The notes beneath the pieces are model-generated. The model was not told the DNA's origin. It worked only from the letters and a program-made list of their open reading frames with translations, and did not search any database. A program made the translations under genes and the position numbers. A DNA stretch of 64,000 nt from Sesamum alatum (taxonomy: Eukaryota; Streptophyta; Magnoliopsida; Lamiales; Pedaliaceae), in assembly GCA_034509735.1 (NCBI GenBank), contig JACGWO010000010.1:9499193-9563192 (forward strand). Direction: 5' to 3'. Below are positions 1-64,000 of the stretch, piece after piece. Numbering within the stretch: position 1 is the stretch's first letter; each line of letters begins with the position of its first letter.

Positions 1-1164
1 CCATACCATTAAATAAGTGCAGAAATTATATGCAAAATATACACACCAAACATTGGATAATGGTACAACCTATGCACAACGATTTTTATTGAAAAACCCT
101 TTTCCATAATTAACAAGGCAAAATTAATTCTAGAAAATAACCAATCTCAACGAAAATAAAAATGCCCCAAGTTAATTAGTTCAGAAAATTCCTAGAATAA
201 TACAAAAAATCAAATTTTTGAAAACGCACGAAAAATAAAAAATAAAAAAAATGGCCCAGCACTGCCTGACAGGCGCATGCGCGCGCCCATCATGCAGCCC
301 GCGCAGGACGCACGCAGTAGTGGTCCTCGCGCAACAACACGCGCACACAGGCGCAGTGCGCACGTCTATGCGCACGGGCGCTCGCCCGCGCGCACAGAGG
401 AGCGCGCTCGCTACCTTCTGCGCAGGCTGGCTGCTTTCGTTTTTCATGTTTTAATATTTTCCTTGGAACCATTTTTCTTAAACACAAAAATCATTAATTC
501 AAGAATATAACCACATATTCAAGAATCCCAAAATCAAATCCTTGTGCAATATTAACAAATGTAAAAACCTACACATGCTCATGCTATCTAATAACCATTA
601 TGTCCAACATCAAAAGAAATGCAGAAATTAATGCAAAATTTTACACTTGAATTTTGATCATTGGTGCAACCATTCCAAAAATTAATTCTTGTTAGGAAAC
701 CCCTTCCTCATTAACAAAGCAATATTTATTTTTAGGAAATTCCAAATCTCAACCAAAAATAAATATCCCAAGTTAATGGGTTCAGAAAATGCAGAAAATA
801 TCATAAAAAATATTCAGGAAAAACAGTATAGAAAAACGAGCCAAAAAGGGAAAAAATGAAAAACGGCATCGGCCGGCCCGGCCACGCACGCCCGCGCGCA
901 GGCCCCTGCCTACACGTGATGCTGCTGCCTGTATGCCGTTTTTTACCCTTTTTTGCTATTTTCATACAATTTTTGGAACCACAAGATAATTCCAATCCAA
1001 GAACATGTATATGCACATTCAAGAACTCCAAGAAAAATCTCATGCAAAATTAAACGCCAACCAAGACCTACGCTAAACATGCTTCAAACGTAACATTAAA
1101 ACACGTCAAACATTCTTAAACACAAATGTAACACATAGAATTCTAGGCCTATACACCGAAGCGG
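1..1164 (-). mobile_element. Copia-type element, untranslated leader
   Basis: This is the internal region directly downstream of the primer-binding site of a minus-strand Copia-type element whose body lies outside the window. It has no credible coding sequence. It consists of two diverged direct repeats, about 1-540 and 600-1060. Both start with a 'gcagaaatta.tgcaaaat' block followed by 'ggtgcaacc' or 'ggtacaacc', and both end with 'ttggaacca' and 'attcaagaa' blocks. Each unit carries a very GC-rich island (about 262-425 and 868-925) in otherwise AT-rich DNA. A related leader is seen at 48820-49506. Short open frames across the GC islands exist on both strands and are composition artefacts. 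Confidence 0.6.
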
Positions 1165-1176
1165 GCTCTGATACCA
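1165..1176 (-). other. Primer-binding site (initiator tRNA-Met type)
   Basis: The minus strand reads TGGTATCAGAGC, the standard plant Copia primer-binding site complementary to the 3' end of initiator tRNA-Met. It lies one base inside the LTR end at 1178. Confidence 0.88.
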
Positions 1177-1177
1177 C

Positions 1178-1660
1178 TGTAACGTGTGGATCGGCCCGGG
1201 GAAGGCACGGTGGGAGCGTGGGAAGTGGTAATATAAAATGTATAAGCATAAATAAACGGAATTAAAGCATACATCAAATCATGCATAACGGATCAAGGGG
1301 TGTGTCATTGATTCTCTCGGCCATTCGGTATATCACATGTTCAACAAAGTACACAACAAGGAGGCCATAGAATTAGGAGGAACAAGAAATGTAAAGAGAC
1401 AACGTTACCCTCATAGTTTTCTTCGTTCGGCTACATGTATTGTTCCCCGCTTTGCCACCAAGATCTCAATGTAGAGACCATCTAAATCGTCCACACGTTT
1501 CACCGGATCGTAACGAACTCTCGTGCTTGCAAGAAGTTGTTTAGTGGAGAAAAGACATCGATACAAAGCTATTGATTAACGCTATCGACGTTTCTAATGT
1601 TCTACCTTGAATGAATCAAGAAGAACAAAGGAAAAGCTTGGATAGAGTAAAGAGAAGGTG

Positions 1661-1698
<38 letters not shown>

Positions 1699-3220
1699 GT
1701 GAGATGGCAAAAGTGTGGAGATTAGTGTGTGAAGTGTGTGTATTTGAGTATTTATAAGGATTTATTATTCCTAATCCTACTCAACATCTTCCAAAGAGAC
1801 ACATCCTAATCAACTAGGGATTTGACCTAGTCAAACCTCATCCTAGGATGAATCCTAGCCCTCCATCTCAAAACCTCTAGATCAAATCTCGTCCATCCAT
1901 CCTTGATGGGCTTTATGGAATAGGCCTATTTAAATCTAATTTAAATAGTCTAAAGGTCCAATAGACTCTATATTAAATCCTATTTAATATTCCAAGCCCA
2001 CTAATTAATCCACCCTTTTAATCTAATTACAAGGGAAGTCCATGCTTATTAAATCCATAAATTTAATTTATGAACTCAAGCCCGATTAATCCAATTGATC
2101 CATGAAAATTTAAATCTCCAAGAAGTATAATTTATTCCTATTAAATTAAACATTCTCCCTAAATTAGTTCCAAATTAATTCCTATCACATCCTGTGAAGT
2201 GGGTGTCACTCTTTAGGTTTACCCTCAGCTAGACTTGGACCTACTTCTTGTTATCTCATAACCAAAGTAGTACATCACCATGGGTGGCAGATACACTTGG
2301 GCCAGAAAAATCCGTGCTCAAAATAGTTGTATAGCAACAGTCCATGGTACTAGAGACTAGGTGAATATATGGCGTGAACATTTAGGCTCCGAGTTACATG
2401 CAGGTACGGTACTACTGTCGCCTGTCTCCCGTCCTTAGTCTAGGGCATGGAATAGGATGTCAGTTCCCATCCTTGACTTAGGCATCTAGGTCTTGAGATA
2501 GGTTTAATTCTATGATTGACGTAGGAAATCCTTTCCCACTCAATCAAGTGCTATGGGCATAGACTTTGAGAGTTTAAACTATCTCAGAGCATATAGGAGA
2601 TCTCGTTGTCATAATCTTTGACAGGGGATAGATCCTATCTTGGAGTCCACCGTCCTCTCTACGTACTCCGACTGGATTGACAAAGCTTATGATGGCCATG
2701 TCTTATGACACGATCACCTCTTGCCAGATCTATGATACGGCCTTCATATGTGAGCGACTATCGTGATTCCTCAAGTCCAAGTACTAATCCATTACTATTG
2801 AAACCGAAAATTCGAGTCATACCGACCAAGCATGTGTGGCTTCCATATGACGATTCCTGCGAGTTACCTCAGTCAGCCGACACCCTTTTCAACTAACCCA
2901 CTAATATTGCATAGACGCCCAACATGTGTCACCGATGTAACATGGTACACATCTAATGAATGCAATCCTTAGTGCAAGTCTCTGTAGGACCCTCGATACC
3001 CAATCTCAAGGTCCTCGACTTGGAGTGTTTCAGACCTATCTATAGAAGTTGGTTCCATGACCGCCAACCCATGTGCATCCAACTTCTTGGATTCATATGT
3101 CCGATCTGTGGGTGTTTGTTGTGATATCGAAACCGTGTTCAATGCTAGCAATAAGCACAACAAACTCATCGTTGCCCATGATGAATCCTTACTACATTCA
3201 TCAACATAATATCTGTAACA
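1178..3220 (-). mobile_element. Copia-type LTR (5' LTR of a minus-strand element)
   Basis: The LTR is about 2.04 kb. On the minus strand it begins TGTTACAG and ends CACGTTACA, giving TG...CA ends with a short inverted repeat, and the primer-binding site follows directly. It shares many blocks with the LTR at 49520-51637, such as 'caccatgggtggc', 'ggcgtgaacatttaggct' and 'cttagtgcaag'. It contains a (GA)n microsatellite at 1664-1695. No gene is present; small frames at 2705-2896 and 2969-3238 are not protein-like. Confidence 0.78.
1664..1695. repeat. (GA)n microsatellite
   Basis: A pure GA dinucleotide run of about 32 bp inside the Copia LTR. Confidence 0.95.
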
Positions 3221-4283
3221 CTCCCTACAGTACGACACCTAGTTACCAGTAACTAATCTTCCATTTTCTTAATCTCAACTCATTCCATAACGTAATATAG
3301 ATTATGTTTTACCAATATAACAAATATATATATATATACGACATTAGATCATAAACATAGCCAAAACCTTATATTTACTTCCCACCACTGTACATAACTT
3401 AAGAAAAAGATAACCAACGTCCAACTGTCCAAAGTCTTACAACAAGCTCTACAATACTAGGAATATTTTAATTACATAGCCCAAAAACTTCCACCTCTGA
3501 TGTCGCGGCTGACCCACCTATTCAGTGTCACGACACGGCTCAAGATCCAATGGTATTAATCTGTCGACCTATCTCCTGAAACGTGTGTGTGGCAAGGAAT
3601 GAGCTGCCTACTCCATAAGTATAGCCTTTCGGTCTATATATATAAGTATATGAGCAACCAGTCAAGTATAAAGTAATTATACCAACACAACCAACATGCG
3701 ACATATATTACAGCAGATAAGAAATCACATAGCTACCATAAGATATTAATTCACGACATAATAAAGGCATTGTAGTTGTTTCCTTAGGGTCCCGCTTATC
3801 CAACCTGGAGTGCATCACTCAATGAGCTTAGCTGGCTATCACCATCATCATCATCTCAATCACAATACTCCTTCCACTCTCTTTTCTTTTCTGATGCACA
3901 CAGCACACAGCTCGTGTGTATCCCATCATCTCCATTGATCAATGACAGCACACAGCTCGTCATTGATCATATCATTGTAAGCCATTGAGTATGCTCCCCA
4001 GTTAGTTAAGCCATCGTTTCATTTTAATCATTCACTCGTCAATACCATTCCTATTTGATTCCATATCACAATCAATTATACAACCCGCAATCATTCAGCC
4101 AACATCCATGCAGCACAATCACACTTTAGCACATAATAGCAATTCCACATATATAACGATCATCTTAATCACAATCGACATCCATGATCAAGTATATAAA
4201 CAATCCATATTTATATCCAATATCTCAATATATATATCCAGCATTCAACATAAATACTCACATAAACAATTCATACTCATATC

Positions 4284-4314
<31 letters not shown>

Positions 4315-5260
4315 CCAAAAATAAATAGACTTCTCACATAAGCATATATATAATATATATATATATATATATCCAACAATTTATATTTATATTCACATAA
4401 ATATATATAAACCAATTAGCTATACTTACCTCAAATTTCAAAATGGTCTGTCAACACAAAAAGGTGCTCAACCCTCCACTCTATCGTCACGTCCTATAAT
4501 AAATTATAATTTATACGATCAATACCTCATAAATATCGTAAATTCTAATTAAGATATTATATAATATTCGCGTAGTTCTATTTATATAGAAATTCACCCC
4601 CCCCCCCCCCCCCCCCGTTCCATTTTATTTTATATAACTTAACTTTCTACACTCTTAGGTATACTTTTAATTTATCAACTAACTCATACAATTCCATTTT
4701 ATAAAACCCTCATACCATTACAACTATATTAATAATATTTCTAACTTAAATTATTATAAAAATCTTATATTTTCTTAAATAACTTTTCAATAATATTTCT
4801 ATTAATTCCTATCAATTCCTCGCTATTATATAATATGATTAAAACCTATATATATAATTAAGTATTTAGTCAATACACTCGGTAAAATTGAACACATTAA
4901 CTACAATAGTAATTAAATCTAGCAAATCTAGTAATTTAGTTACCCAATTATAGCAATTTTATATCAAATGTGATATTTAATATAACACTGGTTTAACTAG
5001 TCAAACTCATAAAATTTTCCGATTAAATAGTAAATCGGTCAATATAAACTATATTTAGTAAATGAACTAATTACATAGTATAATTATATAAATTAATAAA
5101 AATTTAAAATGTAAAAATAATTTCATACCTTTCGTCTTCCCCGAGAGAGAGAAAAATGAGGGAGAAATGTGTATGTGTGAGATTTAAATGTGTGAGTGTT
5201 GCTTTGTGTTGAAGATACATATATATATATATATATATTTATTAAACAAACTTGAAATGG
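3221..5260. other. Gene-free AT-rich spacer, possible old LTR
   Basis: No coding region is visible. The left edge, read on the minus strand, ends with a GGGAGTGTTACA-like sequence that could be the end of an old Gypsy-type LTR, but no partner or primer-binding site was found. The stretch holds several (TA)n runs (3324-3340, 4290-4313, 4342-4372, 5217-5237), a 20-base poly-C run at 4597-4616, and a local inverted repeat around 3935-3972 ('ttgatcaatga' and 'tcattgatca'). Confidence 0.5.
4597..4616. repeat. Poly-C homopolymer (C20)
   Basis: Twenty consecutive C bases in an AT-rich setting. The true length is uncertain because such tracts are prone to sequencing error. Confidence 0.85.
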
Positions 5261-5264
5261 TGGG

Positions 5265-7663
5265 GTAAGTTTCTTTTTTTTTTGGTTTACCTAAATTAAC
5301 CATATAATAATATTATTTTTAAAGATAATTATAAAAACAATTTACTTTTAATCCATACTACTTATTTTTTACATTTATTATTTACTCTCTTTAACTACTT
5401 TTCACATTATTCATATTTACTCATATTAATTACTTTTCACATTGTACTTATTGACTCATATTAATATTTTTTATATTATATTCATAATATAAGAACCTAC
5501 TAGATAAAAATACTCTTACGAAATTATAAAAGGAACTACAAAATATAATTATGATTCTACATTGTATAATTTATTGAGTACAACAATAATTAAGTTGAAT
5601 ATAATTTTTTTCTAAATTAATAACTTAGGTGTTATTCCCATTATAAACAATTCATATATAAAAAACCAGGTTTGTAGTTTCAAAGTTTTGAATAATTTAT
5701 TTATATTTCATGTATAATTGATTTATAGTACTTAATTTTTCAAATTAAAATTTTAAGTATTGTAAAAGAATTGGAGATACAGAATTATTAATTAAAAGAA
5801 TACAATGACTGTTAATAAAATTAAAGAATTGTCAAAATGAAAAAAAAACTATAAAACATCACTTAAAAAAGTAGTTTACAAAAATCTTCAAAAGGTAAAT
5901 ACTCAATATTGGTGTATACACTTAATGCTCCAAAAAATTGGGATCGGAAAAGAATAAATCACAAGCAAAAAAAATTAATTAAAGATATAAATTCAATTTT
6001 ACTTGCATTATTCAGAAACAAAAAATATTACAAATTATTTAATTATGGAGGAATAAATATTTTTTCTATGATTCATTAGTTTTATTATTTCAACAATTCA
6101 TTTAAAATTCTGATATACAAAGTTATTTATGTTATATATATTGTTGAAATAAAAATAGATCGAGAAGAATGAAAATACTAAAACATCAAACTCTATCTAA
6201 AGACATATCCATTTATATTATATTTCAAAACTTTTGAATGATCAATTTGGTAAAAAATGCATTTATATATCTTACAAAAATTCTTGTTAAGATATGATGT
6301 ACGTAGTTAACTTTGTATAATTTATTGTTCTATTGAAAAATTATTTATATACTCGAACTCAATTCAAAACAAGTTTGGTTGAGCAATGAATTACTAGGTG
6401 CAAGTTAAATAAAATTATATATTTTTAATATTTTAAATAAAGATTTATTAAAAAAAGTATTCATAATTTTCTACATGATATGTACTTGGATATGCAAAAT
6501 ATATGGTGAATTTTTTCAATCAATTTCATGATTTAGACTTTACAATAATTTAAAGTTAATTAGACTAATTCTTATCGCATCATTACTATTATGTTGATTT
6601 GTAAGTCAAAATCGAAAAACTTCTTTTATGTATATAATCCTTACTAGTATTATCTTTTGATGGTAAATTATGTCAATTATCAACGTATTTTTTCTAAATC
6701 AAAGCGAGTTTAATAAAAGGTAAAATATGCATACACAACTTTCCATAAAAATTGATCTCGTGACCTTACTATCATGAATAATTAATATAAGGGTAAATTA
6801 TATTGACACCCCATAAGATTAGACCCAATTACACATACACTCACTGTCTTTTGCAAAATTATAGCTACACCCCCCTAAGGGTTGTTAGTGTAATTTTTTT
6901 CAAGGGGTATTAGTGTAAGATTTGTCTTTAAATAGGGGGTGTAGTTGTAATACAATTACAACCTCCGGGGGTATAGCTGTACTTTCGCAAAAGCCAGGGG
7001 TGTTTGTGTAATTGGGCCTAAACTCAGGGGGTACCACTGTAATTTATCCTTAATATTATTATACCTGAGTTAATTGAACATGAATGTCAGCTCCTTCTCT
7101 TACACTATGTACATTGCTCAATTTGAATAAATATCTTAAACTGATAGGATACTTAATTTATTGTTTTTTTTTTCTAGACAAAATCAAAAGAAATGTACAT
7201 ATTATATAAAAAGCTTTTGAAATGACCTTTTTTAAAGGGTTTTAAGAAGGAATAGAGCTTAATATTAAAAGCACAAAAAAATTTAGAATATTATATAAAT
7301 ACGGAAGTTTGTGAATGCAAGATCTTAGATAAATATAAGAGTTAAGAGAAGTTTTAAAAAAATCTATATATAAGTGAAGAAGCTTTTATAGTATTTAAAG
7401 ATATTTTCAAAAGAGATTTTGAAAGCTTCTCACCACACCACTAAAATTAATCTTGACCGTCCATTTGAATAGCCAAATGTATAAATATTGGATGGAAATT
7501 CATTTTTAATAATCAAGTTTGGATTCAATATTTTCATCCAAATTTTCCTATTAAAATCTTTTACATATTTACACATTATCTAAGAGAAGAGAAAGAAAAA
7601 AACAAATTAATATTGAAAAACATAAAACAATGCATCACGCGCAACGCGCGTTTATTTTACTAG
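5265..7663 (+). mobile_element. Helitron-like element, copy A (5' end missing)
   Basis: A non-autonomous Helitron-like element with no coding capacity. The 3' end has the two hallmarks of the class: a short hairpin (CGCGC-AAC-GCGCG at 7638-7650) and a terminal CTAG at 7660-7663 followed by a target T. The whole stretch is closely similar to copy B at about 28390-30766. Copy B has the expected TC start and copy A does not, so copy A looks 5'-truncated or rearranged near 5265. It carries a foldback element at 6789-7051 that is also present in copy B, so that insertion predates the duplication. Confidence 0.68.
6789..7051. mobile_element. Foldback MITE inside Helitron copy A
   Basis: A 263-bp element whose ends are inverted repeats (AAGGGTAAATTA at the left, TAATTTATCCTT at the right). 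The arms are built from complementary blocks of the 'acccaattacac' and 'gtgtaattgggcc' kind. It has no coding capacity. An orthologous copy sits at 29901-30162. Confidence 0.78.
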
Positions 7664-7664
7664 T

Positions 7665-7962
7665 AGTAATATAAGTACCCCGTCAGAGGCAGATTGAGAT
7701 CGAGATTCAGCCCTCTCGGCAATGGGCCTATAAAAATTGTTCTCATCCACCACCCAATGATGTGTCCGACTCGTTCTGCAATGCCTGGCCGCTAGGGAAC
7801 CCGACGCCTATCTGATTGGCCATGTATGCCGCCAAATCACATATGATTCCCAAAAAGAAAGAAAGAAAAGAAAGGAAAAGAAAATTAACTTATGGTGTGT
7901 TACAATATAATCAAAAAATTAGTGTTCATAAACCATCGCGAGAAAGGTCTTTTTCTTTTATA

Positions 7963-7998
<36 letters not shown>

Positions 7999-8590
7999 TT
8001 GCTTATGGTAACCTTATATATCTTCGTTGTAACTCGTTTCTTGTAATTTGGAGAATTTTGCTCTTCAAGTTGTAGAATAGATCCATTAAATTCGTCTGGT
8101 ATTTTTTCGTCTCCTGATGGTTCTTCCACTTTGAATCTTAAGTGTTTCTCTCAGACTTCTATAGACGGCGCCAACTAATTCGGGTGGCAGGTAGCGATCC
8201 TTGGTGAGGTCAGTGCTCGCGATCTTGATCTATCGCCCAGAACGTAGTGGCACCTGAGAAGAGAAAGCACGTCAGGTTAACTGGGATAGTCCCCGATGAA
8301 GACTCTCCGATGTTTAGGTCAGCTCAAGTTCGAGATGGTAAAAATGCGATCTAAGTGAAGTAGTAGACCGAATGCAATCTATAAGTCATACCATTAATGC
8401 GATGAAACAAGAGTATTTATAGAGTCAAATGTATGTACTTGTCTGGTTCACATGGCTTCATCTCAAAGCATAAGATGTCAGAAGACAAATGATCTAAATT
8501 TCAGGTCTTCTGGGGCGGGTCTTGATCCGGATCGCGGATCCTCAACTGTCTTGTGCGCGATCCTAAGACCCATGTTCACATTTAATCCCT
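7665..8590 (-). mobile_element. 5' end fragment of a second Tat-type Gypsy element (LTR, PBS, leader, gag start)
   Basis: On the minus strand this reads LTR (about 8590 to 8176), primer-binding site TGGCGCCGTCT (8174 to 8164), leader, and the first codons of gag; the better preserved start is in copy B near 31226. The LTR differs from that of the element at 8639-18652 but shares its layout: a TTTATAGAG-type TATA region, a 'ctccgatg' block and a 'cctgagaag' block. The first bases of the LTR are TA rather than TG. 7680-7860 is a moderately GC-rich stretch of unknown origin. The same composite recurs at 30768-31588. Confidence 0.6.
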
Positions 8591-8633
8591 TTTAAAGATA
8601 TATATATATATATATACACACACGAATTTAATG

Positions 8634-8638
8634 GGTAT
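8634..8638. repeat. Target-site duplication, left side of the Gypsy element
   Basis: GGTAT precedes the LTR and AGTAT follows the right LTR at 18653-18657, so the 5-bp target duplication has one mismatch. The surrounding 'atttaatgggtat' also occurs at 18722-18734 as part of a tandem repeat, which supports this insertion point. Confidence 0.6.
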
Positions 8639-9133
8639 TGATCCGGGTCGCTACTCGATCATCTGGGTCCTACTTGGATTTGGGTACCCTCGAGTTCGAT
8701 CTGGTTAGCTTCCGGACAATACCTGAGAAGAAACAAGCAAGTGAGACTAGCAGGGAGGGCCCCCGGCGTAGACACTCCGATGCTTAAGTCAGATTCTGGT
8801 CGAGATGGATGGTCGATAATATGGAGAATAGCGCTGGTCGAATACAATTGGAATAACTTACCTCAAATGTGATGGGTCAGGCTTATTTATAGCACCAAGT
8901 GTCTGTACCTACGTGGTCCACGTGGCCTCATCTCGTTAGTCTGACAAGTTTTAGCATCAAAGATCCATATTTGGACACATGGTCCTTGGTAATACCCGGG
9001 TCGCTGATCCGGGCGGGTCGTGTGACTCGGCCCGTATCGCTGGTACGCGGGTCTGGCACTTCTTTGTAGCCTAGGACCCACTTTTCAGGGTGTTTTTGGT
9101 CTTTTGACCAATTTATTGGTTATAGCCACATCA
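8639..9133 (-). mobile_element. 3' LTR of the Tat Gypsy element
   Basis: 495 bp with TG...CA ends, matching the 498-bp LTR at 18155-18652. A TATA-like TATAAATAAG lies on the minus strand at 8891-8882. About 27 bases downstream is GAGGTAAGT (8864-8856), which resembles a splice donor, and a good acceptor (TTTCTTCTCAG) ends at 8723. The long open frame inside the LTR at 8659-8847 is repeated in the other LTR and is not considered coding. Confidence 0.93.
8882..8891 (-). promoter_or_regulatory. LTR TATA box (3' LTR copy)
   Basis: TATAAATAAG on the minus strand in the middle of the LTR. The identical site in the promoter-active 5' LTR is at 18398-18407. Confidence 0.65.
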
Positions 9134-9180
9134 TTAGTCCCCCACTTCTTCTAGTGTAAGTTTAAGTATGCTAGAAGAAG
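9134..9180 (-). other. Polypurine tract and adjacent 10-bp inverted repeat
   Basis: Read on the minus strand, the purine-rich GAAGAAGTGGGGGA next to the 3' LTR is the expected polypurine tract for plus-strand priming. It lies within a perfect inverted repeat, CTTCTTCTAG (9145-9154) and CTAGAAGAAG (9171-9180), separated by 16 bases. The tract could therefore sit in a hairpin arm. Confidence 0.65.
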
Positions 9181-9286
9181 TCGAACAATCGCGTCGCTAG
9201 GTATTCCCCTGTTCAGAACCGTCGGATCATTCCACGTGTCGCCATCGCGTCCTTTTTGAAGAGGCGCGCTTTCCGATGTTGACCGC

Positions 9287-9296
9287 CTATATATAG
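9287..9296 (+). promoter_or_regulatory. TATA box of the antisense gene
   Basis: CTATATATAG on the plus strand, about 60-130 bases upstream of the two candidate start codons (9358 and 9421). It would drive transcription opposite to the retrotransposon genes. Confidence 0.55.
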
Positions 9297-9420
9297 GGGG
9301 TCCATTTGACCTATTGCGTGAACTTCTCTCGCCTGGTGTTTTTCGACCTCGCATACATTGACGCTTCCCTGGTCGCCGATCCTTAAGGTACTCTACGACC
9401 GCCCTTTTTTACTTATTAAC

Positions 9421-11921
9421 ATGTCTTCCCGTACTACTTCATCTGAGTCGAGGTCGAGGTCGGGTTCGAGGGATAGCTCTGGCTCTGAATCCGATTCTCG
9501 GTCTGGTTCGGGTTCAAGGTCTTCCTCTTCGGGCTCGACTGCGACCTCTCCTCATTCAAAGGAGGTGGTCAATGAAGCTACTTCCCCCTCGCATACTCCT
9601 AACCCGGTCGCCCATATCGAGGCTGGTCCGTCGCATATTTCTTCTTCTCCTTCTCGAGCCGCGACCTCGAACATTCCTTTAAATAACCGAAACCCTAACG
9701 TAAATACTTCTCCAAACAATAATGTGGTCCCATCCCTCGACCGTGTAGATTCTGATGAGGTGCCTACACTTGCGGGTTATATGGCTATGATGGCCGCTAA
9801 TCCTTGGGCTGGCATAATAAGTTCAGTAAAACAACTCATTCACAAAATTAAGGAAAAATATTTTATACCCCATGATTATGAGGTCTTAGTCCCTCGGTCC
9901 TTTGATCGCATGCATCTTCCTCCTCAGGGTTTCTGCCCTTTCTCACTTGTTCATTTGGATGCCGGTCTTCGTTTCCCTTTAGCACCACCCATAGCCAACA
10001 TTCTCACCCATTTAGATATATGCCCTATGCAATTATCTCCTAACACCATAAGTATCATAATCATTTTTGTCATCATGATGCGTTATCATAATTTCGAGCC
10101 CAGTTTCGACAATTTGTGGTCGCTCTATTCTTTCTCCGTTTCTGCTCGATCCAGCGAGCGGGGCTTTTATTACCTCTCCGCTCGACCTGAATGTAAATAC
10201 TTAGATAAACTCCGATCGAACGTAGGGCCCTGGAAGGAGCGTTTTATTTTCATTCGACCACCTCCAGGTCAAACTTGGCCTTTTCGATGTGACTGGCGCC
10301 TTACTAAACCCGAACCCGAGCCTCAAGACGGGGGGTTGGAGGGTGACCAGATAAATGCTATCACCGACGAGACTTATGACTCCAAAAAACTTCTATCAGA
10401 GGAGGTCTTGAAGGTAGCTGGCCTCTCTCCAGCACCCCTGCGAGTGCAAGGCTCCTTAGGTGATTTTAAGAATTTTTCACTAACTTTTATCATTTCTTTT
10501 GTCGCACTTCCTTTTTATATTCATGATCCATACAACTTTTCTTTTCAAAGGAAGCAGTGATGAATGCTCGTCTTGCCGAAATTGCTCGCAACCTGCGAAG
10601 AAGGGGATCCCCGGCGGTCGCGGTCGCTCTTCAGGCGGTCGTCGATGTTGCCTCCCCTGAAGTGCATCTTCCAAGAGAACAATCCGAACGTTTACCTGAC
10701 ACGGCAGAGGCCGAGGTCGAGGTCGGCGCACGCGTGGAACCGTCAGCGATTGTCCCACGGGTGCCCGTCGTGCCATCGAGATCGCTTCGAGTGGTTCCCA
10801 AGAAGCGAGTGGGGATAGAGCCAGCGTCGAGGGCGAACCCAGTAAATCGAAGAAGCGGAAACGCAAGGATAGACGCAAGGGCAAAGAGAAGAGTTCCAGC
10901 AAATCAAGCAAGCGCTCGAGCAAACGAGCTGAGAGGCGCGCGGCCAAGGATGCGGCCGAAGAAGAAGAAAACACCAGGCAATTTCAGGAACAGGTCGCTT
11001 GGTGGAAACAAGCTCGAGAGGACTTTAAGACTTCGAGCAGTCGGGTCGCTGAGATGGACGGAGAAAAAATGAACCCAGATTAGGCCATCTCAGCTCGTAG
11101 CTCTGTGCTGCGTACTCTCGTTGGCCAGGATTCCTTCGAGCTATACAAGGCATGCTGCCTCGATCACGACCAGATTTTGTTGGCCCAAACTGCCCACACG
11201 CGGGTCGAGGAGCATCTCGCTCATGTGCTGATGCAGGCAATTTTCAGCTTTTCATGTTCGCTTATACTTTCCCGAATACTTTCTTATTTCTTCGATCATT
11301 GCAGGCTTCAGCCTTTGGCCATAACCTGGCCCTCAAGTGTTCGATGTTCCGGAATGACAAAGCAGATGCGGAGAAGAAGATCCGCGAACTCGAACAAAGC
11401 CTTGAGAGTGCCAAGGCTGCTGAAAAGGAGGCTCTGGAAGCCAAGACTGTTGCGGATGCCCAGGTCGTTGCGCTGGGGAGCCAGCTTTCTGCGACCATCG
11501 AGGAGGGCAGGCAACAGGTGGTTGCTGCCTTAGAGCAGGGGCGAACGGATGGTTTTTCAGCCGGTCGCCTCGCCGGGAAGACCGAGGGTTTCATCGAGGG
11601 TCGAGAGACCTTTCTTTCAATCAGACGAGTACAAAACAGTCCCTTGCCAATGTTCGTCTTCAAGGTGCACGGGATTTTCTCAAGTCTCCTGTCTTCAAGA
11701 CTGCGGTCGATGTTCATTCTGCCCAATTCCTTAATGATGGGTTTGACAAATGCATCGCGCAGGTCGTGCACCTTAAGGGCTTTGCCGAGGGATTCGACCA
11801 GTCCCGTCTCGACTCCTCTTTGGATGGTCAGCTTCAGCCCTATCCTCCGGAGACTGCTTCCGATCCCAGCAAAGAGGATGAGTTCGCCAGCTTGATCGAG
11901 GAAATAGGCTATGTTCCCTAG
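9421..11921 (+). pseudogene. Antisense gene (aORF) of the Tat element, Transposase_28-like domain, degenerate
   Basis: A spliced gene of unknown function on the strand opposite gag-pol. Exon 1 (9421-10459) begins MSSRTTSSESRSRSG, then has a long Ser/Arg-rich acidic tract (about residues 5-110). A folded domain follows with 'LDAGLRFPLAP', 'HLDICPMQLSPN' and 'FEPSFDNLWSLY', resembling the Pfam family called putative gypsy-type transposon (Transposase_28). An intron with GT...AG ends is likely at 10460-10550. Exon 2 (from 10551) changes frame, has TGA stops and a TAG after 'GEKMNPD', and holds a Lys-rich basic stretch and a coiled coil. A second intron (about 11233-11304, GC-AG type) leads to a coiled-coil exon ending 'EEIGYVP' at 11921, with one frameshift near 11620. 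The start at 9421 is preferred because the protein-like Ser/Arg tract begins there; 9358 is in frame upstream. Extra antisense ORFs here are known for Tat elements; their role is not established. Confidence 0.72.
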
Positions 11922-12164
11922 TTTTTGGTCGTGCTCGTTCTCTTTTTTTGTTGTAACTGCTGGATGTAAATGCTTACGGTGTCGCCTGGTCGCTGTCATT
12001 ATATACTTCCTTTTGTCGGGTGTCCTGACGATCACCAACACTCTGTAATTGACCCTATATTCAATGAAACATCTATGGTTTTGCCTTACACTTGTTGCAT
12101 TCATGCGAGCACATTAATCTTGATGGTATGTTCAAGTTAGCCCTGTTCTTTGTCTAGCTTCCTT

Positions 12165-12705
12165 TCAGGTCACCTTTTCCAGGTCACGCATATTATGCTT
12201 TAGGCGATCTTTTTCAGATCGTATGATTTCATTGGAATTTTCGATCATGCCTATGACCTTTTTCAGGTCGCATGTTGTCGTTGAAAATTTTAATCAGAGG
12301 TCCGTGACCTTTATCCTGTTGCGTATTTTGCTTTGGTGCGACCTTTTTCAGGTCGCATGTTTTTGTTGAAAACTTTTTTATGTCTGTGACCTTTTTCAGG
12401 TCACGTGCTTCGGTTGAAAATTTTAATCAGAAGTCCGTGACCTTTTTCAGGTCGCGTGATTTGCTTTGATGCGACCTTTTCCAGGTCGTGCTTTATGGCT
12501 TGGAATTTTTACGAAAAGAAATGGCCTTTCACAGGCTTCTCATTGAAATGACTAAATAAATACATGGTGATCTTTCACAGATCGTTTACAGTCTCTAGCG
12601 ATCAGACAAAAAAGGAAACGGATCTTTTTCAGATCGTATATCGGAGTGATCTTTCACAGATCAGTCACGATCTTTCACAGATCGTTGTATTCGGCTTTCA
12701 CAGGC
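12165..12705. repeat. Array of about 14 mini-hairpins with covarying stems
   Basis: The stretch lies between the convergent ends of the antisense gene and integrase. It holds roughly 14 short palindromes, each a 5-7 bp stem around a five-base loop (TTTTC, TTTCC or TTCAC). Examples are gcgacct-ttttc-aggtcgc (12338-12356), gtgacct-ttttc-aggtcac (12386-12404), cgatct-ttttc-agatcg (12205-12221), tgatct-ttcac-agatca (12647-12663) and cgatct-ttcac-agatcg (12669-12684). Stem sequences differ between copies but both arms change together, so base pairing is kept. A few copies are decayed (12304-12318, 12690-12704). Confidence 0.8.
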
Positions 12706-12955
12706 TGGTCCTGGTCCTTGTCAAGCGTAGAACTTTTTCAAGTTTGTGCACATTCCATGGTCTTGGTAAGTCTTTGCCATCCATGCTTTGAAGTTTGCAT
12801 GTTCCACGTTTTTTGATCTCGATGACCTTATAGGGTCCTTCCCAGCTTGGGTCTAGCTTCCCCACATGCTTTGACACTTCGACCTTCTTAAGAACTAGAT
12901 CTCCACTTGGAACTGTCTTGGTTTGACCCTTTTGGTTATAATTCCTCATCATCAT
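12698..12955 (-). pseudogene. Integrase C-terminal domain (Gypsy)
   Basis: The C-terminal end of the Tat polyprotein, an SH3-like DNA-binding domain recognised by 'GDLVLKKVEVSKHVGKLDP' and 'WEGPYKVIEI'. It is out of frame with the integrase core: a frameshift lies near 12955-12965, just after 'RAYAKILHHK' in the core frame. There is no chromodomain, as expected for the Tat lineage. The open frame ends at 12698, facing the hairpin array. Confidence 0.82.
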
Positions 12956-13554
12956 GTTTTGTGATGCAAGATTTTGGCATAGGCACGATCTCTCCTTTCT
13001 TCGATTGTGGTGAGGTCGAAAGCTCGCTCGACCTGGTTCGCTTGTGGATCATAATGTGCGACCCTGGCTGTCATTTCTCCTACCTTTGCAGGGATTATAG
13101 CTTCAGTTCCATAAACTAAATAGAATGGTGACTCACCTGTCGAGGTTCTCGGACTTGTGCGGTATGCCCATAATACGCCTGGTAGCTCTTCGACCCACGA
13201 CCCCTTCGCACCTTCGAGCCTTGTTTTCAAATGCTGCAATAATGTTCGATTAGTCACTTCGGTCTGGCCGTTTGCTTGGGGGTTCCCCACTGCCGTGAAA
13301 TTCTGCTGAATTTTTAACTCCTTGCACCATGCCAGAATTCCTTTTCCTTGAAACTGAGTGCCGTTATCCGAGATCAGGATCCGAGGTATACCGAACCTGC
13401 AAATTATGTTTTTCCAAATAAAGTTTATCACTTCCTTTTACGATATTTTTGCCAAAGCCTCTGCTTCGACCCATTTTGAAAAATACTCGACCGCCACTAT
13501 GACGAATTTTTTCTTGGCTGGTGCTGGCGGAAAGGGTCCTACAATGTCGATGCC
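12952..13554 (-). pseudogene. Integrase catalytic core (Gypsy)
   Basis: The RNase-H-fold DDE core that would insert the element's cDNA into the genome. The three acidic positions are visible: D in 'GIDIVGPFP' (just below 13550), D in 'LISDNGTQF' and E in 'NPQANGQTEVTNRTLL'. The downstream part contains 'ELPGVLWAYRTSPRTSTGE' and 'PFYLVYGTEA', typical of plant Gypsy integrases. A TAG stop at 13552-13554 separates it from the upstream reading frame; the family has Trp there, so TGG became TAG. Another stop (TAA) interrupts it near 13433, before 'KEVINFIWKN'. Confidence 0.88.
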
Positions 13555-14925
13555 CTATTGGTCGAACGGACATGCGATCTTAATTGGTTCCATCGAGGTC
13601 GCGGGGGTATGTATCAGTGTTGCATACTTCTGACAGCTCTCACACCTTTTGGCGAATTCCATTGCGTCATTTACTAATGTGGGCCAAAAATAGCCTTGCC
13701 TTGCGACCTTCTGCGCTAGCGACCTACCCCCTGAATGATTACCACAACTTCCCTCGTGAATCTCTCTCAAGACATAATGAGCCTTTTCTGGGTCGAGGCA
13801 TTTTAATAGCGGACCTTCGACCGTTCTTTTGTACAGTTCATCCCCCACTATCGTGAACCTGTTTGCTTTGAACCTCAATTTTTTCGCTTCGACAGGATCA
13901 TTGGGTACGACCCCCTCAAGTAGGTACCTGATCATACCTGTCTTCCATGATACCTCCTCCTCGATCGCTTGCACTTCCATGGTTGGTTCATCAACCTCTG
14001 GTACTTCCTTGACCATTACTGAAATACTGCGATCCTTTATGCCTGCCATCATAGCCCCGAACTTAGACAGAGCATCTGCTCGTGCGTTTTCTTCTCTTGG
14101 GATTTGTTGAATCGAGCACTTGTCAAATTTCTGCATCATTTCCTTCACCTCTCTAAGGTACTGGGTCATTGACCATTCTCTCATTTCATATGCTCCTTCG
14201 ATCTGCATCGCGACCAGTTGAGAGTCGGTGCATACATCTAACCTTTTGACCCCAGCTTGACTTGCCATTTTTAGGCCCAGAATTAGTGCCTCGTATTCTG
14301 CCTCGTTATTAGTGGTGGGGAACGCCAGTTTTGCCGCGATCTCAATTTCTACCCCTCCGGGTCCCTGTAACAAAATTCCTGCACCTCCATTATTCGCATT
14401 TGACGATCCATCGACATGGAGCAACCAGCCTTCCTGAGGCTTTACTTCCTGGTCACCTGCGAGCTCGACAATGAAATCAGCAAAAACTTGAGATTTAATG
14501 GAAATTCTTGCCTGATATTCAATATCGAATTCTCCTAGCTCGACCGCCCACTTGATCAAGCGACCTGAAGCATCCGGTCTGGACATGATTTGTTTCAAGG
14601 GGTAGTTTGTCAATACTACGATCTTGTGAGATTGAAAGTATGGTCTCAACTTTCGAGCTGTAGTAACCAAAGCCAGTGCTAACTTTTCGATCTGGATGTA
14701 TCTTTTCTCTGCCCCTTGAAGCATTCTGCTCACATAATATACTGGATTTTGCGACCCCGCTTCTTCCTTTACCAGAACAGAACTTACTGCATCATCGGAC
14801 ACCGTTAGGTATAAGTATAACACCTCACCTATCTTAGGATTTGCAAGCAGGGGTGGTTCTGTCAAATACTGTTTTAGATCAGTCAATGCTTGTTCGCACT
14901 CTTCGTTCCACTTGAAATCTTTCAC
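13555..14925 (-). pseudogene. RNase H, second (archaeal-type) RNase H and integrase zinc finger, one 456-codon open frame
   Basis: An open part of the Tat polyprotein. Residues 1-150 form the RT connection and the original RNase H ('LYLYLTVSDDAVSSVLVKEE', 'YIQIEKLALALV'); the expected 'LTDQPL' Asp reads 'LTNYPL', so this domain is probably inactive. Residues 165-300 form a second RNase H with 'LHVDGSSNANNGGAG', 'TNNEAEYEALILGL', 'CTDSQLVAMQ' and 'ENARADALSKF', supplying the D-E-D-D set. Dual RNase H is a known Tat-lineage trait. Residues 380-440 hold the HHCC zinc finger of integrase (H in 'REIHEG', H in 'GNHSGG', then 'CESCQKY'). Stops close it at both ends. Confidence 0.9.
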
Positions 14926-15012
14926 CTTCCTCAGAGTTTTGAAAAATGGTAAGTTACGGTCCGCTGATCGCGAGATGAAGCGACTAAGAGACGCGATCTT
15001 CCCGGCTAGTTT

Positions 15013-15790
15013 CTATACATCTTTGACCGTTTTTGGCGAACTCAAACCCAATATCGCCTCTATTTTTTCTGGATTTGCTTCAATCCCTTTCTCGCTCACC
15101 ATGTATCCTAAAAATTTTCCGCCTCGAACTCCGAATGTGCATTTTGATGGGTTTAATTTCATGCCATATGTTCGCATCACTTCAAACGCCTTTCTCAGGT
15201 GATCGAGGTGATGTTTCTCCTCTTTGCTCTTGACCAACATATCGTCCACGTAGACTTCCATAGACTGGCCGATCAACTCCTTGAACATCCTGTTCACCAA
15301 CCTCTGGTAAGTGGCACCTGCATTTTTTAACCCAAAAGGCATTACATTATAACAATAAATGCCATTTTCAGTAATGAATGATGTCTTATCTCTATCTTCC
15401 TCCGCCATGAAGATCTGATGATATCCCTGGTATGCGTCCATCATGCTGAACAGTGCGCATCCTGCGGTCAAATCGACCAGTAAGTCTATTCGAGGTAGCA
15501 GGTACGGGTCCTTTGGACATGCCTTGTTCAAGTCTGTAAAATCTGTACACATTCGCCATTTGCCGGATGCCTTGGGCACTATCACCACGTTTGATAACCA
15601 TTCTGTGTACTGGACCTCCGCTACGTATCCGCCTCCAGAAGCTTATTGACCTCTTCCTCAATGATTTTGTTCCTTTCCACGCCGAACGATCGTTTCTTTT
15701 GCTTTACTGTCGCATCTGCGGGTCTACATTGAGCCTATGTACGATGACCTCTGGATCTATCCCCTTAAAGTCCGACGGGCTCCATGCGAA
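15013..15790 (-). pseudogene. Reverse transcriptase (Gypsy)
   Basis: The polymerase domain that copies element RNA into DNA. Visible motifs in order: 'VVIVPKASGKWRMCTDF', 'LNKACPKDPYLLPRID', 'MPFGLKNAGATYQRLVN', the catalytic 'YVDDMLVKS', and 'LGYMVSEKGIEANPEKI'. The catalytic YVDD is intact. The N-terminal 70 or so residues (15590-15790) are recognisable ('GIDPEVIVHRLNVDP', 'EEEVNKLL') but split by at least two frameshifts near 15630 and 15720. A TAG stop at 15010-15012 replaces the usual Gln before 'KLAGKIASLSRF'. Confidence 0.9.
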
Positions 15791-15794
15791 CATG

Positions 15795-16474
15795 TCAGCA
15801 TTTTCCCTTAAAAAAGCGATCATTAGTGTTTCTAAGTTCGATGTCATTTGCGACCCGATCCTTGTGGTCCTGTTGGGGCTCGCCTGGGATCAATTCGATC
15901 ACTTTGTGCTCTTCCACTGGTTCTATCCGTTCGGGCTTTGGTTTTTTCAAGGTATCCATGACTTCTTCAGGATGGTTGACCCCTATCCTTCGTTTGGTTT
16001 TCGTGTCTTCTCCTTCTTTCTTTTTTAAAGACAGATTATAACATTTCCTTGCCTCCCGCTGGTCGCAACATACCTCGCCTATTCCGCCTGGTGTTGGAAA
16101 CTTCATCTTCAAATGGTAAGTGGACACAATAGCCTGAAACAAGTTTAAACTGGGTCTCCCCAAAATCACATTATAAGCAAATGGAGTATCAACGACCAAA
16201 AATTTTATCATTAAAGTTTCCTTCTCAGTTCATCGCCTAATGAGGCTGGGAGGTCGATGGTTCCCAATGGTGTTACCTCACTTCCCCCGAATCCTACTAA
16301 AGGCGTTTGTATTGGTTGTAGCCGGACAGCATCAAATCCCATCTTCCTCAGTACTTCCATGAATACAATGTCCACAGAACTGCCATTATCAATTAGCACC
16401 TTGTGCACGGAATAATTTGCTATGTCCATTTTTATCACCATGGGGTCATTCTGCGACCCTGCTTCGGCTACCAT
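15795..16474 (-). pseudogene. Aspartic protease and linker (Gypsy)
   Basis: Retropepsin that would cleave the polyprotein. The active site reads 'VLIDNGSSVDIVF', matching the D-x-G-S-S form typical of Tat elements. Downstream 'PFAYNVILGRPSLN' is the conserved second half of the domain. A frameshift near 16215-16225 splits the domain ('GDELRRK' in one frame, 'TLMIKFLVVDTPF' in the next). A charged linker (Lys/Glu-rich, about 15800-16050) connects it to RT. Confidence 0.85.
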
Positions 16475-16501
16475 GTCTTTCTTACTAAATGTAATTTCTT
16501 C

Positions 16502-18104
16502 ACTCTATTCTACACTTAGTACCAACTCTCTCCCCCCTGAGTTCCCATATCCGTATCGAGCATATCTCTTCCTCGACCTCGCTGAATCACCCCCCGTAGG
16601 TCCGCCCGTGATCGTATGAATGACCCCTTTCACAGGAGCATTATTGCGTGCGACCTCGTCCGGTCTATCGCCTCTTCTGTCCTCTCTATGCCAAAACCTT
16701 TCCCTGCTATGGGGTCTACTCCTCGATCTCTCTCTTCGTGCATCTCTGTGCTCCCTTTCATTCTCAAAGTTTCGGGGTTCCCTTACGTAGTCCTTAAAAT
16801 ATCCTTGCCTGACCAATCTCTCTATTTCATCTTTCAATTGAAAATAATCCTCGGTGTCATGTCCCTTTTCCTTGTGAAATTTGCAATACTTGTTACCCAA
16901 GTACCTCTTTGATGGTGTAGCTCGCGTTTTCTTGGGCCACTGGAGTACATTCGCCTTTTCAAACCATCATCATCATCATCTGTTCCCTGGAAGCCCGCAA
17001 TGGAGTATATCTGTGGAATCTAGGCTGATACGGTGCCTCCTGATCTTTTTCAGATCGCACCCTTCGGTCTCGGCCTCGGTCCCTCGCTCGTTCACGACCT
17101 CGACCCCCCATCCATTCGCCATCCTTCATTGCGTTCATTTCTTCTTCATCTATGTATTTCTGAGCCAGTCTCATTAATTGCTCTACGTCTTCTGAGGGGT
17201 CCCTGGCTAATGCTGATGCAAAAGAGCCCTTCTTTAATCCATGTATAAGGATGCTGATCATCATGTCGATCCTCAGGTCTTGGACCTCTAAGGTCTCGTT
17301 ATTGAACCTACCCACGAAACTTTTTAATGATTCATCCTCTTTCTGCCTTATAGTGAATAGGTGAGTGGCCGATCTTTTTTGTTTCCTTTTACTTGCGAAG
17401 TGGAATGCAAATTTCTGTATCAATTATTCGTACGTTTCAACGGTTCCACTGAGCAAGCTAGTGAACCATACTTGCGCCTTTCCTGTTAGAGTGGTAACAA
17501 ACAACTTAGCATTAATGGAATCAGACTGACCATAAAGGTTCATTACCAGATCGAATGCAGCGACATGCTCCTGTGGATCCTTGCTACCGTCATACTTAGG
17601 CAGATCCGGCATTCTGAAATGGCGGTCCATGGTCTCAGTGAGAATCTTGTTAGAGAATGGCGAGTTCCTATGCTGGGCCACTATCTCCCCCCGTCGTTTA
17701 AGCTCGCTAATTTGAGCTCCCAATTTTTCAATCTGGCGACCCACATCCTCGACCTCTGCCTTAAAAATTCCTGGTTCTCTCCTCTTACTTTTTTCCTTTT
17801 GGCTAGACGCCGCATCGGACACTTCATGGGTAGCGCCTTTCACAGGCATCTCCCTGCTGTCCTCTCTCATCTCGTCCTCAATTTCCTTTTCTCTGAACAA
17901 CTGTCGCTTGGCCGGTTCGCGGACTATCGGGGTGGCGGTTCTCCTTTCGTATTCCACTATCGCATTCCTGCTTGCCTTCCTACTAGCCTCATCTATCATC
18001 CTTTGGAGTTCGTCTCTAGTAAGCTGAATGACTTGATCATTCTGTCGCTGAGAGTTCCCTTCGTACTCTCCTGATAGCTGGTCCCTCCTTGACGGCCCTT
18101 CCAT
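16502..18104 (-). pseudogene. gag (Gypsy, Tat lineage)
   Basis: Capsid/nucleocapsid precursor. It starts with MEGPSRRDQLSGEY and a charged, partly coiled-coil N-terminus (about 150 residues). The capsid-type domain follows with 'MPDLPKYDGSKDPQEHVAAF' and 'AQVWFTSL', then 'FVGRFNNETLEVQDL'. An in-frame TAA at 17421-17423 interrupts the capsid domain. A frameshift occurs at a (GAT)n tract near 16960-16975. The zinc-knuckle-like 'YCKFHKEKGHDTEDYF' lies at about 16840-16900; the usual final Cys is Tyr. A further TAG lies at 16502-16504, before protease. Two mini-hairpins of the 12165-12705 type occur inside the coding frame (17042-17056 and 17835-17847). The start codon is about 50 bases inside the primer site. 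Confidence 0.88.
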
Positions 18105-18142
18105 CTCGTGAAGGTACGTTATCTTCTCAGATTTTTCCCACA

Positions 18143-18152
18143 GACGGCGCCA
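18143..18152 (-). other. Primer-binding site of the Tat Gypsy element
   Basis: The minus strand reads TGGCGCCGTCTGTGGGA starting two bases inside the 5' LTR. The first nine bases match the 3' end of plant tRNA-Asp, and this form is common in Tat-lineage elements. Confidence 0.82.
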
Positions 18153-18154
18153 AT

Positions 18155-18652
18155 TGATCCGGGTCGCTACTCGATCATCTGGGTCCTACTTGGATTTGGG
18201 TACCCTCGAGCTCGATCTGGTTAGCTTCCGGACAATACCTGAGAAGAAACAAGCACGTGAGACTAGCCGGGAGGGCCCCCGGCGTAGACACTCCGATGCT
18301 TAAGTGAGATTCTGGTCGAGATGGATGGTCGATAATATGGAGAATAGTGCTGGTCGAATACAATTGGAATAACTTACCTCAAATGTGGTGGGTCAGGCTT
18401 ATTTATAGCACCAAGTGTCCGTACCTTCGTGGTCCACGTGGCCTCATCTCGTTAGTCTGACAAGTTTTAGCATCAAAGATCCATATTTGGACACATGGTC
18501 CTTGGTAATACCCGGGTCGCTGATCCGGGGCGGGTCGTGTGACCCGGCGCGTATCGCTGGTACGCGGGTCTGGCACTTCTTTTGTAACCTGGGACCCACT
18601 TTTCAGGGTGTTTTTGGTCTTTTGACCAATTTATTGGGTTATACCCACATCA
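18155..18652 (-). mobile_element. 5' LTR of the Tat Gypsy element
   Basis: 498 bp with TG...CA ends, about 97% identical by eye to 8639-9133. It holds the element's promoter: TATA-like TATAAATAAG on the minus strand at 18407-18398. Confidence 0.93.
18398..18407 (-). promoter_or_regulatory. TATA box of the Gypsy 5' LTR
   Basis: TATAAATAAG on the minus strand, followed 27 bases later by GAGGTAAGT. It probably sets the start of the genomic RNA. Confidence 0.68.
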
Positions 18653-18795
18653 AGTATGTACACTTAAAACTACGTTTTTAACATAGGCTTCTTCCCTTCT
18701 CAAAACCTATATATACACGGATTTAATGGGTATGTACACTTAAAATTACGATTTTAACATAGGCTTCTTCCCTTCTCAAAACCAAATGAACAGAG
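18653..18795. repeat. Tandem duplication of about 77 bp at the Gypsy target site
   Basis: Two copies of a unit containing 'gtatgtacacttaaaa', 'taacataggcttcttccc' and 'ttctcaaaacc' (about 18654-18710 and 18731-18783). The sequence left of the Gypsy element (8620-8638) matches the end of this unit, so the element inserted within or next to the repeat. Confidence 0.75.
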
Positions 18796-19894
18796 GCTTC
18801 TCTCCTTCGGAAAACGGGTACAAACTACTACCTTAATTTCATATTTAATTTGTATAATTATATTGATTACTGAGTTTATTAAATATAATTTTGACTTTCC
18901 TTTAATGTCCAATAAGAAAATTTAATTGGTTTGACCATTTATAAATTAATGATTGATTAAATATTCTATTTAAATTAGGGGTGTTATAGTCCATTAATTC
19001 AATTACTTAATTTATTAGATTTAGTTTTTAGTATAATTGATATATTCAATTTAACTTAAATTATTAACCATATACTTAAGTATATGGGTAGGTATTTAAT
19101 TAATTACTATAATAATGAGGAATTGAGGATAAATTACTAGAAATATAGAAAATTATATTTGAGAAATATTATATCTATTAAAAAAAATTAGTTGCAACAA
19201 AATTTATCTGGGGAGAATAGGGTTTGCTCGATTTTCTAGAGTTATATCAATCCAAATTTGCTGATTCTTGCAATTTGCTGATTCTTGCAATGAAAACTTT
19301 AGAATCTCTAATAAAACTTTGCTATTTAGGTCACAAGCTAAATTCTTTGTTTAAATAGGAAAATTGTAATAAAAAAAAAAAACCTTTTAATCCAGAATAG
19401 GTGAACTAAAAATTATATAACTTGAAATATGAATGATAGATTTGTATGGTTCTTGTTGGAAATTAAACTTAAAAAATAAAAAAAATTTATTTTAAAAATA
19501 TTATGAATTTTCAAAGGGTATATAACTTTTGAAGAATTTTGAAGTTAGTCCCACGAATATGTGGTAATTCAAACCAGGCTGTACTAAAAGATAAATAACT
19601 TGGAGACACAAAAGAATATTTGGGATAAAAATAGTATTTGTATCCGATGTATTTAAGTTTGGGGAGAATTTGTAAGTAGGTACAAAAATTCTGTCAAGAA
19701 AAGCATGTAAAGGAGTATGAGGAGTTATTAATAAAAAAATAATTCCTATAATTTAGACAAATTATACATCATTTCCTAGAATGTGTAGTTATTATACTTG
19801 ATCAATTTTAAAATTGAAGAATTATAGTAAAAGTTAGGATTTAATTAGTGAACATTGCTCATCCTATTAACACTTAAAATCTCTTTTTTATGAA
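18796..19894. other. Gene-free AT-rich spacer
   Basis: No gene or element recognised. It contains one exact 18-bp tandem duplication ('tttgctgattcttgcaat') at about 19256-19291. Confidence 0.7.
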
Positions 19895-20200
19895 ATAAGT
19901 AGTTGGTATTTGTAAACTTATATAAATATTCCTTAATGTTGTATAAATTTATGAGGGCCTAACATAATGTTGGGAGCAAAAACTATTCCAAGGAGTCGCG
20001 TACAGATTAATGTACTTTTATGAAATTCCGACGAAAAAAAGGTCCTGCGAAACAAAAGTTAGCACTCCGATGATTAAGTTAGTAAGTGAATTAAGGTAAA
20101 AATTGTCAAAGATAAAATGATATTGAGTATGTCAAATGTGTAATGTAAAACTTACCTTAAATCTTTAATCAACTTTTATAAATAGGATTTTCATGTTGAA
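19895..20200 (-). mobile_element. Degenerate Tat-type LTR fragment (LTR-like copy 1)
   Basis: On the minus strand it shows the ordered landmarks of the Tat LTR at 18155-18652: a TATAAAAG-type box, GGTAAG, and an 'atcggagtgctaac' block. It is strongly AT-shifted and about 300 bp long. It runs directly into PP2C exon sequence at about 20200. Related copies are at 20715-21050, 21240-21405, 21965-22285, 23450-23670, 24725-25005 and 25330-25575. Confidence 0.55.
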
Positions 20201-20202
20201 AC

Positions 20203-20695
20203 ATTTATATGTCTCATAATTAGAGAAGGCAAGTGTCATATTGTAACTAGCGATGATTCGTAGAACGTGATGACAAACGAAGAATTCTGTGAAATGACTA
20301 ACAGACGAATCTTAGTTTAGCACAAAAGGAACGCAATGATCCCATTGGACCAAAAAATTGACTCTGCTGCACAAATAGCGACCGAGTACCTCCAACCTTG
20401 CCTTTCGAAAATGGAGCAAGGATTATATCAAAGGAAGTTCAAGGTTATAGAAATATTATCCTTCCTCCATCTTCAAAGGGCAAGGCTCGAGAGGTAGTCA
20501 GCCGCAACTTGCGCAATAGGGTCAACTCCTAGGCCCCTATCTGCTAATGGGTCCATTACGTTCGTTCTGTGCTACATTAAGATTCATTTTCTAGCTACCT
20601 CACAAACTTATTCATTTGTCATTACATTCCATAAGTCATCATTAGGCAGAACAAGACACTCGTCTTCTAAAACACGAGGCACAAACATGACTTTG
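20203..20695. pseudogene. PP2C last-exon inverted duplication, copy 1
   Basis: Two pieces of the last exon of a clade-A (HAB1/ABI-like) protein phosphatase 2C gene, tail to tail. The plus arm (about 20203-20425) encodes, with stops, 'VMTNEEFCEMTNRRILV' followed after a stop by 'HKRN'. The minus arm (about 20695-20433) encodes 'VMFVPRVLEDECLVLPNDD', 'LWNVMTNE', 'GLGVDPIAQVAADYLSSLAL' and 'KDNISI'. These match the PP2C C-terminal metal-site region (SDGLWDVM...KDNISI). The centre has a deletion compared with copy 3. In the plus arm the Trp of the SDGLWD motif is a TAG stop. The left LTR-like repeat joins the plus arm directly. Confidence 0.78.
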
Positions 20696-20714
20696 ATTTT
20701 TTTTTTTTTTTGTG

Positions 20715-21050
20715 AGTGATGGTATTTGTAAGATTATATAACACACATATATGCCATAAAGTTCAATAAAATTATGAGGGCCTTCCATAATGCTATAAGA
20801 GAAAATAATATTCCCAAGAGTGCCGTCGTACAAATTAATGGATTTTTATGAATTTTTGATAAAAAAAATTCTGCAAAATAAAAGTTAGCATTCTAATGTT
20901 GAAGTTAGTAAGTGAATTAAGGTTAAAATTGTAAATATTCTAAAAAAAAAAAAAAACTATAAAATAGTAATGAGTATGTTAAATGTGCCATGAAATACTT
21001 ACCTCAAAATCTTTAATTAACTTCCACTAATAAGACTTTCATGTTGAATC
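20715..21050 (-). mobile_element. Degenerate Tat-type LTR fragment (LTR-like copy 2)
   Basis: Same family as 19895-20200, with the 'gagggccttccataatgct', 'gttagcattctaatgttgaag' and 'aatacttacctcaaa' blocks in the same order. No coding sequence. Confidence 0.55.
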
Positions 21051-21239
21051 TAAAAAGACAAATTAAATAAATCTCACGATGTTTCTGTAAACCCAAGTAG
21101 AGTTCTCTTTACAAAATAATAATAATAATAAGAAAAAACAAAACCTTGGTTAGTTTGCAAACCTCAACAGGAGGCTTGTTTGTTTGTTTTTTTGTTTTAA
21201 GTATTATATTTTTTCATTAAAACTTAAAGAAACTTGACA

Positions 21240-21405
21240 ATAATTCCAAAAAACAATTGCTCGAGCCCATTTTAAGTCACTTCCAAATTAATGGGTTTCA
21301 ATAATCTGAAAAAAATACCTGCAAAATAAATACTAGCATTCCGATGCTTAAATTGGTAGATGAATTAGAATAAAAAATTTAAAATGCTGCAAAAGAAATA
21401 CTCAA
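21240..21405 (-). mobile_element. Degenerate Tat-type LTR fragment (LTR-like copy 3)
   Basis: It starts with 'aacaattgctcgagccca' and carries the 'cattccgatgcttaa' block. It is broken off inside its 'aaagaaatactcaaa' block, where PP2C exon sequence begins at about 21406. Confidence 0.55.
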
Positions 21406-21875
21406 AGTGCCATGTTGTGATTAGCAATGACTCGTGGAACGTGGTGACAAACGAAGAATTCTGTGAAATAACGAGCAGACGAATCTTAGTTTCGCACAAA
21501 AGGAACACTACGACTCCATTGGACCAAGAAATTGACTCTGCTGCGCAAGTAACGACCGAGTACCTCTCGAACCTTGCCTTTCGGAGGGAGTTCAAGGTTA
21601 TGGAAATATTGTCATTGCTCCACAAGGCTCGAGAGATAGTCAGCCGCAACTTGCGCAATAAGGTCAACTCCTAGGCCCTTATTTGGTAATGGGTTCATTG
21701 TGTTCTTCATGTACTACATTAAGATGTGTTTTCTAGTCATCTCACAAATTTTTTTCATTTGTCATTACGTCATATAAACCATCACTATCCAGAACAAGGC
21801 TCTCGTCTTCTAAAACACGAGGTACAAACATGACTTTGGGTTCTAGTATGATCCACAACTTTAAGTATCTATCAC
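21406..21875. pseudogene. PP2C last-exon inverted duplication, copy 2
   Basis: The plus arm (about 21406-21580) is open and encodes 'VVTNEEFCEITSRRILVSHK' and 'DSAAQVTTEYLSNLAF', with SNDSW in place of the family SDGLW. Its frame runs on into the centre of the palindrome (open 21384-21674). The minus arm (21875-21598) is the best preserved at its start. A splice acceptor TTTTCAG (ending at 21876) is followed by 'GDRYLKLWIILEPKVMFVPR', then 'LEDESLVLDSDGLYDVMTNE', a close match to the start of the PP2C last exon. Part of the centre, including the KDNIS region, is deleted in the plus arm. Confidence 0.8.
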
Positions 21876-21964
21876 CTGAAAAGTATGAGGGAGAGCAAGA
21901 TAAATTTGAGTTCAAAGCATAACTTAATCAATAATTTTTTGGAGTTTGTAAGATCATTTTTTTT

Positions 21965-22285
21965 TTTTTTTAGCGTGGTGGTATTTATAAGATTATAATA
22001 TGTATATATGTATATATGAATATACCATATTTTTTAATAAAATTATGAGGGCCTTCCATAATGCTAATAACAAAAAATATTCCAAAGTGTATTGTACAAA
22101 TTAATGGATTTCTATGAAATTCTGATTAAAAAAATTCTGCAAAACAAAATTTAGCACTCCAATATTGAAGTCAGTGATTGAATTAAGGTTAAGATTGTAA
22201 AATATTATAAAGAAAAGTACTATAAAATAATAATGAGTATGTTAAATGTGCAATGTAAAACTTAGCTCAAACTCTTTAATTAAAT
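21965..22285 (-). mobile_element. Degenerate Tat-type LTR fragment (LTR-like copy 4)
   Basis: Same block order as copy 2 ('gagggccttccataatgct', 'agcactccaatattgaagtc', 'cttagctcaaa'). It is followed by a GC-rich repeat. Confidence 0.55.
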
Positions 22286-22440
22286 TCTACCCCGTATGGG
22301 GCGGGTTTGAGACATAATTTTTCGGGGCCGGGGTGGGTTTGGGTTATCAAAAACCTGCCCCGACCGGGTCCGGGGCGGGGTACGGGTCCTATCTCCACCC
22401 CGCCCCATTGGACCCGACCCCCGCCTCTTTTTCATTATAT
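22286..22440. repeat. GC-rich inverted low-complexity repeat
   Basis: Permutations of 'ggggcggg' and 'ccccgcccc' around a 'tatcaaaaacctg' centre, forming an imperfect palindrome of about 150 bp in AT-rich DNA. It resembles the GGGGCGGGTTTGGGG-type dispersed repeats seen in plant genomes. No coding potential. Confidence 0.6.
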
Positions 22441-23449
22441 ATTATTAATATATATTATAAATAAACAATTATAGTATTACATCTAAATCCTAAATAATTT
22501 TTGCATGTACCCAACTCTATATAACAAATAAAAAAAATAAAAAATTAGTTGATAAGAAATTTAATAATTATTTTAAATTTTAAATTGAAAACTAATAGTC
22601 TATGTTAAGTTATTTAATCTAAATTGATATTATAAGTAATTAAAAAATAAAATACTAGTTTAATGTATTCTTTGTTTAATATAATTCATTGTCAATCGTA
22701 AAATGATATTACTTGAAGAGAAGATTAATAATTTAGATAAACATATTCTTTGTCTTATACAATTCATTTTAGATATATATATATATTATTATATAATGAG
22801 ATCAAAAATTTAATTAACAATTACAATATTTTAAAATCCAACCACCCGATTCATACCAAATTTTAATATATATAAGTTTGTGTCCATTAGATCATATTAG
22901 ACGGTACGATTTACAATCACGTGTCCCGATTCAACGATACACCGTCTTAAATAATTACTCTTTTGTTCTGAGTACGATATCTCAACATCCGGATACCCAA
23001 TAAGTCTATAACTTTACCAAATGTATTTTTTTGTAAGTTTGATCATATCTAACGATTTGATCTGAATTTTAACGATCCAATTAACCCATGTTGTTCAACA
23101 ATATAAGATGATAATTACATCAATGTAATACTAACATTTATAAATATACAAATTTATTGCATATTGTGAACATATATCAATCTCAACTATAAACACTTTT
23201 ATGTATTTCAATTGCATTATTACAGGAATGGATATTTTCTACAATATTAAATTGTTCAGTATGAATTTTTTTTTAGTATATTTTACTAATAATATTACTA
23301 CTAAACTAATTAGTAGTTTATATTTATAACAATAAATTAAAATATTATATTATATATTTAATATTTTGATAATTAATATAATAATATTTAATTTCTTGTT
23401 TTAACTTAGGCATGAAAGTATATTTTAATATCTTGTGTTTAAGAAATGA
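22441..23449. other. Gene-free AT-rich spacer
   Basis: Nothing recognised beyond short AT-rich repeats. Confidence 0.65.
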
Positions 23450-23760
23450 AAAAGCAATTGCTCGAGCCCATTGAGTCACGTCCAAATTAATGGGGTTCAA
23501 TAATCAGAAATAAATACTTGCAAAATAAATGTTAGCACTCCGATTCTTAAGTTAGTAGATGAATTAGAATAAACAATTTAAAATACTGGTAAAAAAAATA
23601 TACTCAAAATGCTAATATGTAAAAATTACCTCAAATATTTGATTCACTTCTATTTATAGGATTTTCATCAATAGAGTTTTGACTAATCAACGACGTATAA
23701 AATTCTTGGTCGACCATATATTTTCTTTAGTATGGAGAATAATGGTTGTATTTATATTAA
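23450..23760 (-). mobile_element. Degenerate Tat-type LTR fragment (LTR-like copy 5) with adjacent PP2C intron-like sequence
   Basis: It starts with 'gcaattgctcgagcccat', carries the 'gttagcactccgattcttaa' block and ends with 'tttataggattttcatca'. The following 'gagttttgactaatcaac' to 'atggagaataatgg' part also precedes the PP2C copy at 25790 and is probably intron of that gene. Confidence 0.5.
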
Positions 23761-24068
23761 AAATACAATAGATAGCAAGAAGTATAGGTATAATCGTATA
23801 AACTGAAAGGGGTTGTTTTAGTTCATTTTAACACATCTTAACTATTACAAAAGTTACATGAGAAAGACGAAACTTGATATGATAGTAGTTTCCCCTATAC
23901 ACACCTCTAAAATGCTTACTATTCTTTGCACCTCTGTACATATTCTGTCATCTAAGTTTTGCCTTCATTTTATTATTATTGACATTTAGTAATAAACCTT
24001 GTTCTATTATCGCTCGACATTATCAATGGGGTTATGCTGATACTTCTCAAACACTCTCATACTTATGT

Positions 24069-24643
24069 TTGATATTTAAATCCATGAATCATATTAGAAC
24101 CTAAAATTATGTTTATGTCTCAGAGCTAGAGAAGACAAGTGCCATGTTGTGACTAGCAATGGTTCGTGGGACATTATGACAAAGGAAGAATTCTGTAAAA
24201 TAATAAGTAGAAGAATCTTGATTTGGCACAAAAGGAACGCAACGACCCCATAGGGCCAAGGAGTTGACCCCGCTGTGCAAGTGCAGCCGAATACCTCTCA
24301 AAGTTTGCCCTTCAGAAGGCAACAAGGATAATATTTCTATAATCGTAGTGGATCAGAAAGTGCAAAGGAAATTCAAGATTATGGAAATATTATCCTTGTT
24401 CCATTTCTGAAGGGCGAGGCTCGAGAGGTAGTCAACCGCAACTTGCGCAGCATGGTCAACCACTAGGCCCGTATCCGCTAATGGGTTCGTTGCATTCTTT
24501 ACGTGCTACATTACGATTCATTTTCTAGTCACCTCACAAACTTCTTCATTTGTCATTACACCCCAGAAGCCATCACTAACTAAAACAAGACACTTGTCTT
24601 CTAAAACACTAGACACAAACATGAATTCTTAAATATCTATCAC
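24069..24643. pseudogene. PP2C last-exon inverted duplication, copy 3 (most complete centre)
   Basis: The plus arm (about 24069-24344) encodes in pieces 'YLNP', a stop, 'IILEPKIMFMSQS', 'MTKEEFCKIISRRILIWHKR', and after a frameshift 'GNKDNISIIVVDQKVQRKFK', the full C-terminus of a HAB1-type PP2C. The spacer between arms is 32 bp (24345-24376). The minus arm (24643-24377) encodes 'GDRYLR', 'LEDKCLVLVSDG', 'GVMTNEEVCEVTRK', 'VAVDYLSSLALQKWNKDNIS'. Near the centre the arms are almost perfectly complementary ('acaaggataatatttctata' against 24379-24398). A splice-acceptor-like TTTTTAG precedes the minus arm. Confidence 0.82.
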
Positions 24644-24724
24644 CTAAAAAGTATGAGGGAGAACAGGAAAATTTTGAGTTCATAGCACTCATCAATAACT
24701 TTTTCAGTATCTGTAAGATAATTA

Positions 24725-25005
24725 TTTTTGTGAGTGATGGTATTTGTAAAATTATATAAATACATATATGAATATGCCATGGTGTTTTATAAAATCATGA
24801 GTGCTTTCCATGATACTGAGTGCAAAAAGCATTCCAGCTAGTCGCGTACAAATAAATGGATGTTTATGAAATTTCAACAAAAATATAATTTACGAAATAA
24901 AAATTAGCACTTTGATATTTAAATTAAGAAGTGAATTAAAGTAAAATATTGTAAAATATTGTAATCAAATCACTATAAAATGATAATGAGTATGCTAAAA
25001 CATTT
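24725..25005 (-). mobile_element. Degenerate Tat-type LTR fragment (LTR-like copy 6)
   Basis: It has the 'gagtgctttccatgatact', 'attagcactttgatattta' and 'gtgaattaaagt' blocks, following PP2C copy 3 just as copies 2 and 4 follow theirs. Confidence 0.5.
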
Positions 25006-25194
25006 CCTCGCGCCAAACTAATGGGATTCAATAAAATACTCCTACAACTTATTTTAGTGCAATTTAACACATTATCACTGTTGCAAAGTTGCATGATAGA
25101 GAAGAAACACAACATGATACGACCATGAATTGTATAAGACCCGTATCAGACCCGCCCTGTTGTCAGCTCTAGTGTAAACCCAAATAGAGTTCTT

Positions 25195-25196
<2 letters not shown>

Positions 25197-25232
<36 letters not shown>
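25197..25232. repeat. (AAT)n microsatellite
   Basis: About 12 ATA/AAT units. A shorter version at 21115-21130 sits at the equivalent place in the previous array unit. Confidence 0.9.
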
Positions 25233-25329
25233 AAAACAAAACCTTGGGTTTGTTTGCAAAACCCAGCAGAGGCTTGTTTGTTTATTTTTAATATTACATA
25301 TTTTCATAAAAGTTAAAGAACCTTCAAAA

Positions 25330-25575
25330 TAATTCGAGAAAACAATTGGCAAGCCCTTTGTGTCACGTCCAAATTAATGGGCTTCAATAAAATTTCAAAA
25401 GAAGTATCTGCAAAACAAATGTTAGCACTCCGATACTTAAGTCAGTGAATGAATAAAAACAAAAAATTTAAAATACTATTAAAGAAAATACTCAAAATGC
25501 TAATATGTAAAAATTACCTCAAATATTTGATTAACTTCTATTTATAGAATTTTCATCAATAGAGTTTTAATGAAT
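25330..25575 (-). mobile_element. Degenerate Tat-type LTR fragment (LTR-like copy 7)
   Basis: It carries 'gttagcactccgatactta', 'aaattacctcaaatatttga' and 'tatttatagaattttcatca'. On the minus strand this gives a TATAAATA box, GAGGTAA and a TTTGTTTTGCAG acceptor-like site, as in the intact Tat LTR. Confidence 0.58.
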
Positions 25576-25789
25576 CAATATCGTATAAAATTCTTGGTCA
25601 ACACTTATACTTTTTTACTATGGAGAATAATGGTTACTATGGAGAATATCTCTGTACATATTTTGTCATCTAAGTTTTGCCGTCATTTTTATTATTATTG
25701 GCATATAGTAACAATGCTTGTTTTGTTATGGCTCGACATTATCAATGAGGTTATGCTAATACTTCTCGAGCACTCTCATACTTATGATT

Positions 25790-26360
25790 GATATTTAAGT
25801 CGATATATCATATTCGAACCTAAAATTATATTTATGTCTCAGAGCAAGAGAATGCAAGTGCCATGTTGTGACTAGCGATGGCTTGTGGGACGTTATGACA
25901 AACGAAGAATTCTGTGAAATAACTAGCAGACGAATCTTAATTTAACACAAAAGGAATGCAACGACCCCACTGGACCAAGGAGTTGACCCCGTTGTGCAAG
26001 TGCGGCCGAGTACCTCTCGAACTTTGCCCTTCAGAAGGCATCAAGGATATATTTCTATAATGATAGTCGATCAGAAAGTGCAAAGGAAATTCAAGATTAT
26101 ATAAATATTATCCTTGTTGCATTCTGAAAGGCAAGGGTCGAGAGATAGTCAATCGCAACTTGCGCAACAGGGTCAACCCCTAGGCCCGTATCCGCTAATG
26201 GATTCATTGCATTCTTTATGTGCCGTATTAAGATTCATTTTCTAGCTACCTCACAAATTTCTTCATTTGTCATTACATCCCATAAGCCATCACTAATCAG
26301 AACAAGACACTCGTCTTCTAAAACACGGGGCACAAACATGAATTCTTAAATATCTATCAC
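25790..26360. pseudogene. PP2C last-exon inverted duplication, copy 4
   Basis: The plus arm (about 25790-26061) encodes 'YLSRYIIFEPKIIFMSQSKR' and then, after a small frameshift, 'CHVVTSDGLWDVMTNEEFCE', keeping the PP2C metal-binding SDGLWD motif; a TAA follows 'RRILI'. The spacer is about 26062-26093. The minus arm (26360-26094) encodes 'GDRYLR', 'LEDECLVLISDGLWDVMTNE', 'CEVARK', a stop, and 'GLGVDPVAQVAIDYLSTLAL'. About 90-170 bases upstream of the plus arm, intron-like sequence shared with 23690-24060 is present. It lies nearest to the N-terminal PP2C exon at 26935-27277, which is on the same strand as the minus arm. Confidence 0.82.
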
Positions 26361-26934
26361 CTAAGAAGTATGAGGCCGAACAAAACAGGAAAATTTTGAG
26401 TTCATAGCACTCATCAATAATTCTTTTGTTATCTGTTTTTTGGGTGATGGTATTTGTAAAATCATATACATGAGGCAATATTGCTGCTAGTGCTAGATAC
26501 AACAATCTCATACTAATGGCATGGTACTGGAGAGTGCCTAAGGTAAAGATTTAAACGTTAAATGCTGACACCTAAAGTATATATCCTAACAGAGTATTAT
26601 TCAACTTCTCCCAAACAAGAAAAGAAATGGTCTTAAGGGCTTCTGCAATTCAATATCACCTACTTTTTACACCTAAAACTAGTGCAAAATTCAATGAATT
26701 TACAGCAAAATAGCATAAGCAAACAGGGTATGTAGTCCAAGAATACATTCATCCAACTCTATAGATAACGCAACATATATCGAATTTACATAGAATACAG
26801 TTGCTGCAGTTGTAGGTAAAAATTCGTACACGGGTCATTATCCCGTTTGTTTCTATGTCACATACCGGTAACTATTCTCATACACTTGAAGCCAAATGAA
26901 AAATGAAAGTGCTAGTTAAGAGTACAGAACTATA
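26361..26934. other. Spacer between PP2C array and PP2C N-terminal exon
   Basis: About 26361-26470 is intron-like sequence of the minus arm plus the start of an LTR-like repeat. The rest (26470-26934) has no recognised coding exon; the central PP2C exons are not visible here on either strand. Confidence 0.55.
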
Positions 26935-27277
26935 TCAGAACCGGTGATGAGTCGTCAACGGGGTCTTGAGCAACTGAGAGAATTCATCTTCTTCACTTTC
27001 CTGTACATCTGCATCATCATGAACCAATTCACCATTTTCAGTTATATGTTTTGTTTTACTTTCCCCAAGCAATGATGAGGCACGCTCAATCTTGTCAGTG
27101 TTGGCAAGATCATAACCAGCACCCAAACTAGAAGAATTATCATCCAGCATGATTCCTGGATCTGACAGCAAGCTAGCCGAGATTGAGTCGTTTGATCTCC
27201 ATGCTGTTTGCAATTTCAGAATTTTCACATGCAGAATTACCTAATTTAAGTGAAATCGCAACTGCAGGAGGCGACAT
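26935..27277 (-). pseudogene. PP2C (HAB1-like) N-terminal exon, frameshifted and truncated
   Basis: The minus strand begins 'MSPPAVAISLKLGNSACENS' and continues 'EIANSMEIKRLNLG' before a stop near 27180. In the next frame it goes on 'ASLLSDPGIMLDDNSSS', 'TENGELVHDDADVQESEEDE' and ends 'LLKTPLTTHHRF' with TGA at 26935. The MSP-AVA start, the MEI-RL block, LLSDP and the acidic QESEEDE run follow the order of the regulatory N-terminus of clade-A PP2Cs such as HAB1, which inhibit SnRK2 kinases in abscisic acid signalling. The catalytic domain is missing. A single indel near 27183 explains the frame change. The assignment rests on motif order recalled for the family, not on a search. Confidence 0.68.
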
Positions 27278-28190
27278 CTCTTACGCCATTTCTCTTCTTG
27301 ACATCAACATAAACCTGGAAGCTAACAAGTGGTATCCCGCCCAGAAGCAGGGTCAGGAACTACTAAACAAGAGGCGTAGGCGTAATAGGATACACCGGAA
27401 GAATCAGGACAATAATTTACAAGAAACCGGGTTCACCAATAAAAGGCAAACAAGTTAGAATGCAATATGGATAATTGGAATAAGATCTAGCCGTGAAATA
27501 GAGGATCTAACCTTCCACAAATATAAGATTTATGACTTCGACATCTAATTTCAAAATTCTCTTCCTCTAAAGAACTAACCCCAGAATGCCAAACCTCAAT
27601 TCCCACTAACAACCATTGCATCCTCCGGCAGATGGGAAAAAAGGGGCAAAAATCAAATCCTTATCCATAACTCCAACAAGAAAAATCGTAGAAAAGAACC
27701 CAGAAAAAAGGAAAACCAAACCCCTCAAGATTCACAAGAAACCATGAAAACTTTTTGCCATATGGAACAATGCGTTTCATGGATCTAAGGCAACCCTCGT
27801 CAGCCTCTTGGAAATCAAACAAATCCTCCTCAGCCTCTTGAAAATCAAACAAATCCCCAAACCAATCCAAGACTCATTCTTTAAGAACAAATATACGATA
27901 CAACAAAAAAACAGCTAGAATTACACAACAAACTGGAATAATACCATCACATCGAACAACCAAAACTTTCACAGTGAATCAAGAAAAGAAAGAAGTAAAG
28001 GGTATCTTACCAAGAATCGCATTGAAGCGCCATAAACAGGCCAAGAACTGACAAGGGCTGGAAGGATGCTGAGTAATGCGCACCCTCTGCAGATTTTCAC
28101 CCCTTAGTTTCTGGGATTCAGACTTTGAGAGAGAGAGAGAGGACAGAGAGAGATGTGTGTGTGGAAAAAGCTTATCTATATATATATATA
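27278..28190 (-). promoter_or_regulatory. 5' region of the HAB1-like gene: promoter, 5' UTR, probable 5' intron
   Basis: Read on the minus strand, a CT-rich stretch (28165-28120, (GA)n on the plus strand) is followed by sequence typical of a plant 5' UTR. A small potential first exon ATG at 28033-28031 is followed by a consensus splice donor, TTG|GTAAGAT, at 28011-28010. Downstream is a small direct repeat encoding 'FDFQEAEEDLFDFQEADE' in an open frame (27870-27661) whose status is unclear. The interval 27822-28190 is repeated at 31597-31976. Confidence 0.5.
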
Positions 28191-28357
28191 TATATATATA
28201 TACTTATTTATTTATTTATTTATTTATTTATTATTATTATTATTATTATATTATATTATTATTATATTATATTATATTATTTATTTTATTTTATAAATAT
28301 TTTATTTTATTTTATTTTTTAATTTTATTTTATATTTATATTATATTTATATTATAT
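28174..28357. repeat. Compound AT microsatellite
   Basis: Successive (TA)n, (TTTA)n, (TTA)n and TTATA/TTTTA-type runs. The open frames running through it are composition artefacts. Confidence 0.9.
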
Positions 28358-28358
28358 A

Positions 28359-30766
28359 TCCATAAAAGTATGAATGACCCTAAAAGTTTTTTTCTTTTTT
28401 TGGCACCTAATTAACCTTATAATAATATTATTTTTAAGGATAATTATAAAAATAATTTATTTTTAATCCATACTAATTATTTTTTACATTTATTATTTAC
28501 TCTTTTTAACTACTTTTTACATTATTCATATTTACTCATATTAATTACTTTTCACACTGTACTTATTGACTCATATTAATATTTTTTATATTATATTCAT
28601 AATATAAGAACCTACTAGATAAAAAATACTCTTATGAAATTATAAAAGGAACTACAAAATATAATTACTATTCCACATTGTATAATTTATTGAGTACAAC
28701 AATAATTAAGTTGAATATAATTTTATTCTAAATTAATAACTTAGGTGTTATTCCCATTATAAACAATTCATATAGAAAAAATCAGGTTTGTAGTTTCAAT
28801 GTTTTGAATTAATTTATATTTCATGTATAATTGATTTATAGTACTTAATTTTTTAAATTAAAATTTGAAATATTGTAAAAGAATTGGAGATAAATAATTA
28901 TTAATTAAAAGAATATAATGACTGTTAATAAAATTAAAGAATTGTCAAAATGAAAAAAAAAAACTATAAAACATCCTTAAAAAAGTAGTTTACAAAAATC
29001 TTCAAAAGGTAAATACTCAATATTGGTGTATACACTTAATGCTCCAAAAAATTGGGATCGGAAAAGAATAAATCATAAGCAAAAAAATTAATTAAAGATA
29101 TAAATTTAATTTTACTTGCATTATTCAAAAAAAAAATATTAAAAATTATTTAATAATGGAGGAACAAACATTTTTTATATGATTCATTAGTTTTATTATT
29201 TCAACAATTCATTTAAAATTCTGATATACAAAGTTATTTATGTTATATATATTGTTGAAAATAAAAATAGATCAAGAAGAATGAAAATACTAAAAAATAA
29301 AACTCTATCTAAAGACATATCCTTTTATATAATATTTCAAAACTTTTGAACGATCAATTTGGTAAAAAATGCATTTATATATCTTACAAAAATTCTTGTT
29401 AAGGTATGATGTACGTAGTTAACTTTGTATGATTTATTGTTCTATTGAAAAATTATTTATATACTCGAACTCAATTCAAAACAAGTTTGGTTGAGCAATG
29501 AATTACTATGTGCAAGTTAAATAAAATTATATATTTTTAATATTTTAAATAAAGATTTATTAAAAAAAGTATTCATAATTTTTTACATGATATGTACTTG
29601 GATATGCAAAATATATGGTGAATTTTTTCAATCAATTTCATGATTTAGACTTTAAAATAATTTAAAGTTAATTAGACTAATTCTTGTCGCATCATTACTA
29701 TTATGTTGATTTGTGAGACAAAATCGAAAAACTTCTTTTATGTATATAATCCTTAATAGTATTATCTTTTGATGGTAAATTATGTCAATTATCAACGTAT
29801 TTTTTCTAAACCAAAGCGAGTTTACTAAAAGATAAAATATGCATACACAACTTTCCATAAGAATTGATCTCGTGACCTTACCATCATGAATAATTAATAT
29901 AAGGGTAAATTATATTGACACCCCCTAAGATTAGACCCAATTACACATACACTCACTGTCTTTTGCGAAATTACAGCTACACCCCTCTAAGGATTGTTAG
30001 TGTAATTTTTTTCAAGGGGTATTAGTGTAAGTTTGCTTTTAAATAGGGGGTGTAGTTGTAATACAATTACAACCTCCGGGGGTATAGCTGTAATTTCGCA
30101 AAAGAAAGGGGTGTTTGTGTAATTGGGCCTAACCTCAGGGGGTATCACTGTAATTTATCCTTAATATTATACCTGAGTTAATTGAACATGAATGTCAGCT
30201 CCTTCTCTTACACTATGTACATTGCTCAATTTGAATAAATATCTTGAACTGATAGGATACTTAATTTATTGTTTTTTTTTTCTAGCCAAAATCAAAAGAA
30301 ATGTACATACTATATGAACAACTTTTGAAATGATCTTTTTAAAGGGTTTAAGAAGGAATAGAGCTTAATATAAAAGCACAAAAAAATTTAGAATATTATA
30401 TAAATACGGAAGTTTGTGAATGCAAGGTCTTAGATAATCTAAAAGTTAAGAGAAGTTTTAAAAAGTTCTATATATAAGTGAAGAAGCTTTTCTAGTATTT
30501 AAAGATATTTTCAAAAGAGATTTTGAAAGCTTCTCACCCCACCAATAAATTAATCTTCACCGTCCATTTGAATAGCCAAATGTATAAATATTGGATTGAA
30601 ATTCATTTTTAATAATCAAGTTTGGATTCAATATTTTCATCCAAATTTTCCTATTAAAATCTTTTACTTATTTACACATTATCTAAGAGAGGAGAAAGAA
30701 AAAAATAAATTAATATTGAAAAACAGAAAACAATGCATCACGTGCAACGCACGTTTATTTTACTAG
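28359..30766 (+). mobile_element. Helitron-like element, copy B (both ends)
   Basis: 2.4-kb non-autonomous Helitron-like element. It starts TC (28359) followed by CATAAAAGTATGAATG, and ends with hairpin CGTGC-AAC-GCACG (30741-30753) and CTAG (30763-30766), inserted between A and T. There is no RepHel coding region. Copy A at 5265-7663 is nearly collinear. The terminal hairpin differs between A and B by paired changes in both arms. A third fragment carrying only the 5' end lies at 32967-33190. Confidence 0.72.
29901..30162. mobile_element. Foldback MITE inside Helitron copy B
   Basis: Same element and position as 6789-7051, with AAGGGTAAATTA and TAATTTATCCTT ends. Confidence 0.78.
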
Positions 30767-30767
30767 T

Positions 30768-31588
30768 AGTAATATAAGTACCCCGTCAGAGGCAGATTGA
30801 GATCGAGATTCAGCCCTCTCAGCGTTGGGCCTATAAAAATTGTTCTCATCCACCACCCAATGATGTGTCCGACTCGTTCTGCAATGCCCGGCCGCTAGGG
30901 AACCCAACGCCCGTCTGATTGGCCGTGTATGCCGCCAAATCACATATGATTCCCAAAAAGAAAGAAAGAAAGAAAAGAAAGGAAAAAAAATTAATTTATG
31001 GGTGTTACAACATAATCAAAAAATTAGTGTTCATAAACCGTCGCGAGAAAGGTCTTTTTCTTTTATATATTAATATATATATATATATATAGAATTTGCT
31101 TATGGTAACCTTATATATCTTCGTTGCAACTCGTTTCTTGTAATTTGGAGAATTTTGCTCTTCAAGTTGCAGAATAGATCCATTAAATTCGTTTGGTGTT
31201 TTTTCGTCTCCTGATGGTTCTTCCACCTCGAATCTTAAGTGTTCCTCTCAGACTTCCACAGACGGCGCCAACTAATCCGGGTGGCAGGTAGCGATCCTTG
31301 GTGAGGTCAGTGCTCGCGATCTTGATCTATCGCCCAGAGCGTAGTGGCACCTGAGAAGAGAAAGCACGCCAGGCTAGCTGGGATAGTCCCCGGCGAAGAC
31401 TCTCCGATGCTTAGGTCAGCTCAAGTCCGAGATGGTAAAAATGCGATCTAAGTGAAGTAGTAGACCGAATGCAATCAATAAGTCATACCATTAATGCGAT
31501 GAAACAAGAGTATTTATAGAGTCAAACGTATGTACTTGTCTGGTTCATGTGGCTTCATCTCAAAGCTTAAGATGTCAGAAGACAAATG
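30768..31588 (-). mobile_element. 5' end fragment of a Tat-type Gypsy element, copy B
   Basis: Collinear with 7665-8507. Minus-strand order: partial LTR (31588 to 31273), primer site TGGCGCCGTCT (31270 to 31260), leader, and a gag start (31226) reading MEEPSGDEKTPNEFNGSILQ that is lost in a (TA)n tract after about 50 codons. The LTR breaks at 31588, where duplicated PP2C 5' sequence begins. Confidence 0.65.
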
Positions 31589-31596
31589 CTCCAAAC

Positions 31597-31976
31597 AAAT
31601 CCTCCTCAGCCTCTTGAAAATCAAACAAATCCCCAAACCAATCCAAGACTCATTCTTTAAGAACAAATATACGATACAACAAAAAAACAGCTAGAATTAC
31701 ACAACAAACTGGAACAATACCATCACATCGAACAACCAAAACTTTCACAGTGAATCAAGAAAAGAAAGAATTAAAGGGTCTCTTACCAAGAATCGCATTG
31801 AAGCGCCATAAACATGCCAAGAACTGACAAGGGCTGGAAGTATGCTGAGTAATGCGCACGCTCTGCAGATTTTCACCCCTTAGTTTCTGGGATTCAGACT
31901 TTGAGAGAGAGAGAGAGAGGACAGAGAGAGAGATGCGTGTGTGGAAAAGCTTATCTATATATATATATATATATAT
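31597..31976 (-). repeat. Duplicate of the HAB1-like gene 5' region
   Basis: Near-identical to 27822-28195, including the ATG-donor segment and the (GA)n 5' UTR run. Together with 32967-33190 it shows that a unit of about 3.77 kb starting at 27822 was tandemly duplicated. Confidence 0.85.
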
Positions 31977-32895
31977 AGGGTCGACATCATTTTTGGTCCC
32001 TAAACTATGTCACTTATCCACTTTTGGTCCCTCATGTATCTTAGTCATCAGATTTGGTCCCTCAACTTTAATAATTTCATCAGATTTGGTCCCTCCGTTA
32101 ACTTTTCTGTTAAAACTAACGAACTTTAAGAAAAAAGAAAACAAAAATGAATTTGTGGTCAACAAGGTTCGAACTTGGTTCACATTTTTAACAAAATTGA
32201 CCTATTACCACTGGGCCAAGTCTATGACCTAAAATTTTATTAACCCGATATTTTACTTATTTTATTTCTCTGAAGCAGCCCCAACTTTTATTTTTATTTT
32301 TATTTTTATTTTTAAGTCTCTCAAATTTTTCAAAATGTTTCTAAAGTCCTATATTAGCCCCAAACAACATCGAATACAAAAATCATAAAAATTCAACAAG
32401 ACTAATTCTGAAAAACTCAACAAAAATATACAAGTTATCAAAATACCAAACAATGTCATAAAAGTCATAAACAATACATATGTCATTCATTAAATACATA
32501 AAAATAGTCTGTTTCTGAAATCACCGGCGCAGTAGAGAAAGGGTTTTGAGCCCTTTTGTGATTTGAAGTGGCTGATTTGGGGATATAACACACATAATTT
32601 AGAGGGAAAGTCAATAAGTAATTTGCAGGTTAATAAAAATTTGAATCACGGACTTGGCTCATTGGTAGTAGGTTGGTTTTATTAAAAATGTGACCCAAGT
32701 TTAAACCTTGATGGTCACAAATTCATTTTTTTTTTTTTAATTTTAAAGTCCGTTAATTTTAACAGAAAAGTTAACGGATGGACCAAATCTGATGAAATTA
32801 TTAAAATTGAGGGACCAAATCTGATGAGTAGGATACATGAGGGACCAAAAGGGGATAAGTGGCATAGTTTAGGGACCAAAAATGATATTTACCCT
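31977..32895. mobile_element. Long-TIR foldback element (Mutator-like MITE) with tRNA-like boxes
   Basis: A 919-bp element inserted in a (TA)n run, with terminal inverted repeats of roughly 270 bp beginning AGGGTCGACATCATTTTTGG and ending with the complement of AGGGTAAATATCATTTTTGG. Both arms repeat the 'ggtccctca'/'tgagggacc' block. There is no transposase. Each arm contains a tRNA-like A box and B box (minus strand: 32218-32201 and 32176-32166; plus strand: 32655-32672 and 32699-32710). Confidence 0.75.
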
Positions 32896-32899
32896 ATAT

Positions 32900-32905
32900 A
32901 TATTA

Positions 32906-32966
<61 letters not shown>
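32900..32966. repeat. (ATT)n microsatellite
   Basis: About 20 ATT/TTA units between the foldback element and the Helitron fragment. Confidence 0.92.
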
Positions 32967-32967
<1 letters not shown>

Positions 32968-33190
32968 CTATAAAAGTATGAATGGCCCTAAAAGTTTCTT
33001 TCTTTTTTTTGGTTTACCTAAATTAACCTTATAATAATATTATTTTTAAGGATAATTATAAAAATAATTTACTTGTAACCCATACTAATTATTTTTTACA
33101 TTTATTATTTACTCTCTTTAACTACTTTTCACATTATTCATATTTACTCATATTAACTACTTTTCACATTATTCATATTTACTCATATTA
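32967..33190 (+). mobile_element. Helitron 5' end fragment (copy C)
   Basis: It starts TCTATAAAAGTATGAATGG and follows copy B for about 220 bp. It is cut by the Copia LTR that follows. Confidence 0.7.
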
Positions 33191-33199
33191 ATCTCTTTG

Positions 33200-34572
33200 C
33201 CATACATCAGTACTCCAAAATTCACTAACAATCTTGTAGAGTTGATACATAGACATCAAAGTCAATAATGGAAACAAGTAACTAATTTCATGTCCTAGAC
33301 TTTGATCGGGAGCTTAATGGCAGAGGGACCGTATCTGCATGTTACGCGTAGGTTCATGCAATAATCCACCTATTCTCTAGTGCCATGGACCATTGCTAGA
33401 TGGCCACCCATGGTAACGGATACCCTCCAATTAAGGAATTAATTGAGGGCGATTAATTATGATAAGATCTAATTAATCTTATGCAAGTAAGTTGCTAATT
33501 AAATTGGATATGTGATACAAGCCCAAGTCTAGCTGATTAGTCAACCTAAAGGGTCACACACAAAATCAATTTATGGAGTTATTAGAATTAATTTATAGAA
33601 TTAATTATGGAGAACAAATCAATTAATTTAAGGAGTTAAATTAATTGATTGAAATAATTTATGAAATCAATTCATGGAAAAATTAAATATATGATTATTT
33701 AATTTGGAATCTATTAAATTGATTAATTAAGACTTGTGATAGATTAATTAAAATTAATCTATTTCAGCTTGAAAATCAATTAATTAGATTAATTGATTTG
33801 AGCTTATATTTAAGTAAATAATTAAGTATCATGGGCTAAATAATTGAATTCAATTACTTGGGAATTAATTAAAAGTGGACTTAGTCTAATTGAGAATTAA
33901 AATAAATCCCAAGACCTTAGCCCAAGCCCACAAGACAAGATTCATTGAACATACACATGATTTGTTCATGCTAGAACTTGTCTATGAAGAAGACAAGTGT
34001 TATCAAAGAGCAAGAAAAATGGGTTTGTCTACATTCATTGTATCTAGTGCAAAAAATTGCCTATAAAAAAGGGTAGAAGGCAAGAGATTTAAACACCACT
34101 TTATGTACAAAGATACAAAAACTCTTGCTCTCTTTTTTGCTCTCTAGCTCTTAGACTCTCTCTCCTTCAAAGTTAGAAAGTCTAGCTTTCACTTTAGCCT
34201 TGTTCTTATGTTCATTTCTCATCATTAAAAGAGAAGAATTCCCTTCATTTCTCCATAAATCAATAGTTGATCTACCTTAATCTTCCAGTACCTACGGGAT
34301 AGGTTTGAGGGTGATCTTGTATTCCTACCGTAAACAATCAACAAAAATGGTTCTATTTTGGTGTTCTACCATTTGTAAGGTAAGAATCCATTCTTGAGAC
34401 GTTCAAGTTATCAATATCAACCGGAGTGTTAAAAGGTTGGTTTCTCTTAACTATTCAATTAACATACTTTTATGCATGAAATCCACATCGTGATAGCAAT
34501 GAGACGAGAGATTTGATTGCTATTTATAATATTGGTTGCGTTTAATGTCATGGGGATTACACGAAGCTAACA
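33200..34572 (+). mobile_element. Copia-type LTR (5' LTR, left end truncated)
   Basis: It ends 'acgaagctaaca' at 34572, one base before a primer-binding site. Internal blocks 'caccattgctagatggcc'-like, 'caagcccaagtctagctga' and 'gggtcacacac' match the LTR family at 46867-48559 and, in opposite orientation, 1178-3220 and 49520-51637. At about 1.37 kb it is shorter than its relatives, so its left end was probably lost at the junction with 32967-33190. Confidence 0.75.
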
Positions 34573-34573
34573 G

Positions 34574-34585
34574 TGGTATCAGAGC
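34574..34585 (+). other. Primer-binding site (initiator tRNA-Met type)
   Basis: TGGTATCAGAGC directly after the LTR. Confidence 0.92.
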
Positions 34586-36000
34586 CCAGTCATGCATGTC
34601 AATTGAATTTATTTTTGATGTGATTTAATCAGATTAAATTCCTTAACGATTTAATTTTATGTGTTAATCTCTTGACGTGTTGAATTTAATTTTTTTGGGC
34701 ATATTTCAATTGTTGAAATTGATTCTATTGTGTTTCGTCTTCTGCCTACATGGCCGGATTCACCTTCTGCCTACATGGCCGGATTTATCTTCTGCCTACA
34801 TGGTCGTATTTACCTTCGGCCTGTCGGCGTGCTATCGGTGGCCGTTTTTGCTCTCGTCATCGAAATTTTAAATTTTTTATTTAATTTTTTTTATTTCTCT
34901 TATTATTCTGAATAACTTTAAATTGTTAAAAATATTATTTTCCTAATTTATATATGGATATAAATTGGGAAAGAAAATTGAATTTTCACTTTCAATTTGA
35001 TAAGGAAAATTCAACATATTCTCCTAGTATGATTAGGACAATTTCTTGGAAAATCCAAGTTAATTTGAAATTATGAATCAAGTGCTCATGAATTAAAGTC
35101 AATTTCATTCCATGGAAAACATCATGTGATTTAACATCAGAAATTAAATTCTTTTGTTTTATTGGATCTAAATATATATATATATACATGATATATATTA
35201 TTTGCATGTGATATCTTTATGTGATAAATGTATGAGATGACTACGGGCTCATGATCATCCAATAAGGGAATGCTACATTTTGATTTCTTGTATACATATT
35301 TATGTCTTTGCTTGACTTTCATACCTACACTATACATTGTATATGATAACAAGCAAACAAGAATAAAACATCGGGATGAGGTCTTGCATAAACAAATGGT
35401 TTGAGCCCTCACTTGGAGTGTCCAAGTTAAAATATTAAGCCCGTGATGGATAAAGTCAAATTAGGTTTGATAATCCAAACCTTCCATCCATAGTGACAAC
35501 GTATGAGATGCTATCACATTTCAATTCATTGTCTCACGAGTCATGAAATGATTTGGAAGTAATGAAAAGCTATACGATCACTATGAACAAATAGATTACC
35601 TACTATCACTCTGTCACATGAGTCGTGGAGGGCGATAGTTGGGGGTCTTTTAGTCGATGGGTTGGGCTTAATATGGAGTAACATAATTTACTTGGAGTCC
35701 TTGGGATTATGTGAAAAATGAGGTAAAACACCTTGGGGATATCATAAGATGAGAATGGTGAAAGTCACCTCTCATAGAATTATTTTCATGCGAATTGTAA
35801 GATTGGGTATGGAATTTGTTCTATGGACCTCAAACCCACTAGGAAAAATGTTTCCCGAAAGTTCATAGGGGGTTTATGAAATTTTGAAGAAATAGTAGGA
35901 GCAATTTATGATTAAAGACCATATCGTGAATTTAATTGACATTGATTGAAAGAATGCTAAAATCTCCATTGTTTCTTCTTTTCTTTCTTGTAGATTGAAA
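34586..36000 (+). mobile_element. Copia leader with 25-bp minisatellite
   Basis: Untranslated leader between the primer site and gag. It includes three 25-bp tandem units at 34739-34813 ('cttctgcctacatggccgga'...) plus a partial fourth, and a (TA)n run at 35171-35186. The second half (35200-36000) is collinear with 52650-53360 of another Copia remnant. Small open frames here are not convincing. Confidence 0.65.
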
Positions 36001-37735
36001 ATGTCTAAAAGTTCACTTGCTACGATACTTGAGACAAGAAAATTTGTTGGAACCAACTACGCAGACTAGATTAGGAATCTCAAAATCGTTTTAGATCCCG
36101 AGAAACACTCTTATGTGTTGGAATCCTGTCCTCCCATTGAGCTTCCCGAGGGTTCGACTGACAAAGAACGTGTGACATTCCAACAATGGATCGATGATGA
36201 ATTTTAGGCCTATTGCCTTATGTTAGCATCTATGAGCAATGAATTGCAAAAGCAACAGGAACACCTTAATCATACATTTGATATCTTTGTACGCTTACAA
36301 GAGTTATTGCAATACAAGATCGGCATATAAGATATGCAGCATCGAAGGAATTCTATCGTGCAAAGATGATTGAGGGGTCATCTGTTTATGACCATGGCAT
36401 CAAGATGCTTTCTCTCATTGAGAAGTTAGAATCTTTAAATGCGGGCATGAATAATGACTCCTACATATGTGATCTTACAGTCATTACTGTCCTCTTTTGA
36501 TCCATTTGATGTTAATTACAATATAAACGATCTTGAGAAGATAATTCTTAAATTGATCAATATGCTTATGCAATACGAGACTACTATAAAGAATCCTGCA
36601 CTAATAATGCTAGCAACTCCATCCACATCTTCCTTCATGACCAAAAGCAATAAGGACGCCGAGGGAAGAGCAGTGGGAAGAAGATAGACAAGGCTAATCC
36701 AACAATTGATGAGTGTCATCACTGCCACGAAAAAGCCATTGGAAGAGGAATTACAAGAATTATCTTGCAACAGTCCAAGGTATTTTTGTTGTTGAAATTA
36801 ACATGGTTGCTAATAATTCTTCTTGGGTATTAGATATCAACTGTGGAGCTCGTATTTGCGATAATTTGCAGGTAATGAAAAGGGGCAAAAAGTTCGGTGA
36901 AGGGGATGTGATCCTTAGGCTTGGAGACGGTAAGCAGGATGTCGCAGAAGCTGTTGGAACTGTTCACTTAGCTGTTAGTAAGGATTTTAGGATAGTATTT
37001 AAAGTTGTTATTATGTACCAAGTGTGATAAGAAACATTGTATCTATACCTACTCTTGATGAAGAGGGGTATCAATTTTGTGTATCAAAATAATATTTCTA
37101 CTTAATGAGGAATGGTTGTTTTGTTTTACTTGGCACTTTAATAAATGGCTTATATACTGTCCAACAACATAATATGATTACATTCAACATAAACGAAAAT
37201 TGGATGATCAAGAAAATGCACAAACTGACATGCTAGGTTGGGTCACATTTCAAAGGAAAGGATGAAAATGTTGATTGACTCCAAGAATCTAGAAATAGAG
37301 AATTTAGATTCTCTTTCAACTTGTGAATCTTGTCTCAAGGGAAAAATGACCAAAACATCATTTGTTTGACAAAGTAGCCGTGCCATTGCTTTGTTGGATT
37401 TAATCCACACAGATGCTTGTGGACCTTTAAGTACTCCAGCTAGAGGAGGATTTTCTTATTTCATAACCTTCACCGATGATCACTCATGGTTTGGTTATGT
37501 GTACTTAATGAAGTACAAGTTTGAAACATTTCAAATGTTCGAAGAGTTCAAATTTGAAGTAGAAAATTAAATTGGAAAAAAAATTAAGACCATTGGATCT
37601 GATCGTGGTGATGAATAATTAAATGGTGAATTCTTAAATTACTTAAAAGAGAATGTGATTCTCTCCCAATGGACTCCTCCTGCAATGCCACAACTTAATG
37701 GCATGGCTGAAAGGTGGAGTCGAACTTTGTTGGAT
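36001..37735 (+). pseudogene. Copia gag-protease-integrase remnant (3' truncated)
   Basis: Starts 'MSKSSLATILETRKFVGTNY' and shows the gag domain, a zinc knuckle ('CHHCHEKSHWKRNY', final Cys changed to Tyr), a protease region ('SWVLDINCGARICDN', the DTG Asp retained but Thr changed), the pre-integrase block ('LGHISKERMKMLID', 'CESCLKGKMTK') and integrase ('LIHTDACGPLSTPARGGF', 'ITFTDDHSWFGYVYLM', 'NGMAERWSRTLLD'). Gag carries TAG at 36067-36069 where Trp is expected, and further stops and frameshifts follow. The element ends abruptly at about 37735; RT, RNase H and 3' LTR are absent. Confidence 0.85.
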
Positions 37736-37739
37736 AACT

Positions 37740-38530
37740 ATATTTCACTGGTCACCTATAACTCACCTGCAAATAAGTTCATATCAACTAACGATTAATT
37801 TCAATTAACCACAAGAGAAACTCATTCAAGCTTAAGCACATTTGCATATCAATCAATTACGATCAATGAGAAGTGAAAGCCTCTTCATGAATCAAATACG
37901 GTTAGTTGACTTAAAATGTAACGTTATCAAAAGTAAATAATATCTAGATACAGGCTAAACCCCAAAGGTCAATACATTTATACTCCTCACACAGAATCAC
38001 CTTATGAAAATTTATTATCTAATCAATATTTTGTACATAAAATTATGAATCACCTCTTAAGGCAGCCTAGCATTATTTCATAACAACGCTTAAATGGGTA
38101 AACAATGAATCCCAAGTCTCAATCATAATCGAGAACCAGTACTAATGATTAACAATATATAAAGTTTGTCAAACATCAAATACCGACAATTGTCACATAA
38201 GTCTCTCGCCTCAAATTGAATATATTACATCTCAAAATACTCCTTATCAGATTAAGAAGCAACATTCAACCCAATGTTTCATAATGTCACAACGCGAAGG
38301 AAACTACAACTGCAAGATTAGTGATATGATTTCTCGGCTCAGTACTCCAATTGTAGTAAACCACGTACTGGTCGGTCACCCAGCAGTGATCTATAATAAT
38401 TTTAGCATTGATCAATCCCAAAAATCCCCATAGAACTTAAATCTTTTTTTAACCTCTACTCTAAATCAGTAGTTACATACGCCGTAGAATCAAAGATCTT
38501 GTCCAACAGTATAGCCTTGACATAACCCAA
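37740..38530 (-). mobile_element. Leader fragment of another minus-strand LTR element
   Basis: It lies just downstream (minus strand) of the primer site at 38542-38531 and is cut at 37740 by the Copia remnant. No coding sequence recognised. Confidence 0.45.
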
Positions 38531-38542
38531 GCTCTGGTACCA
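38531..38542 (-). other. Primer-binding site, variant TGGTACCAGAGC
   Basis: The minus strand reads TGGTACCAGAGC, one base different from the usual initiator tRNA-Met site, three bases inside an LTR end (GCGTGACA). Confidence 0.68.
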
Positions 38543-38545
38543 CCT

Positions 38546-39800
38546 TGTCACGCTCTGAAAGCAGGACCCCTACTTTAGACCTTTATTCTCAGAACGCGAT
38601 CTAACCAAAATCGTAACAACAATATGCTCACCAAACTAATAACCCGATAACAAGAACAATTACAAATTCTAACCATTTCAACTATCCTTCCCAATCACCT
38701 TGATCACTTTCTTAGGTCAGCTAGCTTGACTTGTCACGTTATCGCTTGTATCTAGAGGAAGAAGTTGAAGTTACATAAGCAAAAGCTTAGTGAGGCCACG
38801 AGTGGGTGCACGTGAAACAAAATACTGATAATAGAGAATTGATCAAAAGACTTAAAACATATCATATAGATTGACAACAAGGAAGACCAAGCCTGTAAAG
38901 ACCATATCAGGCAAGGACCGAATCACATGATTACCACCTAATGTCTCCCAAAAGACCATTTACTACCTTATCCTCCATGCAGGGAGTGACCGCACGACCA
39001 CATTGAACTGGCCATGCCTGGGTACATGGCAACACCAATCACACGCAGACAACCTCCAGCCTGCCCGTCAAAGGACACTTAAGTGGGAACTGAATGACGA
39101 AGCTTCAACTGGCAGCTCAATGCTACTCCAATGTGCCCCGCGAACTGTCCAGCCCCGGGCCTATTAACCGTTTTGCAAGAACCACTTGATCAAATTCAGA
39201 AGCCCAGTCGATCAATTATATTGAAAATAGACCATTTAAAGATCACATGCATATTGAATTTTATGATGAATTGAACAATATCACGATAAATGAGACCTTT
39301 TGGATACTCATATGGACTCTAAAGGTGATTCCCAACATAGTTCATAGTGAATACCAGAATACCAGATGACCAGAACAATAATCGCGTTGTAGCACTTAAC
39401 TCCATAGAGTTTCAAAGGCTCAATCAACCCATATATATAACCAAATATCATATTTCTTTCGTTTATCAATAAATAATTTCAAGATATATTTTACTTATGT
39501 TCGTCGCGAGAAAAACTATTTTTGATACGTATATATTGTCCTGCACGATGTACATATAGTATTCCTCTAGTTTTGCAAATACTAGTATAATTTTAAATGA
39601 CACTCACCGTAAAATCCATACAATTAGTATGGTATAGAACTGGGCTTATCTCGAAGAAACCGAGTTGATAGTTCATCTGCAATCTCATCCTATTATTCCA
39701 ATATATTCAAGACCGTGAGCATGATAGTCTCGTATACCTAAATGTAGCTTTGTAGTAGTTATATATATATATATATGTACTAAATAAAATAAGGTAATTT
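38546..39800 (-). mobile_element. LTR of a minus-strand element (right boundary uncertain)
   Basis: It begins TGTCACGCTC on the plus strand (GAGCGTGACA at its minus-strand end) next to the primer site. Sequence is unlike the other LTRs in the window. The outer end could not be placed; it may run to about 40700. Confidence 0.5.
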
Positions 39801-40764
39801 AGTACATCACATCTATCATATTTTTTTTATTCTTTGATTAGTTAAATATAATTAGCAAAGCTAGTTGAGAAAAAGAGAACAATCTACCCTACAAGGCCAA
39901 CCTATAAAGAACTTTAGTATTGTCCACTCTATTTATAATTAATATAATATTGATCCAATTAAAATTAGTCAAACTGAATTCATTGAAATCAGTAGGTATA
40001 TAATTTATACCTTCAACAAATGGAGAATATTATCAAATTTCTTATCTCAAATTATATAAATATTAATTATTCGTAAATTTACTTAATAAATGTTGAATTT
40101 GGTTGAGCAAGTGGAAAGTAGTATTTACTAAAATAATAGTAGAACAATTAAATCATTTTCCATTACGATTAAAATTCAAGAAGAGTGTAATTAGCCAATT
40201 GCAATTAGGAATATAATATTAAGATTACTGAATAAGGGAATCATCAATGATTTAGAACAAAATTGATCAATCAGTTATAGCAAAGAGGATAACCGACTAA
40301 TTGAAGGTTGTCTAAGTAAACTATTTATCAATCTAATTAATAAATACTTTTTATCATTTATAATTATCATTTGAATATAAAATTTTCCATAAAATTACAA
40401 GTGAGTTAACGCGATAAGTTTTTTTTTTTTGATAAGTTAACAGGATAAGTTAATTCAATTAATTGACTATTTATGTCCAACTATTCACAGTTAAATTTGA
40501 AATCACAAATGATTAACAGTAACATGATTGATTAAAATCATATAATTAACTAAGAATTAACTAATAAATAAATAAACTAATTTAATTAATCTAGAAATTA
40601 GAAGAAGACCGAAAATAACTTAATCTACTATTTGCTTACGAATTATGAAGCAATTAAAATAATTAAAGGAGCTATAAACAATTTCACGAGAAGTCAAAGC
40701 AAACCTGGTTGGATGAGAAAAGCCTTTGCTCAAATTTTGTGGATGTAGATTTCTGTTAGTTAAG
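39801..40764. other. Gene-free AT-rich stretch
   Basis: No gene recognised. It may include the rest of the LTR starting at 38546. A short duplicated 'gataagttaacaggataagt'-type motif occurs near 40410-40450. Confidence 0.55.
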
Positions 40765-41124
40765 TGCATTATAATAAGGTATATCTATGAGTGCATAGTG
40801 CGATTTTGCTTGGGTAGTACATTGTGATACCTTTGAGGAGGGTCATCTGCGTTATCATGGGATTTACTTGGCCTTCGTGCATGCCTTGTCACTGGATTTG
40901 GGGTTTTTGTCTGTAACTATTAGGGGCGTGCCGCTGTTACGTTTTCTTGCTCTTATCCGCTTTGTCTCGCTTTTACTCTGTGTTCTCCTTCCTTTTTGTT
41001 GTGCAGCGTTTGGCTTCGTGCATTGAGTGGAGCGGCTGGACTGGGTCGCTACGGTGGAGAGGCATGGGTGCTTGTTTGCTAACATCGGTTACTGATGGAT
41101 GGGATGGTATCGGGTATGGAATGA

Positions 41125-42560
41125 TTGGGTAAGTCGTTAGCCCTGACGGAGGAGGAAGAAGGGGGTTTTGGTTTTGCTGGCAGAGGAATGGAGTGGTCAG
41201 GGGGTAGAAGGAGCTTCTTGTTTGTAGGTAGGCTACTTAAGCCCCGGTCGTATCGGTTCGATGTGCTGAAATTGACTCTGATCAATATTATTCAACCAGT
41301 CAAGAGTATGGGTGTTCAGCTGCTTGAGGATGCTCGGTTTCTCCTCTCATTTTCTCATAATGCCGATTGGGAAAGGGCACTACATGGGTGCCCCTGTACG
41401 TTCGATAAAAATCTTATCATTTTGAATCGAGTAAGGGCTGCTGATAACCCCATGGACATAGACTTGAGTTGGTGCCCCTTCTATGTCTTCGTGCATGGGC
41501 TGCAACTTCGATTAATGACGAAGCCGGTGGCCGAGGCTATAGGTAACAGATTGGGAAGGTACTTGGACTCGAACCATGAGTAGGCTCAGTTTTTTTGGGG
41601 CTCACGCATCCGAATCCGAGTGGCGTTAGATGTGAGGGTTCCGTTGAAACATGGATTGAAGATGCGTTCTCCGGCAGGGGATGAATTATTGGTAACCTTC
41701 ACGTATGATAGATTACCTAATTTCTGTTACGAATATGGTATCTAGGGCCACATTATGCGTGACTGCGGGATACGACTGGAATGGGAGGAAGCAGGTGATG
41801 AGGCGAGAGAGGCTCCGTATGGGGCATGGTTGCGTGAGTCGAGGATGCTGGGATTTGGTGGGGATGCTAGGTCTAGGGGGTGGGGGACTAGTTCTGGTGG
41901 GTGGGGGTTTGGCTAGGGGTATGGTCATAGTTCAGGGGTGGGTGGCAGTGGAGAGGGGCGGCGAGGGGCTGCCATTTTTGAATTTGGCCGGAGACTAGGT
42001 GGGGGGACAGAAGGTGGAGATAGGGGTGGCAGGTGACGGTTATGCGGTTGTCGGAGGAGGTTCATGGGGAAGGGATGGAGGGGAACGTGGGGGGGTACGT
42101 GCAGAGTAGGGATGCCAGGTGGGCCAAGGTAATGAGACCCAGTCCGACAGTTCGTCATCAGCCTGTCGGTTTGTTGGGCTAGATCAGGGCAAGGTCCAAA
42201 CAGTGGAGGGGGGAGTCTAGGAATTCTGGGCTAATGAAGTTGGGCCAGGCTCGACCGACGGTTTATAAGCCTCCACACAGGAGGCCCATACTGAAGCTGC
42301 CAGACACTATTGAGGTACAACCAAGTTCGTCTGGGCCCAACTTAGCTGGGATGAAGAGGTCAAATGTGAATATCTAGCCTAAGCCTACCGAGCCAGCTGT
42401 GAGGGATTCTGGTCAATTAGAGGGGAGCTCTGATTTCAGAGGGGTCACTCAGAGGGAATTTAAGGCAGATGTAGTGTCTGAAATTCGGGAAAAAGAGCCA
42501 AGGAAAAAGGGGTCTTCGACCTTGCTGGGTCTGTCACAGGTATGCCTGAGCTCTCTTCAA
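41125..42560 (+). pseudogene. LINE ORF1 (nucleic-acid-binding protein)
   Basis: 41125-41583 is open and contains the DUF4283-type pattern 'LTLINIIQPVKSMGVQLLED', 'FLLSFSHNADWERAL', 'DLSWCPFYVFVHGLQLRLMT' and 'IGNRLGRYLD'. After a stop it continues 'VPLKHGLKMRSP', 'VTFTYDRLPNFCYEYGI' and 'GHIMRDC', the zinc knuckle of plant LINE ORF1 with one Cys replaced by Tyr and a stop inside. A Gly/Arg-rich and Pro-rich C-terminal part follows in broken frames. These proteins bind LINE RNA. A related fragment is at 58690-60110 on the other strand. Confidence 0.8.
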
Positions 42561-42852
42561 ACCAAATGGTGTCGGTGGTGAGTGATGGGGTGCGAGGGGA
42601 GACGACGGTGAAGAAATTTCAGAGTGCTGAGTGGTTAGTGACTATCCCGATGGTGTTCTCGGTGGAGAGAGGGGCGGGACGATGGGGGATGCGAGAGGGA
42701 GGGGGAGAGGAAACTGTCTAGGGTGGTTGGGGGGTGGCAAGCAAAAGATGGGGCTGGGGGTGGGGGAGCGACCATTAAAACGAAGTTTAATTGATGAAAA
42801 GCACGTCTGAATCGAGCTGGGCGGAGGCTGTAGAGCAATCCCGTCATTCCTC

Positions 42853-43540
42853 ATGAGTGCGATAGTTTGGAATTATCTGGGACTTGGGGGGTCCTTGACA
42901 GTTCGTAAGTTCGGAGATAAAATCCAAGAGGTTCGCCCCCTACTGGTGTTTGTGTCGGAGATGAAGTGTGGGAGTAAGAGAGTGGAGCGGATTTGGGATA
43001 ATCTGGGTTTCTTCGGGAGTTCTATTCCGTCAGACGGTCGTTCGGGGGGCCTGGCGTTATTCTGGCAAAAAGATATTAGTGTTCAATTGCTGTCGTTTTC
43101 AAGTCACCATATCGATGTGAATGTTATCTCTGCAGCTAATTGTGTAAACTGGAGGTTCACGGGCTTTTACGGGGAGCCAGAGGTATCACGGAGAAGGAAG
43201 ATATGGAGTCGATTGATTTAGCTGAATACTCAATCAGACGCACCGTGGATCTGTGTCAGAGAGTTATTGAGATTTAACCGCCGACGGAGAAGACGGGATG
43301 TGCGAGGCCTCGGTGGCACATTGAGGACTTTCGGCGAGCGCTGGAGCAGTCAGATTTAAGTGATTTGGGGTACCGAGGGCCGAGATTCACGTGGTGTAAT
43401 AGGCGTCAGCATTCGGATACGGTGTGGGCTCAACTTGACAGGGTGTGTGGGAACTCTAGCTAGAGTGACAAATTCCCACACATAGTTGTGGAGCATGTAC
43501 CTATGATGCAATTGGATCATACGATGTTGGTGATACATTG
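42853..43540 (+). pseudogene. LINE ORF2 endonuclease domain
   Basis: Starts 'MSAIVWNYLGLGGSLTVRKF' (the family has WNCRGLG), then 'EVRPLLVFVSEMKC' carrying the catalytic Glu region, and 'SGGLALFWQKDISV'. After a stop at 43219 the rest is in pieces: 'DLGYRGPRFTWCNRR' and 'VWAQLDRVCGN', then 'LDHTML' where the family has SDH. This apurinic-type endonuclease would nick target DNA; the copy is dead. Confidence 0.82.
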
Positions 43541-43559
43541 GGACCCCTGCGGAGTGGCA

Positions 43560-44149
43560 CAACAGTATAAGCAGAAGAGACAGTTTCGATTTGAGGGTAA
43601 ATGGTTACAGTTCGACAAATGCAGCAGAGTGGTGGCTGATACATGGGGTTCAACAACAGTATCTGATCCGGGGTTGAGGTTGTTTCAGAACATACAGAAG
43701 TGTAGGCTGGGGCTGTTGCAGTGGTGTTAGACTCAGTTTGTTAAGCCGGAACAGGATATCAAGATGCTGGAGGATAGGTACTCTCGGTTAGAGGGGGGCT
43801 ATCTTGGAGTGGAGGAGCATAAAGAAATGGACGCAATTAGAAGGCGGATTGAGGAGCATCAAATTCAAGAAATGTCGAAGTGGCAACAACGAGGCAAATT
43901 GCATTGGTTGAAAGACGGGGATGGGAGCACCAGGTTTTTTCCACGCACATGCTACACTGAGATAACATAGAATTACCCGGCTGAGGGATGCGCGGGGGAG
44001 GGGTATGGAAGGATAAGACGGAGGAGATACAAGAGATCCTTCTTAGGTACTTTTGACATATCTTTGCTTCCTCTCGGCCATCTGATGTTGATGTGAATGC
44101 GGTGTTAGCAAATGTGCAGCCACATGTCTACGCGGAGATGAACCAAGTC
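43560..44149 (+). pseudogene. LINE ORF2 linker between endonuclease and RT
   Basis: Open pieces 'RFEGKWLQFDKCSRVVADTW' and 'KWQQRGKLHWLKDGDGSTRF' are conserved in plant LINE ORF2 between the two enzymatic domains. Frameshifts near 43730 and 43970. Confidence 0.75.
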
Positions 44150-45420
44150 CTTGCCGGCCCGTTCACCGCAACGGAGGTCAAAGCGGCTGCTTTCGGTATG
44201 TTTCCTTTAAAATTCCCTAGCCCTGATGGCATGCCCCCGTTGTTCTTTCAGAAATTCTGACCTGTTGTAGGGAATGATGTTGTCATAGCTATTCTTCGTA
44301 TTCTTAATGAGCATGTCTTGCTTCATAAGTTTAACTATACTCATATTGTGCTCATTCCAAAATGTCAGTCGCCGGAGACGGTAGCACAACTTCGTCCTTT
44401 TAGTCTGTGTAATGTTATTGTTAAAATAGCCTCTAAGTGCGTGGCTAACCGTATGAGGTCTCTGCTTGATTCCGTGATATTTCTATCACAGTTGGCTTTT
44501 ATTCCAGGTCGATTCATTTCTGATAACGTGTTGTTAGCTTTTGAACTTAACCATCATCTGAAATCCTCAAACAAGGTGACTAAGGCATGTGCGGCTCTAA
44601 AATTTAACATGAGCAAAGCCTATGATAGAGTTGAGTGGCCGTTACTTAGGGGTGTATTGATTAGGCTGGGCTTTAATCATAGATTTGTGAACCTTGTCAT
44701 GTTGCTTGTTACTTCTGTGTCATATTCTCTTACACTTAACAGGGAGCAGTTTGGCTTCTTTACACCGGAAAGGGGCATCTGACAGGTTGACCCCCTTTCC
44801 CCATACATGTTCATTTTTTGTGCAGAAGGCTTTTCTAGTTTGATACAGTCAGCTGAGCAGGAAGGGAGGTTAACGGGAGTCGTATCTACTATTCTCGGGC
44901 TATACGCTATTGTTCTGCAATGCCAAGGAGGAGGAGGTGGGGGAGGTTGGGAGGATTCTGGAGCTTTATGCTCGAGCATCGGGGCAGGTAATTAATTTCC
45001 AAAAATCTTCTATGATGGTGGGCAGGGGAATGAGGGAGAGGGAAAAACTTTTCCTGGCATCATTGTCGGGGGTGTAGTTGGTGCACCGACATGATAAGTA
45101 CTTAGGCTTACTAGCGGTGGGGGGCGGGCCCGGGAAGCACCATTCGAGTATGTGAAAGAGAGGGTGTGGGATAGGATGAATGGTTGGAATGCTAAGTCGT
45201 TATCTCAAGCGGGGAAGGGGGTGTCAATCAAATCGGTGGTGCAGTTGATGCCAACTTATGTTATGTCATGCTTCCTACTTCCTAATACGTTGGTGCATAA
45301 GTTAGAGTCGGTGGCCTCGAACTTTTAGTGGCATAACAAGGGCGAGAAGAGAATTCATTGGGTTAGTTGGAAGAAGTTATGTCTATTGTTGTCTAAGGGG
45401 GGTTGGGGTTTCGTAGTTTA
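44150..45420 (+). pseudogene. LINE ORF2 reverse transcriptase, catalytic motif missing
   Basis: Motifs seen: 'SPDGMPPLFFQKF', 'NYTHIVLIPKCQSPETVAQL', 'RPFSLCNVIVKIASKCVANR', 'LAFIPGRFISDNVLLAFE', 'FNMSKAYDRVEWPLL' and '[20 protein letters not shown]'. Directly after 'RLTGVVSTI' the sequence jumps to '[11 protein letters not shown]' in another frame, so the segment that should carry the (Y/F)ADD active site is deleted near 44890-44910. Downstream '[19 protein letters not shown]' is the normal continuation. Stops are at 44257, 44781 and beyond. Confidence 0.85.
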
Positions 45421-45594
45421 AAGGATTTCAACTTGGCTTTGTTGGCGAAACAAGGGTGGCGGATTGTTACAAGGCCACATTCTCTCCTTAGCAGGGTTTT
45501 GAAGGCGAGGTATTTTCCTCGGGTAAATTTTTGGGAGGCACCAGTTGGGCGTAGAGCATCGTGGACATAGCGTAGTATCCTAGCAGCGAGGGGT

Positions 45595-46237
45595 TTGTTG
45601 AAAGAGGGATGTGAGTGGAGGGTCAGGGAAGAAGGTTCGAGGAGGGAGGAATGGTGTTGGAGGCTTCATAGAAAGAGCCTATTCACGATCAAGAGTGCTT
45701 ACAACCATGCGGTAACAATGAGGATTCGGGATTTTGCTTCTAGCTCGGGCTCGGGGTTGGATTTGGGGATTAATGCAGGATCGTTTTGGTCAGCCCTATG
45801 GAGTGTAAAAGTGCCGCTGAGCGTACGGGTTTTCATGTGGCATTTGTGTTCGGATGCTGTCCCATCATTGGACAGAATTGCTGCTCGGAAAGGGGATGTG
45901 GAGACACGTTGTTGTGCATGTGGAGCGGATGTGGAAACGATTTGGCACGTGTTTTTTTGAATGCCCAGTGGCTAGGTTGTTGTGGGCGCTATCGATTTTG
46001 CCATGGCGTGTTGTTTCTTGCTGGGAGGGGGCAACGATTGACTGGGTGCTGCTTATGTTCAAACAGCTCAAGGATGATGAAAGAAACAGGTTCTTGTTGA
46101 TGTGTTGGACGATGTGGAACTGGCGCTATAGAGAGCTCATGGAAGGAAACAAACAAGACCTATGGACTGCCTGGAAGAGTTCGTTATTGTTGCTGGAAGG
46201 TTATCAGAATGTTCAGTCTAGTGGTCATAGGAGATAG
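45595..46237 (+). pseudogene. LINE ORF2 C-terminal zf-RVT domain
   Basis: 'LFTIKSAYNHAV', 'FWSALWSVKVPLSVRVFMWH', 'RCCACGADVETIWHVFFEC' and 'RNRFLLMCWTMWNWR' form the zinc-binding region found at the end of plant LINE polyproteins. One frameshift near 45950 splits it. The frame ends at 46237, 160 bases before the A-rich tail. Confidence 0.85.
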
Positions 46238-46398
46238 ATTCAGTTCGCTATTTTGCATGGTATGTCTTATTCTAGTTAGCTTTAGTAGATGGTTAGATGC
46301 TGCTATGCGATTTGCTGTGACTGCAGTGTTTAGTTTGTAATTTGGGACCTGTGTGCTTTGGTTTAATTATAATCTCATCGCTTAATATTAAAAAATAA

Positions 46399-46866
46399 AG
46401 TATATTGTGTACAATGTGCAATGTTGGCAATTTGGCAAGAAAGGGGTGGACACTATCTAGGGACATGTGTTAGATGCAACTACTCTTTTGTTTATTTTCT
46501 TTTTCTTTTTTTTGTCTTAATAAATCTTGTAAGAATTACAACTCTACACCCTAAATTTTAACCCGATGTATTTTGACCCCAAACATAAAAGGACTCTAAA
46601 TTGGTCTCGCAAATTTTTAATATTTTAAATTATAACCTATAATTTATTTAAATAAGCATTGGTTTTCCTTTTTTTTTTTTTTTCTTTCTTATACTTATCA
46701 ATTGGTCCTAACTTTCCATCTAATTTCTTGTCCCGCCAAATTAACCCAAAAACTTTTGGTGAATAATCCTAAAACGAGAAATGGGGGAAGAATAATAAAT
46801 CACATGGGTGATAGTAAATTTGTTTGTTAAAAATGATACATAATATTTAATATATTAGATATGGGG
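46399..46866. other. Gene-free spacer
   Basis: AT-rich with poly-T runs. No gene recognised; a fragment of a foldback element ('ttggtc', 'ctaaattttaa' blocks) is possible. Confidence 0.5.
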
Positions 46867-48559
46867 TGTCATAACGGTCATGTTCCAGATATAGTTGAAG
46901 CATGTATGGAGGTTGGTGAGCTCCAAGGTAGGATCTTCTACTTATCATGAGATGAGGACGAACCTCCTGTGTTCTCTATACTATGTGTTCCTTGAAGCCC
47001 AATGGCCATGGGTGTTGAATAGGAGAAAGGATTTTTCCTATATTGATAAATTAAAACCATAACTTGTAGAGTGATACATAGACATTAAAGTCAACAATGG
47101 GAACCTGTAACTAATTCCATGTCCTAAACTTTGATTGGGAGTTTAGTGGCGGAGGGACCGTATCTGTATGGTACGCGTTGCTCATTGGTTCAAGCAATAA
47201 TTCACCTATTCTTTAGTGCCATAGACCACTGGTAGATGACCACCCACGGTGATGGGTACCCTCCAATTAAGGAGTTAATCGAAGGTGATTATTTATGATA
47301 AGATATAATTAATCTAATGCAAATAAGTTGCTAATTAAATTATAGATGTGAGACAAGCCCAAGTCTAGCTGATTAGTGAACATAGAGGGTCACACACAAA
47401 TCCATGTTGGAATTATTGGAATTAATTTATAGAATTCATTATGGAGAATAAATCAATATACTTAATTTAAGGAGTTAAATTAATTGATTGAAATGATTTC
47501 TGAAATCAATTGATGGGAAAATTAAATAATATGATTATTTAATTTGGAGTCTAAATTCACAAGCATTAACTTGATTAATTAAGACTTGTGATAGATTAAT
47601 CAAGATTAATCGATTTGGGCTTGAAAATGAGTTATTTAGATTAATTGATTTGGGCTTATATTTAATTAAAGAATTAAATACCATGGATAAATAATTGAAT
47701 TCAATTAATTGGGAATAAACCAAAATTGGACTTAGTCCAATTAAAAATTAAGATAAAGCCCCAAACCTTAGCCCAAGCCCACAAGCCCATGAGACAAGAT
47801 TCATTGAACCTAGACATGACTTATTTTCACCTTTAGATGAAGAAGAAAATATGAATCATGCTAGAGCTTGTCTATAACGAAGACAAGTGTTGAAGGAGAA
47901 AAGATGAGTCATGCTAGAACTTGTCTATGAAGAAGACATTTGTTATCTAAGAGCAAGGCAAAATGGGTTGTCTACATTCATTGTATCTAGTGCAAAGAAT
48001 TGCCTACAAAAAGGGGTAGAAGGCAAGAGATTTGAACACCAGAAAGATACAAAAGCTCTTCTCCTTTTTCCTCTCTACCTCTTAGACTCTCTCTCCTTCA
48101 AAGCTAGAAAGTAAGTTTTCGCTTTAGCCTTGTTCTTATGTTCATTTCTCATCTTCAAAAGAGAAGAATTCCCTTCCTTTCTCCATAGATCAATAATTGA
48201 TCTACCTGAATCCTCCAATACTAGCATAGGTTTAAGGTGATTACATCATAGGTGGTGCAGATTAACTTTAGAGGAAAGACACTTGTGTTCCTACCATAAA
48301 TAATCAACGAAAATCGTTCCATTTTGGCGTTATACCATTTGTAAGGTAAGAAGCTGTTCTTGAGATGTTCACGTCATCAACTTCAACCGGAGTGCTAAAA
48401 GTTTGATTTATCTTAACCATTCAATTGACATTCTTTTATGCATGAGATCATACCGTGATAGCAACAAGATGTGCGATTTGATCGTTATTTAATATTATTT
48501 ATAATTCAAATTTTAATTTTTGCTGCGTTTAACGTTTTGGGGCTTATACAAAGGTAACA
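46867..48559 (+). mobile_element. Copia-type LTR, isolated
   Basis: It ends 'gcttatacaaaggtaaca' at 48559 but is not followed by a primer-binding site, so it is a solo or truncated LTR. It is closely similar to 33230-34572 over most of its length (e.g. 'gatacatagacattaaagtc', 'cccaagtctagctgattag', 'gtctacattcattgtatcta'). A 'gtctat.a.gaagacaagtgtt' block near 47870 and 47925 is a local direct duplication. The left end is uncertain. Confidence 0.7.
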
Positions 48560-48564
48560 GGTTA

Positions 48565-48820
48565 TTGAAAGAATTAGCGTAGCACATGTTCAGCGATGTC
48601 CAAAGGTTCGAATGAACCAATTTCAAGTTGACCTCCGAATTTCACATCTTGCATACTCAACGAACGAACTTGTGGCCATCTCCCCATCTTGATTCTTGAG
48701 GCTAAAATCCCAGTGCTGATGTTTTTAGTTTTCGCTTCGGGAAATAAACAACAACAAAAAAATACATTTATATCAAATATAAATATGCTACCATACAAAT
48801 ACATCCCATGCAGTAACTAG
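48565..48820 (-). pseudogene. Unrecognised protein-like fragment
   Basis: The minus strand is open from 48804 to 48574 and includes 'ILASRIKMGRWPQVRSLSMQ' and 'GSFEPLDIAEHVLR'. It lies at the end of the leader of the Copia element at 48820-51637 and is cut by the LTR ending at 48559. No family recognised. It could be an exon captured by the element or the start of an unusual polyprotein. Confidence 0.3.
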
Positions 48821-49506
48821 ATATCCAATATCTAACTATAAACATAATTAAATGCAGAAAATGCTACATTAATAATGTAATTAAAAAAATAGATATCACC
48901 CATACATCCAATGTATAAACAATTTTGCTTTGGAAACTATTTCCAAAACTATCTAAGGCATAACACAAATTTTGAAAAATCCAATTCAACTAAAATCAAA
49001 ACATGCTAAAAATTAACACTTTCAGAAAACTAGCAAAAATAAGAAAATTTAACTTTTTACGAAAAAAAATGCAAAATGTGCCGAACGTCCCAGATCGACC
49101 GACGGCCGGACGCCCGCGCGTGTTGGGCGCGCGCATACACGCAAGAAGTATACCTACACATCTGCCAGCACGCCTGACAGTGGGGGCCCGTGCCCGGCCT
49201 GCGCACCTGCTGGCCCAGTAACCAGCCGGCAGGCTGCACCAAGCAGACAACCGCTTAACGTTTTCTTCAATTTTTTTTTTTTAATTTCTGGTATAAAGCT
49301 GAAACATAAACATGTATTAATAAAAAATTCATTTCTCATAAAATGCATGGATATCCATAATTTCAAAAGTAAAATCAACACATATTTTCATACATATAAT
49401 CATGCTATAAAAATCGTAAAACATGCTTTCCAAAAATATTTTAAACACGTTTTACATGCTTAACACATTATAACATGTAAATTCTTAAGCCACAACACCG
49501 AACTGG
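48821..49506 (-). mobile_element. Copia leader with GC-rich island
   Basis: Internal leader of the minus-strand element whose LTR starts at 49520. Same architecture as the leader units at 1-1164 (AT-rich with 'gcagaaaatgctac' and 'tccaatgtataaac' blocks). The GC-rich island at about 49083-49235 has a different sequence from those at 262-425 and 868-925. Confidence 0.6.
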
Positions 49507-49518
49507 GCTCTGATACCA
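49507..49518 (-). other. Primer-binding site (initiator tRNA-Met type)
   Basis: The minus strand reads TGGTATCAGAGC one base inside the LTR. Confidence 0.9.
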
Positions 49519-49519
49519 C

Positions 49520-51637
49520 TGTAAGTGTCCGGTACGGCCTGGGAACGCAACGGAAGCATAAAAAACATAAATAAGGCATAATTTAAACCGGATTGAAAGG
49601 GGTGTTCCCTTGGAAGTTCCCGGGCGTTTGGTATTTGTCAAAGCATAAATAACAAAAGAAAAAATGCTGGGCATGTAGCTTAGAAGGACATGAACGAAGG
49701 TACATTAAAATGCAAAAGGAAAACCAACCATTGTTCAATTTTACGAAGAACGGTTTTGAGCTTTTTTTCTTTCTTTCTTCCTTCGTTCGTCTACTTGAGA
49801 GCTCAACGTAGAACTCCTCCAATGCAGTCCAGACCACACTAAAGATTCATTTCTACTCTATTGCTAGATAGAAAGTAGAAAAAGGAAGTAACACTATGAA
49901 TTAGTCAACCTTGGAATGTTATTGTCCAATTCGTCCCTAAGAAGTATGAACACAAAAGAGAGAATTTTCTGAGTGTTTTTGGCTAAAATCTCTAGCAAAA
50001 AGTGAAGAAAGTGTGTAAGTGAATGTGTAGAAAAATAGTTTTGTGTATGTAGAAAGTAGAACTCAAAATTCCACCTTCACAATTAACCTCCAAGGCAACT
50101 TTCACATACACACATTTCTAGCATAACCACTACACATGGTAGCAAAAGAAAACCACCCACAAGGAGTCCTCACGGCCGGCCACTCATCTACCAAAAATAG
50201 AGGAGTTTCAACTCCTCCTTAACTTGCTTCAACTTGCATGTAAAGTAGACTTGGATTTTTATGTTTCGGACTTGCACTTAATCAAATTAAATAAAGTCCA
50301 AACATGAATCCATTGGGCATTAATTAATCTAATTAATATCAATCCAATTGTGTCCCAATAATTTATTTATTCCAATTAAATAAACATAAGTCCAAATTAT
50401 GAATAATTGATCCAATCAATTATTCTAGCAAAATCCTGATAAATTAATTCAATTAATTTAAAGGTTCTAACTCCAAAAATTAACTAATTCAATTAATTAA
50501 TTCTTGGACCATCCATAAAATGGATTTCCTAATAAATGATCCAATCATTTATTTTCTCTCTTGAATTAATTTAATCCAATTAAATTAATTCGCTTCTTCT
50601 AGAATTAATGCCGAATTAATTCCATCAAATCTATAGTGGTTTGTGTGTGACTCATTAGGTTCCCCTCAGCTAGACTTTGGCTTGTATGCAACACAATTGG
50701 TCATTTAAATCCAATTTAATTAACTGTTTCCGAATTAACCATTAATCGAAAAATGTCCGTCACCATGGGTGGCCGTCTAGCAACGGTCCATGGCACTAGA
50801 GACTAGGTGAATGTTGGCGTGAACATTTAGGCTCTCAAGTTCCATACGAGTACGGTCCTTCCATCATCCATCTCCCAATCTAAGTCTAAGGCATGGGATT
50901 GGGCGTCGGTTCCCATCTTGGACTAGACAATTATGTTCAATAACTCGAGACATGTTTGCTCTATCGATCGACGTAGGAAATCACTCCCTACTCGATCAAT
51001 CGTTGTGGCCACAGACTTAAAGAGCTTAAACTGTCTCAGAGCGCATAAGAGACTCTACTGTCATATACTGACAAGTGATGGATCCTATCTTGGAATCCAC
51101 TATCCTTAATACATATTCTGACTGCACTGTATAAGGCTTAAGATGAACGTATCCCAGATACAGACATATCTTGCCAAATGCTAGATACAACCATCATATG
51201 CATGTGACTGCCATGATTCCTCAAGTCCTATCGGAGCCAGGAATTCCAGTCAAACCGACCAAGCCTCTAAGTCTTTCATATGATGATTCCCGTGAGTCAG
51301 TTCAGTTGACATTTTGTCACCTAACCCACTAATACTGCATAGATATCCAACATCTGTCGCCGATGAAACACGACACTCATCCAATAAATGCAATCCTTAG
51401 TGCAAGCCTTTATAGGACCTTCGATGCCCTATCTCGAGGTCCTCGACTTCAAACGTTTCAGACCCAACCCCTCGAAGTTGGTTTCGTAGCTTCCATCCAA
51501 TGCGCAACCCAACAATATGGGTTGTACGTTTGGTCTGTGGGCTTTGTTGTGATGTTATTAGAATAAACATAACTAGTAAGAACACAAATAGAATTGTCAA
51601 ACATGAATACTCACTTTATTCATATAAGAATATTACA
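49520..51637 (-). mobile_element. Copia-type LTR (5' LTR of a minus-strand element)
   Basis: 2.1 kb. Minus-strand ends are TGTAATATTC and GGACACTTACA. Same family as 1178-3220. The right end could alternatively be 51643. The frame at 51363-51566 is not protein-like. Confidence 0.78.
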
Positions 51638-52030
51638 ATTACAATAAAATTGCCAGAAATAGATTACATCAAGGCCAATCTAATTGGCTTTCCGATCACC
51701 TATTCTGACACCTTTAACGGCGTTAATTTTTTACATGAATTTCCCATTATACCCTAATTTTATTAGCCATTGATTTTCAAGAATTACAAATGGATGGTCT
51801 AGAACTGAAGTCATTTTTAAATATATATTTTATTTATATATATGCACTAACTATATATATATATATATATATCATACATATGTAATATATATGTATATAC
51901 TAACATAACACCGGTTGCGTCGTTCTGTACCATTTCTTTTTCAGAAAATTTATTTTTCTAATTTTTGCTAATTTTTTAAAATTATTAATTTTAGCTAATT
52001 TTTATTTTAGTTAAATTGGATTTTCTAAAA
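51638..52030. other. Gene-free AT-rich spacer
   Basis: (TA)n-rich with no gene recognised. A short GC-containing segment is present at 51905-51930. Confidence 0.55.
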
Positions 52031-53360
52031 TTAGATTATACCTTGCATTAAAAATATATTTTACATTGGATGTATGGTGCTTGATATTTAATTTTTAATT
52101 GTATTATTAATATGTAATTTTCTGCATCAATCATGTTCCTGTGTATGATATTGGATATCATATTAATAAATGCATGAAATGCATTTATTTGGTGAGCATG
52201 TTTATATTTGATATAATTGTGTGATCGTTGTTTAGTGGATAAACAATGAGGACAATCACAAAGCCCATGTCCCATGGGTATGGTTTTAAGTTTTATTAGG
52301 AGAAGCCTGCGTGCCTCTTTATTTTTTATCTCTCTAATCATTTTTAACCTTGAACTAATAAGGTTTGCTATCTCACTTTCTATTTGCTCCCTCAACTTAT
52401 GGTTGGGGTTTCTTTTTTAAAGATGTAACGGGAATAGTTAGATTGTGTGGATTTATTCTTTTTTTGAATAAATAAATGTAAGGAAGCATCTCCATGGCGA
52501 TGGACGCCCGTTGGATGAAACTCATGATGGAGAGCCCAAAAGAACGAAGAGAAATTTCACGTCCACCTAGAATGATAATGGGTTATAATTTTTTAATAGT
52601 GTAGATCACCCTAGATGGATTATTGATCTACTGTGGTTCTGTGGATTACATAGGATTAGTCTTGTGATCATCGAATAGGGGTGTGCTAGGCTTTATTGCA
52701 TGTGGTGTGTTTGGAATTCACTTCTTTTAATATTTGATATTAAACCAAAGCATACAAAATAACTTAATGATAAGGTCTCTATGATAAATAAATTTAACTC
52801 CCACGTGGGTGGTCAAGTTGATATTAGACCCATTAATGGATAAAAAGTTAAACGGTTTTATATAATCCTAGCCTTCCATCTACAACAATGTGGTGTGGAT
52901 GCTACTTCTACCCATTTGTGGTACGTTTGAAATCGAAGAAAGCTACACTATTATTGTGAACAAATGGAATATACTCCTGCTTTTCTATCTCACAAGTCGT
53001 GGGGGGGACAGTTGATATATTTGTGGTTGGTGGGGTCGAGCCTAATGCTAAGTAACATGATTCGTTTGGAGTCCTTGGGGTCACTAAAGAGGTGAGGCAT
53101 TGGGATCTCATTGAATGAGAATGGTATTGGTTACTTCGCACAAAGTTTTTTTCTGTGTAAATCGTAAAAGTGGGGCATGGAGAATTGCGTTTGTGAATTC
53201 CAAGCCTACTAGGATATTATTTTTCGAAAACCTCACTTGAGAGTGGTGGACATTTTGATGAAATAGTGGGGGGAGGGCATGTTAATGACTGAAGATCAAG
53301 TCTTAACTTGAATCAATATTGTGAAAATGTACTTGATTTTTTGTTTTACATTTGATATAG
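52031..53360 (+). mobile_element. Copia leader (LTR missing)
   Basis: Collinear with the leader at 35000-36000 ('gatcatcgaataggggtg', 'cccattaatggataaa', 'gcctaatgctaagtaaca', 'gagtccttggggt' blocks). No LTR or primer site is present on its left, so the element is 5'-truncated. Confidence 0.65.
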
Positions 53361-54990
53361 ATGTGTAAGAATCCACTCATTGCAATTCTTGAGGCTAATA
53401 AATTCGATAGAACAAACTATAATGATTCGCTGAAAAATCTTAGGATTATCCTAGATTGCGAGAACCAGACTCACATTTTGGATAGGTCTTTGCTCGGGCC
53501 TTGCCAGAGGGGTGCACGCCCAAAAAATGTTTGACGTTCGAGAAGTGGCATGAGGATAATCGAAATGTTTGCAGTATCATAATGGCCCAATGACTAATGA
53601 GATCCAGAAACTGTACCATAGGAATGACGATGTCAAGTCAATGATGCTCCTCATAAAATATGTTTATGCTGTCTTGGACCGGCATATTAGATATGCTACA
53701 ATGAAGTCATTTTTCGACACTATGATGACTGAAGGGTCTTCTGTACAAGGGCATAGGGTAAGATGCTATCACTTGTAGAAAAGGTCAAGGACCTCAAAGA
53801 TGACCCTGAGAAGGAAATTTATATTGATGTGATCCTTCAGTCTCTTCCTCCCTCATTCGGCCCATTTATCGTAAACTACAACATTAATGGGCTTGATAAG
53901 TCCATACATGAGTTGATAAACATGTTGATTTAGTATGAGACAATGACCATAAGTCTGCACCATCAGTATTGATGGGGGACTCTTCGACCTCAAAAGCAAA
54001 AGACAAAGGGGCCGGACGCTGAAGGAGGAAGAAGGTTAAGACCAAATTAGTCCTTGCAAGTGCTTTGAGTGCTCATGTTGTCCGCTAGGCATGTGCAAAA
54101 GGAAGAGGAAGGCGGTTTGACAGTCAAAGTTTGTAAAAGATGTTTGCATAAATTATCTATAAAAGGGTCATTGGAAGACGGAGTGTCTAAAACTCCTCTC
54201 CAACCATGGTACAATTTGTTATTAAGTTTTAACATGATTGCTAGTTCTACTTCTTGGGTATAGATATCTATTGTTGAGCTCGCATCTGCAATGGTTTGCA
54301 GGTGATAGAAAAGAGTAGAAGGTTAAGATGGTGATGGCCTTGAGGCTAGGCGATGGCAGAGCTATTACTACAAAAGCTATAGGACTACTTAGACTTAGCT
54401 ATTAGTGATCATGTTACGAAATAGAGTAGAAAGGTTACAACTTTTTACCTAGGAAACAATTTTTTCCTGAGAAACAAGAATGAATGAGAAACAAATTTTT
54501 ACCTGAGAAACAAGAAGGAACGAGAGGCCCTTTGTGAGACAAAATATGCTTGCCATGGGTTTGTTGGATTTGATCCATTCAGATGTTTGTAGGCCACTAA
54601 ATATGCAAATCAAAGGTGGGTTCATAAGTCTTAGGGTATTTTAAAGGTTCAAGGAATTAGACTTAAGGTGAAGAACCAAACTGGTTGCAAAATTAAACCA
54701 TTCGATTGAATCGAGGTGGTGTGTATTAACGTATGAGTTATTGAAGTATCTGACGAAAATGATTTTCTCTCTCAGTGAAATCCTCCTGGAATGCCAAAAG
54801 TTGAATGGCGTCATTGATAAGGGAGGAATCAAACCTTGTTAGATATAGTTCGATTTATATTTCATTGAACTACCTTGGCCTTTCTGTGACGTGTTCTTAA
54901 GACATCGCCAAGTTTTCATACATGGCGCTTTCTTAGACTACAACCCATGAGTCATATTTGATATGGTATGGTAAGCCTACGTCTTACATA
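53361..54990 (+). pseudogene. Copia gag-protease-integrase remnant, RT deleted
   Basis: Starts 'MCKNPLIAILEANKFDRTNY', followed by gag pieces ('SLPPSFGPFIVNYNING'), a damaged zinc knuckle ending 'GHWKTECLKLL', a protease remnant ('ARICNGLQVIEKS', 'LRLGDGRAI') and integrase pieces ('LLDLIHSDVCRPLNMQIKGG' and a 'YEIWYGKP'-like end). Frameshifts and stops occur every few dozen codons. LTR sequence follows from about 54993, so the RT-RNase H half was deleted. It is more decayed than the copy at 36001-37735. Confidence 0.78.
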
Positions 54991-54992
54991 TG

Positions 54993-56945
54993 TAGTTGGG
55001 CTACACATTGGATAGTGGCCATGAAACCAACTTTTGAGGCTTGGGCTTGAAGTATTCCAAGTCGAAGACCTCGACACTAGGCATTGAGAGCTCTATTGAG
55101 ACTTTTCCTAAGTGTTGCATTCATTTGATGAGTGTCATGTTTCATCAGTAACCGACAAGGGACGTCTATGTAACATAGTGGGTGGTTGACATGGTTGTCA
55201 AGCCGACTGAAATGACTCGCGGGGAGTCGTATGGAAGCTTTGAAGGCTTAGTCAGTATGACTGGAACTCCAGCTCTAATAGTATAGGATTAATTCTCGGA
55301 CTTGAGGAGCCATGGCAGTCTTATGCATGTGATGGTTGTATCTTGGATTTGGTGAGAGGTGACTGTGTTTTTAACATGATCACTATAAGCCTTATCCAGT
55401 GAAGTGAGAATGTATAGTGAGGATAGTGGGTTCCAGGAAGAGAATCTGTCCTCGATCATTATATGATAGTAGTATCTCTTATGCGCTCTGTGATATGTTT
55501 AGGCTCTTAGAACCTATTGTCACAGTGATTGGTCGAATAGGAAATGGTTTTCTATGTCGATCAATGGAGCGAACGTGCTCTCGAGTTTTGAGCATAGATG
55601 CCTAGTCCAGGATGAGAACCGACGCCCAATTCTATGCTCTAAACTAAGATTGGGAGACAGCTGATGGAAGGACAATACCCATATGGAACTCGAAAGCCTA
55701 TATATTTATGCCAACATTCACATTGTCTCTAGTTCTAAGGATAGTTGTTAGATGGTCATCCATGGTGATGAGCGTTTGTCATTAATTATTAATAAAAAAT
55801 AATTAATTAAATTAGATTTAATTAATCAATTGTGTTGGACACAAGCCCAAGTCTAGCTGAAATTGAACCTAAATAGTCACACACATATCACTATGGAGGT
55901 GAAGGAATCAATTTGGAATTACTTTCAACAGATGAGAATTAATTTTATTGGATTAAATTAATTCTTGGATAATATAAATGATTGGATCATTTATATGTGG
56001 GATAATCCATTCAATGGATAGCCAAAGATTAAACTAATTGAATTAATTAAATTTTGACTTAGTACCTTTAAATTAATTGGACTGATTTATTAGGTTCGAT
56101 CATATAACTAATTGTATCAAAAAATTAGTATTTGGGCTTATGTTTATTTAGTTGAATTAAATAAACCATTGGGTTAAAATTGGGTTGAATTTAACTGGAT
56201 TAACTTAATACCCAATGGACCTCGATTGGGCTTGATTAATTTCATTAAAATCAAGCTCAGTTCACGACTTAAAATCCAGTTTCAATGGGTGAATGCAAGT
56301 TGAGGAGTAGTTTAAACTCCTCTATGTAAGGAGCATCACGGTAGGCCACATGTGTTAGTGTGCAAGGTACGCAGTAAAGTGGTTGGAGGTTGTCTGCAAG
56401 TCGCGGTAGAAGTTATCTAGGATAGCTTGCATGTTTGAATTTGGAATTCATAACGTGCATTTTTCCATACACTACACATAACATTGATTACTTCCTTACT
56501 TGCAAGCACTCAACTTACTCTCCCATTGCATTATTCTCTATAGAGAATTTACACTTTTCCTTCTATATTTCTCTTTAATTGTTCTATTTTGAGCTAGGTT
56601 CAAGCATAGAACCAGAACAATCCAAAGATACTAATTAATAGTGTTTGTTTTGGAGTTGTTGTTTCTTCTACTATCTGGTTCATCTAGCAATAGTACAAGG
56701 TTCATTTATTCTAAATGTGGTTATGAACGACCTAGAGGAGTACTGAGTTGGATTCTAAAGTAAACGAAAAAAGGCACGAAAAGGGAACAGCGCTTGTTGC
56801 CGTGCAATATACGAAATAAAAAAGATAATGTTTCGATTTAAATTATTGTACTTTGTCGTTTCCTCCTCTAGCCACAAGTTCAAGCATATTGAATTTAAAT
56901 TTTTTTATTTTACGCTTCCACCGCGTTCCCGGACTGTATCCATTG
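54993..56945 (+). mobile_element. Copia-type LTR, both ends eroded
   Basis: Plus-strand LTR related to the reverse complement of 49520-51637 ('cacattggatagtggccatg', 'tgttgcattcatttgatgag', 'gagttttgagcatagatgcc'). It lacks the first ~200 bp and its last bases ('cgcgttcccggactgtatcc') are shortened. Confidence 0.68.
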
Positions 56946-56984
56946 TTTGACTATAGAGACTTGAACTAAATAAAGCATCCATAT

Positions 56985-58655
56985 GATGGGTCAAGTTTCA
57001 ATTGACGCGGGCATATGACGTCTATACATTATTAGAGGTTGTTGACAATGGGTTTCCAGCCGACTAAACTGGCTCGCAGGAAGTTGCCATATGAAAGTTC
57101 GTGTGGCATGATTGATATGATTTGAACTCCTTGACTCCGAGAGTATAGGATTTGTTCCTAACACTTGAGAATCCGCAGTAGCCTCGTGTGTGGGGCGGTT
57201 GTATCTAAGTCTTGAAAAAATGTGATTGTGTTTTAACGTGGTCACCAAAAGCCCTATTTCAGTGCAATCGAAATATGTATAGAGGCTAGTGAGTTACAAG
57301 ACAGGATTCGTCGCCTATCATGAAATGATAGAAATCTTCTGTGTTCTCTGTGTTAGATTCCGTAAAGTCTATGGCCACAGCTGATAATCAAATAAGAAAT
57401 GGGTTTCCTATGTTGATCTAGGGAGAAACAAGAATTAGAGTTGGTACATAGATATCTAGTCCGAGATGAGAACCAATTTATAATTCAATGCTCTAGACTA
57501 AGATCGGGAGATGGAGATGGAGATGGAACGACTGTACCTATATGGTACTCGCAAATCCTATCGTTTCATGCCATTTCATCTATTCTCTAGTGCCACGGAC
57601 TGTTGCTAGATGGTTACAGATGGTAACGGGTACTCTTAGATTAATACAATTAAATGATTAATAAAGGGTGATTAATTGAATATGATTCAATTAATCTAGT
57701 GGAAATCAATTGTCAAATTAAGTTGTGTAATAGCCGAAGTCGAAGTCTAATTGAAGGTGAAGTTAAAGGGTCACATACAAATCTCTTACAAAGTCGGAGA
57801 ATTAATTATTGATTCTAGAACAAAATGATTAATTAAAGTGTTTAAATTAATCATATTTGAATAATCAAATTATTCAAGAATAGAGTGCCTATTTCATAGG
57901 GGACCAAAGTATTAATGAATGTGATTAATTAATGATGTGAGGACTTGATATATTAATGAGATTAATTTATTGAGTTGGTCCAAGTATTGTTCGACTTGGA
58001 CTTTAAGTAAATTGGATTTAATTTAAATGTCCAAGCCACATTTTGAGCCCAAGCCTGTTAAAGGAGATGTTCCAAGGTAGTTGAGAGAAGTTGTGGAGAA
58101 ATTATATCTCTTCCACATTGAGGCCATGATGGCCAAGTGAAAGACTAAAGAGAGTCATCTTACCCGGCCATCACCACCATTCTCACTAAACCAATCTCAT
58201 AACTCTCTACATACAGGCTCTCATTCTCTCTTGCCATCTCAGTGAAAGTGTTTCACTTATTGATAAAAGGTAAACTAAGAGTAGCTAAGTAATCGTTATT
58301 ATTCTTGGTGTTCTTCTAGTTACGTATAGTGATACTTACCAACAACTCCGATACGTTGTCACATAGACGAGACGACTTTGTTGGAGGTGGTGTGGATACA
58401 GTTGGAGAGAACTTTATTCATTCTTGTGTGAAAATCCATAAAACTTCAAACATTTAAGTCTACAATCTAAAAGTTGGAAGTTGTGGTTAAGATTTTATTT
58501 TCCAATTGGCCTTGCATCATCCTTTTATAAGTATTTGAATGTCTGGGAATGGGAGAATCTATCCCTTTTACAAATGTTTTAAATTTCTATTTCTTATATG
58601 TTCGTTGCGTTTATTGATTCTTGGGCCGTACCAGATCTTATCAACTACAACTTGG
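56985..58655 (+). mobile_element. Second Copia-type LTR in tandem
   Basis: Another plus-strand copy of the same family, directly after the one at 54993-56945. It lacks its left end and ends near 'gttgcgtttattgattcttg' and 'ggccgtaccagatc'. With the previous LTR it forms a head-to-tail LTR pair with no internal region. Confidence 0.65.
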
Positions 58656-58689
58656 CCTGGGTGGACACACTAATTCCATATTTGCTAAC

Positions 58690-60110
58690 AACAGGGTTGG
58701 AGCCCAACGTAAGTTAATGTCGGGTTAGCCTACAACCCATTCAACTACCCTCTGACCCAACCCAATTCCGTTCTTCTAAACTTCCACTATCATCACCTTC
58801 CCCTATCATATCATCTCGCCTTCCACTACCTACAACTTCCGCAACACCCTTCCCCTTCTCAAGCGCCCATCTGTCCAACTCCTCGGTTATCTTAGTCGAA
58901 TGAGTAACCCCCTTCCCCCTCTTACACGCCCATCTACTCAACACCTGCTCGATCTCAATCAAATTGGTAACCACCTGCTCCCTACTGATATCGGCGATTG
59001 GAAGGACGATGAACCTATACTAAAAGAACCAAAGACCTGGTGACCCTTAAGTTCCCCTTGAGCTAAGGCATCCTGGTACAGGAAGATGAAACAACATCAT
59101 TCTGCCCCTTCGTCGGTGAGCTCCAAATATAGATAGGTCGACAGCCACAAATACAACACCCATAGTATGTATTGTCCTGCTCACACGCAACCACGATCCA
59201 TGGCGAGTATCAATACTTGGTTTCCTACCATCTTGGAATCACATCTCACAAAAATGACTTATATGACTCAACTTGCTCCACAAATAACAAAAATTCAGCA
59301 ATCTTTCATATGAAAAATGAATGATCAACTCATCACTATTCTTAGAACGCATATTCATCGCTCATTTCAATGGCAACGACATATTAATATTAATTCGGAT
59401 ACGAACCATTTCAAACCAGGATATATCCCACTCGATAGTGTTCTCATCATTGATCCCATGCACCCAAATACTTCCCAATGTAGAGTTGGAAATCCACCTC
59501 CGCTGCCCATACTGAACATCGTGAAGAATTCACAAAGAATGGACACCAAACTAAATTTACAGTTGTCAAATCCTGCTCATACGCCACACTTGCAAACAAC
59601 AACATATTACGATAAAACATCTATAGGCACAAGTCCGTAGTTCGCCTTAAATCCTCCACACGTGCAAATACAATACAAAATCCATTACCTTCCGCAGCAC
59701 TATGCCCCAAGCTTGCCTAATAAGTTGTAGCAAAGTGCCCTTCAAACGCTTCAAATATACAGGTCGATGTGAAGCAACTGACCCGCTAACATCGACTCGA
59801 ATTCCTCTTTCCCTTTTTGCCTGACCGAATGTGGAATAACCACCCCCTCTTCTCTTCCTCTGTAAGCGATAGAATTGAACCCATCTTCAAAATATCTATT
59901 TCCATAGTTCCAACCTTATGGGATGGGATAACCACACCACAATGCAAATGCCATCACCAGTATCCAAATTGGCCAGAGATAGTTGAGAGAAATCGAACTC
60001 AACGTAACACATCACACAATCCTACATGCAAAGACAAACATGCGATGCCAAAAACCCTAAGACCTAGGCATAGGCGGTCTTCCTTAAAAAGAAAAAAAAA
60101 AAAAAAAAAA
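58690..60110 (-). pseudogene. LINE ORF1 fragment
   Basis: Minus-strand remnant of a LINE ORF1 related to 41125-42560. It shows 'VNLVWCPFFVN' (compare DLSWCPFYVF), then 'PLK' with 'AMNMRSKNSDELIIHFSYER' and 'LLNFCYLW', the lead-in to the zinc knuckle. The last part (58974-58741) is open: 'MVTNLIEIEQVLSRWACKRG'. No endonuclease or RT. A poly-A/G run (plus strand 60091-60112) borders it. Confidence 0.65.
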
Positions 60111-60233
60111 GAAAAACTAAGACCTAGAGATGACTACACCCATGCCGAGAGACCATTCTTCCTATGTGTAGTTTCCTATTTCTCTAATACTAATGAAAAA
60201 CTTGCGTGAATTTGTGGTCATTTGTTATAAATA

Positions 60234-60525
60234 AGGAATAATTGTAATTTTTGTCCTATAACTTAGAGGGGGTGGCAATTTTGGTCCTGTACAAATTGGT
60301 TTTCGCTATTTAGTCTCGTAACTTTAGAAACTTGGCAATTTTGATCCTTTTCACCGAAAAAGCACATGTACTGGGCACGTGACCTTGACAATTGGGGCTT
60401 TTTGGCCAGATGGGACCAAAATTGCAAAATTTTTTAAGTTACAGGACTAAATTATAAAAATCAATTCGTACAAGACCAAAATTATCACCCCCTAAATTAC
60501 AGGACGAAAATTGCAATTTTTTCCT
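60234..60525. mobile_element. Foldback MITE
   Basis: A 292-bp element with ends AGGAATAATTGTAATTTTTG and its approximate complement, and complementary inner blocks ('gcaattttggtcctgtac' against 'gtacaagaccaaaatta'). No coding capacity. Related to 61211-61526. Confidence 0.75.
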
Positions 60526-60529
60526 AAAA

Positions 60530-61207
60530 ACTCCTGCGGTTTGCTGAAAATTCTACTTTTTTACTCATAGAGAAAATAAATTAATAATATCTATTATTGA
60601 ACAATTAGAGCCTTAAAAGTATATTTTTCAAGTCTCATAAATCTCCCAGCATGAGATTTAACGAAAGTTGTGTTGAAAAAAAAAACTATAAACGTATTAT
60701 TTTTACTACAAATTCACCTATTTTTACACTTATGAGAGAAAACAAATGAATAAAGTCTATACTTTTGAAAATTAGAGCCATAAAAATTTAATTTTCAAGC
60801 ACGGTAGATCAATGCCCCCAGCATGGGTGTGTTAAGGGAAGTGCTGAACAAATAGACTACAAAAACTCTTATTTTTTGTTGATAATTTCACTTTTTTTAC
60901 TCATAAAGAAAATAAATTAATTACGCCTTTTAATTGAAAAATTAGAGCTTTGAAAAATTATTTTGAAGCTTCACAAGTTAACATGCCCGCAGCAAGGGGT
61001 TTGGCGATAGTAGTGCTGAACAAGTAGACTATAAAAATATTACTTTCTACTAAATATTCACCTATTTTTGACCCCACTTAGAGAAAATAAATTAATAGTC
61101 TATAATTCAAAAACTTAGAGCCATAAAATTATAATTCTCAAACCCCGCAAATCAACATGCCCCAAGCATAGAGTGTGCTGTGGGCAATGTTGAACAAAGG
61201 GTCTACA
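60530..61207. repeat. Satellite-like tandem repeat, about 4 x 170 bp
   Basis: Four diverged units (about 60540-60695, 60696-60870, 60871-61035, 61036-61207). Each contains 'actcat(a)gagaaaataaat', 'aattagagcc.taaaa', 'caa.atgcccc.agca' and 'gctgaacaa.tagactac.aaaa' blocks. Flanked on both sides by related foldback MITEs. Confidence 0.8.
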
Positions 61208-61210
61208 AAA

Positions 61211-61526
61211 TAGAAAATTGCGATTTTCATCCTGTAACTTAGAGGTGGCAATTTTGGTCCTGCACGTATTGTTTTGTGCAATTTAGTCTGTAACTTTGAA
61301 TAATTGGCAATTTCAGTCCTTTTTTGTCGGCAAAATGCATATGCCGGGCACATGACGTTTAAAATTGGGTTTTCCAGTCAGATGGGATCAAAATTGCCAA
61401 ATTTTTAAAGTTACAGGACTAAATTGCGAAAATCAATTCATACGTGACCAAAATTACCACCCTTAAGTTACAGGATGAAAAATTGCCACTCCCTAAATTA
61501 CAGGATGAAAATTGCAATTTTCCCTA
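61211..61526. mobile_element. Foldback MITE, second copy
   Basis: Same family as 60234-60525. The ends are complementary ('gaaaattgcgattttcatcc' and 'ggatgaaaattgcaattttc'). The right arm has a small internal duplication ('ttacaggatgaaaattgc' twice). Confidence 0.78.
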
Positions 61527-61821
61527 TAAGTAATGTAATATTTTATGGAACATTTCTGTAAATATCAAATTAGTACATAGCGATGTATTGCATTCTCCAC
61601 ATTGAATTTTTTATACTAATAATGGACACATATAAAACCTTTTAATATCTAATTAAGTCTTAAGTATCCATCTTAATTTTATATTATATTAATAAGACTA
61701 GTATTTTATATGATTATGGTTGAACCATATTCGGGTAGAAACCAAAACACATACACCTTTTTTAAAGTAAAATTTCAGAGATCAGATACTAAAGGTAGTT
61801 TCTAAAAGTTCGTTTTTAGAA

Positions 61822-62088
61822 AGGGGAAAAATGCAAGCAACCCCTTGTAATATTAAAAATGAGCAAATTATCCCCTGTGAAAAAATAAATAGCAATTTAT
61901 TTCTCTGTGTTTTTTTAAAATAAAGTAATTCACCCCCTTATATTTTTCAAAATGAATTAAAGCAATTTACCCAGAGAGGTAAATTGCTTCATTTTTTAAA
62001 ACACAGGAGGTAAATTGCTATATCTTTTTCATAGAGGATAATTTGCTTAGTAAATATATCACAGGAGAGTAAATTGCATTAAACCCTT
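61822..62088. mobile_element. Foldback MITE, different family
   Basis: Palindromic arms built from 'gcaaattatcccctgtg', 'gcaatttac' and their complements, about 267 bp. No coding capacity. Confidence 0.68.
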
Positions 62089-63022
62089 TTAAAAAGTAAT
62101 CACAAGTTAAGAACCAGTGATTGAGTTACGCACATGCTATGCTGACTGCTTTATTCTTCCATTCATTGGTCCGCGTGACGCCTATGTGTCATAGTCAGTT
62201 AGGAGCGATTATTCTGTTAGCATATATGATTCACCTATTCCTTCAGTAATTTTGGGATAAAGATGTAATTATTAAAAAAATAATTAAATTTTATTGGTAA
62301 ATGAATCATAAGTTGAAATATTAATATATTTAAAGTTATGGGACTAAATTGGAGCTTATAAAACTTTTGAAAGTAAATTACTTTAGAAAACTTTTTATGT
62401 TTAATCATGGCTAATTGGCATGATTAAAAATAAAAGGTCATAACAAATGGGCATTCATCACAGCCACACAACGTTTGTTGATCGTGGTTTTTGCGAGTGA
62501 GGCTAAAATATTTATCGTGGTTAAAAATCATGGCAAAAATATTTGTTATGGCTCATAACCATCACAAAAGTGATTTTCATGGTGGATAATTTAGATTTTT
62601 TTAACCATGGTTAATAAAAATTATTTATCATGGTTTTAGTCCAGAGCCGATAAAATAGTAGCCAATATACAATGTGATAAGCACTTTATAAAACATCTCA
62701 TATATATATGTTGGTGAACATATATATATATGTATATATGAAAATTTTATTTATTTAGATAAGAAATAATTTATTGACTCAATAAACATATAGTTGATAT
62801 TTTTTGCAAATCATACCAATAATAAACATAGGAATGGACTTGAGAATTGTTCCTTCCATTCCCATTCCATTCCTACCAACCAATTTACTAAACAAAAAGA
62901 GGAAATTAATTATCGATTGTGATAATTTTATAAAATTTGGGACAACAATTTCTAAAGAATCATAATGGAGGCTACAAATGTAATTTTGCCATCTTACGTT
63001 TCGCTCCAAATTTTCAAATTCA
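62089..63022. other. Gene-free stretch with degenerate repeat
   Basis: 62430-62660 contains many short 'atcatggtt', 'aaccatg' and 'gtcataac' motifs in both orientations, suggesting an old foldback or CACTA-like subterminal region, but no ends were found. The rest is AT-rich with (TA)n at 62701-62738. Confidence 0.45.
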
Positions 63023-63025
63023 TGA

Positions 63026-63289
63026 CACTACAAGGGAAAAAACTTAACAACTACGAAAAAATTTGATGCTAAACTTAACGTCGAGTTAATTAGCAAGTAA
63101 TATATATATATTAAAAAATTAAATGCCAAATTCGTCATCAAGTAAACTTCTGTTACTAAATCGTTGCTAAATGTATCAACAAGGAAATTTTTTCTATATT
63201 AATTAATATAAATTAGCAACGAGAATTTTATTTACTCATTAGCTCGATGTTAGTTTTTTTTGTTGCTATTGAATAATTTTCTTGTAGTG
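63026..63289. mobile_element. Non-autonomous CACTA transposon
   Basis: A 264-bp element with terminal inverted repeats CACTACAAG and CTTGTAGTG, flanked by a perfect 3-bp target duplication TGA (63023-63025 and 63290-63292). The interior has small 'taacgtcgagtta' and 'gctaa' palindromic motifs. There is no transposase, so it depends on one supplied in trans. Confidence 0.88.
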
Positions 63290-63292
63290 TGA

Positions 63293-64000
63293 TAAGGGCT
63301 TTTTAATTTAAAAATTAACTGAAGTTGGAGTTAGGGACTAAATAATTTACATAGCCTTTTTAATTGGGATACATAAAAACATTCGTTAAAGTATAGAATG
63401 TTTCACACCCAACTATTTTCCTTTTTTTTTTTTTTTTTTGTCTCTTTTGTATGAATTGATTACAATAACATTATAATCTCAATTTCTATAAACTATAACA
63501 ATCAATATATTAATTATCAATATGAAATATTTATGACGTCGACTAATTAAGTAATCAACAACTATTAATTTAAGTAGACATATTATTAAAGTTGAATACA
63601 ACCCACGTAATTATAAGATTTCAACTTTACCAACTCAATTAGACAACTCACATATTTGTGGTTTTAAATTATAATTAAATTCAATTTAAGCGATTCTCTT
63701 CTGAGTAAATAAAAGTTGAGACTAAATTGCTTCTTTTGTCTCAAAAAGAAGGGGCATTGCCCTTTTTGGTGCCATAATTTACGAAATTTTATTTAGTTCC
63801 AAATCTATTAAAAAAAATTACAAAGTTAGTCCCAAAGACCTTTTTTTATTAAGTTTTAACGGCATGTGATAGATTTTCGTTAACCCTTAATTGCTAAATT
63901 GCTTTTTTCGACCCATAAAGGTGAGATTTTTGCTTTTATGGTCCCACGATTTATAAAAATTCTTTTTAGTACCAAATTGTGTCAAAAGATTTGCAAAGTG
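63293..64000. other. Gene-free end of window, partial foldback MITE
   Basis: From about 63755 to the window end, 'ttttggtgccataatttac', 'agttccaaat' and 'taccaaattgtgt' blocks resemble the arm of a foldback element whose other arm lies outside. No gene. Confidence 0.45.

Follow-up and report, generated by a model that had tools for sequence, protein, structure and literature searches.

The window, a stretch of 64,000 nucleotides on chromosome C86 of Sesamum alatum, contains the last exon of a HAB1-like PP2C gene in four inverted pairs, each arranged tail to tail (units 1 to 4, at 20208-20695, 21405-21876, 24071-24627, and 25785-26344). Self-blastn and gene-segment mapping both recovered the four pairs that the original prediction had claimed. 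The array lies where that prediction had placed it, but the exact limits of the arms were revised by gene-segment mapping (Table 1). For example, a "32-bp spacer" proposed for the center of copy 3 (24345-24376) is actually the final stretch of the plus-arm exon, given that the plus arm extends to gene exon position 6569 while the minus arm starts at 6535. Gene similarity continues beyond the exon in two minus arms, to 21935 in unit 2, which corresponds to the 3' end of the preceding intron, and to 24698 in unit 3, inside that same intron. The arms have diverged. Within the window, the two arms of a unit are 67.0-75.6% identical, and over all units compared this own-unit identity lies between 67 and 77%. 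Furthermore, stop codons interrupt all three frames in 15 of 16 arms, the exception being the plus arm of unit 2 (W_c2p), where one frame is open. Part of the AT-rich insertion between units 2 and 3 (22497-23453) has a second copy, 95% identical, in the array on chromosome C81.

Table 1. Coordinates of the arms, the gene relic, the intact-looking gene, and the sites with inverted pairs. Positions are those of the window unless a locus or chromosome is given.
Feature	Position	Strand	Description and evidence
Unit 1, plus arm	20208-20444	+	broken HAB1-like last exon; self-blastn, gene-segment map, arm tree
Unit 1, minus arm	20445-20695	-	same exon, opposite strand; self-blastn, segment map, arm tree
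Unit 2, plus arm	21405-21600	+	shorter near 3' end than other plus arms; self-blastn, segment map
Unit 2, minus arm	21598-21876	-	HAB1-like last exon; PDB-chain match, segment map
AT-rich insertion, G+C-rich left end	22291-23447, limits approximate	.	between units 2 and 3
Unit 3, plus arm	24071-24378	+	reaches C-terminal codons of exon; gene-segment map
Unit 3, minus arm	24377-24627	-	HAB1-like last exon; gene-segment map
Unit 4, plus arm	25785-26096	+	gene-segment map, PDB-chain match, tblastn
Unit 4, minus arm	26095-26344	-	gene-segment map, tblastn
Gene relic, sequence 3' of stop codon	26566-26965	-	76% to L039 6582-6936
Gene relic, first part of exon 1	26963-27302	-	79%; gene-segment map
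Gene relic, 5' leader / first intron region	27318-27988	-	85%; gene-segment map
Gene relic, start of 5' leader	27995-28153	-	homology ends nearby, then AT-rich repeats
Second copy of 5' leader piece	31592-31948	-	97% to relic
C81 gene, exon 1	L039, from ~3708
C81 gene, exon 2	L039, from 5003
C81 gene, exon 3	L039, from 5470
C81 gene, exon 4	L039, 6245-6580
Inverted pairs, window (C86)			4
Inverted pairs, C77			1
Inverted pairs, C81	31.787-31.792 Mb		2
Inverted pairs, C85			1
Inverted pairs, C81, second site	35.297-35.299 Mb		3

Both strands encode C-terminal pieces of a PP2C, as had been proposed. The best PDB chains for both arms, obtained with hand-edited queries, were those of PP2C 16, which is HAB1. 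Unedited database proteins also matched arms on both strands in tblastn; in unit 4, for instance, matches were found at 25841-26095 on the plus strand (E 7.8e-23) and at 26345-26112 on the minus strand (E 2.7e-30). Together with the arm tree described below, these matches bear out the HAB1-like identity and point to a HAB1-like clade-A PP2C gene as the family of origin. Neither of the two outcomes named beforehand as contradicting the structure, a strand lacking any PP2C match or arms that do not pair, was observed.

A search for the PP2C family across the whole 527.7-Mb genome returned 147 matches. An intact-looking HAB1-like gene lies at 31.78 Mb on C81 (locus coordinates L039). Among the best 120 of 626 matches, the closest protein to its first exon is from S. 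radiatum (90%); the S. radiatum protein shares 88% identity with exons 1 and 2 and covers just part of exon 4, and the match of an S. angustifolium protein (82%) extends to the end of exon 4. For a paralogue on C88, identity to an S. angustifolium protein is 89-99% in the individual exons. Approximately 0.4 kb beyond the stop codon of the C81 gene, there is an antisense piece of the exon (L039 7001-7118).

To the right of the array, the window holds a relic of the gene on the minus strand (26566-28153); this relic and the copies on other chromosomes are additions to the original prediction. The relic is without gene positions 4062-6581, that is, from the middle of exon 1 to the stop codon, such that position 4061 is joined to 6582 with an overlap of 3 nt. 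An identical breakpoint occurs on C77 (L041 7194-7196), and at both loci the leader, exon 1, and 3' sequence of the gene are kept in gene order. When inspected by eye up to 28600, the relic leader was not preceded by the stretch that lies upstream of the intact gene and carries two ACGTGG motifs; an AT-rich TATATA repeat stands there instead.

With unit 4 as a DNA query, we obtained at least 41 matches in the genome, and at least 11 inverted pairs are present, including the four in the window. The C81 units at 31.787-31.792 Mb adjoin the intact-looking gene, and a piece of the 3' region accompanies the three pairs at the second C81 site. The inversion junction was identical in all eight of the 11 units that were viewed by eye (four in the window, two at the C81 site beside the gene, one on C77, and one on C85). 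A tree was built from 26 arm pieces together with 8 gene exons. Its main plus arms and main minus arms, eight of each, formed separate groups of the same shape, with matching sister pairs: c3 with C81u1, c4 with C77, c2 with C85, and c1 with C81u2. Support was 1.00 for the eight minus arms, 0.62 for the eight plus arms alone, and 0.97 for the plus arms together with other antisense pieces at C81. At the second C81 site, the minus arms grouped apart, with fragments from C80 and C81 (0.90). The original prediction had described a unit repeated four times, and four units are indeed present. Since the junction of the window units is common to units elsewhere in the genome, however, a single inversion copied as a unit is most likely, rather than four separate inversions, and the arm tree is consistent with this history.

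The intact genes attach to the arm tree with low support (0.47 and 0.07), so an origin from the C81 gene rests on sequence identity and position. Identity to the C81 exon is 78-84% for the eight minus arms (83% for 20445-20691 in unit 1), compared with 72-75% to the C88 paralogue; for the eight plus arms, the corresponding values are 72-79% and 70-75%.

Folding predictions bear on the claim that each unit would form a hairpin. Minus-strand RNA from units 1 and 2 had minimum free energies of -230.0 and -180.4 kcal/mol (z -19.6 and -10.3; 100 shuffles each), and units 3 and 4 reached -263.9 and -298.4 kcal/mol (z -13.7 and -18.3; 20 shuffles each), with none of the shuffled sequences as good. 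The plus strand of unit 3 folded at -233.1 kcal/mol (z -12.6). The arms thus pair in the predicted folds of all four window units, as claimed, but imperfectly, given the identity between them. With G:U pairs allowed, pairing within a unit rises to 82-87% in a minus-strand transcript, and the duplex was stronger for the minus strand than for the plus strand in eight of eight units. Column types that keep a G:U pair on the minus strand outnumbered the reverse type by 75 to 47 (p 0.014). We considered this bias as a sign of minus-strand transcription and set it aside because an arm-by-type test against the gene was not significant (62:45 versus 45:39, p 0.32); the excess is likely explained by base composition and by the arms having diverged unequally.

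Some capacity to target the C81 gene may persist. The eight window arms yield 1,924 21-mers, of which 14 are exact matches to the C81 exon (five in W_c1m, seven in W_c3p, and two in W_c4m), 220 match within two mismatches, and 1,704 have three or more mismatches. The longest exact run is 27 nt, in W_c3p, followed by 23 nt in W_c1m and C77_m and 22 nt in W_c4m. None of the 1,924 21-mers is an exact match to the exons on C88, C83, C89, or C79. Outside the window, two plus arms have exact matches of 21-23 nt to the C83 paralogue (three 21-mers in C81u2_p and one in C77_p). Because exact 21-mers remain, hairpin RNA from the array could still yield some siRNAs against the C81 gene.

Two features of siRNA or MIRNA loci born by inverted duplication are present, namely an inverted duplicate of the target segment and, in all four window units, a predicted stem far better than chance. 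A third, the retention of stem pairing or arm sequence by selection, was not found among the window units and their sister copies, with a lower rate in the minus arms as the sole departure. Arms of the same unit are no better matched than arms of different units (72.7% versus 72.1% identity), and 899 of 5,000 random re-pairings reached the observed total over 180 shared columns, which gives no sign of compensatory change or maintained pairing. Likewise, the duplex energies of own-unit pairs do not stand out from those of cross-unit pairs. Between sister copies, differences amounted to 83 of 1,047 sites in plus arms, 51 of 1,022 in minus arms, and 240 of 3,383 in flanks. Plus arms therefore diverged at the same rate as flanks (p 0.40), whereas minus arms were slower (5.0% versus 7.1%, p 0.02 uncorrected). 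No Rfam family reached its gathering score within the window. Transitions at C and G sites of the gene, sorted by context, revealed no consistent CG excess of the kind expected from a methylation footprint.

We consider it fairly probable that the locus is an array in which inverted copies of a HAB1-like last exon are decaying, that it would fold if transcribed, and that it is a neutral relic without a retained regulatory role. A single inversion may have arisen downstream of the gene that is now intact on C81, after which the unit would have been multiplied by unequal exchange, with repeated flanks helping. Pieces of the cluster could later have been copied to C86 (the window), C77, and C85. 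Given that arm sequences drift much like their surroundings, the array is probably a fossil rather than an active silencer. Points against a neutral relic are the very strong predicted folds, the slower divergence of the minus arms, the G:U pairing and stronger duplexes of the minus strand, and the surviving exact matches of 21-27 nt to the C81 gene. Drift of this kind is nonetheless compatible with activity, as an siRNA source need not conserve its pairing. If active at all, the array would likely produce low-level hairpin RNA and putative siRNAs that keep the array itself methylated, and our best reading is that it is at most a weak siRNA source.

An alternative is that minus-strand transcripts of an active locus fold, are diced, and silence the C81 gene, and its paralogues to a lesser degree, thereby raising sensitivity to abscisic acid (ABA). 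The strong predicted folds (z -10 to -20), the exact matches of 22-27 nt between window arms and the C81 exon, and those of the two outside plus arms to C83 would all be expected in this case, and inverted partial copies of ARR17 yield siRNAs in poplar (PMC9636151). Yet the pairing shows no maintenance, plus arms drift at the flank rate, most window-arm 21-mers carry at least three mismatches, and the relic leader is without the upstream stretch and its two ACGTGG motifs. On this balance, we regard active silencing as unlikely, though not negligible. The unmaintained pairing, the drift of the plus arms, and the relic leader, along with the lack of an Rfam match, likewise leave the original suggestion of a route to siRNA or miRNA loci directed at ABA phosphatases weakly supported, although the 14 exact 21-mers keep it conceivable. 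A broader version seems quite doubtful: at least 11 hairpin units, dispersed over four chromosomes and all derived from one inverted last exon, would direct putative siRNAs onto an intact ABA co-receptor phosphatase such that pseudogene copy number tunes drought and seed-dormancy signaling in the lineage.

The presence of units on several chromosomes, the repeated flanks around them, and a short dispersed motif in the flank could also be explained by a Pack-type transposon that captured two exon pieces and then spread them. We judge this improbable. In 19000-28000, no terminal inverted repeats were evident among the 14 inverted pairs of at least 30 nt, since 11 of these link exon arms and the remaining 3 are AT-rich. 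A flank search that skips very common words gave 48 matches, with strong ones only at the same loci and all others shorter than 100 nt. The gene order retained in the window and on C77 also argues against capture. Alignment ends of the copies are not the same from locus to locus. Alternatively, the extended 3' region of the C81 gene might pair with its own last exon, an ancestral arrangement that is perhaps still relevant. The antisense piece beyond the stop codon would permit this, as L039 6245-7150 folds at -310.7 kcal/mol (z -16.1, 20 shuffles) into a predicted structure that, by eye, pairs the last exon with the antisense arm. However, none of the 125 21-mers in that piece comes within three mismatches of the gene, and a transcript reaching it is only putative; we think such a cis hairpin highly improbable. 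A retrocopy, or processed pseudogene, does not fit, as intron sequence is present: the alignment of two of the four window minus arms (units 2 and 3) enters the preceding intron by ~60 nt (L039 6185-6244), and the gene relic retains the intron region of the 5' leader.

Arabidopsis PAI1-PAI4, soybean CHS, and maize Mu killer are natural inverted repeats derived from genes or transposons, with near-identical arms and tested silencing. The window array is also a natural inverted gene repeat, but its arms are diverged. Allen and colleagues reportedly put forward the inverted-duplication model of plant MIRNA birth. In that model, discussed in PMC3237417, a foldback originates from an inverted duplicate of the gene it would target, and the similarity spans the entire arm; the array resembles this but is without an Rfam match or a sign of maintained pairing. 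For the partial Y-linked duplicates of ARR17 in poplar, both siRNA reads of 24 nt and sex-biased methylation at the target are reported, and the likeness includes partial gene copies, two of them inverted and able to form a possible hairpin, that lie apart from the intact copy (PMC9636151). The array thus has the design of known natural silencing loci. The differences are that its arms have diverged and the gene is a PP2C.

Among literature searched by title and the start of the abstract, no described inverted PP2C array was found, though one may still be in print. The locus is a real and unusual array of inverted-repeat pseudogenes that has probably decayed. If siRNAs are still made, pseudogene copy number would offer a handle on ABA sensitivity in a likely relative of an oil crop. 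More generally, this genome provides inverted-repeat copies of different age together with an intact-looking parent gene, and with such a series one can ask when a natural hairpin ceases to produce small RNAs. With flanks included and gaps left out, sister copies differ by 3.6% (c2-C85), 5.3% (c3-C81), 8.4% (c1-C81), and 10.5% (c4-C77).

The intact-looking HAB1-like gene on C81 has antisense pieces of its last exon close by (table), and in a predicted fold an antisense arm would pair strongly with that gene's last exon.

Features beside the C81 gene (locus L039) and in the window
Feature	Position (strand)	Content or setting
Antisense last-exon pieces	L039 6940-7150 and 8861-9145	Shortly downstream of the intact-looking C81 gene
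Domain matches	Window 13558-15642 (-) and 9322-10557 (+)	Reverse transcriptase, RNase H, integrase zinc-binding; also Transposase_28

The related piece on C85 (L043 4417-5833) corresponds to window positions 21277-22667, an extent nearly identical to that of the stretch at about 21292-22497 that is without a match in the C81 array (L040). A distinct array on C81 (L044 4593-6424) holds three last-exon inverted pairs, the arms of which are adjoined by a piece of the 3' region.

Between units 2 and 3 of the window lies an insertion (22291-23447) with a G+C-rich left end, most of which is also found on C81 at 95% identity. Judged by their domain content, the two stretches with domain matches are retrotransposon pieces. 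Elsewhere in the window, the HAB1-like 5' leader occurs once more (31592-31948); this further copy is 97% identical to the leader of the relic, the gutted minus-strand gene copy, and is adjoined by a MITE-like stretch (about 31975-32900) whose ends appear by eye to be inverted.
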